Shown here: in pieces, positions 1 to 64,000 of the stretch | Layout of the letters: the number at the start of each line of letters is the position of its first letter | Position numbering within the stretch: position 1 is the first letter of the stretch | NCBI GenBank assembly: GCA_037974665.1 | Contig: CM075769.1 | Location: forward strand, 81,473,190-81,537,189 | Length of the DNA: 64,000 nucleotides | Direction: 5' to 3' | Source: Ehretia macrophylla | Taxonomy: Eukaryota; Streptophyta; Magnoliopsida; Boraginales; Ehretiaceae | Position numbers and translations under genes: made by a program | The notes under the pieces: generated by a model | The model's database searches: none | The model's input: only the letters and a program-made list of their open reading frames with translations | What the model was told of the DNA's origin: nothing

Positions 1-113
1 TCTACGTGAAGCAAAGTTGTCTTGCCCAATGTTCCGTGGGATCCAGTAATAGAGATTTGGTGGATATAGTATCTTGGCAACCCTAACCGAGGCAAAAAAA
101 AATTGAAAAATGA

Positions 114-232
114 GGGGTGCAACACGAGGACTTCCCTGGGGGTCACCCATCCTAGTACTACTCTCGCCCAAGCACGCTTAACTTCGGAGTTCTGATGGGA
201 TCCGTTGCATTAGTGCTGTTATGATCGCACCT
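114..232 (-). rRNA. 5S rRNA: 5S ribosomal RNA gene A1
   Basis: This 119-nt gene encodes the small RNA of the large ribosomal subunit and is transcribed by RNA polymerase III. The family's internal promoter is box A about nt 50-64, intermediate element 67-72 and box C 80-97. The ends were set by the first GGGTGCG-type and last GCACCCC-type bases, which pair to form helix I. Differences from the window consensus: G1A, C14A, C28A, T96A. Only T96A falls in box C. Helix I is weakened at its first pair by G1A. It is probably still expressible. Confidence 0.95.
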
Positions 233-789
233 GTCATGTTGAGGGCACAATTCCTTTATGTGTTAATTGTTCACAGTCCCAGCCTAGAGAGATGGCCTAT
301 TCAAAAGGCCCAATGGGTTAACGACAACCCATCCGCTTCAACAACGCAGAATCCTGACCAGACATGATATCGATACGTTGTAGGGCCCTCTGATGTCAGG
401 CGAGTCAGGTTGTCGTCCCTTTAACTGTTGACGACGTACGATCCGGGACGGAAAAACAGAGTAAAAGAAGAAAAGTAGCCTAAAACTGATGAAAATGTTC
501 GATTTTGGGCTCCAAAAATGGGCAGAGCCAGCAAGCTGGCTGCCCCCGTCGAAGAGCACTCAGAGAGCTTTGCAACGGTATGCTGTGCACCGCGTAACTC
601 CTTACGGATCAAAAGTTATAGGCACCGGAGCGACGGAGACCTAGCCACAAACCCTACTCCCTCGGCTTGCGGGCCCAGCCACTACGTGAAGCGAAGTTGC
701 CTTGCCCAATGTTTCGTAGGATTCAGTAATAGAGATTTGGTGGATAAAGTATCTTGGCAACCGTAACCAGGGCAAAAAAAATTGAAAAT

Positions 790-908
790 GGGGTGCAACA
801 CGAGGACTTCCCAAGGGGTCACCCATCCTAGTACTACTCTTGCCCAAGTACCCTTAACTTCGGAGTTCTGATGGGATACGGTGCATTAGTGCTGGTATGA
901 TCGCACCC
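790..908 (-). rRNA. 5S rRNA: 5S ribosomal RNA gene A2
   Basis: Full length, 119 nt. Changes: G31T, C57G, G60A, G68A, C95T. Two lie in box A and one in the intermediate element, so this copy has a more altered internal promoter than its neighbours. Confidence 0.95.
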
Positions 909-1466
909 GTCATGTTGATGGAACAGTTCCTTTATGTGTTAACGGTTCACAGTCGTAGCCTAGAGAGATGGCCCATTCAAAAGGCCCAATGGGCTTAACG
1001 ACAACCCATCCGCTTCCACAACGCAGTATCCTCACCAGACGTGATATCGACACGTTGTAGCGCCCTGTGCTGTCCCGCGAGTCAGGTTGTTGTCCTTTTA
1101 ACGGCTCACGACGTATGATTCTGTACGGAAAAATAGAGCAAAAGAAGAAAAGTAGCCTAAAACTGATGAAAACGTTCAATTTTGGGCTCAAAAAATGGGC
1201 ATAGCGAGCAAGCTGGCTGCCCCCGTCGTAGAGCTCTCAGAGAGCTTTGCAACGGTATGCTGTGCGCAGCGTTACTCCTTACGAATCAAAAGTTACGGGC
1301 ACCGGAGCGACGGAGACCTAGTCACAAAGCCTGCGCCCTCGGTTTGCCGGCCCAGGCTCTACGTGAAGCAAAGTTGTCTTGCCCAATGTTCCGTGGGATC
1401 CAGTAATAGAGATTTGGTGGATATAGTATTTTGGCAACCCTAACCAAGGCAAAAAAAATTGAAAAG

Positions 1467-1584
1467 GGGGTGCAACACGAGGACTTCCCAGGGGGTCACC
1501 CATCCTAGTACTACTCTCGCCCAAGCACGCTTAAATTCGGAGTTCTTATGGGATCTGGTGCATTAGTGCTGGTATGATCGCACC
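1467..1584 (-). rRNA. 5S rRNA: 5S ribosomal RNA gene A3
   Basis: 118 nt: one of the three leading G residues is missing. Other changes: G30A, C39A, G51T. The T-run follows normally and box C matches consensus. Confidence 0.94.
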
Positions 1585-2142
1585 GTCATGTTGAGGGCAC
1601 AATTCCTTTATGTGTTAATGGTTCACAGTCCCAGCCTAGAGAGATGGCCTATTCAAAAGGCCCAATGGGCTTAATGACAACCCATACGCTTCAACAACGC
1701 AAAATCCTGACCAGACATGATATCGATACGTTGTAGGGCCCTCTGATGTCCGACGAGTCAGGTTGTCGTCCTTTTAACAGTTCACGACTTACGATCCGGG
1801 ACGGAAAAACAGAGTTAAAGATGAAAAGTAGCCTAAAACTGATGAAAACGTTCGATTTTGGGCTCCAAAAATGGGCACAGCGAGCAAGCTGGCTGCCCCC
1901 GTCGAAGACCACTCAGAGAGCTTTGCAACGGTATGTTGTGCGCCACGTAACTCCTTACGGATCAAGAGTTATGGGCACCGGAGCGACGGAGACCTAGCCA
2001 CAAACCCTACTCCCTCGGTTTGCGGGCCCAGCCTCTACGTGAAGCGAAGTTGTCTTGCCCAATGTTTCGTGGGATTCAGTAATAGAGATTTGGTGGATAA
2101 AGTATCTTGGCAACCGTAACCAGGGCAAAAAAAATTGAAAAT

Positions 2143-2261
2143 GGGGTGCAACACGAGGACTTCCCAAGGGGTCACCCATCCTAGTACTACTCTCGCCCAA
2201 GCACTCTTAACTTCAGAATTCTGATGGGATCCGATGCATTAGTGCTGCTATGATCGCACCC
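2143..2261 (-). rRNA. 5S rRNA: 5S ribosomal RNA gene A4
   Basis: Full length. Changes: C14G, C28T, C44T, C47T, C57A, C95T. Three of the six are C to T, the pattern expected of methylated plant DNA. Confidence 0.95.
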
Positions 2262-2819
2262 GTCATGTTGAGGGCACAATTCCTTTATGTGTTAACAGTT
2301 CGCAGTCCCAACCTAGAGAGATGGCCCATTCAAAAGGCCCAATGGGCTTAACGCCAACCCATCCGCTTTGACAACACAGCATCCTCGCAAGACATAATAT
2401 CGACACGTTGTAGGGCCCTCTACTATCCCACAAGTCAGGTTGTCGTCCTTTTAACAGTTCATGACGTACGATCTGGGACGAAAAAACAGAGCAAAGGAAG
2501 AAAAGTGGCCTGAAACTGATGAAAATGTTCAATTTTGGGCTCCAAAAACTGGCATAGCAAGCAAGCTAGCTGCCCCCGTCGTAGAGCTCTCAGAGAGCTT
2601 TGCAACGGTATGTTGTGCGCCGCGTAAATCCTTACGGATCAAAAGTTACGAGCACCAGAACGACGGAGACCTAGTCACAAGCCCTACGGCCTCAGTTTGC
2701 GGGCCCAGCCTCCACATGGAGCGAAGTTGTCTTGCCCAATGTTCCATGGGATTCAGTAATAGAGATTTGGTGGATAAAGTATCTTGGCAACCCTAACCAG
2801 GGCAAAAAAAATTGAAAAG

Positions 2820-2938
2820 GGGGTACAACACGAGGACTTCCCAGGGGGTCACCCATCCTAGTACTACTCTCGCCCAAGCACACTTAACTTCGGAGTTCTG
2901 ATGGGATCCGGTGCATTAGTGCTGGTATGATCGCACCC
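2820..2938 (-). rRNA. 5S rRNA: 5S ribosomal RNA gene A5
   Basis: Full length and among the copies closest to consensus: only C57T and C114T. A good candidate for a functional gene. Confidence 0.96.
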
Positions 2939-3495
2939 GTCATGTTGAAGAACAATTCCTTTATGTGTTAAAGGTTCACAGTCCCAGTCTTGAGAGATGG
3001 CGTATTAAAAAGGCCCAATGGGCTTAACGACAACCCATCCGCTTCAACAACGCAGCATCCTCGGAAGACATGATATCGACACGTTGTAGGGCCCTCTAAT
3101 GTCCCGCGAGTCAGGTTGTCGTCCTTTTAACAGTTCTTGACGTACGATCCAGGACGGAATAACAGAGGAAAAGAAGAAAAGTGAGCTGAAATTGATGAAA
3201 ATGTTCGATTTTGGACTCCAAAAATGGGCACAGCGAGCAAGCTGGCTGCCCCCGTCGTAGAGCTCTCAGAGAGCTTTGCAACAGTATGTTGTGCGCCGCG
3301 TAACTCCATACGGATCAAAAGTTATGGGCACCGGAGCGACGGTGACCTGGTCACAAACCCTAAGCCCTCGGTTTGCTGGCCCAGGCTCTACGTTAAGCGA
3401 AGTTGCCTTGCCCAATGTTTTGTGGGATTCAGTAATAGAGATTTGGTGGATAAAGTATCTTGGCAACCTTAACCTGGGCAAAAAAAACTGAAAAA

Positions 3496-3616
3496 GGGGC
3501 ATGCAACACGAGGACTTCCCAAGGGGTCACCCATCCTAGTACTACTCTCGCCCAAGCACATTTAACTTCGGAGTTCTGATGGGATCCGGTGCATTAGTGC
3601 TGGTATGATTGTACCC
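3496..3616 (-). rRNA. 5S rRNA: 5S ribosomal RNA gene A6 (2-nt insertion)
   Basis: 121 nt because of two extra bases near the 3' end (GCATGCCCC in place of GCACCCC). Other changes: G5A, G7A, G56A, C57T, C95T. Both strands of helix I are altered, so the RNA may not fold normally. Confidence 0.93.
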
Positions 3617-4174
3617 GTCATGTTGAAGGAACAATTCCTATATGTGTTAACGGTTCACAGTGCCAGCCTAGAGAGTTGGCCCATTCAAAAGGCACAATGG
3701 GCTTAACGACAACCCATTTGCTTCAATAACGCAGCATCCACGGAAGACGTGATATCGACACGTTGTAGGGCCCTCTAATGTCCCGCGAGTCAGGTTGTCG
3801 TCCTTTTAACAGTTCACGACGTACGATCCGGGATGGAAAAACAGAGCAAATGAAGAAAAGTGGCCTGAAACTGATGAAAACGTTCAATTTTCAGCTCCAA
3901 AAAGGGGCACAGCGAGCAACCTGGCTACCCCCGTCGTAGAGCTCTCAGAGAGCTTTGCAACGGTATGCTGTGCGCAGTGTAACACCTTACGGATCAAAAG
4001 TTACGGGCACCGGAGCGACGGAGACCTAGTCACAAACCATACGCCCTCGGTTTGCGAGCCCAACCTCTACGTGAAACGAAGTTTTCTTGTCCAATGTTCC
4101 GTGGTATTCGATAATAGAAATGTGGTGGATAAATTATCTTGGCAGCCCGAACCGGGGCAAAAAAAATTGAAAAG

Positions 4175-4293
4175 GGGGTGCAACACGAGGACTTCCTAGG
4201 GGGTCACTCATCCTACTACTACTCTCGCCCAAGCACACTTAACTTCGGAGTTCTGATGGGATCCGGTGCATTAGTGCTGGTATGATCGCACCC
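4175..4293 (-). rRNA. 5S rRNA: 5S ribosomal RNA gene A7
   Basis: Full length. Changes: C57T, C78G, G86A, G97A; G86A and G97A lie in box C. The spacer to the right is shortened by about 30 bp near 4380. Confidence 0.95.
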
Positions 4294-4821
4294 GACATAT
4301 TGAGGACACAATTCCTATATGTGTTAACGGTTCACAGTCTCAACCTAGTGAGATGGCCCATTCAAAAGGCCCAATGGGCTTAACACCTCGCAAGACGTGA
4401 TTTCAACACGTTGTAGGGCCCTCTGATGTCCCACAAGTCAGGTTGTCGTCCTTTTAACAGTTCAGGTCGTACGATCCGGGAAGAAAAAATAGAGCAAAAG
4501 AAGAAAATTGGCCTGAAACTAACGAAAACGTTCGAATTTGGGCTCCAAAATGGGCACAACAAGCAAGCTGGCTGCCCTCGTTGTTGAGGTCTCAGAGAGC
4601 TTTGCAACGGTATGCTGTGCTCTGCGTAACTCCTTACGGATCAAAAGTTATGGGCACCAGAGCGACGGAGACCTGGTCATAAACCCTACACCCTCGATTT
4701 TCGGGCCCAGCCTCTACGTGAAGCGAAGTTGTCTTGCCCATTATTCCGTGGGATTCAGTAATTGAGATTTGGTGGATAAAGTATCTTGGCAACCCTAACC
4801 AGGGCAAAAAAAATTGAAAAG

Positions 4822-4940
4822 GGTGTGCAACACGAGGACTTCCCAAGGGGTCACCCATCCTAGTACAACTCTCGCCCAAGCACGCTTAACTTCGGAGTTC
4901 TGATGGGATCCAGTGCATTAGTGCTGGTATGATCGCACCC
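4822..4940 (-). rRNA. 5S rRNA: 5S ribosomal RNA gene A8
   Basis: Full length. Changes: C29T, A74T, C95T, C117A. It lies 647 bp from A7 because the spacer between them has lost about 30 bp. Confidence 0.95.
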
Positions 4941-5497
4941 GTCAAGTTGAGGGCACAATTCCTATATGTGTTAACGGTTCACAGTCCCAGCCTAGAGAGA
5001 TGGCCAATTCAAAAGGCCCAATGGGCTTAATGACAACCCATCCTCTTCAACAACGCAGCATCGTCGCAAGACGTTATATCGACATGTTGTAGGGCCCTCT
5101 GATATCCAGCGAGTTAGGTTGTCGTCCTTTTAACAGTTCACAATGTATGATACGGGACGAAAAAACAGAGCAAAAGAAGAAAAGTGGCCTGAAACTGATG
5201 AAAACGTTCAATTTTGAGCTCCAAAAATGGGCACAATGAGCAAGCTGGCTTCCCCTGTAGTAGAGCTCTCAAATAGCTTTGCAAAGGTATGCTGTTCGCC
5301 GAGTAACACTTTACGGATCAAAAGTTCTGGGCACCGGAGGACGGAGACCTGGTCACAAACCCTGCGCCCTCGGTTTGCGGGCCCAGCCTCTACGTGAAGC
5401 GAAGTTGTCTTGCCCAATGTTCCATGGGATTCAGTAATAGAGATTTGGTGGATAAAGTTTTTTGGCAATGCAAACCCGGGCAAAAAAATTTGAAAAA

Positions 5498-5616
5498 CGG
5501 GTGCAACATGAGGACTTCCCAGGGGGTCACCCATCCAAGTATTACTCTCGCCTAAGCACGCTTAACTTCGGAGTTCTGATGGGATCCGGTGCATCAGTGA
5601 TGGTATGATCGCACCC
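5498..5616 (-). rRNA. 5S rRNA: 5S ribosomal RNA gene A9
   Basis: Full length but diverged: G17T, A22G, G64A, G75A, A80T, G108A, C119G. Changes touch box A and the first base of box C. Confidence 0.94.
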
Positions 5617-6174
5617 GTCATGTTGAGAGCACAATTGCTTTATGTGTTAACTGTTCACAGTCCCAGCCTAGAGAGATGGCCCATTCAAAAGGCCCAATGG
5701 GCTTAACGACAACCCATCCGCTTCAACAATGTAGCAGGCTTGCAAGACGTGATATCGACACATTGTAGGGCCCTCTGATGTCCCGCGAGTCAGGTTGTCG
5801 TCCTTTTATCAGTTCACGACATACGATCCGGGACGAAAAAACAGAGCAAAATACGAAAAGTGGTCTCAAACTAATGAAAACATTCAATTTTGGGCTGCAA
5901 AAACTGGCACAACGAGCATGCTAGCTGCCCCCGTCGTAGATCTCTCAGAGAGCAATGCAACGGTATGCTGTGCGCCTCGTAACTCCTTACGGATCAAAAC
6001 TTATGGGCACCGGAGCGATGGAGACCTGGTCACAAACCCGACGCCCTCGGTTTGCCGGCCTAGCCTCTAGGTGAAACGAAGTTGTCTTGCCCAATGTTCC
6101 ATGGGATTCAGCAATAGAGATTTGGTGGATAAAGTATCTTGGCAACCCTAACTAGGGCAAAAAAAATTGAAAAA

Positions 6175-6293
6175 GGGGTGCAACACGAGGACTTCCCAAG
6201 GGTTCACCCATCCTAGTACTACTTTCGCCCAAGCACGCTTAACTTCGGAGATCTGATGGGATCCGGTTCATTAGTGCTGGTATGTTCGCACCA
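6175..6293 (-). rRNA. 5S rRNA: 5S ribosomal RNA gene A10
   Basis: Full length, diverged: G1T, T9A, C26A, A43T, G70A, C91A, C95T. The intermediate element (G70A) and box C (C91A, C95T) are hit. Confidence 0.94.
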
Positions 6294-6851
6294 GTCATGT
6301 TGAGGGCACAATTCCTATATGTGTTAACAGTTCACAGTCCCAGCCTAGATAGATTGCCGATTCAAAAAGCCCAATGGGCTTAGCGACAACCCATCCGCTT
6401 CAACAACGCATCATCCTCGCAATACGTGATATCGACAAGTTGTAGGGCCCTTTGATGTCCCGCGATTCAGGTTGTCGTCCTTTTAACAGTTCACGACGTA
6501 CGATCCGGGACGGAAAAACAGAGAAAAATAAGAAAAGTGGCTGGAAACTGACGAAAACGTTCAATTTTGGGCTCCAAAAAGGGTCACAGCGAGCATGCAA
6601 GCTTCCCTCGTCGTAGGGCTCTCAGAGAGCTTTGCAACGGTATGTTGTGCGCCACGTAATTCCATACAGATCAAAAGTTATGGGCACCAGAGCGACGGAG
6701 ACCTGGTCACAAACCCTATGCCCTCGGTTTACGGGCCCAGCCTCTACGTGAAACGAAGTTGTCTTGCCTAATGTTTCGTGGGATTCAGTAATATAAATTT
6801 GGTGGATAAAGTATCTTGGCGACCCTAACCAGGGCAAAAAAAATTGAAAAG

Positions 6852-6970
6852 GGGGTGCAACACGAGGACCTCCCAAGGGGTCACCTATCCTAGTACTACT
6901 CTCGCCCAAGCACGCTTAACTTCGGAGTTTTGATGGGATCCCGTGCATTAATGCCGGTATGATCGCACCC
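6852..6970 (-). rRNA. 5S rRNA: 5S ribosomal RNA gene A11
   Basis: Full length. Changes: A16G, C20T, C29G, G41A, G85A, C95T, A101G. Confidence 0.94.
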
Positions 6971-7526
6971 GTCATGTTGAGGGCACAATTCCAATATGTG
7001 TTAACGGTTCACCGTCCCAGCCTAGAGAGATGGCCCATTCAAAAGGCCCAATGGGTTTAACGACAACCCATCCACTACAACAACGCAGCATCCTCGCAAG
7101 ACGTTATATCGACACATTCTAGGGCCCTCTGATGTCCCACGAGTGAGGTTGTCGTCCTTTTAATTGTTCACAACGTATGATCTGGGACAGAAAAACAGAG
7201 CAAAAGAAGAAAAGTGGCCTGAAATTGATGAAAACATTCGATTTTGCTCTCCAAAAATGGGCACAACGAGCAAGCTAGCTGCACTCGTCGTAGAGCGCTC
7301 AGAGAGCTTTGCAACGGTATGCTGTGCGCCGCGTAACTCCTTACGGATCAAAAGTTATGGGCACCAGAGCGACGGAGACCTGGTCACAAACCCTACGCCC
7401 TCGGTTTGTAGGCCAGCCTCTGCGTGAAGTGAAGTTGTCTGGCCCAATGTTCCGTGGGATTCAGAAATAGAGATTTGGTGGATAAAGTATCTTGGCAACC
7501 CTAACCAGGGCAAAAAAATTGAAAAT

Positions 7527-7645
7527 GGGGTGCAACACGAGGACTTCCCAAGGGGCCACCCATCCTAGTACTAATCTAGCCCAACCACGCTTAACTTCGG
7601 AGTTCTGATGGGATCCGGTGCATTAGTGCTGGTATGATCGCACCC
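7527..7645 (-). rRNA. 5S rRNA: 5S ribosomal RNA gene A12
   Basis: Full length. Changes: C61G, G68T, G72T, A90G, C95T. Two of five lie in the intermediate element, an unusual concentration. Confidence 0.94.
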
Positions 7646-8203
7646 GTCAAGTTGAGGGCACAATTCCTATATGTGTTAACGGTTCACAGTCCCAGCCTAG
7701 AGAGATGGCCCATTCAAAAGGCCCAATGGGCTTAATGACAACCCATCCGCTTCCACAACGCAGCATCCTCGCAAGACATTATATCGACATTTTGTAGGGC
7801 CCTCTGGTGTCCCGCGAGTCAGGTTGTCATCCTTTTAACAGTTCACAACGTATGATCCGGGACGGAAAAACAGAGCGAAAGAAGAAAAGTGGCCTGAAAT
7901 TGATGAAAACGTTCGATTTTGGGCTCAAAAATGGGCACAACGAGCAAGCTGGCTACCCCCATCGTAGAGCTCTCAGCGAGCTTTGCAACGGTATATTGTG
8001 CGTCGTGTAACTCCTTACGCATCAAAAGTTATGAGCACCAGAGCAACGGAGACCTGGTCACAAACCATACGCCCTCGGTTTTCAGGCCCAGCCTCTACGT
8101 GAAGCGAAGTTGTCTTGCCCAATATTCCATGGGATTCAATAATAGAGATTTGGTGGATAAAATATCTTGGCAACCCTAACCAGGGCAAAATAAATTTGAA
8201 AAG

Positions 8204-8322
8204 GGGGTGCAATACGAGGACTTCCCACGGGGTCACCCATCCTAGTACTATTCTCGCCCAAACACGCTTAACTTCGGAGTTCTGATGGGATCCGGTGCAT
8301 TAGTGCTGGTATGATCGCACCC
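8204..8322 (-). rRNA. 5S rRNA: 5S ribosomal RNA gene A13
   Basis: Full length. Changes: C61T, G72A, C95G, G110A. It shares C95G with A16, A17 and A22. Confidence 0.95.
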
Positions 8323-8881
8323 GTCATGTTGAGGGCACAATTCTTTTATGTGTTAACTGTTCACAGTCCCAGCCTACAGAGATGGCCCATTCAAAAGGCC
8401 CAATGGGCTTAACGACATCCCATCCGCTTCAACAACACTGCATGCTTGCAAGACGTGATATCGACACGTTGTAGGGCCGTCTGATGTCCCGCGAGTCAGG
8501 TTGTCGTCCTTTTAACAATTCACGACGTACGATCCGGGACGGAAAAATAGAGCAAAGGAAGAAAAATTGTCTGAAACTGATGAAAATGTTGGATTTTCGG
8601 CTCCAAAATATGGGCACAGTGAGCATCCTTGCTGCTCCCGTTGTAGAGCTCTCAGAGAGCTTTGCAACGGTATGCTGTGCTCCGCGTAACTCCTTACGGA
8701 TCAAAAGTTATGGGCACCGGAGCGACGGAGACCTGGTCATAAACCCTACGCCCTCGGTTTACGGGCACAGCCTCTACGTGAAACGAATTTGTCTTGCCCA
8801 ATGTTCGGTGGGATTCAGTAATAGAGATTTGGTGGATAAAGTATCTTGGCAACCCTAACTAGGGCAAAAAAAATTGAAAAG

Positions 8882-9000
8882 GCGGTGCAACACGAGGACT
8901 TCCCAAGGGGTCACCCATCCTAGTACTACTCTCGCCCAAGTAAGCTTAACTTCGGAGTTCTGATGGGATCCGGTGCATTAGGGCTGGTATGATCGCACCC
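8882..9000 (-). rRNA. 5S rRNA: 5S ribosomal RNA gene A14
   Basis: Full length. Changes: A19C, G58T, G60A, C95T, C118G. Box A carries two changes. Confidence 0.95.
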
Positions 9001-9557
9001 GTCATGTTGAGGGAACGATTCATATATGTGTTAACAGTTCACAATCCCAGCCTAGAGAGACGGCCCATTCAAAAAGCCCAATGGGCTTAACGACAATCCA
9101 TCATCTTCAACAACGCAGCATCCTCGCAAGACGTGATATCGACACGTTGTAGGGCCCTCTGATGTCCCGCGAGTCAGGTTGTCATCCTTTTAACAGTTCA
9201 CGACGTACGATCCGGGATGGAAAAACATAGCAAAAGAAGAGAAGTGGCTTGAAACTGATGAAAGTGTTCGATTTTTGGCTCCAAAAATGGTCCCAGCGAG
9301 CATGCTCATGCCCCCGTCGTAGAGCTCTCAGAGAGCTTTGCAACGGTATGCTGTGCGCCGCGTAACTCCTTACGGATCAAAAGTTATAGGCACCGAAGCG
9401 ATGGAGACCTGGTCACAAACCCTACGCCCTAGGTTTGCGGGCCTAACCTCTACGTGAAACGAAGTTGTCTTGCCCAATGTTCCGTGGGATTTAATAATAG
9501 AGATTTGGTGGATAAAGTATCTTGGCAACCCTAACCAGGGCAAAAAAAATTGAAAAG

Positions 9558-9676
9558 GGGGTGCAACACGAGGACTTCCCAGGGGGTCACCCATCCTAGT
9601 ACTACTCTCGCCCAAGCACGCTTAACTTCAGAGTTCTGATGGGATCCGATGCATTAGTGCTGGTATGATCACACCC
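9558..9676 (-). rRNA. 5S rRNA: 5S ribosomal RNA gene A15
   Basis: Full length, close to consensus: C6T, C28T, C47T, all C to T. The internal promoter is unchanged. Confidence 0.96.
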
Positions 9677-10234
9677 GTCATGTTGAGGGCACAATTCCTT
9701 TATGTGTTAACGGTTCACAGTCCCAGCCTAGAGAGATGGCCCATTCAAAAGGCCCAATGGGCTTAACGACAACCCATGAGCTTCAACAACGCAGCATGCT
9801 TGCAAGACGTTATATCAAGACGTTGTAGGGCCCTCTGATGTCCCGCGACTAAGGTTGTCGTCATTTGAACAGTTCACGACATACGATCCGGGATGGAACA
9901 ATAGAGCAAAAGAAGAAAAGTGGCCTCTAACTAATGAAAGCATTCGATTTTGGGCTCCAAAAATGGGTGCAACGGGCATGCTCGCTGCCCCCGTCGTAGA
10001 GCTCTCAGAGAGTTGTGCAACGGTATGCTGTGCGCCGCGTAACTCCTTACGGATCAAAAGTTATGGGCACCGGAGTGACGGAGACCTGGTCAGAAACCCT
10101 ACGCCCTCGGTTTGCTGGCCCAGCCTCCACGTGAAATGAAGTTGTCTTGCCCAATGTTCCGTGGGATTCAGTAATAGGGATTTGGTGGATAAAGTATCTT
10201 GGCAACCCTAACTAGGGCAAAAGAAATTGAAAAC

Positions 10235-10353
10235 GGGGTGCAACACGAGGACTTTCCACGGGGTCACCCATCCTAGTACTACACTCGCCCAAGCACGCTT
10301 AACTTCGGTGTTCTGATAGGATCCGGTGCATTAATACTGGTATGATCGCACCC
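10235..10353 (-). rRNA. 5S rRNA: 5S ribosomal RNA gene A16
   Basis: Full length. Changes: C18T, C20T, C36T, T45A, A71T, C95G, G99A. T45A with C95G links it to A17 and A22. The spacer to the right is about 35 bp short near 10500. Confidence 0.94.
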
Positions 10354-10876
10354 GTCTTGTTGAGTGCACAATTGATATGTGTGTTAACGGTTCACAGTCC
10401 CAACCTAGAGAGATGGCCCATTCAAAAAGCCCAATGGGCTTAACGACAACCCATCCGCTTCAACAACGCAGCATGCTTGCAAGACGTGATATCGACACGT
10501 TCGTCCTTTTAACAGTTACGACGTACGATCCGGGATGGAAAAACAGAGCAAAAGAAGAAAAGTGGCCTGAAACTAATGAAAGCGTTCAATTTTGGGCTCC
10601 AAAAATGGGTGCAACGAGCACACTTGCTGCCCCCGTCGTAGAGCTCTCAGAGAGCTTTGCAACGGTATGTTGTGCGACGCGTAACTCCTTACGGATCAAA
10701 AGTTATGGGCACCGGAGTGACGGAGACCTGGTCACAAACCCTACGCCCTCGGTTTGCTGGCCCAGCCTCTACGTGAAATGAAGTTGTGTTGCCCAATGTT
10801 CTGTGGGATTCAGTAATAGAGATTTGGTGGATAAAGTATCTTGGCAACCCTAACTAGGGCAAAAAAAATTGAAAAA

Positions 10877-10995
10877 GGGGTGCAATACGAGGACTTCCCA
10901 CGGGGTCACCCATCCTAGTACTACTCTCGCCCAAGCACGCTTAACTTCGGTGTTCTGATGGGATCCGGTGCATTAGCGCTGGTATGATCGCACCC
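10877..10995 (-). rRNA. 5S rRNA: 5S ribosomal RNA gene A17
   Basis: Full length. Changes: A19G, T45A, C95G, G110A. It lies 642 bp from A16, and A18 follows at 666 bp; both spacings reflect small spacer deletions. Confidence 0.95.
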
Positions 10996-11542
10996 GTCTT
11001 GTTGAGTGCACAATTGATATATGTGTTAACGTTTCACAGTCCCAGCCTAGAGAGATTTCCCATTCAAAAAGCCCAATGGGCTTAACGACAACCCATCCAC
11101 TTCAACAACGTAGCATGCTTGCAAGACGTGATATCGACAAGTTGTGGGGCACTCTGATATCCCGCGAGTCAGGTTGTCGTCCTTTTAACAGTTCGCGACG
11201 TACGATCCGGGATGGAAAAACATAGCAAAAGAAGAAAAGTGGCCTGAAACTAATGAAAGCATTCGATTTTGGGCTCCAAAAATGGGCGCAGCGAGCATGC
11301 TCGCTGCCCCCGTCGTAGAGCTTTGCAACGGTATGCTGTGTGCCACGTAACTCCTTACAGATCAAAAGTTGTGGGCACCGGAGCGACGGAGACCTGGTCA
11401 CAAACCCTACGCCCTAGGTTTGCAGGCCCAACCTCTACGTGAAACGAAGTTGTCTTGCCCAATGTTCTGTGGGATTTAATAATAGAGGTTTGGTGGATAA
11501 AATATATGGGCAACCCTAACCAGGGCAAAAAAAATTGAAAAC

Positions 11543-11661
11543 GGGGTGCAACATGAGGACTTCCCATGGGGTCACCCATCCTAGAACTACTCTCGCCCAA
11601 GCATGCTTAACTTCGGAGTTCTGATGGGATCCGGTGCATTAGTGCTGGTATGATCGCTCCC
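11543..11661 (-). rRNA. 5S rRNA: 5S ribosomal RNA gene A18
   Basis: Full length. Changes: T4A, G58A, A77T, C95A, G108A. Confidence 0.95.
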
Positions 11662-12219
11662 ATCATGTTGAGGGCACAATTCCTTTATGTGTTAAGGGTT
11701 CACAGTCCCAGCCTAGAGAGATGGCCAATTCAAAAGACCCAATGGGCTTAACGACAACCCATCCGCTTCAACAACGCAGCATCCTCGTAAGACGTTATAT
11801 CGACACGTTGTAGGGCCCTCTGATGTCATACGAGTCAGGTTGTCGTCCTTTTAACAGTTCACAACGTATGATCCTGGACGGAAAAACAGAGCAAAAGAAG
11901 AAAAGCAGCCTGAAATTGATGAAAACGTTTGATTTTGGGCTCTAAAAACGGGCGCAGCGAGAATGTTCGCTGCCCCCGCCGTAGAGCTCTCAGAGAGCTT
12001 TGCAACGGTATGCTGTGCGCCGCGTAACTCCTTACGGATCAAAAGTTATGGGCACCGGAGCGACGGAGAGCTGGTCACAAACCCTACGCCCTCGGTTTGC
12101 GGGCCCAACCTCTACGTGAAACGAAGTTGTCTTGCCCAACGTTCCGTGGGACTTAGTAATAGAGATTTGGTGGATAAAGTATCTTGGCAACCCTAACTAG
12201 GGCAAAAAAAATTGAAAAG

Positions 12220-12338
12220 GGGGTGCAACACGAGGACTTCCCAGAGGGTCACCCATCCTAGTACTACTCTCGCCCAAGCACGCTTAACTTCGGAGTTCTG
12301 ATAGGATCTGGTGCATTAGTGTTGGTATGATCGCACCC
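12220..12338 (-). rRNA. 5S rRNA: 5S ribosomal RNA gene A19
   Basis: Full length. Changes: G17A, G30A, C36T, C94T. Box A and the intermediate element are intact. Confidence 0.95.
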
Positions 12339-12896
12339 GTCATGTTGAGGGCACAATTCCTATATGTGTTAACGGTTCACAGTCCCAGCCTAGAGAGATG
12401 GCCCATTGAAAAGGCCCAATGCGCTTAACGACAACCCATCCGCTTCAACAACACAGCATCCTCGCAAGACGTTATATCGACACATTGTAGGGCCCTCTGA
12501 TGTCCCGCGAGTCAGGTTGTTGTCCTTTTAACAGTTCACAACGTATGATCCGGGACAGAAAAATAGAGCAAAAGATGAAAAGTGGCCTGAAACAGATGAA
12601 AACATTCGATTTTGGGCTACAAAAACAGGCACAGCGAGCAAGCTGGCTGCCACCGTCGTAGAGCTCTCAGAGAGCTTTGCAACGGTATGCTGTTCGCCGC
12701 GTAACTCCTTACGGATCAAAAGTTATGGGCACCGGAGCGACGGAGACCTGGTCAAAAACCCTACGCCCTCGATTTGCTGGCCCAGCCTCTACGTGAAATG
12801 AAGTTGTCTTGCCCATTGTTCCGTGGGATTCAGAAATAGAGGTTTTGTGGATAAAGTATCTTGGCAACCCTAACCAGGGCAAAAAAAATTGAAAAG

Positions 12897-13015
12897 GGGG
12901 TGCAACACGAGGACTTCCCAGGGGGGCACACATCCTAGTACTACTCTTGCCCAAGCACGCTTAACTTCGGAGTTCTGATGGGATCTGGTGCATTAGTTCT
13001 GGTATGATCGCACCC
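12897..13015 (-). rRNA. 5S rRNA: 5S ribosomal RNA gene A20
   Basis: Full length. Changes: C18A, G30A, G68A, G86T, A90C. Box C is altered at two positions of GGGTGACC. Confidence 0.95.
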
Positions 13016-13573
13016 GTCATGTTGAGGGCACAATTCCTTTGTGTGTTAACTTTTCACAGTCCCAGCCTAGAGAGATGGCCCATTCAAAAGGCCCAATGGG
13101 CTTACCGACAACACATCCGCTTCAACAACGCAGCATGCTTGCAAGACGTGATATCGACACGTTGTAGGGCCCTCTGATGTCCAGCGAGTCAGGTTGTCGT
13201 CCTTTTAACAGTTCACGACGTACGATCCGGGATGGAAAAACAGAGCAAAAGAAGAAAAGTGGCCTGAAACTGATGAAAGCGTTTGATTTTGGGCTCCAAA
13301 AATGGGCACAACGAGCATGCTCCTCCCCCCGTCGTAGAGCTCTCAGAGTGCTTTGCAACGGTATGCTGTGCGCCGTGTAACTCATTACGGATCAAAACTT
13401 ATGGGCACCGGAGCAATAGAGACCTGGTCACAAACCCTACGCCCACGGTTTGCTAGCCTAGCCTCTATATGAAATGAAGTTGTCTTGCCCAATGTTCCGT
13501 GGGATTCAGTAATAGAGATTTGGTGGATAAAGTGTCTTGGCAACCCTAACCAGGGCAAAAAAAAATTGAAAAA

Positions 13574-13692
13574 GGGGTGCAACACGAGAACTTCCTAGGG
13601 GGTCACCCATCCTAGTACTACTCTCGCCCAAGCATGCTTAACTTTGGAGTTCGGATGGGATCCGGTGTATTAGTTCTGGTATGATCGCACCC
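13574..13692 (-). rRNA. 5S rRNA: 5S ribosomal RNA gene A21
   Basis: Full length. Changes: C18A, G25A, A40C, G48A, G58A, G97A, C104T. C104T is shared with A22. Confidence 0.94.
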
Positions 13693-14249
13693 GTCATGTT
13701 GAGGGCACAATTCCTTTATGTGTTAACTGTTCACAGTCCCAGCCTAGAGAAATGGCCCATTCAAAAGGCCCAATGGGCCTACCGACAATCCATCCGCTTC
13801 AACAATGCAGCATGCTTGCAAGACGTGATATCGACACGTTGTAGGGCACTCTCATATCCCGCGAGTCAGGTTGTCGTCCTTTTAATAGTTCGCGACGTAC
13901 GATCCGGGATGGAAAAATAGAGCAAAAGAAGAAAAGTGGCCTGAAACTAATGAAAGCGTTCGATTTTGGGCTCCCAAAATGGGCACAGCTAGCATGCTCG
14001 CTGCCCCGTCGTAGAGCTCTCAGAGAGCTTTGCAACGGTTAGCTGTGCGCCGTGTAACTCTTTACAGATCAAAAGTTATGGTCACCGGAGCGACAGAGAC
14101 GTGGTCACAAACCGCACGCCCTCGGTTGGCTGGCCCAGCCTCTACGTGAAATGAAGTTGTCTTGCCCAATGTTCCGTGGGATTCAGTAATAGAGATTTGG
14201 TGGATAAAGTATCTTGGCAACCCTAACTAGGGCAAAAAAAATTGAAAAG

Positions 14250-14368
14250 GGGATGCAACACGAGAACTTCCCACGGGGTCACCCATCCTAGTACTACTCT
14301 CGCCCAAGCACGCTTAACTTCGGTGTTCTGAAGGGATCCAGTGCATTAGTGCTGGTATGATCGCACCT
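14250..14368 (-). rRNA. 5S rRNA: 5S ribosomal RNA gene A22 (last minus-strand copy)
   Basis: Full length. Changes: G1A, C29T, A37T, T45A, C95G, C104T, C116T. Its upstream spacer runs from 14369 to 14757, where it is cut by the strand switch. About 389 bp of upstream spacer remain, enough to include its TATA-like region. Confidence 0.94.
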
Positions 14369-14757
14369 GTCTTGTTGAGTGCACAATTGATATATGTCTT
14401 AGCGGTTCACAGTCCCAGCCTAGAGAGATGGCCCATTCAAAAAGCCCAATGGGCTTAACGACTACTAATCCTCTTCAACAATGCAGCATCCTCGCAAGAC
14501 GTGATACCGACACGTTGTAGGGCCCTCTGATGTCCCGCAGGTCAGGTTGTCGTCCTTTTAACAATTTACGACGTACGATCCGGGATGGAAAAACAGAGCA
14601 AAAGAAGAAAAGTGGCCTCAAACTGATGAAAACGTTCGATTTTGGGCTCCAAAAATGGGCACAGTGAGCAAGCTGGCTACCCCCGTCATAGAGCTCTCAG
14701 AGAGCTTTGCAACGGTATGCTGTGCGCCGCGTAACTCCTTACATATCAAAAGTTATG

Positions 14758-14799
14758 CTAGGATGGGTGACCCCCTGGGAAGTCCTCGTGTTGCACCCC
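14758..14799 (+). pseudogene. 5S rRNA 3' fragment B0 at the strand switch
   Basis: Only nt 78-119 of a 5S gene are present, joined directly to minus-oriented spacer. The fragment keeps box C and the T-run but has no box A, intermediate element or upstream region, so it cannot be transcribed as a 5S gene. Its 42 nt match consensus exactly, which suggests the join is not old relative to the mutation load of neighbouring copies, though 42 nt is a small sample. Confidence 0.93.
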
Positions 14800-15355
14800 C
14801 TTTTCAATTTTTTTTGCCCGGGTTAGGGTTGCCAAGAAACTTTATGCACCAAATCTCTATTACTGAATCCAACGGAACATTGGGCAAGAAAACTGCGCTT
14901 GATGTAGAGGCTGTACTCGCAAATCGAGGACGTAGGGTTTGTGACCAGGTCTCCGTCACTCTGGTGTCCAAAACTTTTGATCCGTAAGGAGTTACGCGGC
15001 GTACAGCATACCGTTACAAAGCCCTCTGAGAGCTCTACGACGGGGGCATCCAGCTTGTTCGTTGTGCCCATTTTTGGAGCCCAAAATCGAATGTTTTCAT
15101 ATGCTTTATGCCATTTTCTTCTTTTGCTCTATTTTTCATCCCGGATCATACGTCGTGAATTGTTAAAAGGACGACAACCTAACTCGCGGGACATCAGAGG
15201 GCCCTACAACGTGTCAATATCACGTCTTGCGAGGATGCTGCGTTGTTGAAGCGGATGGGTTGTCGGTAAGCCCATTGGGCCTTTTGAATGGGCCATCTCT
15301 CTAGGCTAGGACTGTGAACCGTTAACACATATAGGAATTGTGCCCTCAACATGAC

Positions 15356-15474
15356 GTGTACGATCATACCTGCACTAATGCACCGGATCCCATCCGAACT
15401 CCGAAGTTAATTGTGCTTGGGCGAGAGTAGTGCTAGGATGGGTGACCCCCTGGGAAGTCCTCGTGTTGCACCCC
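15356..15474 (+). rRNA. 5S rRNA: 5S ribosomal RNA gene B1
   Basis: Full length. Changes: G2T, G5A, A16T, A40C, G56T, C57T, A77G. It is the first promoter-bearing plus-strand gene after the strand switch and is divergent from A22. Confidence 0.94.
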
Positions 15475-16031
15475 CTTTTCAATTTTTTTTGCCCTGGTTA
15501 GGGTTGCCAAGATACTTTATCCACCAAATCTCTATTACTGAATCCCACGGAACTTTGGGCAAGACAACTTCGCTTCACGTAGAGGCTGTACCCGCAAACC
15601 GAGGGCATAGGGTTTGTGACCAGGTCTCCGTCGCTCCGGTGTCCATAATTTTTGATCCGTAAGGAGTTACGCGGCGTACAGCATACCGTTACAAAGCTCT
15701 CTGAGAGCTCTACGGCAGGGGCAGTCAGCTTGCATGCTGTGCCTATTTTTGGAGCCCAAAATTGAACGTTTTCATCTGTTTCAGGCCCTTTTCTTCTTTT
15801 GCTCTGTTTTTTCATCCCGGATCATACGTCGTGAACAGTTAAAAGGACGACAACCAGACTCGTGGGACATCAGAGGGCCCTACAACGTGTCGATATCACG
15901 CCTTGTGAGGATGCTGCGTTGTTGAAGTGGATGGGTTGTCGTGAAGCCCATTGGGCCTTTTGAATGGGCTATCTCTCTAGGTTGGGACTATGAACCGTTA
16001 ACACATATAGGAATTGTGCCCTCAACATGAC

Positions 16032-16150
16032 GGGTGCGATCATACCAGCACTAATGCACCGGATCCCATCAGAACTCCGAAGTTAAGCGTGCCTGGGTGA
16101 GAGTAGTACTAGGATGGGTGACCCCCTGAAAAGTCCTAGTGTTGCACCCC
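16032..16150 (+). rRNA. 5S rRNA: 5S ribosomal RNA gene B2
   Basis: Full length. Changes: T62C, C67T, G98A, G99A, C107A. Box A and the intermediate element each carry one change. Confidence 0.95.
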
Positions 16151-16708
16151 CTTTTCAATTTTTTTTGCCTTGGTTAGGGTTGCCAGGATACTTTGTCCAC
16201 CAAATCTCTATTACTGAATCCCACGGAACAATGGGCAAGACTACTTCGTTTCACGTAGAGGCTGGGCCAACAATCCGAGAGCGTAGGGTTTGTGACCTGG
16301 TCTCCGATTCTCCGGTGCCCATAACTTTTGATCCGTAAGGAGTTACGCAGCGCACAACATACAATTGCAAAGTTCTCTGAGAGCTCTACGACTGGGGCAG
16401 CAAGCTTGCTCGCTGTGCCCATTTTTGGAGCCCAAAATCGAACGTTTTCATTAGTTTCAGGCTACTTTTCTTCTTTTTCTTTGTTTTTCCGTCTCAAATC
16501 GTACGTCGTGAACAGTTAAAAGGACGACAACCTGACTTGCGGGACATCAGAGGGCCTTACAACGTGTCGATATCACGTCTGGTAAGGATGCTGCATTGTT
16601 GAAGCGGATGGGTTGTCGTTAAGCCCATTGGGCCTTTTGAATGGGCCATCCCTCTAGGCTGGGACTCTGAACAGTTAACACATAAAGGAATTGTTCCCTC
16701 AACATGAC

Positions 16709-16827
16709 GGGTGCGATCATACCAGCACTAATGCACCGGATCCCATTAGAACTCAAAAGTTAAGCGTGCTTGGGCGAGAGTAGTACTAGGATTGGTGACC
16801 CCGTGGGAAGTCCTCGTGTTGCACTCC
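16709..16827 (+). rRNA. 5S rRNA: 5S ribosomal RNA gene B3
   Basis: Full length. Changes: C39T, C47A, G48A, G85T, C95G, C117T. Its upstream box is of the CATAAAGG type. Confidence 0.95.
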
Positions 16828-17385
16828 CTTTTCAATTTTTTTTGCCCGGGTTAGAGTTGCCAAGATACTTTATCCACCAAATCTCTATTACTGAATCCCA
16901 CGGAACATTGGGCAAGACAACTTCGCTTCATGTAGAGGCTGGGCCCGCATACCGAGGGTATAGGGTTTGTGACTCGGTCTCCGTCGCTCCGGTGCCCGTA
17001 ACTTTTGATCCGTAAGGTGTTACGTGGCGCACAGCATGCCGTTGCAAAGCTCTCTGAGAGCTCTACGACGGGGGCAGCCCGCTTGCTCGTTGGGTTCATT
17101 TATGGAGCCCAAAATCGAACGTTTTAATCAGTTTTAGACCACTTTTCTTGTTTTGCTCTATTTTTCCATCCCGGATCGTACGTCGTGAATTGTTAAAAGG
17201 ACGACGACCTGACTTGGGGGACATCATAGGGCCCTACAACGTGTCGATATCACGTCTTACGAGGATGATACGTTGTTGAAGCGGATGGGTTGTCGGTAAG
17301 CCCATTGGGCCTTTTGAATGGGCCATCTCTCGAGGCTAGGACTGTGAACCGTTAACACATATAGGAATTGTGCCCTCAACATGAC

Positions 17386-17504
17386 GAGTGCGATCATACC
17401 AGCACTAATGCACCGGATCCCATCAAAACTCCGAAGTTAAGTGTGCTTGGGCGAGAGTAGTGCTAGGATGGGTGACCCCCTCGGAAGTCCTCGTGTTGCA
17501 CCCC
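17386..17504 (+). rRNA. 5S rRNA: 5S ribosomal RNA gene B4
   Basis: Full length. Changes: G2A, G41A, C57T, A77G, G97C. It shares A77G with B1. Confidence 0.95.
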
Positions 17505-18062
17505 ATTTTCAATTTTTTTTTCCCTGGTTAGGGTTGCCAAGATACTTTATCCACCATATCTCTATTACTGAATCCCACGGAACATTCGGCAAGACAACTT
17601 CGCTTCACGTAGAGGCTGGACCTGCAAACCGAGGTCGTAGGGTTTGTGAGCAGGTCTCCGTCGCTCCGGTGCCAATAACTTTTGATCCGTAAAGAGTTAC
17701 GCGGTGCACAGCATACCGTTGCATAGCTCTCTGAGAGCTCTACGACGGGGGCAGCGAAATTGCTCGATGTGCCCATTTTTGGAGCCCAAAATCAAACGTT
17801 TTCATCAGTTTTAGGCTACTTTTCTTCTTTTGCTCTGTTTTTTCATCCCGGATCGTACGTCGTGAACTGTTAAAAGGATGACAACCTGACTCGTGGGACA
17901 TCAGAAGGCCCTACAACGTGTTGATATCACGTCTGGTGAGGATGCTGCGTTGTTGAAGCGGGTGGGTTGTTGTTAAGCCCATTGGGCCTTTTGAATGGGC
18001 CATCTCGCTAGGCTGGGACTTTGAACAGTTAACACATAAAGGAATTGTGCCCTCAACATGAC

Positions 18063-18181
18063 GGGTGAGATCATACCAGTACTAATGCACCGGATCCCAT
18101 CAGAACTCAGAAGTTAAGCGTGCTTGGGCGAGAGTAGTACTAGGATGGGTGACCCCGTGGGAAGTCCTCGTGTTGCACCCC
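18063..18181 (+). rRNA. 5S rRNA: 5S ribosomal RNA gene B5
   Basis: Full length. Changes: C6A, C18T, C47A, C95G. Its upstream box is of the CATAAAGG type, as in B3. Confidence 0.95.
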
Positions 18182-18738
18182 ATTTTCAATTTTTTTTGCC
18201 CTGGTTAGGGTTGCCAATATACTTTATCCACCAAATCTCTATTACTAAATCCCATGGAACATTGAGCAAGACAACTTCAATTCACGTAGAGGTTGGGCCC
18301 AGAAACCGAGGGCGTAGGGTTTGTGACTAGGTCTCCGTCGCTCCGGTGCCTGTAACTTTTGATCCGTAAGGATTTACGCTGCGCAAAGCATACCGTTGCA
18401 AAGCTCTCTGAGAGCTCTACGACGGGGGCAGCCAGCTTGCTCGTTGTGCCCTTTTTGGAGCCGAAAATTGAACTTTTTCATCAGTTTCTGGCCACTTTTC
18501 TTCTTTTGCTCTGTTTTTTCGTCCCGGATCATACGTCGTTAAGTGTTAAAAGGACGACAACCTGACTCGCGGGACATCAGAGGGCCCTACAACGTGTCGA
18601 TATCACGTCTAGTGAGGATGCTGCGTTGTTGAAGCTGATGGGTTGTCGTTAAGCCCATTGGGCCTTTTGAATGGGCCATCTCTCTACGCTGCGACTGTGA
18701 ACCGTTAACACATAAAGGAATTGTGACCTCAACATGAT

Positions 18739-18857
18739 AGGAACGATCATACCAGCACTAATCCACCGGATCCCATCAGAACTCCGAAGTTAAGCGCGCT
18801 TGGGCGAGAGTAGTACTAGGATAGGTGACCCACTGGGAAGTCCTCGCGTTGCAACCC
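18739..18857 (+). rRNA. 5S rRNA: 5S ribosomal RNA gene B6
   Basis: Full length but the most diverged of block B: G1A, T4A, G5A, G25C, T59C, G85A, C94A, T109C, C116A. Three changes at the 5' end disturb helix I. Probably a decaying copy. Confidence 0.93.
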
Positions 18858-19416
18858 CTTTTCGGTTTTTTTTGCCCTGGTTAGGGTTGCCAAGATACTT
18901 TATCCAGCAAATCTCTATTACTGAATCCCACGAAACATTGGGCAAGACAACTTCGCTTCAGGTAGAGCCTAGGCCCGCAAACCGAGGGCTTAGGGTTTGT
19001 GACCAGGTCTCCGTCGCTCCGTTACCCATAACGTTTGATCCGTAGGGAGTTATGCGGCGCACAGCATACCGTTGTAAAGCTCTCTGAGAGCTCTACTACG
19101 GGGGCAGCCAGCTTGCTCGCTGTGCCCATTTTTGGAGCCCAAAATTGAACGTTTTCATCAATTTCAGGCCACTTTTCTTCTTTTGCTCTGTTTTTCGGTC
19201 CGGGATCCTTACATCATGAACTGTTAAAAGGACGACAACCTGACTCACGGGACATCAGAGGGCCCTACAACGTGTCAATATCATGTCTTGCGAGGATGCT
19301 ACGTTGTTGAAGCAGATGGTTTGTCGTTAAGCCCATTGGGCCTTTTGAATGGGCCATTTCTCTAGGCTGGGACTGTGAACCGTTAACAAATAAAGGAATT
19401 GTTCCCTCAACATGAC

Positions 19417-19535
19417 GGGTGCGATCATACAAGCACTAATGCACCGGATCCCATCAGAACTCCGAAGTTAAGCGTACTTGGGCGAGAGTAGTACTAGGTT
19501 GGGTGACCTCGTGGGATGTCCTCGTGTTGCACCCC
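19417..19535 (+). rRNA. 5S rRNA: 5S ribosomal RNA gene B7
   Basis: Full length. Changes: C15A, G60A, A83T, C93T, C95G, A101T. Its downstream spacer is cut off near 19770 and joined straight into B8. Confidence 0.94.
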
Positions 19536-19773
19536 CTTTTCATTTTTTTTTGGCCTGGTTAGGGTTGCCAAGATACTTTATCCACCAAATCTCTATTACT
19601 GAATCCCACGGAACATTGTGCAAGACAACTTCGCTTCACGTAGAGGCTGGGCCCGCAAACTGAGGGCGTAGGGTTTGTGACTAGGTCTCCGTCGCTCCGA
19701 TGCCCGTAACTTTTGATCCGTAAGGAGTTACGCTGCGCACAGCATACCGTTGCAAAGCTCTCTGAGAGCTCAA

Positions 19774-19868
19774 GCACCGGATCCCATAAGAACTCCGAAG
19801 TTAAGCGTGCTTGGGCGAGAGTAGTACTAGGATGTGTGGCCCCCTGGGAAGTCCTCGTGTTGCACCCC
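19774..19868 (+). pseudogene. 5S rRNA gene B8, 5' truncated
   Basis: Nt 25-119 of a 5S gene, preceded not by a promoter but by the first part of the spacer after B7. The spacer breaks inside its AGCTCTCTGAGAGCT dyad and continues as CAAGCACCGG. About 344 bp of spacer plus the first 24 nt of the gene are missing. Remaining changes: C39A, G86T, A90G. The internal promoter is nearly complete, but the true start and TATA-like box are gone. Confidence 0.93.
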
Positions 19869-20369
19869 ATTTTCAATTTTTTTTTGCCCTGGTTAGGGTT
19901 GCCAAGATACTTTATCCACCAAATCTCTATTACTGAATCCCACGGAACATTGGGCAAGACAACTTCGCTTCACGTAGAGGCTGGGCCCGTAAATCGAGGG
20001 CGTATGCGTTGTGACCAGGTCTCCGTCGCTCCGGTGCCCATAACTTTTGATCCGTAAGGAGTTACGCGGTGCACAGCATACCGTTGCAAAGCTCTCTGAG
20101 AGCTCTACGACGAGGGCAGCCAGCATGCTCACTGTGCCCATTTTTGGAGCCCAAAATTGAACGTTTTTATCAGTTTCAGGCCACTTTTTTTCTTTTGCTC
20201 TATTTTTTCGTCCCGAATCGTATGTCGTGAACTGTTAAAAGGACGACAACCTCACTCACGGGACATCAGAGGGCCCTACAATGTGTCGATATCACGTCTT
20301 GCAAGAATGCTGCGTTGTTGAAGCGGATGGGTTGTCATTAAGCCCATTGGCCCTTTTGAATGGGTCATC

Positions 20370-22841
20370 TGTGATACCCCGAATGTGGCATGTATTCAAT
20401 AGCATTTAAAGTTCATTTAAATTGTATTTTATTGACCTTTCATCTTCTTTGACCAAACTAGTTGACTTTTCATCTACATTGACCAACTAGGACAAGGTGG
20501 GAATTTTTGAAATGTTTAATAAAAGGCAAACTTGGGATTAGAAATAAAAAAAAATGAAATGTTAAGTTAGTCAAATTTTGGGTCAAATTTGGAGTTAAAT
20601 ATGAACCAATTGGGGAAGAGTTAGGTAGCAAATTATATATGGTTGGAAATCTCTATGAGTCTAGTTTCTGAGGCTTCAAACCGTTCATGAATTGGAGTTT
20701 TGTAGAAGAAGTTATGGCCGTTTTTGTAAGGTCGCGCATTGTTGTTTTGGTTTAGCGGGTTGACCGAATTTTGACCTTTGACTTCTTATCATTTTTTTCT
20801 AAATAAGCAGAATGCACACGAAAAAAACAGAGAAAAAAAGGCTTGAAACCATGAGGAAAAGAAGGAGAAAAAAAAAAGAAAATCTCAACTTCAAATCTTC
20901 GATTCTTCGCGTGGGCTTGTGCGGGGTGGTTTCCGAGGCACTCTACGAGGTTTTCCTAGCGTCTAGGAGCGTGTAAGGTGAGGGTTTTATCGTTATTTGC
21001 GCATTTGAAATATTTGTATCTAAACTTTGATTTTTGGATTTTATGCGTAGATTGTTGTTTTAATCGTTTTGTTGCTTAAAGAATGTTCCTTGTTGATTGT
21101 AGAACATGTATTTATAGCTTTTTAACATTTTCTGTGGTTAAATATTGGAATTGAAATATAAATTGTGTGATGAATAGTAAATTATGAATAGTAAACCCCC
21201 GTTTCGATGAAGTTGCTCCGTTACGCGTTCTGTTGATGTAGGAAGATGCTAGATATGCTAGAATGCCTAAATGTGTGGTTTAATTGGAATGTGTAATAGA
21301 AAAACGGAGAAAAATGGCTTAGTGAAAGTCGGGGTCGTTTAGGTCGAGTTTGGCATTTTCTCATTTTGCGTGTTGGCATTGTTTCGGGAGGCCATGGAAG
21401 CACTTTTGGTGCGATTATGGCATTGGTTGGGTGTTTGGTTGGTATAGTTGTAGTTCAAACGAGCAAAGGGGGAAATCGGGGCTTTGCGCGAATTCTAGGG
21501 TAAAGTAGGGTTTCGGGGTCCTTGGACGTGCCTTATGGTGACCTAGGAGGATTGGCGAAGTCGGTTTCCAGAACTCGTGGCTCGTTTGGAAATGGTAGTA
21601 TTTTGATAGTTGGCGCTGATTTGTGATTTTGCTTGTTATCTTGATGTTATGCCTATAGAATGCTTAGGGTTGCTTGGTATACTTGTTTAATTGGTGTTAT
21701 TGTTGCTTATTATTGCTTGTTATGCTTGAAAAGTTAGTTGAATGCTAGTATTGATTGTGATTGCTTGTTATCTCGTTTGTTGTCACTAGTTTGTATTGTT
21801 GTGTTATCGCTCGTTTATTGCCTTGTATCGAGTCTTGCATTGCATAGTGTCAGCACGTGAGTGATGGGCCTCTCTGGGTAGTCTCGGGTTGCCAGTGTTG
21901 GTTGCTCTAGCTCCGTAGCTATTCCCTATTCTCGCTTAGGCTGCCTCCCGGGGAGATTTGGGCCGTAGATTGATGGATACTTCCGGGGTATTCCAAACTG
22001 GTGTTATAAGGTGGATGCGCGCTTATTGTCATCGTTGTCAACATCAAGCTCGAGATTGATGTATCGCTTGTGAAATGGTACATTGCTCGTATGAGTGAAC
22101 CATAGCCTTCAAAGTGTGGTATAGCTTTGAATGGTTGTGTTAATGCTTTCAGTAATTGCTTATTGTATTGATTATTTGTTTTGATTGCTTATTTATCAGT
22201 TATATTGCTTAACTGTCTTATTTGCATTGCACGACTTTCTTTCTCTCCAATTCGATATCTGTCTCGCCCTCACTGAGTATACGTGTTGTGTATACTCACT
22301 CCTCACCACCACATTTCAGGAAATGCCATGTTAGCTGGAAAGTTCGTGATTTCGTGAAAGTCCGTGCTTGAAGAGTTGTCCTGCGTGCCTATGTGACTTG
22401 AGTTGTCAAAGTTGTAAAGTTGTATGCTTTTATGTATTATAGGTATTTAATGTTAAAGGGGATGTAATTTAAGTTTCACTAGATTATGTATTTAGTTAAT
22501 GTAGCTTAACTTCAATGTATATTTGTAATGACAAAGGAAAAGAGATAGAAAGGTATGATAGTCTAGCTTATGATATAGGTTGGTGTAGTTTAATTGCTAA
22601 GCTTGAATGTATATTTACTTGTATTTTGCTTGTTGTGAACCAAGGCTCGGATGGCCTTGAGGTGGTTGAATGTTTGGACATGGTATTGGTCCACTTATAT
22701 GCTGTCGCAGGTTTTACTTTTCGCCTAGAAACAGGGAAGACTCCGTCCGTTTTCCCTGAAAATTTATGCCCGGGTTTGGTTTGGGTTGTGTTTAGATCGA
22801 TTGATAGAACTCCCGGTCTCGAGAGGGATCGGGGTATTACA
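20370..22841 (+). repeat. 5' LTR of the left element
   Basis: 2472 bp running from TGTGATACCCC to GGGGTATTACA. These ends are an 11-bp terminal inverted repeat with one mismatch, beginning TG and ending CA as LTRs do. The left end abuts 5S spacer and the right end is followed after 2 bp by a primer-binding site. Near the left end is a 30-bp imperfect tandem duplication (20432-20491) rich in TTGAC. Near the right end is a perfect 8-bp inverted repeat (22275-22297). No protein-coding gene is seen. Confidence 0.85.
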
Positions 22842-24325
22842 GGTGGTATCTGAGCTTGTTTAGCTCATAAGCCGGGACAGGGTCCTCGATCTGGTGTGTA
22901 GTGGTCCTTGAATGTGTGCTTGTTAAGTGTGTCTTGAAAGTGTATGCTTGTATGTGAGATTATGTGTCTTGACATGAATGTGTGCTCCTATGTGATATAG
23001 TTATGTGTTATGTGTTAATTGTGTGCTAAGTGAAGTAAAGTGTCTAGTTGTGCATTGAATTGACCTATCGAATCGACCTCGTGGATTGTTATTTGCTTGA
23101 AGTATTGCTTTTAATGTGTGTACTGAAATGTCTTGAATTAGCTATGCCGTGATATGAATTGATTATGCTGTGCTTGACTTGATTGTTATGCTTGAGTGAC
23201 CTTGTTGAATAAACTATTTTGTAAACTTGCTGGCATAATAGCTTAAGGCATATGTATAACTGTGATATATTGGCATTCATACATGGGCTAGTGAAAGGGT
23301 AAGTAAGTCCTCTTCCTCCCCTGAAGTGGTTCACCGCTGGCTTTTCAAGGTGTATGGATTGGCAGGAAATGAATGGCATTTGACTAGCCTTTATTTGGGA
23401 ATTGGTGTTTGCTTTTGGAGCTCGGTTATTGGTGAATCTCTATGGTCTTCCTCTGTGCTTAACGGTTGTGAAAGAATAGCTTTCTCTTGGGGTTTATTTG
23501 GTTGTTCTTTGGAGCATTCTTTGGTTTTCTTAATGGGTATTCTTTGGAGACTTCTGTTGGCATTTCTCGGTGGATTTGGCTATTGGGATTTCAATCGGCC
23601 TTACTGCACAGTATTATCTAGGGTATATGTGTCTCTGTCTTTATTGGTATGATACTGGCATCCCTGACTGGAAATTCTTCAATGGTAATTTCTGGAATTC
23701 TCAGTGGCCAATTATTTAGTATTTATTTATTAGGCAAACTTGGCTACTTTCTTATTGGAGCATTGTCTCGATATCTTCTTCAGTGTTCCTCAGTAGGTTT
23801 AGTATTTGGAGTTCCTATCAGACTTATTGAATAATACTACTTATGGTATTCTTTGAAATTCTTATTAGGCGTTCTCTTGGTATTTTCCTTGTTGGCAAAG
23901 TTGTATGAAGTTCTCACTTGGCAAACAGTGAAGAGGCCTCAGAGTTTGGTCTCGGTATATTGTTCATCAGTTCGGTGTTTATCCTTGGAGTTTTCGTCCA
24001 TCTGGGAAACTATGTTTGTTATTCAACTTGGTTGTCTTATTGGGCACATTATATTTTCTCTGTTATTTCCTTTGACATTCCTCTCAGCATTTGATAGCAA
24101 AACTCGGAATCTAAATGGTTGTTCCATGGGGTTATTATTTGGAAGGCTTCTTTGGAACTTTGGAAATATATTTGATTTGGTTGTTGGTATTTTTTTCAGC
24201 ACTCTTAACAGGGAATTCTTCTATGAAATCCATGACCAGCGGGGTACTTCTTTGGACCTCTAGATAGAATCTTTGTTGGAGCTTTTATTTGGCTTCTTGC
24301 TTGGGAATTCTCGGGCAGTAACAGT
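22842..24325 (+). other. Internal region of the left element, no recognised product
   Basis: About 1.48 kb between the primer site and the junction. Three plus-strand frames of 108, 61 and 136 codons (23326-23652, 23649-23834, 23853-24263) show no gag, protease or polymerase motif and are hydrophobic because the DNA is T-rich, so I do not call them genes. From about 23370 the sequence is a low-complexity block in which TTGG, TTATTGG and TTCTTTGGA recur at irregular short intervals, up to the junction near 24315. Confidence 0.5.
22844..22855 (+). other. Primer-binding site of the left element
   Basis: TGGTATCTGAGC differs at one base from TGGTATCAGAGC, the usual plant retroelement site complementary to the 3' end of initiator methionine tRNA. 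It lies 2 bp inside the LTR, the expected place for priming minus-strand DNA synthesis, and fixes the element's direction as plus. Confidence 0.82.
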
Positions 24326-24989
24326 TAGAGATTGATTGAGTTCCGGGTAGTAATTCAATGGTAAAATCAATTTCCCATTTTGGTGGTAACCCAGGTAACT
24401 CTTCGGGAAACACATCCAAATATTCTTTTATTATCGTTACTTCTTCCATTTTGGCCTTATCGGCCGGCTTATTGACTAGATATGCGAGGAATCCCGTTCC
24501 CTCTTTTTTGATAGATTTTGCGGCTTTTATGGCTGAAATAATAACATCGTTTGTGCGGTCCCTTTTTTGGCTTGAGATCTCGACCACAGGTTGCCCTGGT
24601 ACATGTAACCTTAGCACTTTGGTTCTACAGTCTAGGTGTGCATGGTGTGTGGATAGCCAATCCATTCCTAGAATAACCTCATATTTTTCGAAAGGAAGGA
24701 GAATTAGATTGGCAGAGAATTCCCGATTCTCAACCTGAATCTTACAAGCCCTACAAGCAAATTCAGTCACAAATCTGCTACCTGTCGGGGTACTTACCTC
24801 TACACCACAACACAACTTACTAGTTGGAATACCAATTCGTTGCACACAACAGGGAGTAATAAATGAGTGGGTTGCCCTTGTATCAATTAATGCCTTAACA
24901 GACTGAGTTAAAATCGAGAATATACCTTCTATTATAGCAGTATCATCCGGTAACTCCTGCTGTTCAATTGCATAAACTTTAGCTTGCAC
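24285..24989 (-). pseudogene. Ty3/gypsy protease and start of reverse transcriptase, truncated
   Basis: An open frame of 234 codons that continues the gag reading direction. Residues 34-43 read LIDTRATHSF, the aspartic protease active-site loop. The family has Asp-Ser/Thr-Gly; here the Gly is Arg, so the enzyme is probably dead. Residues 105-112, VILGMDWL, are the second conserved protease stretch. Residues 192-203, DVFPEELPGLPP, are the typical entry into reverse transcriptase. Similarity stops at about residue 221 (nt 24326), before any catalytic polymerase motif. The last 13 residues come from the junction or from foreign DNA. The ATG at 24989 is only the first Met of the open stretch; the natural product would be part of a gag-pol polyprotein. 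Confidence 0.85.
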
Positions 24990-26034
24990 ACGCCGATTCG
25001 TTACCAGCTTATCCTGGCTCCACTTCCCTTGCCACTTTAAACAATCCTAAATTTGATGTTGATCACTTCCACAACCAACACATTTTCCTGCCTTCTTCCA
25101 ACATTGCAGCTCAGTGTGTCCCTTCTTATCACAATAGGCACATGCTTGAGTTTGAGTCTTTGTGCCTGATGGTCCTCGAGCGGAGGAGGCCATCGATCCA
25201 CTTGGTTGTGGTCAGTTACTCACCGATCCTGTTTGATTACGTCCTTGAGAATAACCCGAACTTATTCTTTGTTGCATTAGGCCTTGCTGGAAAGGTTTTT
25301 TGTTGGGTTGACTTAGACCACCCCGAGTTTCCATCTTCCTTTTTTCCACTCGTGTGGCGGCTTCCACAGCTTCCCCATAAGTTCCAAATTTTAATGCAAC
25401 CAAACTATCTTGTATTTCGGCCCTCAATCCTCTTACAAATTTTCAAATTGCTCGATCTGGTGGCTGCATCAATTCAGGCACATACTGAGATAGTTTGTCT
25501 AGACGTGCTCCGTATTGCACAACAGTCATGCCCCTTGCCTTAACGCCATAAATTCCTCTTCCCATCTTTCCCTGGCAACAGCCAGAACATATTTCTCCTT
25601 AAAGACTTCGGTAAAATTTGCCCAGGTGTAAGGCATATGATTTTCCTCCCAACGGTGCTTTACCACCTTCAACCATTGTTCTGCATCTCTTTTGAGTAAA
25701 TATGTCGCAAGTACAACTTTCTTCTCGTTATTGTAATTCAAAGTTTCTCCACCTCCGAGAGCCATGCTTTGGCTTTTTCATCATCAGGTTCCCCGAAAAA
25801 TTTTGGGGGGTAATAACCCAGGAATTCTTTAAGTGGGCTTATCCTGTGTTCCTCACAGTTTACCCCTCCTTCAACGTTATGCAGGTTACTTGCCTCCTGA
25901 TGCTCAAGAACTCTGGACACCCTGTCCATTGCGGTTGCCATTAGATTGAACATAGCCATTCCTGGATTAGCCTGTCCAGGTTCCTCTACCGGCTCAGCAT
26001 TCCTATCAGTTCTTTGTGTACTAGGTCCAGCCAT
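24990..26034 (-). pseudogene. Ty3/gypsy gag pseudogene with two zinc knuckles
   Basis: Gag would form the particle that packages element RNA. It starts at the Met of MAGPSTQ (26034-26032). The reading frame is broken at least twice (near 25750 and near 25530) and carries stops near 25438, 25205 and at 25047-25049. Capsid-type sequence is clear in the pieces, for example PPKFFGEPDDEKAKAWL and LLKRDAEQWLK. Two CCHC zinc knuckles follow: 25101-25142 (C-A-Y-C, then H and C at the correct spacing) and 25041-25082, the second interrupted by an in-frame TAG. The stop near 25205 is TGA, compatible with decay of a methylated CGA. Protease follows in the same direction. Confidence 0.87.
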
Positions 26035-26194
26035 ATTCTCTAAACACACGCAAATATCCTCAGTTGTTTATCACGCAAAATAACAAGTTATAGCACATAG
26101 TTATTCAAATTAAAAACACATAGGCATATTCTTAGGTCAAGGCTTCTAACCCCAAGCCCAGCGTTTCTAAACCCGGCTTCTAAGGCATTACTAT

Positions 26195-26206
26195 GCTCTG
26201 ATACCA
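26195..26206 (-). other. Primer-binding site of the right element
   Basis: On the minus strand TGGTATCAGAGC, an exact copy of the common plant site for initiator methionine tRNA. It is 2 bp inside the LTR end TTACA and fixes the element's direction as minus. The leader between it and the gag start is about 160 bp. Confidence 0.9.
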
Positions 26207-26208
26207 AC

Positions 26209-29200
26209 TGTAATGACCCAAAATCCTGATCCTTCTCAGGATACAATGAGAGGTCAAGATAAATAGCTATACTTATTCAAATGCAAAATAAGAACTGAAA
26301 GCGGAACATACTAAGCTAATATAGATATAACCTTTCGTATTACAACCATCCAACCAGACTCTGAGTTGACAAAAATGAGTCCGGAACTAGACTAGTACAC
26401 CTATTCTTCATACATAATACCGTAGTAGACCACATATGTAGTCATACATGGTCCAAACCCTATATCTAACATTGTGTCATTTATTATTACATCATATAGT
26501 AGGTGATGTGGTATTTCTTGGTTCACCAAGTCTTCGTTGAAAAGGTAATGCTGATGGATGATAACATCAACACTCCGTGGAATCAAGTGATCCAAATCCC
26601 TCAGCACACAGAAAAGGCACATTCTCATTTCCCGGTTATTCCTCTTCTGCCATGGCTTCACCTGAAGTGGAGGTGGTAAGGGTCGTGAACCCTAAGAACT
26701 CAGCGAGGGTAAGTCAACCGGGGGTGGTTTTGAAAACATTTTCGAATTTTGAAAACAATGATGCAATGCCAGCATATAATAATATTCACAACTTATTTAC
26801 AGATGATAAGAAATAATAGCATATGTTGTCTAGTAACATTTAGTGGCAAGCATCCACATCAGCTATCAGCCTACTCTCTGAGGTTGGAATGCCAACCGAG
26901 GGTAGGACACTACTCTGCGAGGGTGGTACCAAGCGAGAGTAGGAACAAGTATTTCATGAGGTGGCCAACCTTTGATCAGAATTTCAACTTCTTATCTCTC
27001 CCAAGAGGATACTCTGGATTGTATCCCAAAATCTACGACCCAACTCTCCGAGAGTGGAAGGCCAAGCGAGAGAGGGACTAGGACCACGATAGTCACGGGA
27101 TCACCGGCAAACCCTATGCTGCCCGGTGTTCGTGAAACGCTATCGTGCCTGAGGTTGCAACCCCCAAGTAGCTCACAAGTATGCTTAGGTAATCACATAA
27201 TGAGAGTACGACATAGCAGGCCATCTCTCGTACACATATCCATGTTGATATTAAAAATAAATCATTAAGGTGGATAATAATTTATACATGTTACAAGTAG
27301 GTAGTGATCTTAGTGAATAACAAGCAAGTAGTTGAATACGTAATTAAAACAGTAAGATAGACAACTCTTTACTATAACCCTAGTTAAGCAACATGATATG
27401 TATACCTGATTTATAATTCTAGTTCATAAGGTCTTATAGTAGACCAAGTTGTTTGTCCTGGTTAAGAATTTTTGTTATTATAGATTTTATTATCAACCCT
27501 CCTTGCTATAGTCTTCTTCTAAGAGTAAATATAGTTAACAGATGGTTGACTTAGCTCGTGAAATTTTAGTAGTAGACATTATAAATTCTTACTTGACTAC
27601 AGAATGGCCATAACCTACTTAACTTCTCATCCACTACTACTTGATTTATAATACCGTATATTTCTTATCAAAACTTAAATATAGGCTCCCATATAACAGG
27701 TAGTATACACATTCAATATATATTATAAGGTATAACCTTATAGCTTGGCTTTACGAGAGGACATCTTTTATTCTTAACAAATAACAATCTGCTCATTTAA
27801 AATCACAAACCCATGTATATAATTTATTTAAAAGTCTCTCTCAACCAATCATAAATATAGTTATGTATTGAGAGGAGATTGTTAACTAGACTATACTAGT
27901 AAGTCTATGTGTCATGCTTTCACAGTTAATTAACGTATAATTTAGCTATAATGCTCTAACAGACCTACACGATTAACTCTACATATATAATAGGAGTTAA
28001 CAATGTATTTTAAAAGTTAGAACCTACACCCTTTCATATATAGAACGAAGTCATGGCATAAGACATAAAATAATATTAGCTCTTCATATAATCAAATACT
28101 TGTAATCAACAAAAGAATTCAGTAATGCTTTCTAGTCAAAAGATCCGCACAACTATGTTCATGTTATAAGCTAAATATAAAATAGTGTCAGCTAAGCTTA
28201 ATTAAATAAAATCAGCCATGCACTTTAAAAGAAACCCGCACCTGTGAATTGTTTGTCAAACTAGTCAAAGAAAAGAAATATAAAAAGGCTAATAAGAGAT
28301 TTGGTTGTGTGTGCTCTAACCGAAGCTTAACAATTCTTTATATAGTGCCTAGGACTCAATCTGATTGGTTCCTATTCTACTTGAGTGAAGAAAGTAGCTG
28401 CACGTTTTATTGAAGAAATTACTTCATGCAAGTTGACACCTCCTACTTTCAGCATGCTGATTCAAAGCTTAGTTCCTCTATCCTATTGACAGCACTAATG
28501 TTCTATTATGGTAACTAATTCCAAGCTGCTGCGTGTTTAATTAAAATTATGCAGCCACTCGGGAATGGACAGTTAAAACATTTTTACTGCCACGTCCTCT
28601 ACCTAACAAAAATGCTAACATGCGAGAATACACACGTTTAATTCCTATGATACTCGAGTAAACCCAAGCTGCTGCGTGCCATGTTTATAAGAGAACTTAT
28701 CTCATACAACCCTATAGAAAATGGACAGCAAAGACGCAAGGCTTATAGCTACACGTAGCTGGCACTTTGTTTAGAAATAATTTGGTTTATAAACTTCTAT
28801 GCTGTTGCGTGTCTTCTACTGGTGCATGGCTCCATGCAAGACTACAAGTAGTCTTATGATAGTAGCTTAAGCAGGCTAGTGGTAGCAGCGTGATTGGCTT
28901 CCAAAATTGCAAAGGTTAATCTAATTTCCAACAAATCAACACTTATAACAATTGTATTAAAATCTCTAAAGGGTAAACCGAAATGACCAAGCTAATTGGA
29001 CACTAATTGCTCATGCTTATCTTCCTACGTGCAAACCGCTGATTAGAAGAGGAAAACTTTTCACTCACGTTAATGATGGCTAATTCGTTATTTAGCTAAA
29101 ATGTTGACACTAATATAACAATAATTAATTTTCTTTGTTTAGAAATGCTAGAATGACTACTTAAAAATTATCAAACCCTATCAACTAATTATAGTACTAC

Positions 29201-29437
29201 TTTTATTCTATAATTTGAGTAAATCCTAGCTAATGCTATACAAATTCTTAAATCCAAAGAGTAATTAAAATATAGTACCTTATTTCTACCAGCAAGGTTT
29301 TCTTTTATTTGAGCTGAATGCCTAATTTTAATATACTAGCTAATACACGCCCTAGTTAAATTTAGTTCTTATCACCGAGCATATTAATAATACTCAAATA
29401 ATACAATAATGCTTGGAATTAAGTGCAGGTTCTTACA
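26209..29437 (-). repeat. 5' LTR of the right element
   Basis: 3229 bp, long for an LTR. Read on the minus strand it runs from TGTAAGAACC (29437) to GGGTCATTACA (26209), with TG and CA ends. The half next to the 5S array is very AT-rich. The half next to gag (about 26570-27130) is GC-richer and holds a repeated hairpin-like module. An 86-codon open frame on the minus strand (26401-26661) and short plus-strand frames at 26577-27268 show no known domain and are not called. Confidence 0.83.
28336..28345 (-). promoter_or_regulatory. Probable TATA box in the right LTR
   Basis: CTATATAAAG on the minus strand, a good match to the plant TATA consensus, placed about 1.1 kb inside the LTR from its upstream end. 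Element transcription would start some 25-35 bp further left, making U3 about 1.1 kb and R-U5 about 2.1 kb. This is a prediction from sequence only. Confidence 0.5.
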
Positions 29438-29537
29438 CTAATGCACTGGATCCCATCAGAACTCTGAAGTTAAGCGTGCTTGGGCGAGAGTAGTACTAGG
29501 ATGGGTGACCCCCTGGGAAGTCCCCGTGTTGCACCCC
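29438..29537 (+). pseudogene. 5S rRNA gene C0, 5' truncated by retrotransposon
   Basis: Nt 20-119 of a 5S gene, starting immediately after the LTR end TTACA. The first 19 nt and the upstream region are missing. Changes: C29T, C47T, T106C. The internal promoter is intact, so transcription from within the LTR border cannot be excluded, but a normal 5S RNA cannot be made. Confidence 0.94.
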
Positions 29538-30093
29538 TTTTCAATTTTTTTTGCCCTGGTTAGGGTTGCCAAGATACTTTATCCACCAAATCCCTATTAC
29601 TGAATCCCACAGAACATTGGGCAAGACAACTTCGCTTCACGTAGAGGTTGGGCCCGCAAACCGAGGGCGTAGGGTTTGTGACCAGGTCTCCGTCGCTCCG
29701 GTGCCCATAACATTTGATCCGTAGGAAGTTACGTGGCGCACAACATACCGTTGCAAAGCACTCTGAGAGCTCTACGACGGAGGCAACCAGGTTGCTCGCT
29801 GTGCCCATTTTTGGAGCCCAAAATTGAACGTTTCATCAGTTTCGGGCCACTTTTCTACTTTTGCTCTGTTTTTCCGTCCCGGATCGTACGTCGTGAAGTG
29901 CTAAAGGGACGACAACCTGACTCGCAGGACATCAGAGGGCCCTACAACGTGTCAATATCACGTCTTGCCAGGATGCTGCATTGTTGAAGCGGATGGGTTG
30001 TCATTAAGCCCATTGGGCCTTTTGAATGGGCCATCTCTCTAGGTTGGGACTGTGAACAATTAACACATAATAGAATTGTGCCCTCAACATGAC

Positions 30094-30212
30094 GGGTGCG
30101 ATCATACCAGCACTAATGCACCGGATCCCATCAGAACTTTGAAGTTAAGCGTGCTTGGGCGAGAGTAGTACTAGGATGGGTGACCTCATGGGAAGTCCTC
30201 GTGTTGCACCCC
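30094..30212 (+). rRNA. 5S rRNA: 5S ribosomal RNA gene C1
   Basis: Full length. Changes: C46T, C47T, C93T, C95A. Its TATA-like region reads CATAATAG, unlike either common form. Confidence 0.95.
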
Positions 30213-30768
30213 CTTTTCAATTTTTTTTGCCCTGGTTAGGGTTGTCAAGATACTTTATCCACCAAATCTCTATTACTGAATCCCACGGAACATTGGGCAA
30301 GACAACTTCGCTTCACGTAGAGGCTGGGCCCGCAAACCGAGGGCGTAGAGTTTGTGACCAGGTCTCCGTCGCTCCGGTGCCCATAACTTTTGATCCGTAA
30401 GGAGTTACGCAGCACACAGCATACCGTTGCACAGCTCTCTGAGAGCTCTACGACGGGGGCAGCCAGCTTGCTCGGTTTGCACTTTTTGGTTCCCAAAATC
30501 AAACGTTTTCATCAGTTTCAATCCACTTTTCTTCTTTTGCTCTGTTTTTCGTCCCGGATCATACGTCGTGAACTGTTAAAAGGACGAAAACCTGACACGC
30601 AGGACAACAGAGGGCCCTACAACGTGTCGATATAACGTCTTGCGAGGATGCTGCGTTGTTGAAGCGGATGGGTTGTCGTTAAACCAAATAGGCCTTTTGA
30701 ATGGGCCATCTCTCTAGGCTGGGACTGTGAACAGCTAACACATAAAGGAATTGTGCCCTCAACATGAC

Positions 30769-30887
30769 GGGTGCGATCATACCAGCACTTATGCATCGGA
30801 TCATATCAGAACTCCGAAGTTAAGCGTGTTTGGGCGAGAGTAGTACTAGGATGGGTGACCCCCTGGGAAGTCCTCGTGTTCCACCCC
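30769..30887 (+). rRNA. 5S rRNA: 5S ribosomal RNA gene C2
   Basis: Full length. Changes: A22T, C28T, C35A, C36T, C61T, G113C. CATAAAGG-type upstream box. Confidence 0.95.
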
Positions 30888-31445
30888 ATTTTCAATTTTT
30901 TTTGCTCTGGTTAAGGTTGCCAAGATACTTTATCCACCAAATCAATATTACTGAATCCCACGGAACATTGGGCAAGACAACTTCGCTTCACGTAGAGGCT
31001 GGGCCCGCAAACCGCGGGCGTAGGGTTTGTGACCAGGTCTCCGTCGCTCCAGTGCCCATAACTTTTGATCCGTAAGGAGTTATACGGTGCACAGCATACC
31101 GTTGCAAAGCTCTCTGAGAGCTCTACAACGAGGGCAGCTAGCTTACTTGCTGTGCCCCTTTTTGGAGCCCAAAATTGAACGTTTTCATCAGTTTCAGGCC
31201 ACTTTTCTTCTTTTGCTCTATTTTTTCGTTCCGGATCATACGTCGTGAACTGTTAAAAGGACCACAACCTGACTCGCAGGACATCAGAGGGCCCTACAAC
31301 GTGTCAATATCACGTCTTGCGAGGATGCGACGTTGTTGAAGCGGATGGGTTGTCGTTAAGCCCATTGGGCCTTTTGAATGGGCCATCTCTCTAGGCTGGG
31401 ACAGTGAACCGTTAACACATATAGGAATTGTGCCATCAACATGAC

Positions 31446-31564
31446 GGGTACGATCAAACCAGTGCTAATGCACCGGATCCCATCAGAACTCCGAAGTTAA
31501 GCGTGCCTGGGCGAGAGTAGTACTAGGATGGGTGACCCCCTAGGAAGTCCTCGTGTTGCACCTC
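31446..31564 (+). rRNA. 5S rRNA: 5S ribosomal RNA gene C3
   Basis: Full length. Changes: G5A, T12A, C18T, A19G, T62C, G97A, C118T. CATATAGG-type upstream box. Confidence 0.94.
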
Positions 31565-32121
31565 CTTTTCAATATTTTTTGCCCTGGTTAGGGTTGCCAA
31601 GATACTTTGTCCACCAAATCTCTATTACTGAATCCCACGGAGCATTGGGCAAGACAACTTCGCTTCACTTAGAGGCTGGGCCCGCAAATCGAGGGCGTAG
31701 GGTTTGTGAGCAGGTATCCGTCGCTCAGGTACCCATAACTTTTGATTCGTGATTGTTACGCGGCGGACAACAGACCGTTGCAAAGATCTCTGAGAGCTCT
31801 ACGACGGGGGCAGCCAGCTTGCTCGCTGTGCCCATTTTTGGAGCTCAAAATCGAACGTTTTCATCAGTTTCAGCCCACTTTTCTACTTTTGCTCTATTTT
31901 TCCATCCCAGATCGTACGTCGTGAACTATTAAAAGGACGACAACCTGACTCGCGGGACATCAGAGGGCCCTACAACGTGTCGATATCACATCTTGCTAGG
32001 ATGCTGCGTTGTTGAAGCGGATGGGTTGTCGTTAATCCCATTGGGCCTTTTGAATGGGCCATCTCTCTAGGCTGGGATTGTGAACAGTTAACACATAAAG
32101 GAATTGCGCCCTCAACTTGAC

Positions 32122-32240
32122 ATGTGCAATCATACCAGCACTAATGCGCTGGATCCCATCAGAACTTCGAAGTTAAGCGTGCTTGGGCGAGAGTAGTACT
32201 AGGATGGGTAACCCCTTGGGAAGTCCTCGTGTTGTACCCC
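32122..32240 (+). rRNA. 5S rRNA: 5S ribosomal RNA gene C4
   Basis: Full length. Changes: G1A, G2T, G7A, A27G, C29T, C46T, G89A, C95T, C114T. The 5' end is damaged. The next spacer contains an 11-12-bp tandem duplication of CAAACCGAGGGC near 32352-32375. Confidence 0.93.
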
Positions 32241-32809
32241 CTTTTCAATTTTTTTTGCCCTAGTTAGGGTTGTCAAGATACTTTATCCACCAAATCTCTA
32301 TTACTGAATCCCACGGAACATTGGGCAAGACAACTTCGCTTCACATAGAGGCTGGGCCCACAAACCGAGGGCAAACAGAGGGCGTAGGGTTTGTGACCAG
32401 GTTTCCGTCACTCTAGTGCCCATAACTTTTGATCCGTAAAGAGTTACGCGGTGCATAACATACCGTTGCAAAGCTCTCTGACCGCTCTACGACAGGGGCG
32501 GCCAGCTTGCTCGCTTTGCTCATTTTTGGAGACCAAAATTGAAAGTTTTCATCAGTTTCAGGCCACTTTTCTTCTTTTGCTCTGTTTTTCCGACTCGGAT
32601 CATACGTCGTGAACTGTTAAAAGGACGACAACCTGACTCGCGGGACATCAGAGGGCCCTACAACGTGTCGATATCACGTCTTCCGCGGATGCTGCATTGT
32701 TGAAGTGGATGGGTTGTCGTTAAGCCCATTGGGCCTTTTGAATGGGCCATCTCTCTAGGCTGGGTTTGGGAACAGTTAACAATTAAAGGAATTGTGCCCT
32801 CAACATGAC

Positions 32810-32928
32810 GGGTGCGATCATACCAGCACTAATGCACCAGATCCCATCAGAACTCCGACGTTAAGCGTGCTTTGGCGAGAGTAGTACTAGGATGGGTGAC
32901 CCCTTGCGAAGTCCTCGTGTTGCACCCC
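32810..32928 (+). rRNA. 5S rRNA: 5S ribosomal RNA gene C5
   Basis: Full length. Changes: G30A, A50C, G64T, C95T, G98C. Box A carries two changes. Confidence 0.95.
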
Positions 32929-33486
32929 CTTTTCAATTTTTTTTGCCCTGGTTAGGGTTGCCAAGATACTTTATCCACCAAATCTCAATTACTGAATCCC
33001 ATGGAACATTGGGCAAGACAACTTCGCTTCACCTAGAGGCTAGGCCCGAAAACTGAGGGCGTACGGTTTGTGACCAGGTCTCTGTCGCTCCGGTGCCCAT
33101 AACTTTTGATCCGTAAGGACTTACGCGGCGCACAGCATACCGTTGCAAATCTCTCTGAGAGCTCTACGGCGGGGGCAGCCATCTTGCTCGCTGTGCCCAT
33201 TTTTGGAGCCCAAAATCGAACGTTTTCATCACTTTCAAGACACTTTTCTTCTTTTACGATGTTTTTACATCCCGGATCATACGTCGTGAACTATTAAACG
33301 GACGACAACCTGACTCACGGGACATCAGAGTGCCCGACAACGTGTCGATATCACGTCATGCAAGGATGCTGCATTGTTGAAGCGGATGGGTTATCGTTAA
33401 GCCAATTGGGCCTTTTGAATGGGCCATCTCTCTAGGCTGTGACTGTGAATTGTCAACACATAAAGGAATTGTGCCCTCAACATGAC

Positions 33487-33605
33487 GGGTGCGATCATAC
33501 CAGCACTAATGCATCGGATCCCATCAGAACTCCGAAGTTAAGCGTGCTTGGGCGAGAGTAGTACTAGGATGGGTGACCCCCTTGGAAGTCCCCGTGTTAA
33601 ACCCC
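33487..33605 (+). rRNA. 5S rRNA: 5S ribosomal RNA gene C6
   Basis: Full length. Changes: C28T, G97T, T106C, G113A, C114A. The GTTAAACCCC 3' end is shared only with C8 and C10, which marks it as the first member of a dimeric repeat series. Confidence 0.95.
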
Positions 33606-34163
33606 CTTTTCAATTATTTTTGCCCTGGTTAGGGTTGTCAAGATACTTTATCCACCAAATCTCTATTACGGAATCCCACAGAACATTGGGCAAGACAACT
33701 TCGCTTCACGTAGAGGCTGGGCCCGCAAACCGAGGGCGTAGGGTTTGTGACCAGGTCTCCGTCGCTCCGGTGCCTATAACTTTTGATCTGTAAGGAGTTA
33801 CGCGGTGCACAGCATACCGTTGCAAAGCTCTCTGAGAGCTCTACGACAGGGGCAGCCAGCTTGCTCGCTGTGCCCATTTTTGGACCCCAAAATCGAACGT
33901 TTTCATATGTTTCAAGCCACTTTTCTTCTTTTGCTCTATTTTTTCATCCCGGATCGTATGTCGTGAACTGTTAAAAGGATGACAACCTAACTCGCGGGAC
34001 ATCAGAGGGCCCTACAACGTGTCGATATACCGTCTTGCGAGGATGCTACGATGTTGAAGTGGATGGGTTGTCGTTAAGCCCATTGGGCCTTTTCAATGGG
34101 CCATCTCTCTACGCTGGGACTGTGAACCATTAACACATATAGGAATTGTGCCCTCAACATGAT

Positions 34164-34282
34164 GGGTGTGATTATACCAGTACTAATGCACCGGATCCCA
34201 TCAGAACTCCGAAGTTAATTGTGCTTGGGCTAGAGTAGAACTACGATGGGTGACCCCCTGGGAAGTCCTTGTGTTGCACCAC
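34164..34282 (+). rRNA. 5S rRNA: 5S ribosomal RNA gene C7
   Basis: Full length, diverged: C6T, C10T, C18T, G56T, C57T, G68T, T76A, G81C, C107T, C118A. Spacer markers after the gene (TTTGGACAAG, TTTTTCATCCCTAAGG) recur after C11. Confidence 0.93.
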
Positions 34283-34840
34283 ATTTTCAATTTTTTTTGC
34301 CCTGGTTAGGGTTGCCAAGATACTTTATCCACCAAATCTCTATTACTGAATCCCACGGAACTTTGGACAAGACAACTTCGCTTCACGTAGAGGTTAGGCC
34401 CGCAAACCGAGGGCGTAGGGTTTGTGACCAGGTCTCCGTCGCTCCGGTGCCCATAATTTTTCATCCCTAAGGAGTTACGCGGCGCACAGAATACCGTTGC
34501 AAACCTCTCTGAGAGCTCTACGATGGGGGCAGCCAGCTTGCTTCCTGTGCCCATTTTTGGAGCCCAAAATCAAACGTTTTCATCAGTTTCAGGCCACTTT
34601 TCTTCTTTTTCTCTGTTTTTCCGTCCCGGATCGTACGTCGTGAACTATTAAAAGGACGACAACCTAACTCGCGGGACATCAAAGGGCCCTACAACGTGTC
34701 GATATCACGTCTTGCAAGGATGCTGCGTTGTTGAAGTGGATGGCTTGTCGTTAAGCCCATTGGGCCTTTTGAATGGGCCATCTCTGTAGGCTGGGATTGT
34801 GAAACGTTAACACATATATGAATTGTGCCCTCAATATGAC

Positions 34841-34966
34841 GGGTACGATTATACCAGCACTAATGCACTGGATCCCATCAGAACTCCGAAGTTAAGTGTG
34901 CTAGGGAGAGAGTAGTAGTATGATGGGTGACCCGTGACCCCCTGGGAAGTCCTCGTGTTAAACCCC
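34841..34966 (+). rRNA. 5S rRNA: 5S ribosomal RNA gene C8 (7-nt duplication in box C)
   Basis: 126 nt: GTGACCC is duplicated in tandem at about nt 88-94, in the core of box C. Other changes: G5A, C10T, C29T, C57T, T63A, C67A, C78G, G81T, G113A, C114A. Box C with an insertion is unlikely to bind TFIIIA normally. Probably a pseudogene. C10 carries the same duplication. Confidence 0.92.
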
Positions 34967-35524
34967 CTTTTTAATTTTTCTTGCGCTGGTTAGGGTTGCC
35001 ATGATACTTTATCCACCAAATCTCTATTACTGAATCCCACGGAACATTGGGCAAGACAACTTCGCTTCACGTAGAGGCTGGACCCGCAAACGGAGGGCGT
35101 AGGGTTTGTGACCAGGTCTCCGTCGCTCCGGTGCGCATAACTTTTGATCTGTAAGGAGTTACGCGATGTACAGCATACCGTTGCAAAGCTCTCAGAGAGC
35201 TCTACGACGGGGTAACCCAGCTTGCTCGCTGTGCCCATTTTTGGAGCCCAAAATCGAACGTTTTCATATGTTTCAGGCCAATTTTCTTCTTTTGCTCTGT
35301 CTTTTCGTCCCGGATCGTACGTCGTGAACTGTTAAAAGGATGACAACCTAACTCGCGGGACATCAGAGGGCCCTACAACGTGTCGATTTCACGTCTTGCG
35401 AGGATGCTGCGATGTTGAAGTGGATGGGTTGTCGTTAAGCCCATTGGGCCTTTTCAATTGGCCATATCTCTAGGCTGGGACTGTGAACCATTAACACATA
35501 TAGGAATTGTGCCCTCAACATGAT

Positions 35525-35643
35525 GGGTGTGATTATACCAGTATTAATGCACCGGATCCCATCAGAACTCCGAAGTGAATTGTGCTTGGGCGAGAGTAGT
35601 ACTAGGATGGGTGACCCCCCGGGAAATCCTCGTGTTGCACCCC
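35525..35643 (+). rRNA. 5S rRNA: 5S ribosomal RNA gene C9
   Basis: Full length. Changes: C6T, C10T, C18T, C20T, T53G, G56T, C57T, T96C, G102A. It shares C6T, C10T, C18T, G56T and C57T with C7, two units to the left. Confidence 0.94.
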
Positions 35644-36201
35644 TTTTTCAATATTTTTTTCCCTGGTTAGGGTTGCCAAGATACTTTAGCCACCAAATCT
35701 CTTTTACTGAATCCCGCGGTACATTGGGCAAGACAACTTCGCTTCACGTAGAGGTTGGGCTCGCAAACCGAGGGCGTAGGGTTTGTGACCAGGTCTCCGT
35801 CGTTCCGGTGCCCATAACTTTTGATCCGTAAGAAGCTATACGGTGCACAACATACCGTTACAAAGCTCTCTGAGAGCTCTACGAGGAGGGCAGATAGCTT
35901 GCTTCCTGTGCCCATTTTTGGAGCCCAAAATCGAACGTTTTCATCAGTTTCAGAACACTTTTCCTATTTTGCCCTGTTTTTTCGTCTCGGATCGTACATC
36001 ATGAGCTGTTAAAAGGACGACAACCTGACTCGAGGTACATCAGAGGGCCCTACAACGTGTCGATATCACGTCTTGCAAGGATGCTGCGTTGTTGAAGCGG
36101 ATGGGTTGTCGTTAAGTCCATTGGGCCTTTTGAATGGTCCATCTCTCTAGGCTGGCACTGTCAACCGTTAACACATATAGAAATTGTGCCCTCAACATGA
36201 C

Positions 36202-36327
36202 GGGTGTGATTATACCAGCACTAATGCACTGGATCCCATCAGAACTCCGAAGTTAAGTGTGCTTGGGAGAGAGTAGTACTAGGATGGGTGACCCGTGACC
36301 CCCTAGGAAGCCCTCGTGTTAAACCCC
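36202..36327 (+). rRNA. 5S rRNA: 5S ribosomal RNA gene C10 (7-nt duplication in box C)
   Basis: 126 nt with the same tandem GTGACCC duplication as C8. Other changes: C6T, C10T, C29T, C57T, C67A, G97A, T103C, G113A, C114A. The shared duplication, C67A and altered 3' end show common descent with C8. Probably a pseudogene. Confidence 0.92.
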
Positions 36328-36885
36328 CTTTTCAAATTTTTTTGCCCTGGTTAGGGTTGCCAAGATACTTTATCCACCAAATCTCTATTACTGAATCCCA
36401 CGGAAGATTGGGCAAGACAACTTCACTTCACGTAGAGGCTGGGCCCGCAAATCGAGGGCGTAGGGTTTGTGACCAGGTCTCCGTCGCTCCGGTGCCCATA
36501 ACATTTGATCTGTAAGGAGTTACGCGGTGCACAACATACCGTTGCAAAGCTCTCTGAGAGCTCTGCGATGGGGGCAGCCAGCTTGCTCGCTGTGCCCATT
36601 TTTGGAGCCCAAAATCGAACGTTTTCATATGTTTCAGGCCACTTTACTTCTTTTGCTCTGTTTTTTCGTCCCGGATCGTACGTCGTGAACTGTTAAAAGG
36701 ACGACAACCTAACTCATGGGACATCAGATGGCCCTACAACGTGTCGATATCACGTCTTGCGAGGATGCTGCTATGTTGAAGTGGATGGGTTGTCGTTAAG
36801 CCCATTGGGCCTTTTCGATGGGCCATCTCTCTCGGCTGGGACTGTGAACCATTAACACATATAGGAATTGTGCCATCAACATGAC

Positions 36886-37004
36886 GGGTGTGATTATACC
36901 AGTACTAATGCACCGGATCCCATCAAAACTCCGAAGTTAGGTGTGCTTGGGCGAGAGTAGTACTAGGATGGGTTACCCCATGGGAAGTCCTCGTGTTGCA
37001 CCCC
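36886..37004 (+). rRNA. 5S rRNA: 5S ribosomal RNA gene C11
   Basis: Full length. Changes: C6T, C10T, C18T, G41A, A55G, C57T, G89T, C95A. Its downstream spacer matches that after C7 (TTTGGACAAG, TTTTTCATCCCTAAGG), four units away. Confidence 0.94.
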
Positions 37005-37562
37005 CTTTTCAATTTTTTTTTCCCTGGTTAGGGTTGCCAAGATACTTTATCCACCAAATCTCTATTACTGAATCCCACGGAACTTTGGACAAGACAACTT
37101 CGCTTCACGTAGAGGTTAGGCCCGCAAACCGAGGGCGTAGGGTTTGTGACCAGGTCTCCGTCGCTCCGGTGCCCATAATTTTTCATCCCTAAGGAGTTAC
37201 ATGATGCACAGCATACCGTTACAAAGCTCTCTGAGAGCTCGACGACAGGGACAGCCAGCTTTCTTCCTTTGCCCATTTTTGGAGCCCAAAATCAAATGTT
37301 TTCATCAGTTTCAGGCCATTTTTCTTCTTTTTCTCTATTTTTCTGTCCCGGATCGTACGTCGTGAACAGTTAAAAGGACGACAACCTAACTTGCAGGACA
37401 TCAGAGGGCCCTACAACGTGTCGATATCACGTCTTGCAAGGATGCTGCGTTGTTGAAGTGGATGGGTTGTCGTTAAGCCCATTGGGCCTTTTGAATGGGC
37501 CATCTCTCTAGGCTGGGACTGTGAATCGTTAACACATATAGGAATTGTGCCCTCAACATGAC

Positions 37563-37681
37563 GGGTGCGATTATACCAGCACTAATGCACTGGATCCCAT
37601 CAGAACTCCGAAGTTAAGTGTGCTCGGGCGAGAGTAGTACTAGGATGGGTGACCCCCTGGGAAGTCCTCGTGTTGCACCCC
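37563..37681 (+). rRNA. 5S rRNA: 5S ribosomal RNA gene C12
   Basis: Full length. Changes: C10T, C29T, C57T, T63C. It carries part of the C8/C10 marker set but not the 7-nt duplication. Confidence 0.95.
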
Positions 37682-38239
37682 ATTTTCAATTTTTTTTGCC
37701 CTGGTTGGGGTTGCCAAGACACTTTATCCACCAAATCTCTATTACTGAATCCCACGGAACATTGGGCAAGACAACTTCGCTTCACGTAGAGGCTGGGCCC
37801 ACAAATCGAGTGCGTAGGGTTTGTGACCAGGTCTTCGTCTCTCCGGTGCCTATAACTTTTGATGCGTAAGGAGTTACGCGGTGCATAGCATACCGTTGCA
37901 AAGCTATCTGAGAGCACTACGACGGGGGCAGTTAACTTGCTGGCTGTGCCTGTTTTTGGAGTCCAAAATCGAACGTTTTCATCAGTTTCAGACCACTTTT
38001 CTACTTTTGCTTTGTTTCTTCGTCCCGGATCGTACGTTGTGAACTGTTAAGAGGACGACAACCTGACTCGCGGGACATCAGAGGGCCTTACAACGTGTTG
38101 ATATCACGTATTGCAAGGATGCTGCGTTGTTGAAGCGGATGGGTTGTCATTAAGCCCATTAGGCCTTTTGAATGGGCCATCTCTCTAGGTTGGGACTGTG
38201 AACAGTTAGCACATAAAGGAATTGTGCCCTCAACATGAC

Positions 38240-38358
38240 GGGTGCGATCATACCAGCACAAATGTACCGGATCGCATCAGAACTCCGAAGTTCAGCGTGC
38301 TTGGGCGAGAGTAGTACAAGGATGGGTGACCCCCTGCGAAGTCCTCGTGTTGCACCCC
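38240..38358 (+). rRNA. 5S rRNA: 5S ribosomal RNA gene C13
   Basis: Full length. Changes: T21A, C26T, C35G, A54C, T79A, G98C. CATAAAGG-type upstream box, although CACATAAAGG follows an altered TTAG. Confidence 0.95.
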
Positions 38359-38915
38359 ATTTTCAATTTTTTTTGCCCTGGTTAGGGTTGCCTAGATACT
38401 TTATCCACCAAATCTCTATTACTGTATCCTACGGAACATTGTGCAAGACAACTTTGCTTCACGTAGAGGCTGGGCCCGTAAACCGAGGGCGTAGGGTTTA
38501 TGACCAGGTCTCCGTCGCTCCGATGGCCATAACTTTTGATCCGTAAGGAGTTACGCAGCGCACAACATACTGTTGCAAAGCTCTCTGAGAGCTCTACGAT
38601 AAGGGCAGCAAGCTTGCTTACTTTGCCCTTATTGGAGCCCAAAATCGAACGTTTTCATCAGTTTTAGGCCACTTTTCTTCTTTTGCTCTGTTTTTCTGTC
38701 CCGGATCGTACGTCGTGAACTGTTAAAAGGATGACGACCTGACTCGCGGGACATCATAGGGCCCTACAACGTGTCGATATCACGTCTTGCAAGCATGCTG
38801 CGTTGTTGAAGCGGATGGGTTGTCGTTAAACCTATTGGGCCTTTTGAATGGGCCATCTCTCTAGGCTGGGACTGTGAACAGTTAACACATAAAGGAATTG
38901 TGCCCTCAACATGAC

Positions 38916-39034
38916 GGGTGCGATCATACCAGCACCAATGTACCGGATCCCATCAGAACTCCAAAGTTAAGCGTGCTTGGGCGAGTGTAGTACTAGGATG
39001 GGTGACCCCCTGGGAAGTCCTCGTGTTGCACCCC
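38916..39034 (+). rRNA. 5S rRNA: 5S ribosomal RNA gene C14
   Basis: Full length. Changes: T21C, C26T, G48A, A71T. It shares C26T with C13. CATAAAGG-type upstream box. Confidence 0.95.
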
Positions 39035-39592
39035 CTTTTCAATTTTTTTTGCCTTGGTTAGGGTTGCCAAGATACTTTATCCACCAAATGTCTATTACCG
39101 AATCCCATGGAACATTGGGCAAGACAACATCGCTTCACGAAGAGGCTGGGCTCGCAAATCGAGGGCGTAGGGTTTGTGACAAGGTCTCCGTCGCTCCGGT
39201 GCCCATAACTTTTCATCCGTAAGGAGTTACGCGCCGCACAGCATACTGTTACAAACCTCTCTGAGAGATCTAAGACGAGGGCAGCCATCTTGCTCGCTGT
39301 GCCCGTTTTTGGAGCCCCAAATCTAACGTTTTCATCAGTTTCAGGCTATTTTTCAGCTTTTGCTCTGTTTTTTCATCTCGGATTGTACGTCGTGAACTGT
39401 TAAAAGGAAGACAACCTGACTCGCGGGATATCAGAGGGCCCTACAACGTGTCGATATCACGTCTTGCGAGGAAGCTGCGTTGTTGAAGCGGATGGGTTGT
39501 CGTTTAGCCCATTGGGCCTTTTGAATGGGCCATCTCTCTAGGCTGGGATTGTGAACCGTTAACACATATGGGAATTGTGCCCTCAACATGAC

Positions 39593-39711
39593 GGGTAAGA
39601 TCATACCAGCACTAATGCACCGGATCCCATCAGAACTCCGAAGTTAAGCGTGCTTGGGCGAGAGTAGTACTAGGATGGGTGACCCCCTGTGAAGTCCTCG
39701 TGTTGTACCCG
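39593..39711 (+). rRNA. 5S rRNA: 5S ribosomal RNA gene C15
   Basis: Full length. Changes: G5A, C6A, G98T, C114T, C119G. The internal promoter is unchanged apart from the last base region; helix I is weakened. Confidence 0.95.
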
Positions 39712-40269
39712 CTTTTCAATTTTTTTTGCCCTGGTTAGGGTTGCCAAGATACTTTATCCACCAAATCTCTATTACCGAATCCCACGGAACATTGGACAAG
39801 ACAACTTCGCTTCACGTAGAGGCTGGGCCCGCAAACCGAGGGCGTAGGGTTTGTGACCAGGTCTTCGTCGCTCCGGTGGCCATAAATTTTGAACCGTAAG
39901 GAGTTACACGGCGTACAACATACCGTTGCAAAGCCCTCTGAGAGCTCTACGATGGGGGCAGCCAGCTTGCTCACTTTGCCCGTTTATGGAGCACAAAATC
40001 GAACGTTTTAATTAGTTTCAGGCCACTTTTCTTCTTTTGCAATGTTTTTTCGTCCCGGATCGTACGTCGTGAACTATTAAAAGGAGGGCAACTTGACTCG
40101 CGGGACATCAGAAGGCCCTACAACGTGTCGATATCACATCTTACGAGTATGCTGCGTTGTTGAAGTGGATGGGTTGTCGTTAAGCCCATTGGGCCTATTG
40201 AATGGGCCATCTCTCTAGGCTGGGATTGTGAACTGTTAACACATGTAGAAATTGTGCCCGCAAGATGAC

Positions 40270-40387
40270 GGGTGCAATCACACTAGCACTAATGCACCGG
40301 ATCCCATCAGTACTCCGAAGTTTAGCGTGCTTGGGCGAGAGGTGTACTAGGATGGATGACCCCCTGGGAAGTCCTCGTGTTGACCCC
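40270..40387 (+). rRNA. 5S rRNA: 5S ribosomal RNA gene C16 (1-nt deletion)
   Basis: 118 nt, lacking C114. Changes: G7A, T12C, C15T, A42T, A54T, T73G, A74T, G87A. The T-run after the gene is also altered (TTTACGATTTTTTTT). Likely a decayed copy. Confidence 0.92.
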
Positions 40388-40945
40388 CTTTACGATTTTT
40401 TTTGTCCTGGTTAGGGTTGCCAAGATACTTTATCCACCAAATCTCTATTACTGAATCCCACGGAACATTGGGCAAGACAACTTCGCTTCACGTAGAGGCT
40501 GGGCTCGCAAACCGAGGGTGTAGGGTTTGTGACCAGGTCTCCGTCACTCCGGTGCCCATAACTTTTGATCCGTTAGGAGTTACGCGGCGCACAGCATACC
40601 GTTGCAAAGCTCTCTGAGAGCTCTATGACGGGGGCTGCAAGAATGCTTGGTTTGCCCATTTTTGGATCCCAAAATCGAACGTTTTCATCAGTTTCAGGCA
40701 CATTTTCTTCTTTTGCTTTGTTTTTCCGTCCCGGATCGTACGTCGTTAACTGTTAAAAGGACGACAACCTGACTCGTGGGACATCAGGGGGCCCTACAAC
40801 GTGTCGATATCATGTCTTGCGTGGATGCTGCGTTTTTCAAGTGGATAGGTTGTCATTAAGCCCATTTGGCCTTTTGAATGGGCCATCTCTCTAGGCTGGG
40901 ATTGTGAACCGTTAACACATGTAGGAATTGTGCCCTCAACATGGC

Positions 40946-41064
40946 AGGTGCGATCATACCAGCACTAATGCACCAGATCACATCAGAACTCCGAAGTTAA
41001 GCGTTCTTGGGCGATAGTAGTACTAGGATGGGGGACCCCTTGGGAAGTCCTCGTGTTGCACCCC
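40946..41064 (+). rRNA. 5S rRNA: 5S ribosomal RNA gene C17
   Basis: Full length. Changes: G1A, G30A, C35A, G60T, G70T, T88G, C95T. All three internal promoter elements are hit. Confidence 0.94.
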
Positions 41065-41622
41065 CTTTTCAATTTTTTTTGCCCTGGTTAGGGTTGCCAA
41101 GATACCTTATGCACCAAATCTCTATTACCGAATCTGACGGAACAATGGGCAGGACAACTTCGCCTCACGTAAAGGCTGGGCCCGCAAACCGAGGGCGTAG
41201 GGTTTGTGACCAGGTCTCCGTCGCTCCGGTGCCCATAACTTTTGATTAGTAAGGAGTTACGCGGTGCACAACATACCGTTCCAAAGCTCTTTGAGAGCTC
41301 TACGACGGGGCAGCCATATTGCTCGCTGTGCCTGGTTTTTGGAGCCCAAAATCGAACATTTTCATCTGTTTCAGGCCACTTTTATTCTTTTGCTTTGTTT
41401 TTCCATCCCAGATCGTACGTCGTGAACTGTTAAAAAGATGACAACCTGACTCGCAGGACATCAGAGGGCCCTACGATGTGTCAATATCACGTCTTGCGAG
41501 GATGCTACATTGTTGAAGCAGATGGGTTGTCGTTAAGACCGTTGGGCCTTCTGAATGGGCCATCTCTCTAGGCTGGTACTGTGAACCGTTAACACATATA
41601 GGAATTGTGCCCTCAACATGAC

Positions 41623-41741
41623 GGGTGCGATCATACCAGCACTAATGCACCAGATTCCAACAGAACTCTGAAGTTAAGCTTGTTTGGGCAAGAGTAGTAC
41701 TAGGATGGGTGACCCCCTGGGAAGTCCTCGTGTTGCACCCC
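41623..41741 (+). rRNA. 5S rRNA: 5S ribosomal RNA gene C18
   Basis: Full length. Changes: G30A, C34T, T38A, C47T, G58T, C61T, G68A. Box A has two changes. Confidence 0.94.
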
Positions 41742-42301
41742 GTTTTTCAATTTTTTTTTGCCCTGGTTAGGGTTGCCAAGATACTTTATCCAACAAACCT
41801 CTATTACAGAATCCCTCGGAACATTGGGCAAGACAACTTCGCTTCACGTATAGGTTGGGCCCGCAAACCGAGGGTTTAGGGTTTGTGATTAGGTCTCCGT
41901 CACTCCGGTGCCCATAACTTTTGATCCGTAAGGAGTTACGCGGTGCACAGCATGCCGTTGTAAAGCTCTCTAAGAGCTCTACGACAAGGGCAGCCAACTT
42001 GCTCGCTGTGCCAATTTTTGGAGCCTAAAATCGAACGTTTTCATTAGTTTTAGGCCACTTTTCATCTTTTGCAATGTTTTTCCATCCCGGATCGTACGTC
42101 CTGAACTGTTAAAAGAACGACAACCTGACTCGCGGGACATCAGAGGGACCTACAACGTGTCGATATCACGTCTTGCGAGGATGCTGCATTGTTGAAGTGG
42201 ATGGGTTGTCGTTAAGCCCATTGGGCCTTTTGAATGGGCCATCTCTCTAGGCTGGGACTGTGAACCGTTGACACATATAGGAATTGTGCCCCCAACATGA
42301 T

Positions 42302-42420
42302 GGGTGCGACAATACCAGCACTAATGCACCGGATCCCATCATAACTCGGAAGTTATGCGTGCTTGGGCGAGAGTAGTACTAAGATGGGTGACCCACTGGG
42401 AAGTCCTCGTGTTGCACCCC
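42302..42420 (+). rRNA. 5S rRNA: 5S ribosomal RNA gene C19
   Basis: Full length. Changes: T9C, C10A, G41T, C47G, A55T, G81A, C94A. The set G41T, C47G, A55T, G81A, C94A recurs in C21. First of the G81A group. The next spacer is 29-30 bp short, apparently by deletion between two CGTAG copies near 42517. Confidence 0.94.
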
Positions 42421-42948
42421 CTTTTTAATTTTTTTTGCCCTGGTAAGGGTTGCCAAGATACTTTATCCACCAAATCTCTATTACCGAATCCCACGGAACA
42501 TTGGGCAAGACAACATCGCTTCACGTAGGGTTTGTGACCAGGTCTCCGTCGCTCCGGTGCCCATAACTTTTGATCCGTAAGGAGTTACGCGGTGCACAGC
42601 ATACCGTTACAAACCTCTCTGAGAGCTCTACGACGAGGACAGCCAGCTTGCTCGCTGTGCCCATTTTTGGAGTAAAATCAAATATTTTCATCAGTTTAAA
42701 GCCACTTTTCGTCTTTTGCAATGTTTTTTCATCCCGGATCGTATGTCGTGAACTGTTAAAAAAACAACAACCTGACTCGCGGGACATCAGAGGGCCCTAC
42801 AACATGTCGATATCACGTCGTGCGAGGATGTTGCGTTGTTGAAGTGGATGGGTTGTCGTTAAGCCCATTGGCCCTTTTGAATGGGCCATCTCTCTAGGCT
42901 GGGACTGTGAACCGTTAACACATATAGGAATTGTGCCCTCAACAAGAC

Positions 42949-43067
42949 GGGTGCGATCATACCAGCACTAATGCACCGGATCCCATCAGAACTCGGAAGT
43001 TAAGCGTGCTTGGGCGAGAGTAGTACTAAGATAGGTGACCCCCTGGGAAGTCCTCGTGTTGTACCCC
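42949..43067 (+). rRNA. 5S rRNA: 5S ribosomal RNA gene C20
   Basis: Full length. Changes: C47G, G81A, G85A, C114T. It lies 647 bp from C19 because of the spacer deletion. Confidence 0.95.
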
Positions 43068-43624
43068 CTTTTCAATTTTTTTTGCCCTGGTTATGGTTGC
43101 CAAGATACTTTATCCACCAAATCTCTATTACTGAATCCCACGGAGCATTGGGCAAGACAACATCGCTTCACATAGAGGCTGGGCTCGCAAACCGAGGGCG
43201 TAGGGTTTGTGACCATGTCTCCGTCGCTCCGATGCCCATAACTTTTGATCCGTAAGGAGTTACGCGGCGCACAGCATACCATTACAAAGCTCTCTAAGAG
43301 CTCTATGAAGGGGGCAGCCAGTTTGCACGCTGTGCCAGTTTTTGAAGCCTAAAATCGAACGTTTTCATCAGTTTCAGGCAAATTTCTTCCTTTGCTCTGT
43401 TTTTCCGTCCCGGATCATACGTCGTGAATTGTTAAAAGGACGACAACCTGACTCGTGGGACATCAGAGAGCCCTACAATGTGTCAATATCACGTCTTGCG
43501 AGGATGCTGCGTTGTTGAAGCGGATGGATTGTCGTTAAGCCCATTGGGCCTTTTGAATGGGCCATCTCTCTAGGCTGGTACTGTGAACCGTTGACAGAAA
43601 TAGGAATTGTGCCCCCAACATGAT

Positions 43625-43743
43625 GGGTGCGATCATACCAGCACTAATGCACCGGATCCCATCATAACTCGGAAGTTATGCGTGCTTGGGCGAGAGTAGT
43701 ACTAAGATGGGTGACCCACTGGGAAGTCCTCGTGTTGCAACCC
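43625..43743 (+). rRNA. 5S rRNA: 5S ribosomal RNA gene C21
   Basis: Full length. Changes: G41T, C47G, A55T, G81A, C94A, C116A. Five of six are shared with C19, two units to the left. The following spacer lacks about 22 bp near 43861. Confidence 0.95.
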
Positions 43744-44278
43744 CTTTCCAATTTTTTTTGCCCTGGTTAGGGTTGCCAAGATACTTTATCCACCAAATCT
43801 CTATTACCGAATGCCACGGAACATTGGGCAAGACAACATCGCTTCACGTAGAGGCTGGGCTGTGACCAGGTCTCCGTCGCTACGGTGCCTATAACTTTTG
43901 ATCCGTAAGGAGTTACGCGGCGCACAGCATAACATTGCAAAGCTCTCTAAGAGCTCTACGAAGGGGACAGCCAATTTGCAAGCTGTGCCAGTTTTTGGAT
44001 ACCAAAATCGAACGTTTTCATTAGTTTCAGGCAACTTTTCTTCTTTTGCTCTGTTTTTCCGTCCCGGATCATACGTCGTGAACTGTTAAAAGGACGACAA
44101 CCTGACTCGTGGGACATCAGAGACCCCTACAATGTGTCAATATCACGTTTTGCGAGGATGCTGCGTTGTTGAAGCGGATGGATTGTCGTTAAGCCCATTG
44201 GGCCTTTTGAATGGGCCATCTCTCTAGGCTGGTACTGTGAACCGTTGACACATATAGGAATTGTGCCCTCAACATGAC

Positions 44279-44396
44279 GGGTGCGATCATAGCAGTACTA
44301 ATGCACTGGATCCCATCAGAACTAGGAAGTTAAGCGTGCTTGGGCGAGAGTAGTACTAAGATGGGTGACCCCCTAGGAAGTTCTCGTTTGCACCCC
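44279..44396 (+). rRNA. 5S rRNA: 5S ribosomal RNA gene C22 (1-nt deletion)
   Basis: 118 nt: one base is missing in CGTGTTGC (reads CGTTTGC). Changes: C14G, C18T, C29T, C46A, C47G, G81A, G97A, C104T. Confidence 0.93.
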
Positions 44397-44952
44397 CTTT
44401 TCAATTTTTTGCCCTTGTTAGGGTTGCCAAGATACTTTATCCACCAAATCTCTATTACCGAATCCCACGGAACATTGGGCAAGACATCATCGCTTCACGT
44501 AGAGGCTGGCCTCGCAAACCGAGGGCATAGTGTTTGTGACCAGGTCTCTGTCGCTCCGGTGCCTATTACTTTTGATCCGTAAGGAGTTACGCGGCGCACA
44601 CCATACCGTTACAAAGCTCTCTAAGATCTCCACGACTGGGGAAGCCATCTTGCTTGCTGTGCCCATTTTTTGACCCCAAAATTGAACGTTTTCATCAGTT
44701 TTAGGCCACATTTCTTCATTTGCAATGTTTTTTCATCCCGGATCGTAGGTCGTGAATTGTTAAAAGGACGACAAACTGACTCGCAGGACATCAGAGGGCC
44801 CTACAACGTGTCGATATCACGTCTTGCGAGGATGTTGCGTTGTTGAAGTTGATAGGTTGTCGTTAAGCCGATTGGGCCTTTTGAATGGGCCATCTCTTTA
44901 TGCTGGGACTGTGAACCGTTAACACATATAGGAATTGTGCCATCAACATGAC

Positions 44953-45071
44953 GGGTGCGATCATACCAGCACTAATGCACCGGATCCCATCAGAACTCAG
45001 AAGTTAAGCATGCTTGGACGAGAGTAGTACTAAGATGGGTGACCCCCTGGGAAGTCCTCGTGTTGCACCCC
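44953..45071 (+). rRNA. 5S rRNA: 5S ribosomal RNA gene C23
   Basis: Full length. Changes: C47A, G58A, G66A, G81A. The spacer after it (CGGAGATTTGGGC, CATAAATTTTGATCC) matches that after C28, five units away. Confidence 0.95.
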
Positions 45072-45629
45072 CTTTTCAATTTGTTTTGCCCTGGTTAGGG
45101 TTGCCAAGATACTTTATCAACCGAATCTCTATTATTGAATCCCACGGAGATTTGGGCAAGACAACATCGCTTCACATAGAGGCTGGGCTCGCAAACCGAG
45201 GGCGTAGGTTTTGTGACCAGGTCTCCGTCGCTTCGGTGCCCATAAATTTTGATCCGTAAGGAGTTACGCGACACACAGCATACCATTGCAAAGCTCTCTG
45301 AGAGCTCTACGATGGGGGTAGCCAGTTTGCACGCTGTGCCAGTTTTTGGAGACCAAAATTGAATGTTTTCATCAGTTTCAGGCAACTTTTCTTCTTTTGC
45401 TCTGTTTTTCTATCCCGGATCGTACGTCGTGAACTGTTAAAAGGACGACAACCTAAGTCGCGGGACATCAGAGAGCACTACAATGTGTCAATATCACGAC
45501 TTGTGAGGATGCTGCGTTGTTGAAGCGGATGGATTGTCGTTAAGGCCATTGGGCCTTTTGAATGGGCCATCTCTCTAGGCTGGGACTGTGAACCGTTGAC
45601 ACATATAGGAATTGTGCCATCAACATGAC

Positions 45630-45748
45630 GGGTGCGATCATACCAGCACTAATGCACCGGATCCCATCAGAACTCTGAAGTTAAGTGTGCTTGGGCGAGA
45701 GTAGTACTAAGATGGGTGACCCCCTGGGAAGTCCTCGTGTTGTACCCC
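45630..45748 (+). rRNA. 5S rRNA: 5S ribosomal RNA gene C24
   Basis: Full length. Changes: C47T, C57T, G81A, C114T. Confidence 0.95.
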
Positions 45749-46306
45749 CTTTTCAATTTTTTTTGCCCTGGTTATGGTTGCCAAGATACTTTATCCACCA
45801 AATCTCTATTATCTAATCCCACGGAACATTGGGCAAGACAACATCGCTTCACGTAGAGGCTGGGCTCGCAAACCGAGGGCGTAGGGTTTGTGACCAGGTC
45901 TCCGTCGCTCCGGTGCCCATAACTTTTGATCCGTAAGGAGTTACGCGGCGCACAGCATACCATTGCAAAGCTCTCTGAGAGCTCTACGAATGGGGCAGCC
46001 AGTTTGCACGCTGTGCCAGTTTTTGGAGCCCAAAATCGAACGTTTTCATCAGTTTCAGGCAGCTTTTCTTCTTTTGCTCTGTTTTTCTGTCCCGGATCGT
46101 ACGTCGTGAACTGTTAAAAGAACGACAACTTGACTCGCGGGACATCAGAGAGCACTACAATGTGTCAATATCACGACTTGCGAGGATGCTGCGTTGTTGA
46201 AGCGGATGAATTGTCGTTAAGCCCATTGGGCCTTTTGAATGGGCCATCTCTCTAAGCTGGGACTGTGAACCGTTGACACATATAGGAATTGTACCATCAA
46301 CATGAC

Positions 46307-46425
46307 AGGTGCGATCATACCAGAACTAATGCACCGGATCCCATCAGAACTCTGAAGTTAAGCGTGCTTGGGCGAGAGTAGTACTAAGATGGGTGACCCC
46401 CTGGGAAGTCCTCGTGTTGCACCCC
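46307..46425 (+). rRNA. 5S rRNA: 5S ribosomal RNA gene C25
   Basis: Full length. Changes: G1A, C18A, C47T, G81A. Confidence 0.95.
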
Positions 46426-46983
46426 CTTTTCAATTTTTTTTGCCCTGGTTATGGTTGCCAAGATAATTTATCCACCAAATCTCTATTACCCAATCCCAAT
46501 GAACACTGGGCAAGACAACATCGCTTCACGTAGAGGCTGGGCTCGCAAACCGAGGACGTAGGGTTTGTGACCAGGTCTCCGTCACTCCGGTGCCCATAAC
46601 TTTTGATTCGTAAGGAGTTACGCGGCGCACAGCATACCGTTGCAAAGCTCTCTGAGAGCTCTATGATAGGGGCAGCCAGTTTGCACGCTGTGCCAATTTT
46701 TGGATACCAAAATCGAACATTTTCATCTGTTTCTGGTAACTTTTCTTCTTTTGCTCTGTTTTTCCATCCCGGATCATACGTCATGAACTGTTAAAAGGAC
46801 GACAACCTGACTCGTGAGACATCAGAGAGCCCTACAATGTGTCAATATCATGTCTTGCGAGGATGCTGCTTTGTTGAAGCGGGTGGATTGTCGTTAAGCC
46901 CATTGGGCCTTTTGAATGGGCCATCTCTCTAGGCTGGGACTGTGAACCGTTGACACAAATAGGAATTGTGCCCTCAACATGAC

Positions 46984-47102
46984 GGGTGCGATCATAGCAG
47001 CACTAATGCACCGGATCCCATCAGAACTCGGAAGTTAAGCGTGCTTGGGCGAGAGTAGTACTAAGATGGGTGACCCCTTGGGAAGTCCTCGTGTTGCACC
47101 CC
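46984..47102 (+). rRNA. 5S rRNA: 5S ribosomal RNA gene C26
   Basis: Full length. Changes: C14G, C47G, G81A, C95T. It shares C14G with C22. Confidence 0.95.
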
Positions 47103-47659
47103 CTTTTCAATTTTTTTTGCCCTCGTTAGGGTTGCCAAGATACTTTATCCACCAAATCTCTATTACCGAATCCCACGGAACAATGCGCAAGACAACATCA
47201 ATTCACGTAGAGGCTGGGCTAGCAAATCGAGGGCGTAGGGTTTGTGACCAGGTCTCCGTCGCTCCGGTGCCCATAACTTTTGATCCGTAAGGAGTTATGC
47301 GGTGCACAGCATACCGTTACAAAGCTCTCTGAGATCACTACGACGTGGGAAGCCATCTTGCTCGCTGTGCCCATTTTTTAACCCCAAAATAGAACATTTT
47401 CATCAGTTTCAGGCCACTTTTCTTCTTTTGCAATGTTTTTCGTCCCGGATCGTACATCGTGAACTGTTAAAAGGATGAAAACCTGACTCACAGGACATTA
47501 GAGGGCCCTACAATATGTCGATATCACGTCTTGCGAGGATGTTGCGTTGTTGAAGTGGATAGGTTGTCGTTGAGCCCATTGGGCCTTTTGAATGGGCCAT
47601 CTCTCTAGGCTGGGACTGTGAACCGTTAACACATATAGGAATTGTGCCCTCAACATGAC

Positions 47660-47777
47660 GGGTGCGATCATACCAGCACTAATGCACCGGATCCCATCTG
47701 AACCCGGAAGTTAAGCGTGCTTGGCGAGAGTAGTACTAAGATGGATGACCCCCTGGGAAGTCCTCGTGTTGCACCCC
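47660..47777 (+). rRNA. 5S rRNA: 5S ribosomal RNA gene C27 (1-nt deletion)
   Basis: 118 nt: one G of the GGG at nt 64-66 is missing, between box A and the intermediate element. This changes their spacing. Other changes: A40T, T45C, C47G, G81A, G87A. Confidence 0.93.
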
Positions 47778-48334
47778 CTTTTCAATTTTTTTTGCCCTGG
47801 TTAGGGTTGCCAAGATACTTTATCCACCAAATCTGTATTACTGAATCCCACGGAGATTGGGCAAGACAACGTTGCTTCACATAGAGGCTGGGCTCGCAAA
47901 CCCAGGGCGTAGGGTTTGTGACCAGGTCTCCGTCGCTCCGGTGCCCATAACTTTTGATCAGTAAGGTGTTACGCGGTGCACAGCATACCGTTACAAAGCT
48001 CTCGGAGAGCTCTATGACGGGGGAAGCCATCTTGCTCGTTGTTCCTATTTTTTGACCCAAAAATCGAACGTTTTCATCAGTTTCAGGCCACTTTTCTTCT
48101 TTTGCAATGTTTTTTCATCCCGGATCGTACGTCGTGAACTGTTAAAAGGACAACAACCTGACTCGCGGGACATCAGACGGCCCTACAACGTGTCGATATC
48201 ATGTCTTGCGAGGATGCTGCGTTGTTGAAGTGGATCGGTTGTCGTTAAGCCCATTGGGCCTTTTGAATGGTCCATCTCTTTAGGCTGGGACTGTGGACCG
48301 TTAACACATAAAGGAATTGTGCCCTCAACATGAC

Positions 48335-48452
48335 GGGTGTGATCATACCAGCACTAATGCACCGGATCCCATCAGTTTTCTGAAATTAAGAGTGCTTGGG
48401 CGAGAGTAGTACTAAGATGGGTGACCCCCTAGGAAGTCTCGTGTTGCACCCC
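48335..48452 (+). rRNA. 5S rRNA: 5S ribosomal RNA gene C28 (1-nt deletion)
   Basis: 118 nt, one C missing at 104-105. Changes: C6T, A42T, A43T, C44T, C47T, G51A, C57A, G81A, G97A. The TTTT at 42-45 could cause early pol III termination. Likely non-functional. Confidence 0.92.
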
Positions 48453-49011
48453 ATTTCCAATTTTTTTTTGCCCTTGTTAGGGTTCCCAAGATACTTTATC
48501 CACCAAATTTCTATTACTGAATCCCACGGAGATTTGGGCAAGACAACATCGCTTCACATAGAGGCTGGGCTCGGAAACCGAGGGCGTAGGTTTTGTGACC
48601 AGGTCTCCGTCGCTTCGGTGCCCATAAATTTTGATCCGTAAGGAGTTACACGGCGCACAGCATACCATTGCAAAGCTCTCTGAGAGCTCTACGATGGGAG
48701 TAGCCAGTTTGCACGCTGTGTCAGTTTTTGGTGCCCAAAATCTAATGTTTTCATTAGTTTCAGGCAACTTTTCTTCTTTTTCTCTATTTTTTTGTCGTCG
48801 ATCGTACGTCGTGAGATGTTAAAAGGACGACAACCTTACTCGCGAGACATCAGAGAGCACTACAATGTGTCAATATCACGACTTGCGAGGATGCTGCGTT
48901 GTTGAAGCGGATGGATTGTCGTTAAGCCCATTGGGCCTTTTGAATGGGCCATCTCTCTAGGCTGGGACTGTGAACCGTTAACACATATAGGAATTGTTCC
49001 CTCAACATGAC

Positions 49012-49130
49012 GGGTGCGATCATACCAGCACTAATGCACCGGATCCCATCAGAACTCCGAAGTCAAGCGTGCTTGGGCGAGAGTAGTACTAGGATGGGTG
49101 ACCCCTTGGGAAGTCCTCGTGTTGCACCCC
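49012..49130 (+). rRNA. 5S rRNA: 5S ribosomal RNA gene C29
   Basis: Full length and near consensus: T53C and C95T only. The spacer after it has GCCCTGTTAGGG with one G missing, a marker shared with C32 and C35. Confidence 0.96.
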
Positions 49131-49687
49131 CTTTACAATTTTTTTTGCCCTGTTAGGGTTGCCAAGATACTTCATCCACCAAATCTCTATTACCGAATCC
49201 CATGGAACATTAGGCAAGACAACATCGCTTCACGTAGAGGCTGGGCTCGCAAACCGAGGGCGTAAGGTTTGTGACCAAGTCTCCGTCGCTCCGGTGCCCA
49301 TAACTTTTTATCCGTAAGGATTTACGCGGTGCACAGCATACCGTTGCAAAGCTCTCTGAGAGCTCTACGACGGGGGAAGCCATCTTGCTCGCTGTGCCCA
49401 TTTTTGGAGCCCAAAATCGAACGTTTTTATCAGTTTCAGGCCACTTTTCTTCTTTTGCTCTGTTTTTTCATCCCAGATCGTAAGTCGTGAACTATTAAAA
49501 GGACAACAACCTGACTCGCGGGACATCAGACGGCCCTACAACGTGTCGATATCACGTCTTGCGAGGATGCTGCGTTGCTGAAGTGGATGGGTAGTCGTTA
49601 AGCCCATTGGTCCTTTTCAATGGGCCATCTCTCTAGGCTGGGACTGTGACCCGTTAAAACATATAGGAATTGTGCCCTCAACATGAC

Positions 49688-49806
49688 GGGTGCGATCATA
49701 CCAGCACTAGTGCACCGGATCCCATCAGAAATCCGAAGTCAAGCGTGCTTGGGCGAGAGTAGTACTAGGATGGGTGACCCCCTGGGAAGTCCTCGTGTTG
49801 CAACCT
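49688..49806 (+). rRNA. 5S rRNA: 5S ribosomal RNA gene C30
   Basis: Full length. Changes: A23G, C44A, T53C, C116A, C119T. It shares T53C with C29 and C32. Confidence 0.95.
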
Positions 49807-50337
49807 CTTTTCAATTTTTTTTGTCCTGGTTAAGGTTGCCAAGATACTTTATCCACCAAATCTCTATTACCGAATACCACGGAACATTGGGCAAGACAAC
49901 ATCGCTTCACGTAGAGGCTGGGTTTGCAAACCGAGGACGTAGGGTTTGTGACCAGGTCTCTGTCGCTCTGGTGCCCATAACTTTTGATCCGTAAGGAGTC
50001 ACGCGGCTCACAGAATACCGTTGCAAAGCTCTTTGAGAGCTCTACGATGGGGGCAGCCAGCTTGCTCGTTGTGCCCATTTTTTAAGCCCAAAATTGAACG
50101 TTTTCATCAGGTTCAGGCCACTTTTCTTCTTTTGCTCTGTTTTTCAATCCCGGATCGTAGGTCGTGAACTGTTAAAAGGACGACAACCACTCTCGCGGGA
50201 CATCAGAGGGCCCTACAACTTGTTGATATCACGTCTTGCGAGGATGCTGTGTTGTTGAAGCGGATGGGTTGTCGTTAAGCCCATTAGGCCTTTTGAATGG
50301 GCCATCTCTCTAGGCTGGGACTGTGAACCGTTGACAC

Positions 50338-50364
50338 ATATAGGAATTGTGCCCTCAACATGAC
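50338..50364 (+). promoter_or_regulatory. Upstream start-site elements of 5S gene C31 (representative)
   Basis: ATATA at -27 to -23, GC at -14/-13 and C at -1 relative to the gene. In Arabidopsis a TATA-like box near -28, a GC near -12 and C at -1 position pol III on 5S genes; the same three features are visible here at nearly the same distances. The array carries two main forms of the box, CATATAGG and CATAAAGG. Confidence 0.7.
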
Positions 50365-50483
50365 GGGTGCGATCATACCAGCACTAATGCACCGGAGCCC
50401 ATCAGAACTCTGAAGTTAAGCGTGCTTGGGCGAGAGTAGTACTAAGATGGGTGACCCGCTGGGAAGTCCCCGTGTTGCACCCC
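50365..50483 (+). rRNA. 5S rRNA: 5S ribosomal RNA gene C31
   Basis: Full length. Changes: T33G, C47T, G81A, C94G, T106C. Box A and the intermediate element are unchanged and the upstream elements are complete. Confidence 0.95.
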
Positions 50484-51041
50484 CTTTTCAATTTTTTTTG
50501 CCCTGGTTATGGTTGCCAAGATACTTTATCCACCAAATCTCTATTACCGAATCCCACGGAACATTGGGCAAGACAACATCGCTTCACATAGAGGCTGGGC
50601 TCGCAAACCGAGGACGTAGGGTTTGTGACCAGGTCTCCGTCGCTCCGGTGCCCATAACTTTTGATCCGTAAGGAGTTACGCGGCGCACAACATACCGTTA
50701 CAAAGCTCTCGGAGAGCTCTACGACGGGGGCAGCCAGTTTGCTTGCTGTGCCAGTTTTTGGAGCCCAAAATCGAACGTTTTCATTAGTTTCAGGCAACTT
50801 TTCTTCTTTTGCTCTATTTTTCCGTCCCGGATCGTACGTCGTGAATTGTTAAAAGGACGACAACCTGACTCGCCGGACATCAGAGAGCCCTACACTGTGT
50901 CAATATCATGTCTTGCGAGGATGCTGCGTTGTTGAAGCGGATGGGTTGTCGTTAAGCCTATTGGGCCTTTTGAATGGGCCATATCTCTAGGCTGGGACTG
51001 TGAACCGTTGACACATATAGGAATTGTTCCCTCAACATGAC

Positions 51042-51160
51042 GGGTGCGATCATACCAGCACTAATTCACCGGATCCCATCAGAAATCCGAAGTCAAGCAT
51101 GCTTAGGCGAGAGTAGTACTAGGATGGGTGACCCCTTGGGAAGTCCTCGTGTTGCACCCC
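51042..51160 (+). rRNA. 5S rRNA: 5S ribosomal RNA gene C32
   Basis: Full length. Changes: G25T, C44A, T53C, G58A, G64A, C95T. C44A and T53C link it to C30. The second T-run is reduced to T7. The next unit starts after 662 bp: the spacer lost 13 bp between two GGGCC copies near 51638. Confidence 0.95.
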
Positions 51161-51703
51161 ATTTTCAATTTTTTTGCCCTGTTAGGGTTGCCAAGATACA
51201 TCATCCACCAAATCTCTATTACCGAATCCCATGGAACATTGGGCAAGACAACATCGCATCACGTAGAGGCTGGGCTCGCAAACCGAGGGCGTAAGGTTTG
51301 TGACCAAGTCTCTGTCGCTCTGGTGCCCATAACTTTTGATCCGTAAGGAGTTACGCGGTGCACAGCATACCGTTCCAAAGCTCTCTGAGAGCTCTACGAT
51401 GGGGGAAGCCATCCTGCTCGCTGTGCCCATTTTTGGAGCCCAAAATAGAACGTTTTTATCAGTTTTAGGCCACTTTTCTTCTTTAGCTCTGTGTTTTCAT
51501 CCCGGATCGTAAGTCGTGAACTGTTAAAAGGATAACAACCTGACTCGCGGGACATCAGAGGGCCCTACAACGTGTCGATATCACGTCTTGCGAGGATGCT
51601 GCGTTGTTGAAGTGGATGGGTTGTCGTTAAGCCCATTGGGCCACCTCTCTAGGCTGGGACTCTGACCCGTTAAAACATATAGGAATTGTGCCCTCAACAT
51701 GAC

Positions 51704-51822
51704 GGGTGCGATCATACCAGCACTAATGCACCGGATCCCATCAAAACTACGAAGTTAATCGTGCTTGGGCGAGAGTAGTACTAGGATGGGTGACCCCCTG
51801 GGAAGTCCTCGTGTTGCACCCT
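51704..51822 (+). rRNA. 5S rRNA: 5S ribosomal RNA gene C33
   Basis: Full length. Changes: G41A, C46A, G56T, C119T. Confidence 0.95.
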
Positions 51823-52381
51823 CTTTTCAATTTTTTTTGCCCTGGTTAGGGTTGCCAAGATACTTTATCCACCAAATCTCAAATACTGAATACCATGGAA
51901 CATTGGGCAAGACAACTTCGCTTCACGTAGACGCTGGGCCCGCAAACCGAGGGCGTAGTGTTTGTGACCAGGTCTCCGTCGCTCCGATGCCCATAATTTT
52001 TGATCCGTAATGAGTTACACATCGCACAACATACCGTTGCAAAGCTCTCAAAGAGCTCTACGACGGGGGCAGCCAGCTTGCTAATTGTGCCCGGTTTTTG
52101 TACCGTAAAATCGAACGTTTTCATCAGTTTCAGGCAACTTTTCTTCTTTTCCTCTGTTTTTCCGTTCCATATCGTACGTCGTGAATTGTTGAAAGGACGA
52201 CAACCTGACTCACGGGACTGCAGAGGGCCCTACAACGTGTCGATATCATGTTTTACAAGGATGCTGTGTTGTTGAAGTGGATGGGTTGTCGTTAAGCCCA
52301 TTGGGCCTTTTGAATGGGCCATATCTCTAGGCTGGGACTGTGAACCGTTAACACATATAGGAATTGGGCCCTCAACATGAC

Positions 52382-52500
52382 GGGGGTGATCATACCAGCA
52401 CAAATGCACTGGATCCCATCAGAACTCGGAAGTTAAGCGTGCTTGGGCGAGAGTAGTACTAAGATGGGTGACCCCTTGGGAAGTCCTCGTGTTGCACCCC
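52382..52500 (+). rRNA. 5S rRNA: 5S ribosomal RNA gene C34
   Basis: Full length. Changes: T4G, C6T, T21A, C29T, C47G, G81A, C95T. Exactly the same seven changes occur in C36, two units to the right. Confidence 0.95.
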
Positions 52501-53059
52501 CTTTTCAATTTTTTTTGCCCTGGTTAGGGTTGCCAAGATACTTTATCCACCAAATCCCTATCACCGAATCCCAAGGAACATTGGGCAAGACAACATCGCT
52601 TCACGTAGAGGCTGGGCCCGCAAATCGAGGGTGTAGGGTTTGTGACCAGGTCTCCGTCGCTCCGGTGCCCATAACTTTTGATCCGTAAGGAGTTACGCGG
52701 CGTACAGCATACCGGTGCAAAGCTCTCTGAGAGCTCTACGACTGGGCCAGCCAATTTTGCTCGCTGTGCCAATTTTTGGAGCCCAAAATCGAACGTTTTC
52801 ATCAGTTTCGGGCAACTTTTCTACTTTTGCTCTGTTTTTCCATCCTGGATCGTACGGCGTTAACTGTTAAAAGGACGACAACCTGACTCGTGGGACATCA
52901 GAGAGTCCTACAATGTGTCAATATTACGTCTTGTGAGGATGCTGCGTTGTTGAAGGGGATGGGTTGTCGTTAAGCCTATTGGGCCTTTTGAATGGGCCAT
53001 CTCTCTAGGCTGGGACTGTAAACCATTGACACATATAGGAATTTTGCCCTCAACATGAA

Positions 53060-53178
53060 GGGTACGATCATACCAGCACTAATGCACCGGATCCCATCAG
53101 AACTCCGAAGTTAAGCGTGCTTGGGCGAGAGTAGTACTAGGATGGGTGACCCCTTGGGAAGTCCTCGTGTTGCACCCA
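53060..53178 (+). rRNA. 5S rRNA: 5S ribosomal RNA gene C35
   Basis: Full length, near consensus: G5A, C95T, C119A. Spacer marker GCCCTGTTAGGG as in C29 and C32. Confidence 0.95.
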
Positions 53179-53735
53179 CTTTTCAATTTTTTTTGCCCTG
53201 TTAGGGTTGCCAAGATACTTCATCCACCAAATCGCTATTACCGAATCCCACGGAACGTTGGGCAAGACAACATCGCTTCACATAGAGGCTGGGCTCGCAA
53301 ACCGATGGCATAAGGTTTGTTACCAAGTCTCCGTCGCTCCGGTGCCCATAACTTTTAATCCGTAAGGAGTTACGCGGTGCACAGCATACCGTTGCAAAGC
53401 TCTCTGAGAGCTCTACGACGGGGGAAGCTATCTTCCTCACTGAGCCCATTTTTGGAGCCCAAAATCAAACATTTTCATCAGTTTCAGGCCACTTTTCTTC
53501 TTTTGCAATGTATTTTCTTCCCGGATTGTACGTCGTGAACTGTTAAAAGGACGACAACCTGACTCACGGGGTATCAAAGGGCCCTACAACGTGTCGATAT
53601 CACGTCTTGAGAGGATGCTGCGTTGTTGAAGTGGATGGGTTGTCGTTAAGCCCATTAGGCGTTTTGAATCGGCCATATCTCTAGGCAGGGACTGTGAACC
53701 GTTAACACATATAGGAATTGGGCCCTCAACATGAC

Positions 53736-53854
53736 GGGGGTGATCATACCAGCACAAATGCACTGGATCCCATCAGAACTCGGAAGTTAAGCGTGCTTGG
53801 GCGAGAGTAGTACTAAGATGGGTGACCCCTTGGGAAGTCCTCGTGTTGCACCCC
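53736..53854 (+). rRNA. 5S rRNA: 5S ribosomal RNA gene C36
   Basis: Full length. Changes: T4G, C6T, T21A, C29T, C47G, G81A, C95T, identical to C34. Its downstream spacer is used here as the representative spacer. Confidence 0.95.
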
Positions 53855-53855
53855 C

Positions 53856-53870
53856 TTTTCAATTTTTTTT
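53856..53870 (+). terminator. Pol III terminator after C36 (representative)
   Basis: TTTT begins 2 bp after the gene and is followed by CAA and a T8 run. Runs of four or more T on the non-template strand end pol III transcription. The same double run follows nearly every gene of the array. Confidence 0.85.
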
Positions 53871-53877
53871 GCCCTGG

Positions 53878-53885
53878 TTAGGGTT
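53878..53885 (+). promoter_or_regulatory. Telo-box-like motif 1 in the spacer (representative)
   Basis: TTAGGGTT, about 24 bp downstream of the gene end. It matches the plant telomere repeat unit. Most units keep it; some read TTATGGTT or TTAAGGTT. Any protein binding is inferred. Confidence 0.5.
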
Positions 53886-53987
53886 GCCAAGATACTTTAT
53901 CCACCAAATCCCTATCACCGAATCCCAAGGAACATTGGGCAAGACAACATCGCTTCATGTAGAGGCTGGGCTCGCAAACCGAGGGAG

Positions 53988-53995
53988 TAGGGTTT
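53988..53995 (+). promoter_or_regulatory. Telo-box-like motif 2 in the spacer (representative)
   Basis: TAGGGTTT, the reverse complement of AAACCCTA, the classical plant telo-box. It lies about 134 bp after the gene end and is present in most units of all three blocks. Confidence 0.5.
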
Positions 53996-54074
53996 GTGAC
54001 CAGGTCTCCGTCGCTCCGGTGCCCATAACTTTTGATCCGTAAGGAGTTACGCGGCGCACAGCATACCGTTGCAA

Positions 54075-54089
54075 AGCTCTCTGAGAGCT
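54075..54089. repeat. 15-bp dyad in the spacer (representative)
   Basis: AGCTCTCTGAGAGCT is a perfect palindrome around a single central base. It recurs at the same place in most spacers of the array. A structural or binding role is not shown. Confidence 0.6.
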
Positions 54090-54326
54090 CTACGACTGGG
54101 CCAGCCCGTTTGTTCACTGTGCCAATTTTTGGAGCCCAAAATCGAACGTTTTCATCAGTTTCGGGCAACATTTCTTCTTATGCTCTGTTTTTCCGTCCCG
54201 GATCGTATGGCGTGAACTGTTAAAAGGACGACAACCTGACTCGCGGGACATTAGAGAGCCCTACAATGTGTCAATATCACGTCTTGCGAGGATGCTGCGT
54301 TGTTGAAGCGGATGGGTTGTCGTTAA

Positions 54327-54351
54327 GCCCATTGGGCCTTTTGAATGGGCC
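54327..54351. promoter_or_regulatory. Hairpin with TGGGCC motifs upstream of 5S genes (representative)
   Basis: GCCCATT and AATGGGC can pair as a 7-bp stem with a 10-nt loop. The stretch holds two TGGGCC motifs and an AAGCCCA, the site II type bound by TCP factors in plant pol II promoters. It lies at about -86 to -62 from the next gene and is well conserved between units. Confidence 0.5.
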
Positions 54352-54412
54352 ATCTCTCTAGGCTGGGACTGTAAACCATTGACACATATAGGAATTTTGC
54401 CCTCAACGTGAC

Positions 54413-54469
54413 GGGTGCGATTATACCAGCACTAATGCACCGGATCCCATCAGAACTTCGAAGTTAAGC
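54413..54469 (+). pseudogene. 5S rRNA gene C37, 3' truncated
   Basis: Nt 1-57 of a 5S gene with its normal upstream region, then a direct join to the middle of a spacer (AGCTTGCTTGTTGTGCCC). Box C, most of box A, the intermediate element and the terminator are missing. Changes: C10T, C46T. The next gene starts only 364 bp on, so about 313 bp were lost. Confidence 0.93.
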
Positions 54470-54776
54470 AAGCTTGCTTGTTGTGCCCATTTTTGAAGCC
54501 CAAAATCGAACATTTTCATCAGTTTCAGGCCACTTTTCTAGTTTCGCTCTATTTTTCTGTCCCGGATCGTACGTTGTGAACTGTTAAAAGGACGACAACC
54601 AGACTCGCTGGACATCAGAGGGGCCTACAACGTGTCGATATCACGTCTTGCGAGGATGCTGCTTTGTTGAAGCGGATGGGTTGTCGTTAGGCCCATTGGG
54701 CCATTTGAATGGGCCATCTTTCTAGGTTGGGATTGTGAACCGTTAACACATGTAGGAATTGTGCCCTCAACATGAC

Positions 54777-54895
54777 GGATGAGATCAAACCAGCACTAAT
54801 GCACCATATCACATTAGAACTCTGGAGTTAAGCGTTGTTGGGCGAGAGTAGTACTAAGATGGGTGACCCCCTGGGAAGTCCTCATGTTGCACCCC
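54777..54895 (+). rRNA. 5S rRNA: 5S ribosomal RNA gene C38
   Basis: 119 nt but strongly diverged: G3A, C6A, T12A, G30A, G31T, C35A, C39T, C47T, A49G, G60T, C61G, G81A, G108A. Thirteen changes make it one of the worst copies; probably inactive. Confidence 0.92.
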
Positions 54896-55452
54896 CTTTT
54901 CAATTTTTTTTTCCCTGGTTAGGGTTGCCAAGATACTTTATCCACCAAATCTCTATTACCGAATCCCACAGAACAATGGGCAAGACAACTTCGCTTCACG
55001 TAAAGGCTGGGCCAGCAAACCGAGGGCGTAGAGTTTGTGACCAGGTCTCCGTCGCTCCGATGCCCATAAATTTTGATCATTAAGGAGGTACACGGCACAC
55101 AGCATACCGTTGCAAAGCTCTGTGAGAGCTCTACGATGGGGGCAGCCAGCTTGCTCGCTTTACACGTTTTTGGGGCCCAAAATCGAACGTTTACTCAGTT
55201 TCAGGCCACTTATCTTCTTTTGCTCTATTTTTCCATCCTGAATCATACGTCGTGAACTGTTAAAAGAACGACAACCTGACTCGCGGGACATCAGAGGGCC
55301 CTACCACGTGTCAATATCACTTCTTGCGAGGATGCTGCGTTGTTGAAGCAGATGGGTTGTCGTTGAGCCCATTGGGCCTTTTGAATGGGCCATCTCTTTA
55401 GGCCGGCACTGTGAACCGTTAACACATATAGGAATTGTAGCCTCAACATCAC

Positions 55453-55565
55453 GGGTGTGATCATACCGGCACTAATGCACCAGATCCCATCAGAACTCTG
55501 GAGTTAAGCGTGCCTGGGCGAGACTAGTATGGGTGACCCCCTGGAAAGTCCTCTTGTTGCACCCC
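55453..55565 (+). rRNA. 5S rRNA: 5S ribosomal RNA gene C39 (6-nt deletion)
   Basis: 113 nt: six bases are missing between nt 72 and 83, removing the end of the intermediate element and the start of box C (reads GAGACTAGTATGGG). Other changes: C6T, A16G, G30A, C47T, A49G, T62C, G99A, G108T. Almost certainly a pseudogene. Confidence 0.92.
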
Positions 55566-56122
55566 TTTTTCAATTTTTTTTGCCCTGGTTAGGGTTGCCA
55601 AGATACTTTATCCACCAAATCTCTATTACCGAATCCCACAGAACATTGGGCAAGACAACATTGCGTCACGTAGAGGCAGGGCCCGCAAACCGAGGGCGTA
55701 GGGTTTGTGACTAGGTCTCCGTTGCTCCGGTGCCCATAACTTTTGATTCGTAAGGCGTTACGCGGCGCACAGCATACCGTTGGAAAGCGCTCTGAGAGCT
55801 CTACGTCGGGGGCAGCCAGCTTGCTCGTTGTGCCTATTTTTGGAGCCCAAAATCGAAGGTTTTCATCAGTTTCAGGGCACTTTTCTTCTTTTGCTCTGCT
55901 TTTTCGTCCCGGATCGTGCGTCGTGATCTGTTAGAAGGACGACAACCTGACTCACGGGACATCAGAGGGCCCTACAACGTGTCGATATCACATCTTGCGA
56001 GGATGCTGCGCTGTTGAAGCGGATGGGTTGTTGTTAAGCCCATTGGGCCCTCTGAATGGGCTATCTCTCTAGCTGGGACTGTGAACCGTTAACACATATG
56101 GGAATTGTGCCCTCAACATGAC

Positions 56123-56241
56123 CGGTGCGATCATACCAGGACTAATGCACCGGATCACATCAGACATCCGAAGTTAAGCGTTCTTGGGCGAGAGTAGTAC
56201 TAGGATGGGTGACCCCCTGGGAAATCCTTGTGTTGTACCTG
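56123..56241 (+). rRNA. 5S rRNA: 5S ribosomal RNA gene C40
   Basis: Full length, diverged: G1C, C18G, C35A, A43C, C44A, G60T, G102A, C107T, C114T, C118T, C119G. Shares G1C, C18G, C35A, G60T, G102A, C114T and C119G with C43, three units on. Confidence 0.93.
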
Positions 56242-56796
56242 CTTTTCAATTTTTTTCCCTGGTTAGGGTTGCCAAGATACTTTATCCACCAAATCTCTAT
56301 TACCGAATCCCACGGAACATTGGGCAAGACAACTTCTTTTCACGTATAGGATGGGCTCGCAAAACGAGGGCGTAGGGCTTGTGACCAGGTCTCCATCGCT
56401 CCGGTGCCCATAACTTTTGATCCGTAAGGAGTTATACGGCGCAAAACATACCGTTGCAAAGCTCTCTGAGAGCACTACGACGGGGGTAGCCAGCTTGCTC
56501 GCTGTGCCCATTTTTGGAGCCCAAAATCGAACGTTTTCATCTGTTTCGGGCCACTTAATTCTTTTGCAATGTTTTTTCGTCTCGGATCGTACGTCGTGAA
56601 CGGTTAAAAGGATGACAACCTGACTCGCGGGACATCAGAGGGCCCTACAATATGTCAATATCACGTCTTACGAGGATGCTGCATTGTTGAAGATGTTGGG
56701 CTGTCGTTAAGCCCATTGGGCCTTTTGAATGGGCCATCTCTCTAGGCTGGGACTGTGAACCGTTAACACATATAGGAATTGTGCCCTCAACATGAT

Positions 56797-56915
56797 CGGT
56801 GCAATCATACCTGCACTAATGCACCAGATCACATCAGAACCCTGAAGTTAAGCGTGCTTGGGCGAGAGTCGTACTAGGATGGGTGACCCCTTGGGAAGTC
56901 CTCGTGTTGCACCAC
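56797..56915 (+). rRNA. 5S rRNA: 5S ribosomal RNA gene C41
   Basis: Full length. Changes: G1C, G7A, A16T, G30A, C35A, T45C, C47T, A74C, C95T, C118A. It shares G30A, C35A and C47T with C38, three units to the left. Confidence 0.93.
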
Positions 56916-57473
56916 CTTTTCAATTTTTTTTGCCCTGGTTAGGGTTGCCAAGATACATTATCCTCCAAATCTCTATTACCGTATCCCACGGAACATTGGG
57001 CAAGACAACTTCGCTTCACGTAGAGGCTGGACTCGCAAACAGAGGGCATAGGGTTTGTGACTAGGTCTCCGTCGCTTCGTTGCCCATAACTTTTGATCCG
57101 TTAGGAGTTACGCGGCGAACAGAATACCGTTGCAAAGCTCTCTGAGAGCTCTACGACGGGGGTAGCCAGCTTGCTCGCTGTGCCCATTTTTGGAGCCTAA
57201 AATCGAATGTTTTCATTAGTTTCAGGCCACTTTTCTTCTTTTGCTCTGTTTTTTCGTCCCGGATAGTACGTCGTGAACTGTTAAAAAGACGACAACCTGA
57301 CTCGCGGGACATCAGTGGGCCCTACAATGTGTCGATATCACGTCTAGCGAGGATTCTGCGTTGTTGAAGCAGATGGGTTGTCGTTGAGCCCATTGGGCCT
57401 TTTGAATGGGTCATCTCTCTAGGCTGGGACTGTGAACCGTTAACACATAAAGGAATTGTGTCCTCAACATGAC

Positions 57474-57592
57474 GGGTGTGATCATACCGGCACTAATGCA
57501 CTGGATCCAATCAGAACTCTGAAGTTAAGACTGCTTAGGCGAGAGTAGTACTAAGATGGGTGACCCCCTGGGAAGTCCTCGTGTTGCACCCC
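57474..57592 (+). rRNA. 5S rRNA: 5S ribosomal RNA gene C42
   Basis: Full length. Changes: C6T, A16G, C29T, C36A, C47T, C57A, G58C, G64A, G81A. It shares C6T, A16G and C47T with C39 but lacks the 6-nt deletion. Confidence 0.94.
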
Positions 57593-58148
57593 TTTTTCAA
57601 TTTTTTTTTCCCGGGTTAGGGTTGCCAAGACACTTTATCCACCAAATCTCTATTGCCGAATCCCATGGAACATTAGGCAAGACAACATCGCTTCACGTAG
57701 AGGCTGGTCTCGTAAACCGAGGGCGTAGGGTTTGTGACTAGGTCTCCGTCGCTCTAGTGCACATAATGTTTGATCCATAAGAAGTTACGCGGCAAACAAC
57801 ATACCGTTGCAAAGCTCTCTGAGATATCTACGACAGGGCAGTGAGCTTGCTCCCTATGCCTGTTTTTGGAGCCAAAAATTGAACGTTTTCATCAGTTTCA
57901 GGCCACTTTTCTTATTTTGCCATGTTTTTCCGTCCCGGATCGTACTTCGTGAACTGTTAAAAGGACGACAACCTGACTTGCTGGACATCAGAGGGTCCTA
58001 CAGTGTGTCGATATAACGTCTTGCGGGGATGCTGCCTTGTTGAAGCGGAAGAGTTGTCGTTAAGCCCATTAGGCCTTCGGAATGGGCTATCTCTCTAGTT
58101 GGGACTGTGAACCATTAACACATATGGGAATTGTGCCCTCAACATGAC

Positions 58149-58267
58149 CGGTGCGATCATACCAGGACCAATGCACCGGATCACATCAGAACTCCGAAGT
58201 TAAGCGTTCTTGGGCGAGAGTAGTACTAGGATGGGTGACCCCCTAGGAAATCCTCGTGTTGTACCCG
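58149..58267 (+). rRNA. 5S rRNA: 5S ribosomal RNA gene C43
   Basis: Full length. Changes: G1C, C18G, T21C, C35A, G60T, G97A, G102A, C114T, C119G. Sister of C40. Confidence 0.94.
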
Positions 58268-58826
58268 CTTTTCAATATTTTTTTTCCCTGGTTAGGGTTG
58301 CCAAGATACTTTATGCACCAAATCTCTATTACCGAATCCCACGGAACATTAGGCAAGACAACATCGCTTCAAGTAGAGGTTGGGCCCGCAAACAGAGGGC
58401 GTATGGTTTGTGACCAGGTCTTCGTCGCCTTGGTGCCCATAACTCTTGATCCATAAGGAGTTACGCGGCGCACAGCATACCGTTGCAAAGCTCTCTAAGA
58501 GGTCTACGACAGGGGCGGACAGCTTGCTCGCTGTGCCCTATTTTTGGATCCTAAAATCGAACGTTTTCATCAGTTTTATGCCACTTTTCTTCTTTTGCAC
58601 TGCTTTTTCATCCCGGATCGTACGTCGTGAACTGTTAAAAGGACGACAACCTGACTCGCGGGACATCAGAAGGCCCTACAATGTGTTGATACCACGTCTT
58701 GCGAGGATGCTGCATTGTTGAAGCTGATGGGTTGTCGTTAAGCCCATTGAGCCTTCTTAATGGGCCATCTCTCTAGCTTTGACTGTGAACCGTTAACACA
58801 TATAGGAATTGTGCCCTCAACATGAC

Positions 58827-58945
58827 CGGTGCGATCATACCAGCGCAAATGCACCGGATCACATCAGAACTCCGATGTTAAGCGTACTTGGGCGAGAGTA
58901 GTACTAGGATGGGTGACCCCCTGGGAAGTCCTCGTGTTGCACCCC
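58827..58945 (+). rRNA. 5S rRNA: 5S ribosomal RNA gene C44
   Basis: Full length. Changes: G1C, A19G, T21A, C35A, A50T, G60A. Confidence 0.95.
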
Positions 58946-59502
58946 CTTTTCAATTTTTTTTCCCTGGTTAGGTGTGCCAAGATACTTTATCCACCAAATC
59001 TCTATTACCGAATCCCAGGGAACATTGGGCAAGACAACTTCGCTTCACGTAGGCGCTGGACCAATAAACCGAGGGCATAGGGTTTGTGACCAGGTCTCCG
59101 TCGCTCCAGTGCCCATAACTTTTGATTCGTAAGGAGTTACGCGGCGCACAACATACCGTTGCAAAGCTCTCTAAGAGCTCTACGACAGGGGCAGCCAGCT
59201 TGCTCGCTTTGCCCGTTTTTGGAGGCTAAAATCGAACGTTTTAATTAGTTTCTGGCCACTTTTCTTCTTTTGCTCTGTTTCTCCGTCCCGAATCATACGA
59301 AGTGAACTGTTAAAAGGACGACAACCTGACTCGCGGGACATCAGAGGGCCCTACAACGTGTCGATATAACGTCTTGCAGGGATGCTGCCTTGTTGAAGCG
59401 GATGGGTTGTCGTTAAGCCCATTGGGCCTTCTGAATGGGCCATCTCTATAGGCTGCTACTCTGAACCGTTAACACATATAGGAATTGTGCCCTCAACATG
59501 AC

Positions 59503-59621
59503 AGGTGCGATCATACCAGCACTAATGCACGGAATCACATCAGAACTACGAAGTTAAGCGTGCTTGGGCGAGAAAAGTACTAGGATGGGTGACCCCCTGT
59601 GAAATCCTCGTGTTGCACCCC
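59503..59621 (+). rRNA. 5S rRNA: 5S ribosomal RNA gene C45
   Basis: Full length. Changes: G1A, C29G, G31A, C35A, C46A, G72A, T73A, G98T, G102A. The intermediate element ends in an A-run. Confidence 0.94.
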
Positions 59622-60179
59622 CTTTTTCAATTTTTTTTGCTCTGGTTAGGGTTGCGAAGATACTTTATCCACCAAATCTCTATTTCCAAATCCCACGGAT
59701 CATTGGGCAAGACAACTTCACTTCACGTAGAGGCTGGACCCACAAACCGAGGGCGTAGGTTTTGTGACCAGGTCTCCGTCATTACGGTGCCCATAACTTT
59801 TGATTCGTAAGGAGTTACGCGGCGTACAACATACCGTCGCAAAGCTCTCTGAGAGCTCTACGACAGAGGTAGCCAGCTTGCTCACTGTGCCTATTTTTGG
59901 ATCTCCAAATCGAACGTTTTCATCAGTTTTAGGCCACTTTTCTTCTTTTGCACTATTTTTTCATCCTGGATCGTACGTCGTGAACTGTTAAAAGGACGAC
60001 AACCTGACTCGCGGGGCATCAGAGGGCTCTACAATGTGTCGATATAACGTCTTGCGGGGATGCTGCCTTGTTGAAGCGGATGGGTTGTCATTAAGCCCAT
60101 TGGGCCTTCTGAATGGGCCATCTCTCTAGCTGGGACTGTGAACCGTTAACACATATTGGAATTGTACCCTCAACATGAC

Positions 60180-60298
60180 CAGTGCGATCATACCAGCACT
60201 AATGCACCGGATCACATCAGAACTCCGAAGTTAAGCGTGCTTGGGCGAGAGTAGTACTAGGATGGGTGACCCCATGCGAAGTTCTCGTGTTGCACCAC
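60180..60298 (+). rRNA. 5S rRNA: 5S ribosomal RNA gene C46
   Basis: Full length. Changes: G1C, G2A, C35A, C95A, G98C, C104T, C118A. Boxes A and the intermediate element are unchanged. Confidence 0.95.
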
Positions 60299-60855
60299 CT
60301 TTTCAATTTTTTTTGCCCTGGTTAGGGTTGCCAAGATACTTTATCCACCAAATCTCTATTACCGAATCCCACGGACATTGGGCAAGAAAACATCGCTTCA
60401 CGTAGAGGCTGGCCACGCAAACCGAGGGCGTAGGGTTTGTGACCAGGTTTCCGTCGCTCCGGTGCCCATAACTTTTGATCCGTAAGGCGTTACACGGCGT
60501 ACAACATACCGTTGCAAAGCTCTCTGAGAACTCTACGACGGCGGTAGCTAGCTTGCTCGCTGTGCCTATTTTTGGAGCCCAAAATCGAACGTTTTCATCA
60601 GTTTCAGGGCACTTTTCTTCTTTTGCTCTGTTTTTCTTTCCCGGATCGTACGTCGTGAACTGTTAGAGGGACTACAACCTGACTCGCGGGACATCAGAGG
60701 GCCCTACAACGTGTTGATATCACGTATTGCGAGGATGCTGCGTTGTTGAAGCGGATGGGTTGTCGTTAAGCCCATTGGGCCTTTTGAATGGGCTATCTCT
60801 CTATGCTGGGATTGTGAACCGTTAACACATCTAGGAATTGTGCCCTCAACATGAC

Positions 60856-60974
60856 GGGTGCGATCATACCAACACTAATGCTCCAGACCACATCAGAACT
60901 CTGAAGTTAAGCGTGCTTGGGCGAGAGTAATACTAGGATGGGTGACCCCTTGGGAAGTCCTCGTGTTGTACCCC
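60856..60974 (+). rRNA. 5S rRNA: 5S ribosomal RNA gene C47
   Basis: Full length. Changes: G17A, A27T, G30A, T33C, C35A, C47T, G75A, C95T, C114T. Confidence 0.94.
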
Positions 60975-61532
60975 CTTTTCAATTTTTTTTGCCCTGGTTA
61001 GGGTTGCCAAGATACTTTATCCACCAAATCTCTATTACCGAATCCCACAGAACATTGGGCAAGACAACTTCGCTTCACGTAGAGGCTGGGCCCGCAAACC
61101 GAGGGCGTAGGGTTTGTGACCAGGTCTCCGTCGCTCCGGTGCCCATAACTTTTGATCCGTAAGGAGTTACGCGGTGCACAACATACCGTTACAAAGCTCT
61201 CTGAGAGCTCTACGACGGGGGCAGCCAGCATGCTCGGTTTGCCCATTTTTGGAGCCCAAAATCGAACGTTTTCATCAGTTTTAGGCCACTTTTCTTCTTT
61301 TGCTCTATTTTTTGGTCCCGGATCGTGCGTCGTGAACTGTTAAAAGGGCGACAACCCGTCTCGCGGGACAACAGAGGGCCCTACAACATGTCGATATCAC
61401 GTCTTGCGAGGATACTGCGTTGTTGAAGCGGATGGGTTGTCGTTAAGCCCATTGGGCCTTTTGAATAGGCTATCTCTGTAGGCTTGGACTGTGAACCGTT
61501 AACACATATAGGAATTGTCCCCTAAACATGAC

Positions 61533-61651
61533 GGGTGCGATCTTACCAGTACTAATGCACCGGATCACATCAGAACTCCGAAGTTAAGCGTGCTTGGGCG
61601 AGAGTACTACAAGGATGGGTGACCCCCTGGGAAGTCTTCGTGTTGCACCCC
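61533..61651 (+). rRNA. 5S rRNA: 5S ribosomal RNA gene C48
   Basis: Full length. Changes: A11T, C18T, C35A, G75C, T79A, C105T. Last member of the run carrying C35A (C38, C40, C41, C43-C48). Confidence 0.95.
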
Positions 61652-62209
61652 GTTTTCAATTTTTTTTGCCATGGTTAGGGTTGCCAAGATACTTTATCCA
61701 CCAAATCTCTATTACCGAATCCCACAGAACATTGGGCAAGACAACTTCGCTTCACGTATAGGCTGGCCGCACAAACCGAGGACATGGGGTTTGTTACTAG
61801 GTTTTCGTCGCTCCGGTGCCCATAACTTTTGATCCGTAAGGAGTTACGCTGTGTACAGCATATCATTGCAAAGCTCTCTAAGAGCTCTACGATGGGGGTA
61901 GCCAGCTTGCTCGCTGTGCCCATTTTTGGAGCACAAAATCGAACGTTTTCATTAGTTTCAAGCCACTTTTCTTCTTTTGCAATGTTTTTCCGTCCCGAAT
62001 CGTACATCGTGAACTGTTAAAACGACGACAACCTGACTCGCGGGACATTAGAAGGCCCTACAACGTGTCGATATCATGTCTTGCGAGGATGCTTCGTTGT
62101 TGAAGCGAATGGGTTGTCGTTAAGCCCATTGGGCCTTTTGAATGGGCCGTCGCTTTAGGCTAGGACTGTGAACCGTTAACACATATAGGAATTGTGCCCA
62201 CAACATGAC

Positions 62210-62328
62210 GGGTACGATCATACTAGCACTAATGCACTGAATCCCATCAGAACTCGGAAGTTAAGCGTGCGTGGGCGAGAGTAGTACTAGGATGGGTGAC
62301 CCCCTGGGAAGTCCTCGTGTTGCACCCC
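62210..62328 (+). rRNA. 5S rRNA: 5S ribosomal RNA gene C49
   Basis: Full length. Changes: G5A, C15T, C29T, G31A, C47G, T62G. The spacer after it lost about 275 bp near 62508, so C50 starts 402 bp on. Confidence 0.95.
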
Positions 62329-62611
62329 CTTTTCAATTTTTTTTGCCCTGGTTAAGGTTGCCAAGATACTTTATCCACCAAATCTCTATTACCGAATCCC
62401 ACGGACATTGGGCAAGACAACATCGCTTCACGTAGAGGCTGGGCACGCAAACCGAGGGCGAAGGGTTTGTGACCAGGTCTCCGTCGCTCCGGTGCCCATA
62501 ACTTTTGCGGATGGGTTGTCGTTAAGCCCATTGGGCTTTTTGAATTGGCCATATCTCCAGGCTAGGACTGTCAACTGTTAACACATAAAGGAATTGTGCC
62601 CTCAACATGAT

Positions 62612-62730
62612 GGGTGCGATCATACCAGCACTAACGCACCGGATCCTATCAGAACTACGAAGTTAAGCGTGCTTGGGCGAGAGTAGTACTAGAGTGGGTG
62701 ACCCCCTGGGATGTCCTCGTGTTGCACTCC
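62612..62730 (+). rRNA. 5S rRNA: 5S ribosomal RNA gene C50
   Basis: Full length. Changes: T24C, C36T, C46A, G82A, A83G, A101T, C117T. Despite the shortened spacer the last 105 bp before the gene, with the hairpin and TATA-like box (CATAAAGG), are kept. Confidence 0.94.
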
Positions 62731-63289
62731 CCTTTTCAATTTTTTTTGCTCCGGTTTGGGTTGCCAAGATACTTTATCCACCACATTTCTATTATTGAAT
62801 CCCACTATACCATGGGCAAGACAACTTCGCTTCACGTGAAGGCTGGGCCCGCAAACTGAGGGCGTAGGGCTTGTGACCAGGTCTACGTCACTTCGGTTCC
62901 CATAACTTTTTATCCGTAAGGAGTTACGCGGCGCACAGCATACCATTGCAAAGCTCTCCGACAGCTCTACGAAGGGGGCAGCGAGCTTGCTTGCTCTTCC
63001 CATTTTTGGAGCCCAAAATTGAACGTTTTCATCAGTTTCATGCCACTTTTCCTCTTTTGCTCTGTTTTTTCGTCTCGGATCGTACGTCCTGAGATATTAA
63101 AAGGACGACAACCTTACTCGCGGGACATTAGAGGGCCCTACAATGCGTCGATATCACGTCTTGTGAGGATGCTGTGTTGTTGAAGCGGATGGGTTCTCGT
63201 TAAGCCCATTGGGCCTTTTGAATGGGCCATCTCTCTAGGATGGTACTGTGAACTGTTAACAAATAAAGGAATTGTGCCGTCAACAAGAC

Positions 63290-63408
63290 GGGTGCGATCA
63301 TACCAGCACTAATGCACCGGATCTCATCAGGACTCCGAAGTTAAGCGTGCTTGGGCGAGAGTAGTACTAGGATGGGTAACCCCCTTGGAAGTCCTCGTGT
63401 TGCACCCT
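63290..63408 (+). rRNA. 5S rRNA: 5S ribosomal RNA gene C51
   Basis: Full length. Changes: C35T, A42G, G89A, G97T, C119T. CATAAAGG-type box in an altered AACAAATAAAGG context. Confidence 0.95.
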
Positions 63409-63965
63409 CTTTTCAATTTTTTTTGCCCTGGTTTAGGTTGCCAAGATACTTTATCCACCAAATTTCTATTGCCGAATCCCACGGAACATTGGGCAAGACA
63501 ACTTCGTTTAACGTAGAGGCTGGGCCCGCAAACCGAGGGGGTAGGGATAGTGACCAGGTGTCCGTCGCTCTGGTGCCCATAGCTTTTGATCCGTAAGGAG
63601 TTATGCGGCGTACAACATACCGTTAAAGATCTCTCCGATAGCTCTATGACGGGGGCAGTGAGCTTGTTGGCTTTGCCCTTTTTGGAGCCCAAAACCGAAC
63701 GTTTTCATCAGTTTCAGGCCACTTTTCTACTTTTGCTCTGTTTTTCGGTCACAGATCGTACGTCGTGAGCTGTTAAAAGGACGACAAGCTTACTCGCAGG
63801 ACATTAGAGGGCCCTACAACGTGTCGATATCACGTCTTGCGAGGATGCTGCGTTGTTGAAGCGGATGGGTTGTCGTTAAGCCCATTGCGCTTTTTAAATG
63901 GGCCATCTCTCTAGGCTGGGACTGTGAACAGTTAACAAATAAAGGAATTGTGCCCAAAACATAAC

Positions 63966-64000
63966 GGGTGCAATCTTACCAGCCCTAATGCACCGGATCC
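63966..64000 (+). rRNA. 5S rRNA: 5S ribosomal RNA gene C52 (cut by window end)
   Basis: The first 35 nt of a 5S gene, leaving the window at nt 35. Changes so far: G7A, A11T, A19C. It sits 676 bp after C51, as expected for an uninterrupted array. Confidence 0.93.

Follow-up and report, generated by a model that had tools for sequence, protein, structure and literature searches.

The insert and its place in the 5S array

The window, by which we mean the whole stretch of 64,000 nucleotides analysed (C6:81473190-81537189, within a 1.58-Gb genome of 20 contigs), is a 5S array with a unit of ~677 bp and 82 5S matches. The array is interrupted at 20370-29437 by an insert of 9,068 bp, which consists of a plus-strand LTR with a primer site (element A) and a minus-strand LTR with a primer site, gag, protease and the start of reverse transcriptase (element B). 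Reading from the left, the 5' LTR of A (20370-22841, plus strand, 2,472 bp), bounded by TG...CA ends with a terminal inverted repeat, is followed by its primer site TGGTATCTGAGC (22844-22855, plus strand), one base different from that of B, and by the first 1,488 bp of the A interior (22842-24329, plus strand), in which no coding domain was found and which measures 1,839 bp in the complete copy L009. Comparison with copies of A and B places a deletion joint at 24326-24329, where TAGA is common to both elements. Beyond it lie the first 1,883 bp of the B interior (24326-26208, minus strand; 4,675 bp in the complete C17 copy), with a gag broken by frameshifts and stops, an aspartic protease and the start of reverse transcriptase, then the B primer site TGGTATCAGAGC (26195-26206, minus strand), read directly from the sequence, and the 5' LTR of B (26209-29437, minus strand, 3,229 bp), delimited by its LTR ends and by the genome copies. 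The initial annotation, which had proposed two opposed LTRs with primer sites, is borne out at base level, and its LTR lengths of 2472 and 3229 bp are exact.

5S units abut both ends of the insert. The left flank (18500-20369, plus strand), which includes a shortened unit (a second copy of a 334-bp period), stops at unit base 617, leaving it 58 bp short of the expected start of the next 5S gene. The right flank (29438-30837, plus strand) restarts at nt 20 of the 5S gene (CTAAT), in register with the 5S sequence beside B copies elsewhere, and the first 19 nt of this gene are lost to B. The outer edges fit different target duplications, TCATC for A and CTAAT for B, at different positions of the unit. 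Compared with the rest of the window, no part of the insert has a second copy and neither 3' LTR is present, as the annotation had held. No relatives were found in prokaryote, viral and plasmid collections.

The array itself is heterogeneous. Its orientation switches at 14757/14758 in the window and, in adjacent C6 sequence, at 81463073-81463306 and 81541377/81541380; other shortened units lie at 54413-54776 and 62210-62611. In an alignment of 331 units longer than 590 bp, drawn from 356 matches in the window and C4:70.47-70.56 Mb, the mean identity was 89% inside each of the C6 and C4 arrays and 86% from one to the other, neighbours being little more alike. Judging by these sequences, the C6 and C4 arrays are old and poorly homogenised.

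The two elements and the joint between them

The LTR of A runs TGTGATACCCCG...CGGGGTATTACA, followed by GG and the primer site TGGTATCTGAGC, which we take to be that of initiator tRNA-Met. A genome search with this LTR returned the window and 39 other places at 97-98% identity (40 of 11,328 candidates scored). A is about 6.8 kb long, non-coding and dispersed. Its complete copies L009 on C5, L010 on C4 and L011 on C20 each have two LTRs of about 2.47 kb with TG...CA ends, a primer site, a polypurine tract and a 5-bp target duplication (CAGCC, GCTGG and GCATT, respectively), and their LTR pairs diverge by 0.8, 1.8 and 1.8% (K2P). No protein family reached its cut-off in the 8 of 11 L009 frames of at least 50 aa that were scanned (a weak DUF456 match, E 0.019, fell below the cut-off), and on this ground A is a non-autonomous LTR retrotransposon without gag-pol coding. 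The annotation was right that A keeps its 5' LTR and has no 3' LTR; its view that A is reduced to a 5' half needs correction, A being no halved coding element but a non-coding one, of which the window copy, compared with L009, has lost just the 3' LTR and the final 351 bp of interior.

The LTR of B runs TGTAAGAACCTG...GGGTCATTACA, followed by GT and the primer site TGGTATCAGAGC, and has a TATA-like stretch, TATATAAAG, at position 1094. The interior in the window encodes gag (PF03732, E 1.6e-7), spread over three frames with in-frame stops, and an aspartic protease (PF08284, E 5.7e-32); the reading stops where reverse transcriptase would begin, after its first codons. Past the point of the window's cut, the sibling copy L033 carries RVP_2, RVT_1 and RT_RNaseH in that order. 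The genome search with the B LTR found LTR pairs 7.8-7.9 kb apart (40 of 4,584 candidates scored), and a complete copy occupies C17:3584679-3595822 (11,144 bp, interior 4,675 bp). The search of both LTRs against their own genome, which had been proposed as a check, thus recovered complete elements for A and B alike. B is a Ty3/gypsy-type gag-pol element of 11.1 kb, and its long LTRs may point to Tekay or another chromovirus clade. Of this element the window keeps 1,883 bp of interior; about 2.8 kb of interior and the 3' LTR are missing. We also considered Cassandra, which was rejected because no Rfam 5S match falls within 20370-29420 and hence the LTR holds no 5S-derived sequence.

A query spanning the joint (24100-24560) matched end to end at the window only, among 40 places scored of 2,717 candidates. 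The other 39 divide into 21 that match the A side (20 at query positions 1-230 and one at 1-239) and 18 that match the B side, from position 227. The A copies read across this point (L009 and L010) continue ...CAGTTAGA-CTTCT and the B copies (L033 and L034) continue ...CCCTAGA-GATTG, while the window reads CAGTTAGA-GATTG. The joint is unique among the 40 scored places, and both of its sides are ordinary A or B sequence with 4 bp (TAGA) shared. A few shared bases of this kind are typical of microhomology-mediated joining.

These observations bear on two other explanations. The insert could be one composite element, or a single integration of a head-to-head hybrid cDNA, which would account for the LTR end at each outer edge. 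However, TCATC and CTAAT make no target duplication, the flanks leave a gap of 77 bp in the unit, to which any number of whole units may be added, both outer ends are starts of 5' LTRs, and none of the 39 other scored places repeats the joint. A complete element with the whole arrangement, the finding that would have spoken against the annotation, was likewise not seen at those places. The unequal edges and the unique joint rule this explanation out, and we leave it practically no probability. Alternatively, two array copies could have been misjoined inside A and B during assembly, long 5S arrays with repeated elements being difficult to assemble. A misjoin normally needs long shared sequence, however, and the two sides share 4 bp only; moreover, the window is free of any run of N. 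We regard such an artefact as highly unlikely.

Copies of B and A beside 5S genes elsewhere in the genome

A 400-bp query across the B/5S edge matched, in full length or within four bases, 22 other places among the matches listed, distributed over seven chromosomes (C1, C2, C4, C6, C8, C14 and C17); 17 further listed rows match the B half only. The B insertion is therefore not private to this array, the same 5S base being occupied at these 22 listed places. For two B copies both edges were read, and these agree with a CTAAT duplication (5S nt 20-24), the last LTR base is changed in the C4 copy, and some B-like LTR starts have no adjoining 5S (C17:1504415 and C1:2988756). Among the closest B copies, many are in regions toward a chromosome end (C17 at 0.5-9 Mb, C4 at 79-89 of 90.6 Mb, C6 at 79-81.5 of 83.3 Mb), with exceptions on C8 and at C4:32.6 Mb.

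The shared base suggested strict targeting of B to the 5S gene, which is disfavoured since the flanking units share descent. Among 325 sequences (units over 640 bp), the units flanking B in the window, on C17 and on C4 are mutual best matches: the window unit is 96.7% identical to that of C17 and 92.6% to that of C4, the next best being 91.6%, and on the other side the C17 and C4 units are 93.5% identical, the next best being 92.5%. The flank at C6:79.16 Mb matches that of the window at 96.7% over 2 kb in register; for the flank at C1:126.37 Mb, likewise in register, the identity is 95.6 and 97.5% in units one and two and 88.7% in unit three. Because of this shared descent, it is strongly indicated that the B insertion is old and has apparently been multiplied together with its surrounding 5S DNA by the copying of array segments.

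The LTRs of B do not settle the matter. By bit score, the 5' LTR of the window is nearer to the 5' than to the 3' LTR in all eight copies compared (those with both LTRs listed near full length, copies with a missing or short LTR having been dropped), and yet when six copies are compared over the initial 500 bp, the 3' LTRs are if anything the closer ones (mean 6.7 vs 8.5 differences). The LTR tree is star-like, the two LTRs of a given copy do not group together, and two sites show sharing within a copy. LTR grouping was therefore rejected as proof of duplication; the two comparisons disagree, the LTR data are neutral on the spread of B, and the claim is carried by the flanks. From the C4 copy the LTR differs by about 3% and the flanks by 7%, which is indicative that the flanks changed faster or were converted.

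For A, an edge query built at unit base 617, which finds only sites near that base and hence gives no unbiased map, detected 12 other places joined to 5S; 27 of the 40 listed places have no joined 5S flank. The ten A/5S edges read (eight of the twelve, L010 and the window) fall at base 617 (five), base 619 (four) and base 629 (L010). With one base-619 edge left out of the flank matrix for its changed LTR start, two groups are 94-98% identical and other pairs 81-92%, the between-unit background being 86-89%. These identities suggest that the ten edges may represent about six events, four of them at exactly base 617, which is 58 bp upstream of the gene. Four joined A sites were also recovered by a control probe placed near unit base 300, and confinement of A to the base-617 site is excluded. 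No tRNA genes were found at the 11 A loci or empty sites scanned. That A is a Pol III-targeted integrator of the Ty3-like kind was rejected, since most places have no 5S flank, A also occurs elsewhere in 5S units and tRNA genes are absent. With edges at nearly one base and mostly unrelated flanks, A might favour integration immediately upstream of plant 5S genes, but such a hot spot is weakened by the control and is doubtful; if it held independently of the probe bias, LTR elements of this plant would prefer the neighbourhood of a Pol III gene, and the meeting of A and B would be explained.

Three more LTR insertions were noticed in 5S arrays (C6:81450393-81461052, C6:81566167-81573942 and C4:70547569-70554373). 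Two of them, a relative of A and a member of another family, are inserted within the 5S gene at sites offset by a single base (nt 72-76 and 71-75); the remaining one is at about unit base 165-170 and shows no clear duplication.

The undeleted sibling on C17 and the probable history of the insert

Over its full 1,870 bp the left flank of the insert (18500-20369), shortened unit included, is 97% identical to C17:3526233-3528100; a second full-length match, at 95%, is C17:3298339-3300206, which counts against the deletion reading given below. The right flank matches the 5S sequence beside the B copy ending at C17:3595822 at 97% over 1.4 kb in register (~90% out of register). Both flanks of the window thus match one C17 stretch, on the same strand and in the same order, 67.7 kb apart. 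The shortened unit beside the insert (19441-20105) is common to this sibling and so predates the copying. A probe uniting the two sides of A's site gave an unbroken match at C17:3527901-3528277, and hence A is absent there. The complete B and the uninterrupted 5S unit at A's site on C17 indicate that A inserted later than B.

On C17, B is full length and A's site lies 56,578 bp from its 3' edge. If C17 keeps the old spacing, the loss on C6 would be about 65.4 kb, which is an estimate, given that the length of arrays is not constant. Immediately left of B, C17 has 6 kb of 5S units for which 184 kb of C6 offer no close match (best 90.6-92.5%). The missing match would fit a deletion, and would also fit arrays that differ for another reason.

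If A had sat in one and B in the other of two sibling 5S arrays or homologues, an illegitimate exchange between them would yield the same junction with no internal deletion on a single chromosome. The many sibling segments with B on several chromosomes speak for it, as do the orientation flips, which show that such arrays rearrange. The agreement of both flanks with one C17 stretch in order, strand and spacing of 67.7 kb is, however, what a simple deletion predicts, and we hold an exchange to be unlikely.

We conclude that the insert is very probably the scar of a large, microhomology-joined deletion between two unrelated retrotransposons. The two opposite insertions followed by a deletion from inside one to inside the other, as first proposed, are thus supported by the unequal edges, the unique microhomologous joint and the undeleted C17 sibling. 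It is strongly indicated that the Ty3/gypsy-type B would first have inserted in a 5S gene after nt 19, the array piece bearing it then spreading by copying to further 5S arrays, including one on C17. The empty C17 site indicates that the non-autonomous A would next have entered the C6 copy in the opposite direction to B, landing 58 bp upstream of a 5S gene, at a distance of tens of kb from B. Breaks inside A and B would finally have been joined at the shared TAGA, with loss of A's terminal portion, the intervening array and B's 3' part (about 65 kb if the C17 spacing is original); the joint is shown, and the repair route is suggested by its four bases. In plants, illegitimate recombination truncates LTR elements, with loss of one LTR and part of the interior and a few shared bases at the joint. 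Unlike such ordinary truncated elements, here one event would have cut two unrelated, opposite elements tens of kb apart. Most likely, the insert is a scar without function, and the two inward-facing LTR promoters predicted from the sequence would most likely be a by-product of the deletion; the double-stranded RNA over the junction proposed in the annotation would be hypothetical.

Residents of rRNA genes are described elsewhere. TRRT in tomato 18S rDNA is a Ty3/gypsy-type element found in many copies at one rRNA-gene base, with LTR pairs of one copy that do not cluster, copies outside rDNA and a spread attributed to segmental duplication (PMC2679016). On the features given there, B resembles TRRT in its Ty3/gypsy type, its single rRNA-gene base in many copies, its non-clustering LTR pairs, its copies outside rDNA and its apparent spread by duplication, and differs in occupying the 5S gene in arrays on seven chromosomes, with shared descent apparent from the flanking 5S units and LTR data that are neutral. 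The chromovirus Beon1 in beet 18S rDNA has a conserved insertion base and a 5-bp duplication and is thought to stem from one integration (PMC3605345). As far as that account goes, B shares the single insertion base with its 5-bp duplication and differs in residing in 5S rather than 18S, B being classed here to the Ty3/gypsy level. In Ensete glaucum an LTR element lies inside a 5S array, an interruption like the present one; the part of that report drawn upon describes no fused opposite pair or shared site (PMC9055855). The titles and abstract openings listed in literature searches likewise describe no fused opposite pair in a 5S array.

B is a 5S counterpart of the 18S residents TRRT and Beon1, apparently multiplied by array copying, which without the flank comparison would pass for repeated targeted insertion. 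In essence, the locus offers the base-exact scar left in a 5S array by a probable deletion of tens of kb, for which an undeleted sibling allows comparison, and an ordered history in which B would have spread with 5S segments, followed by A and then by the deletion.
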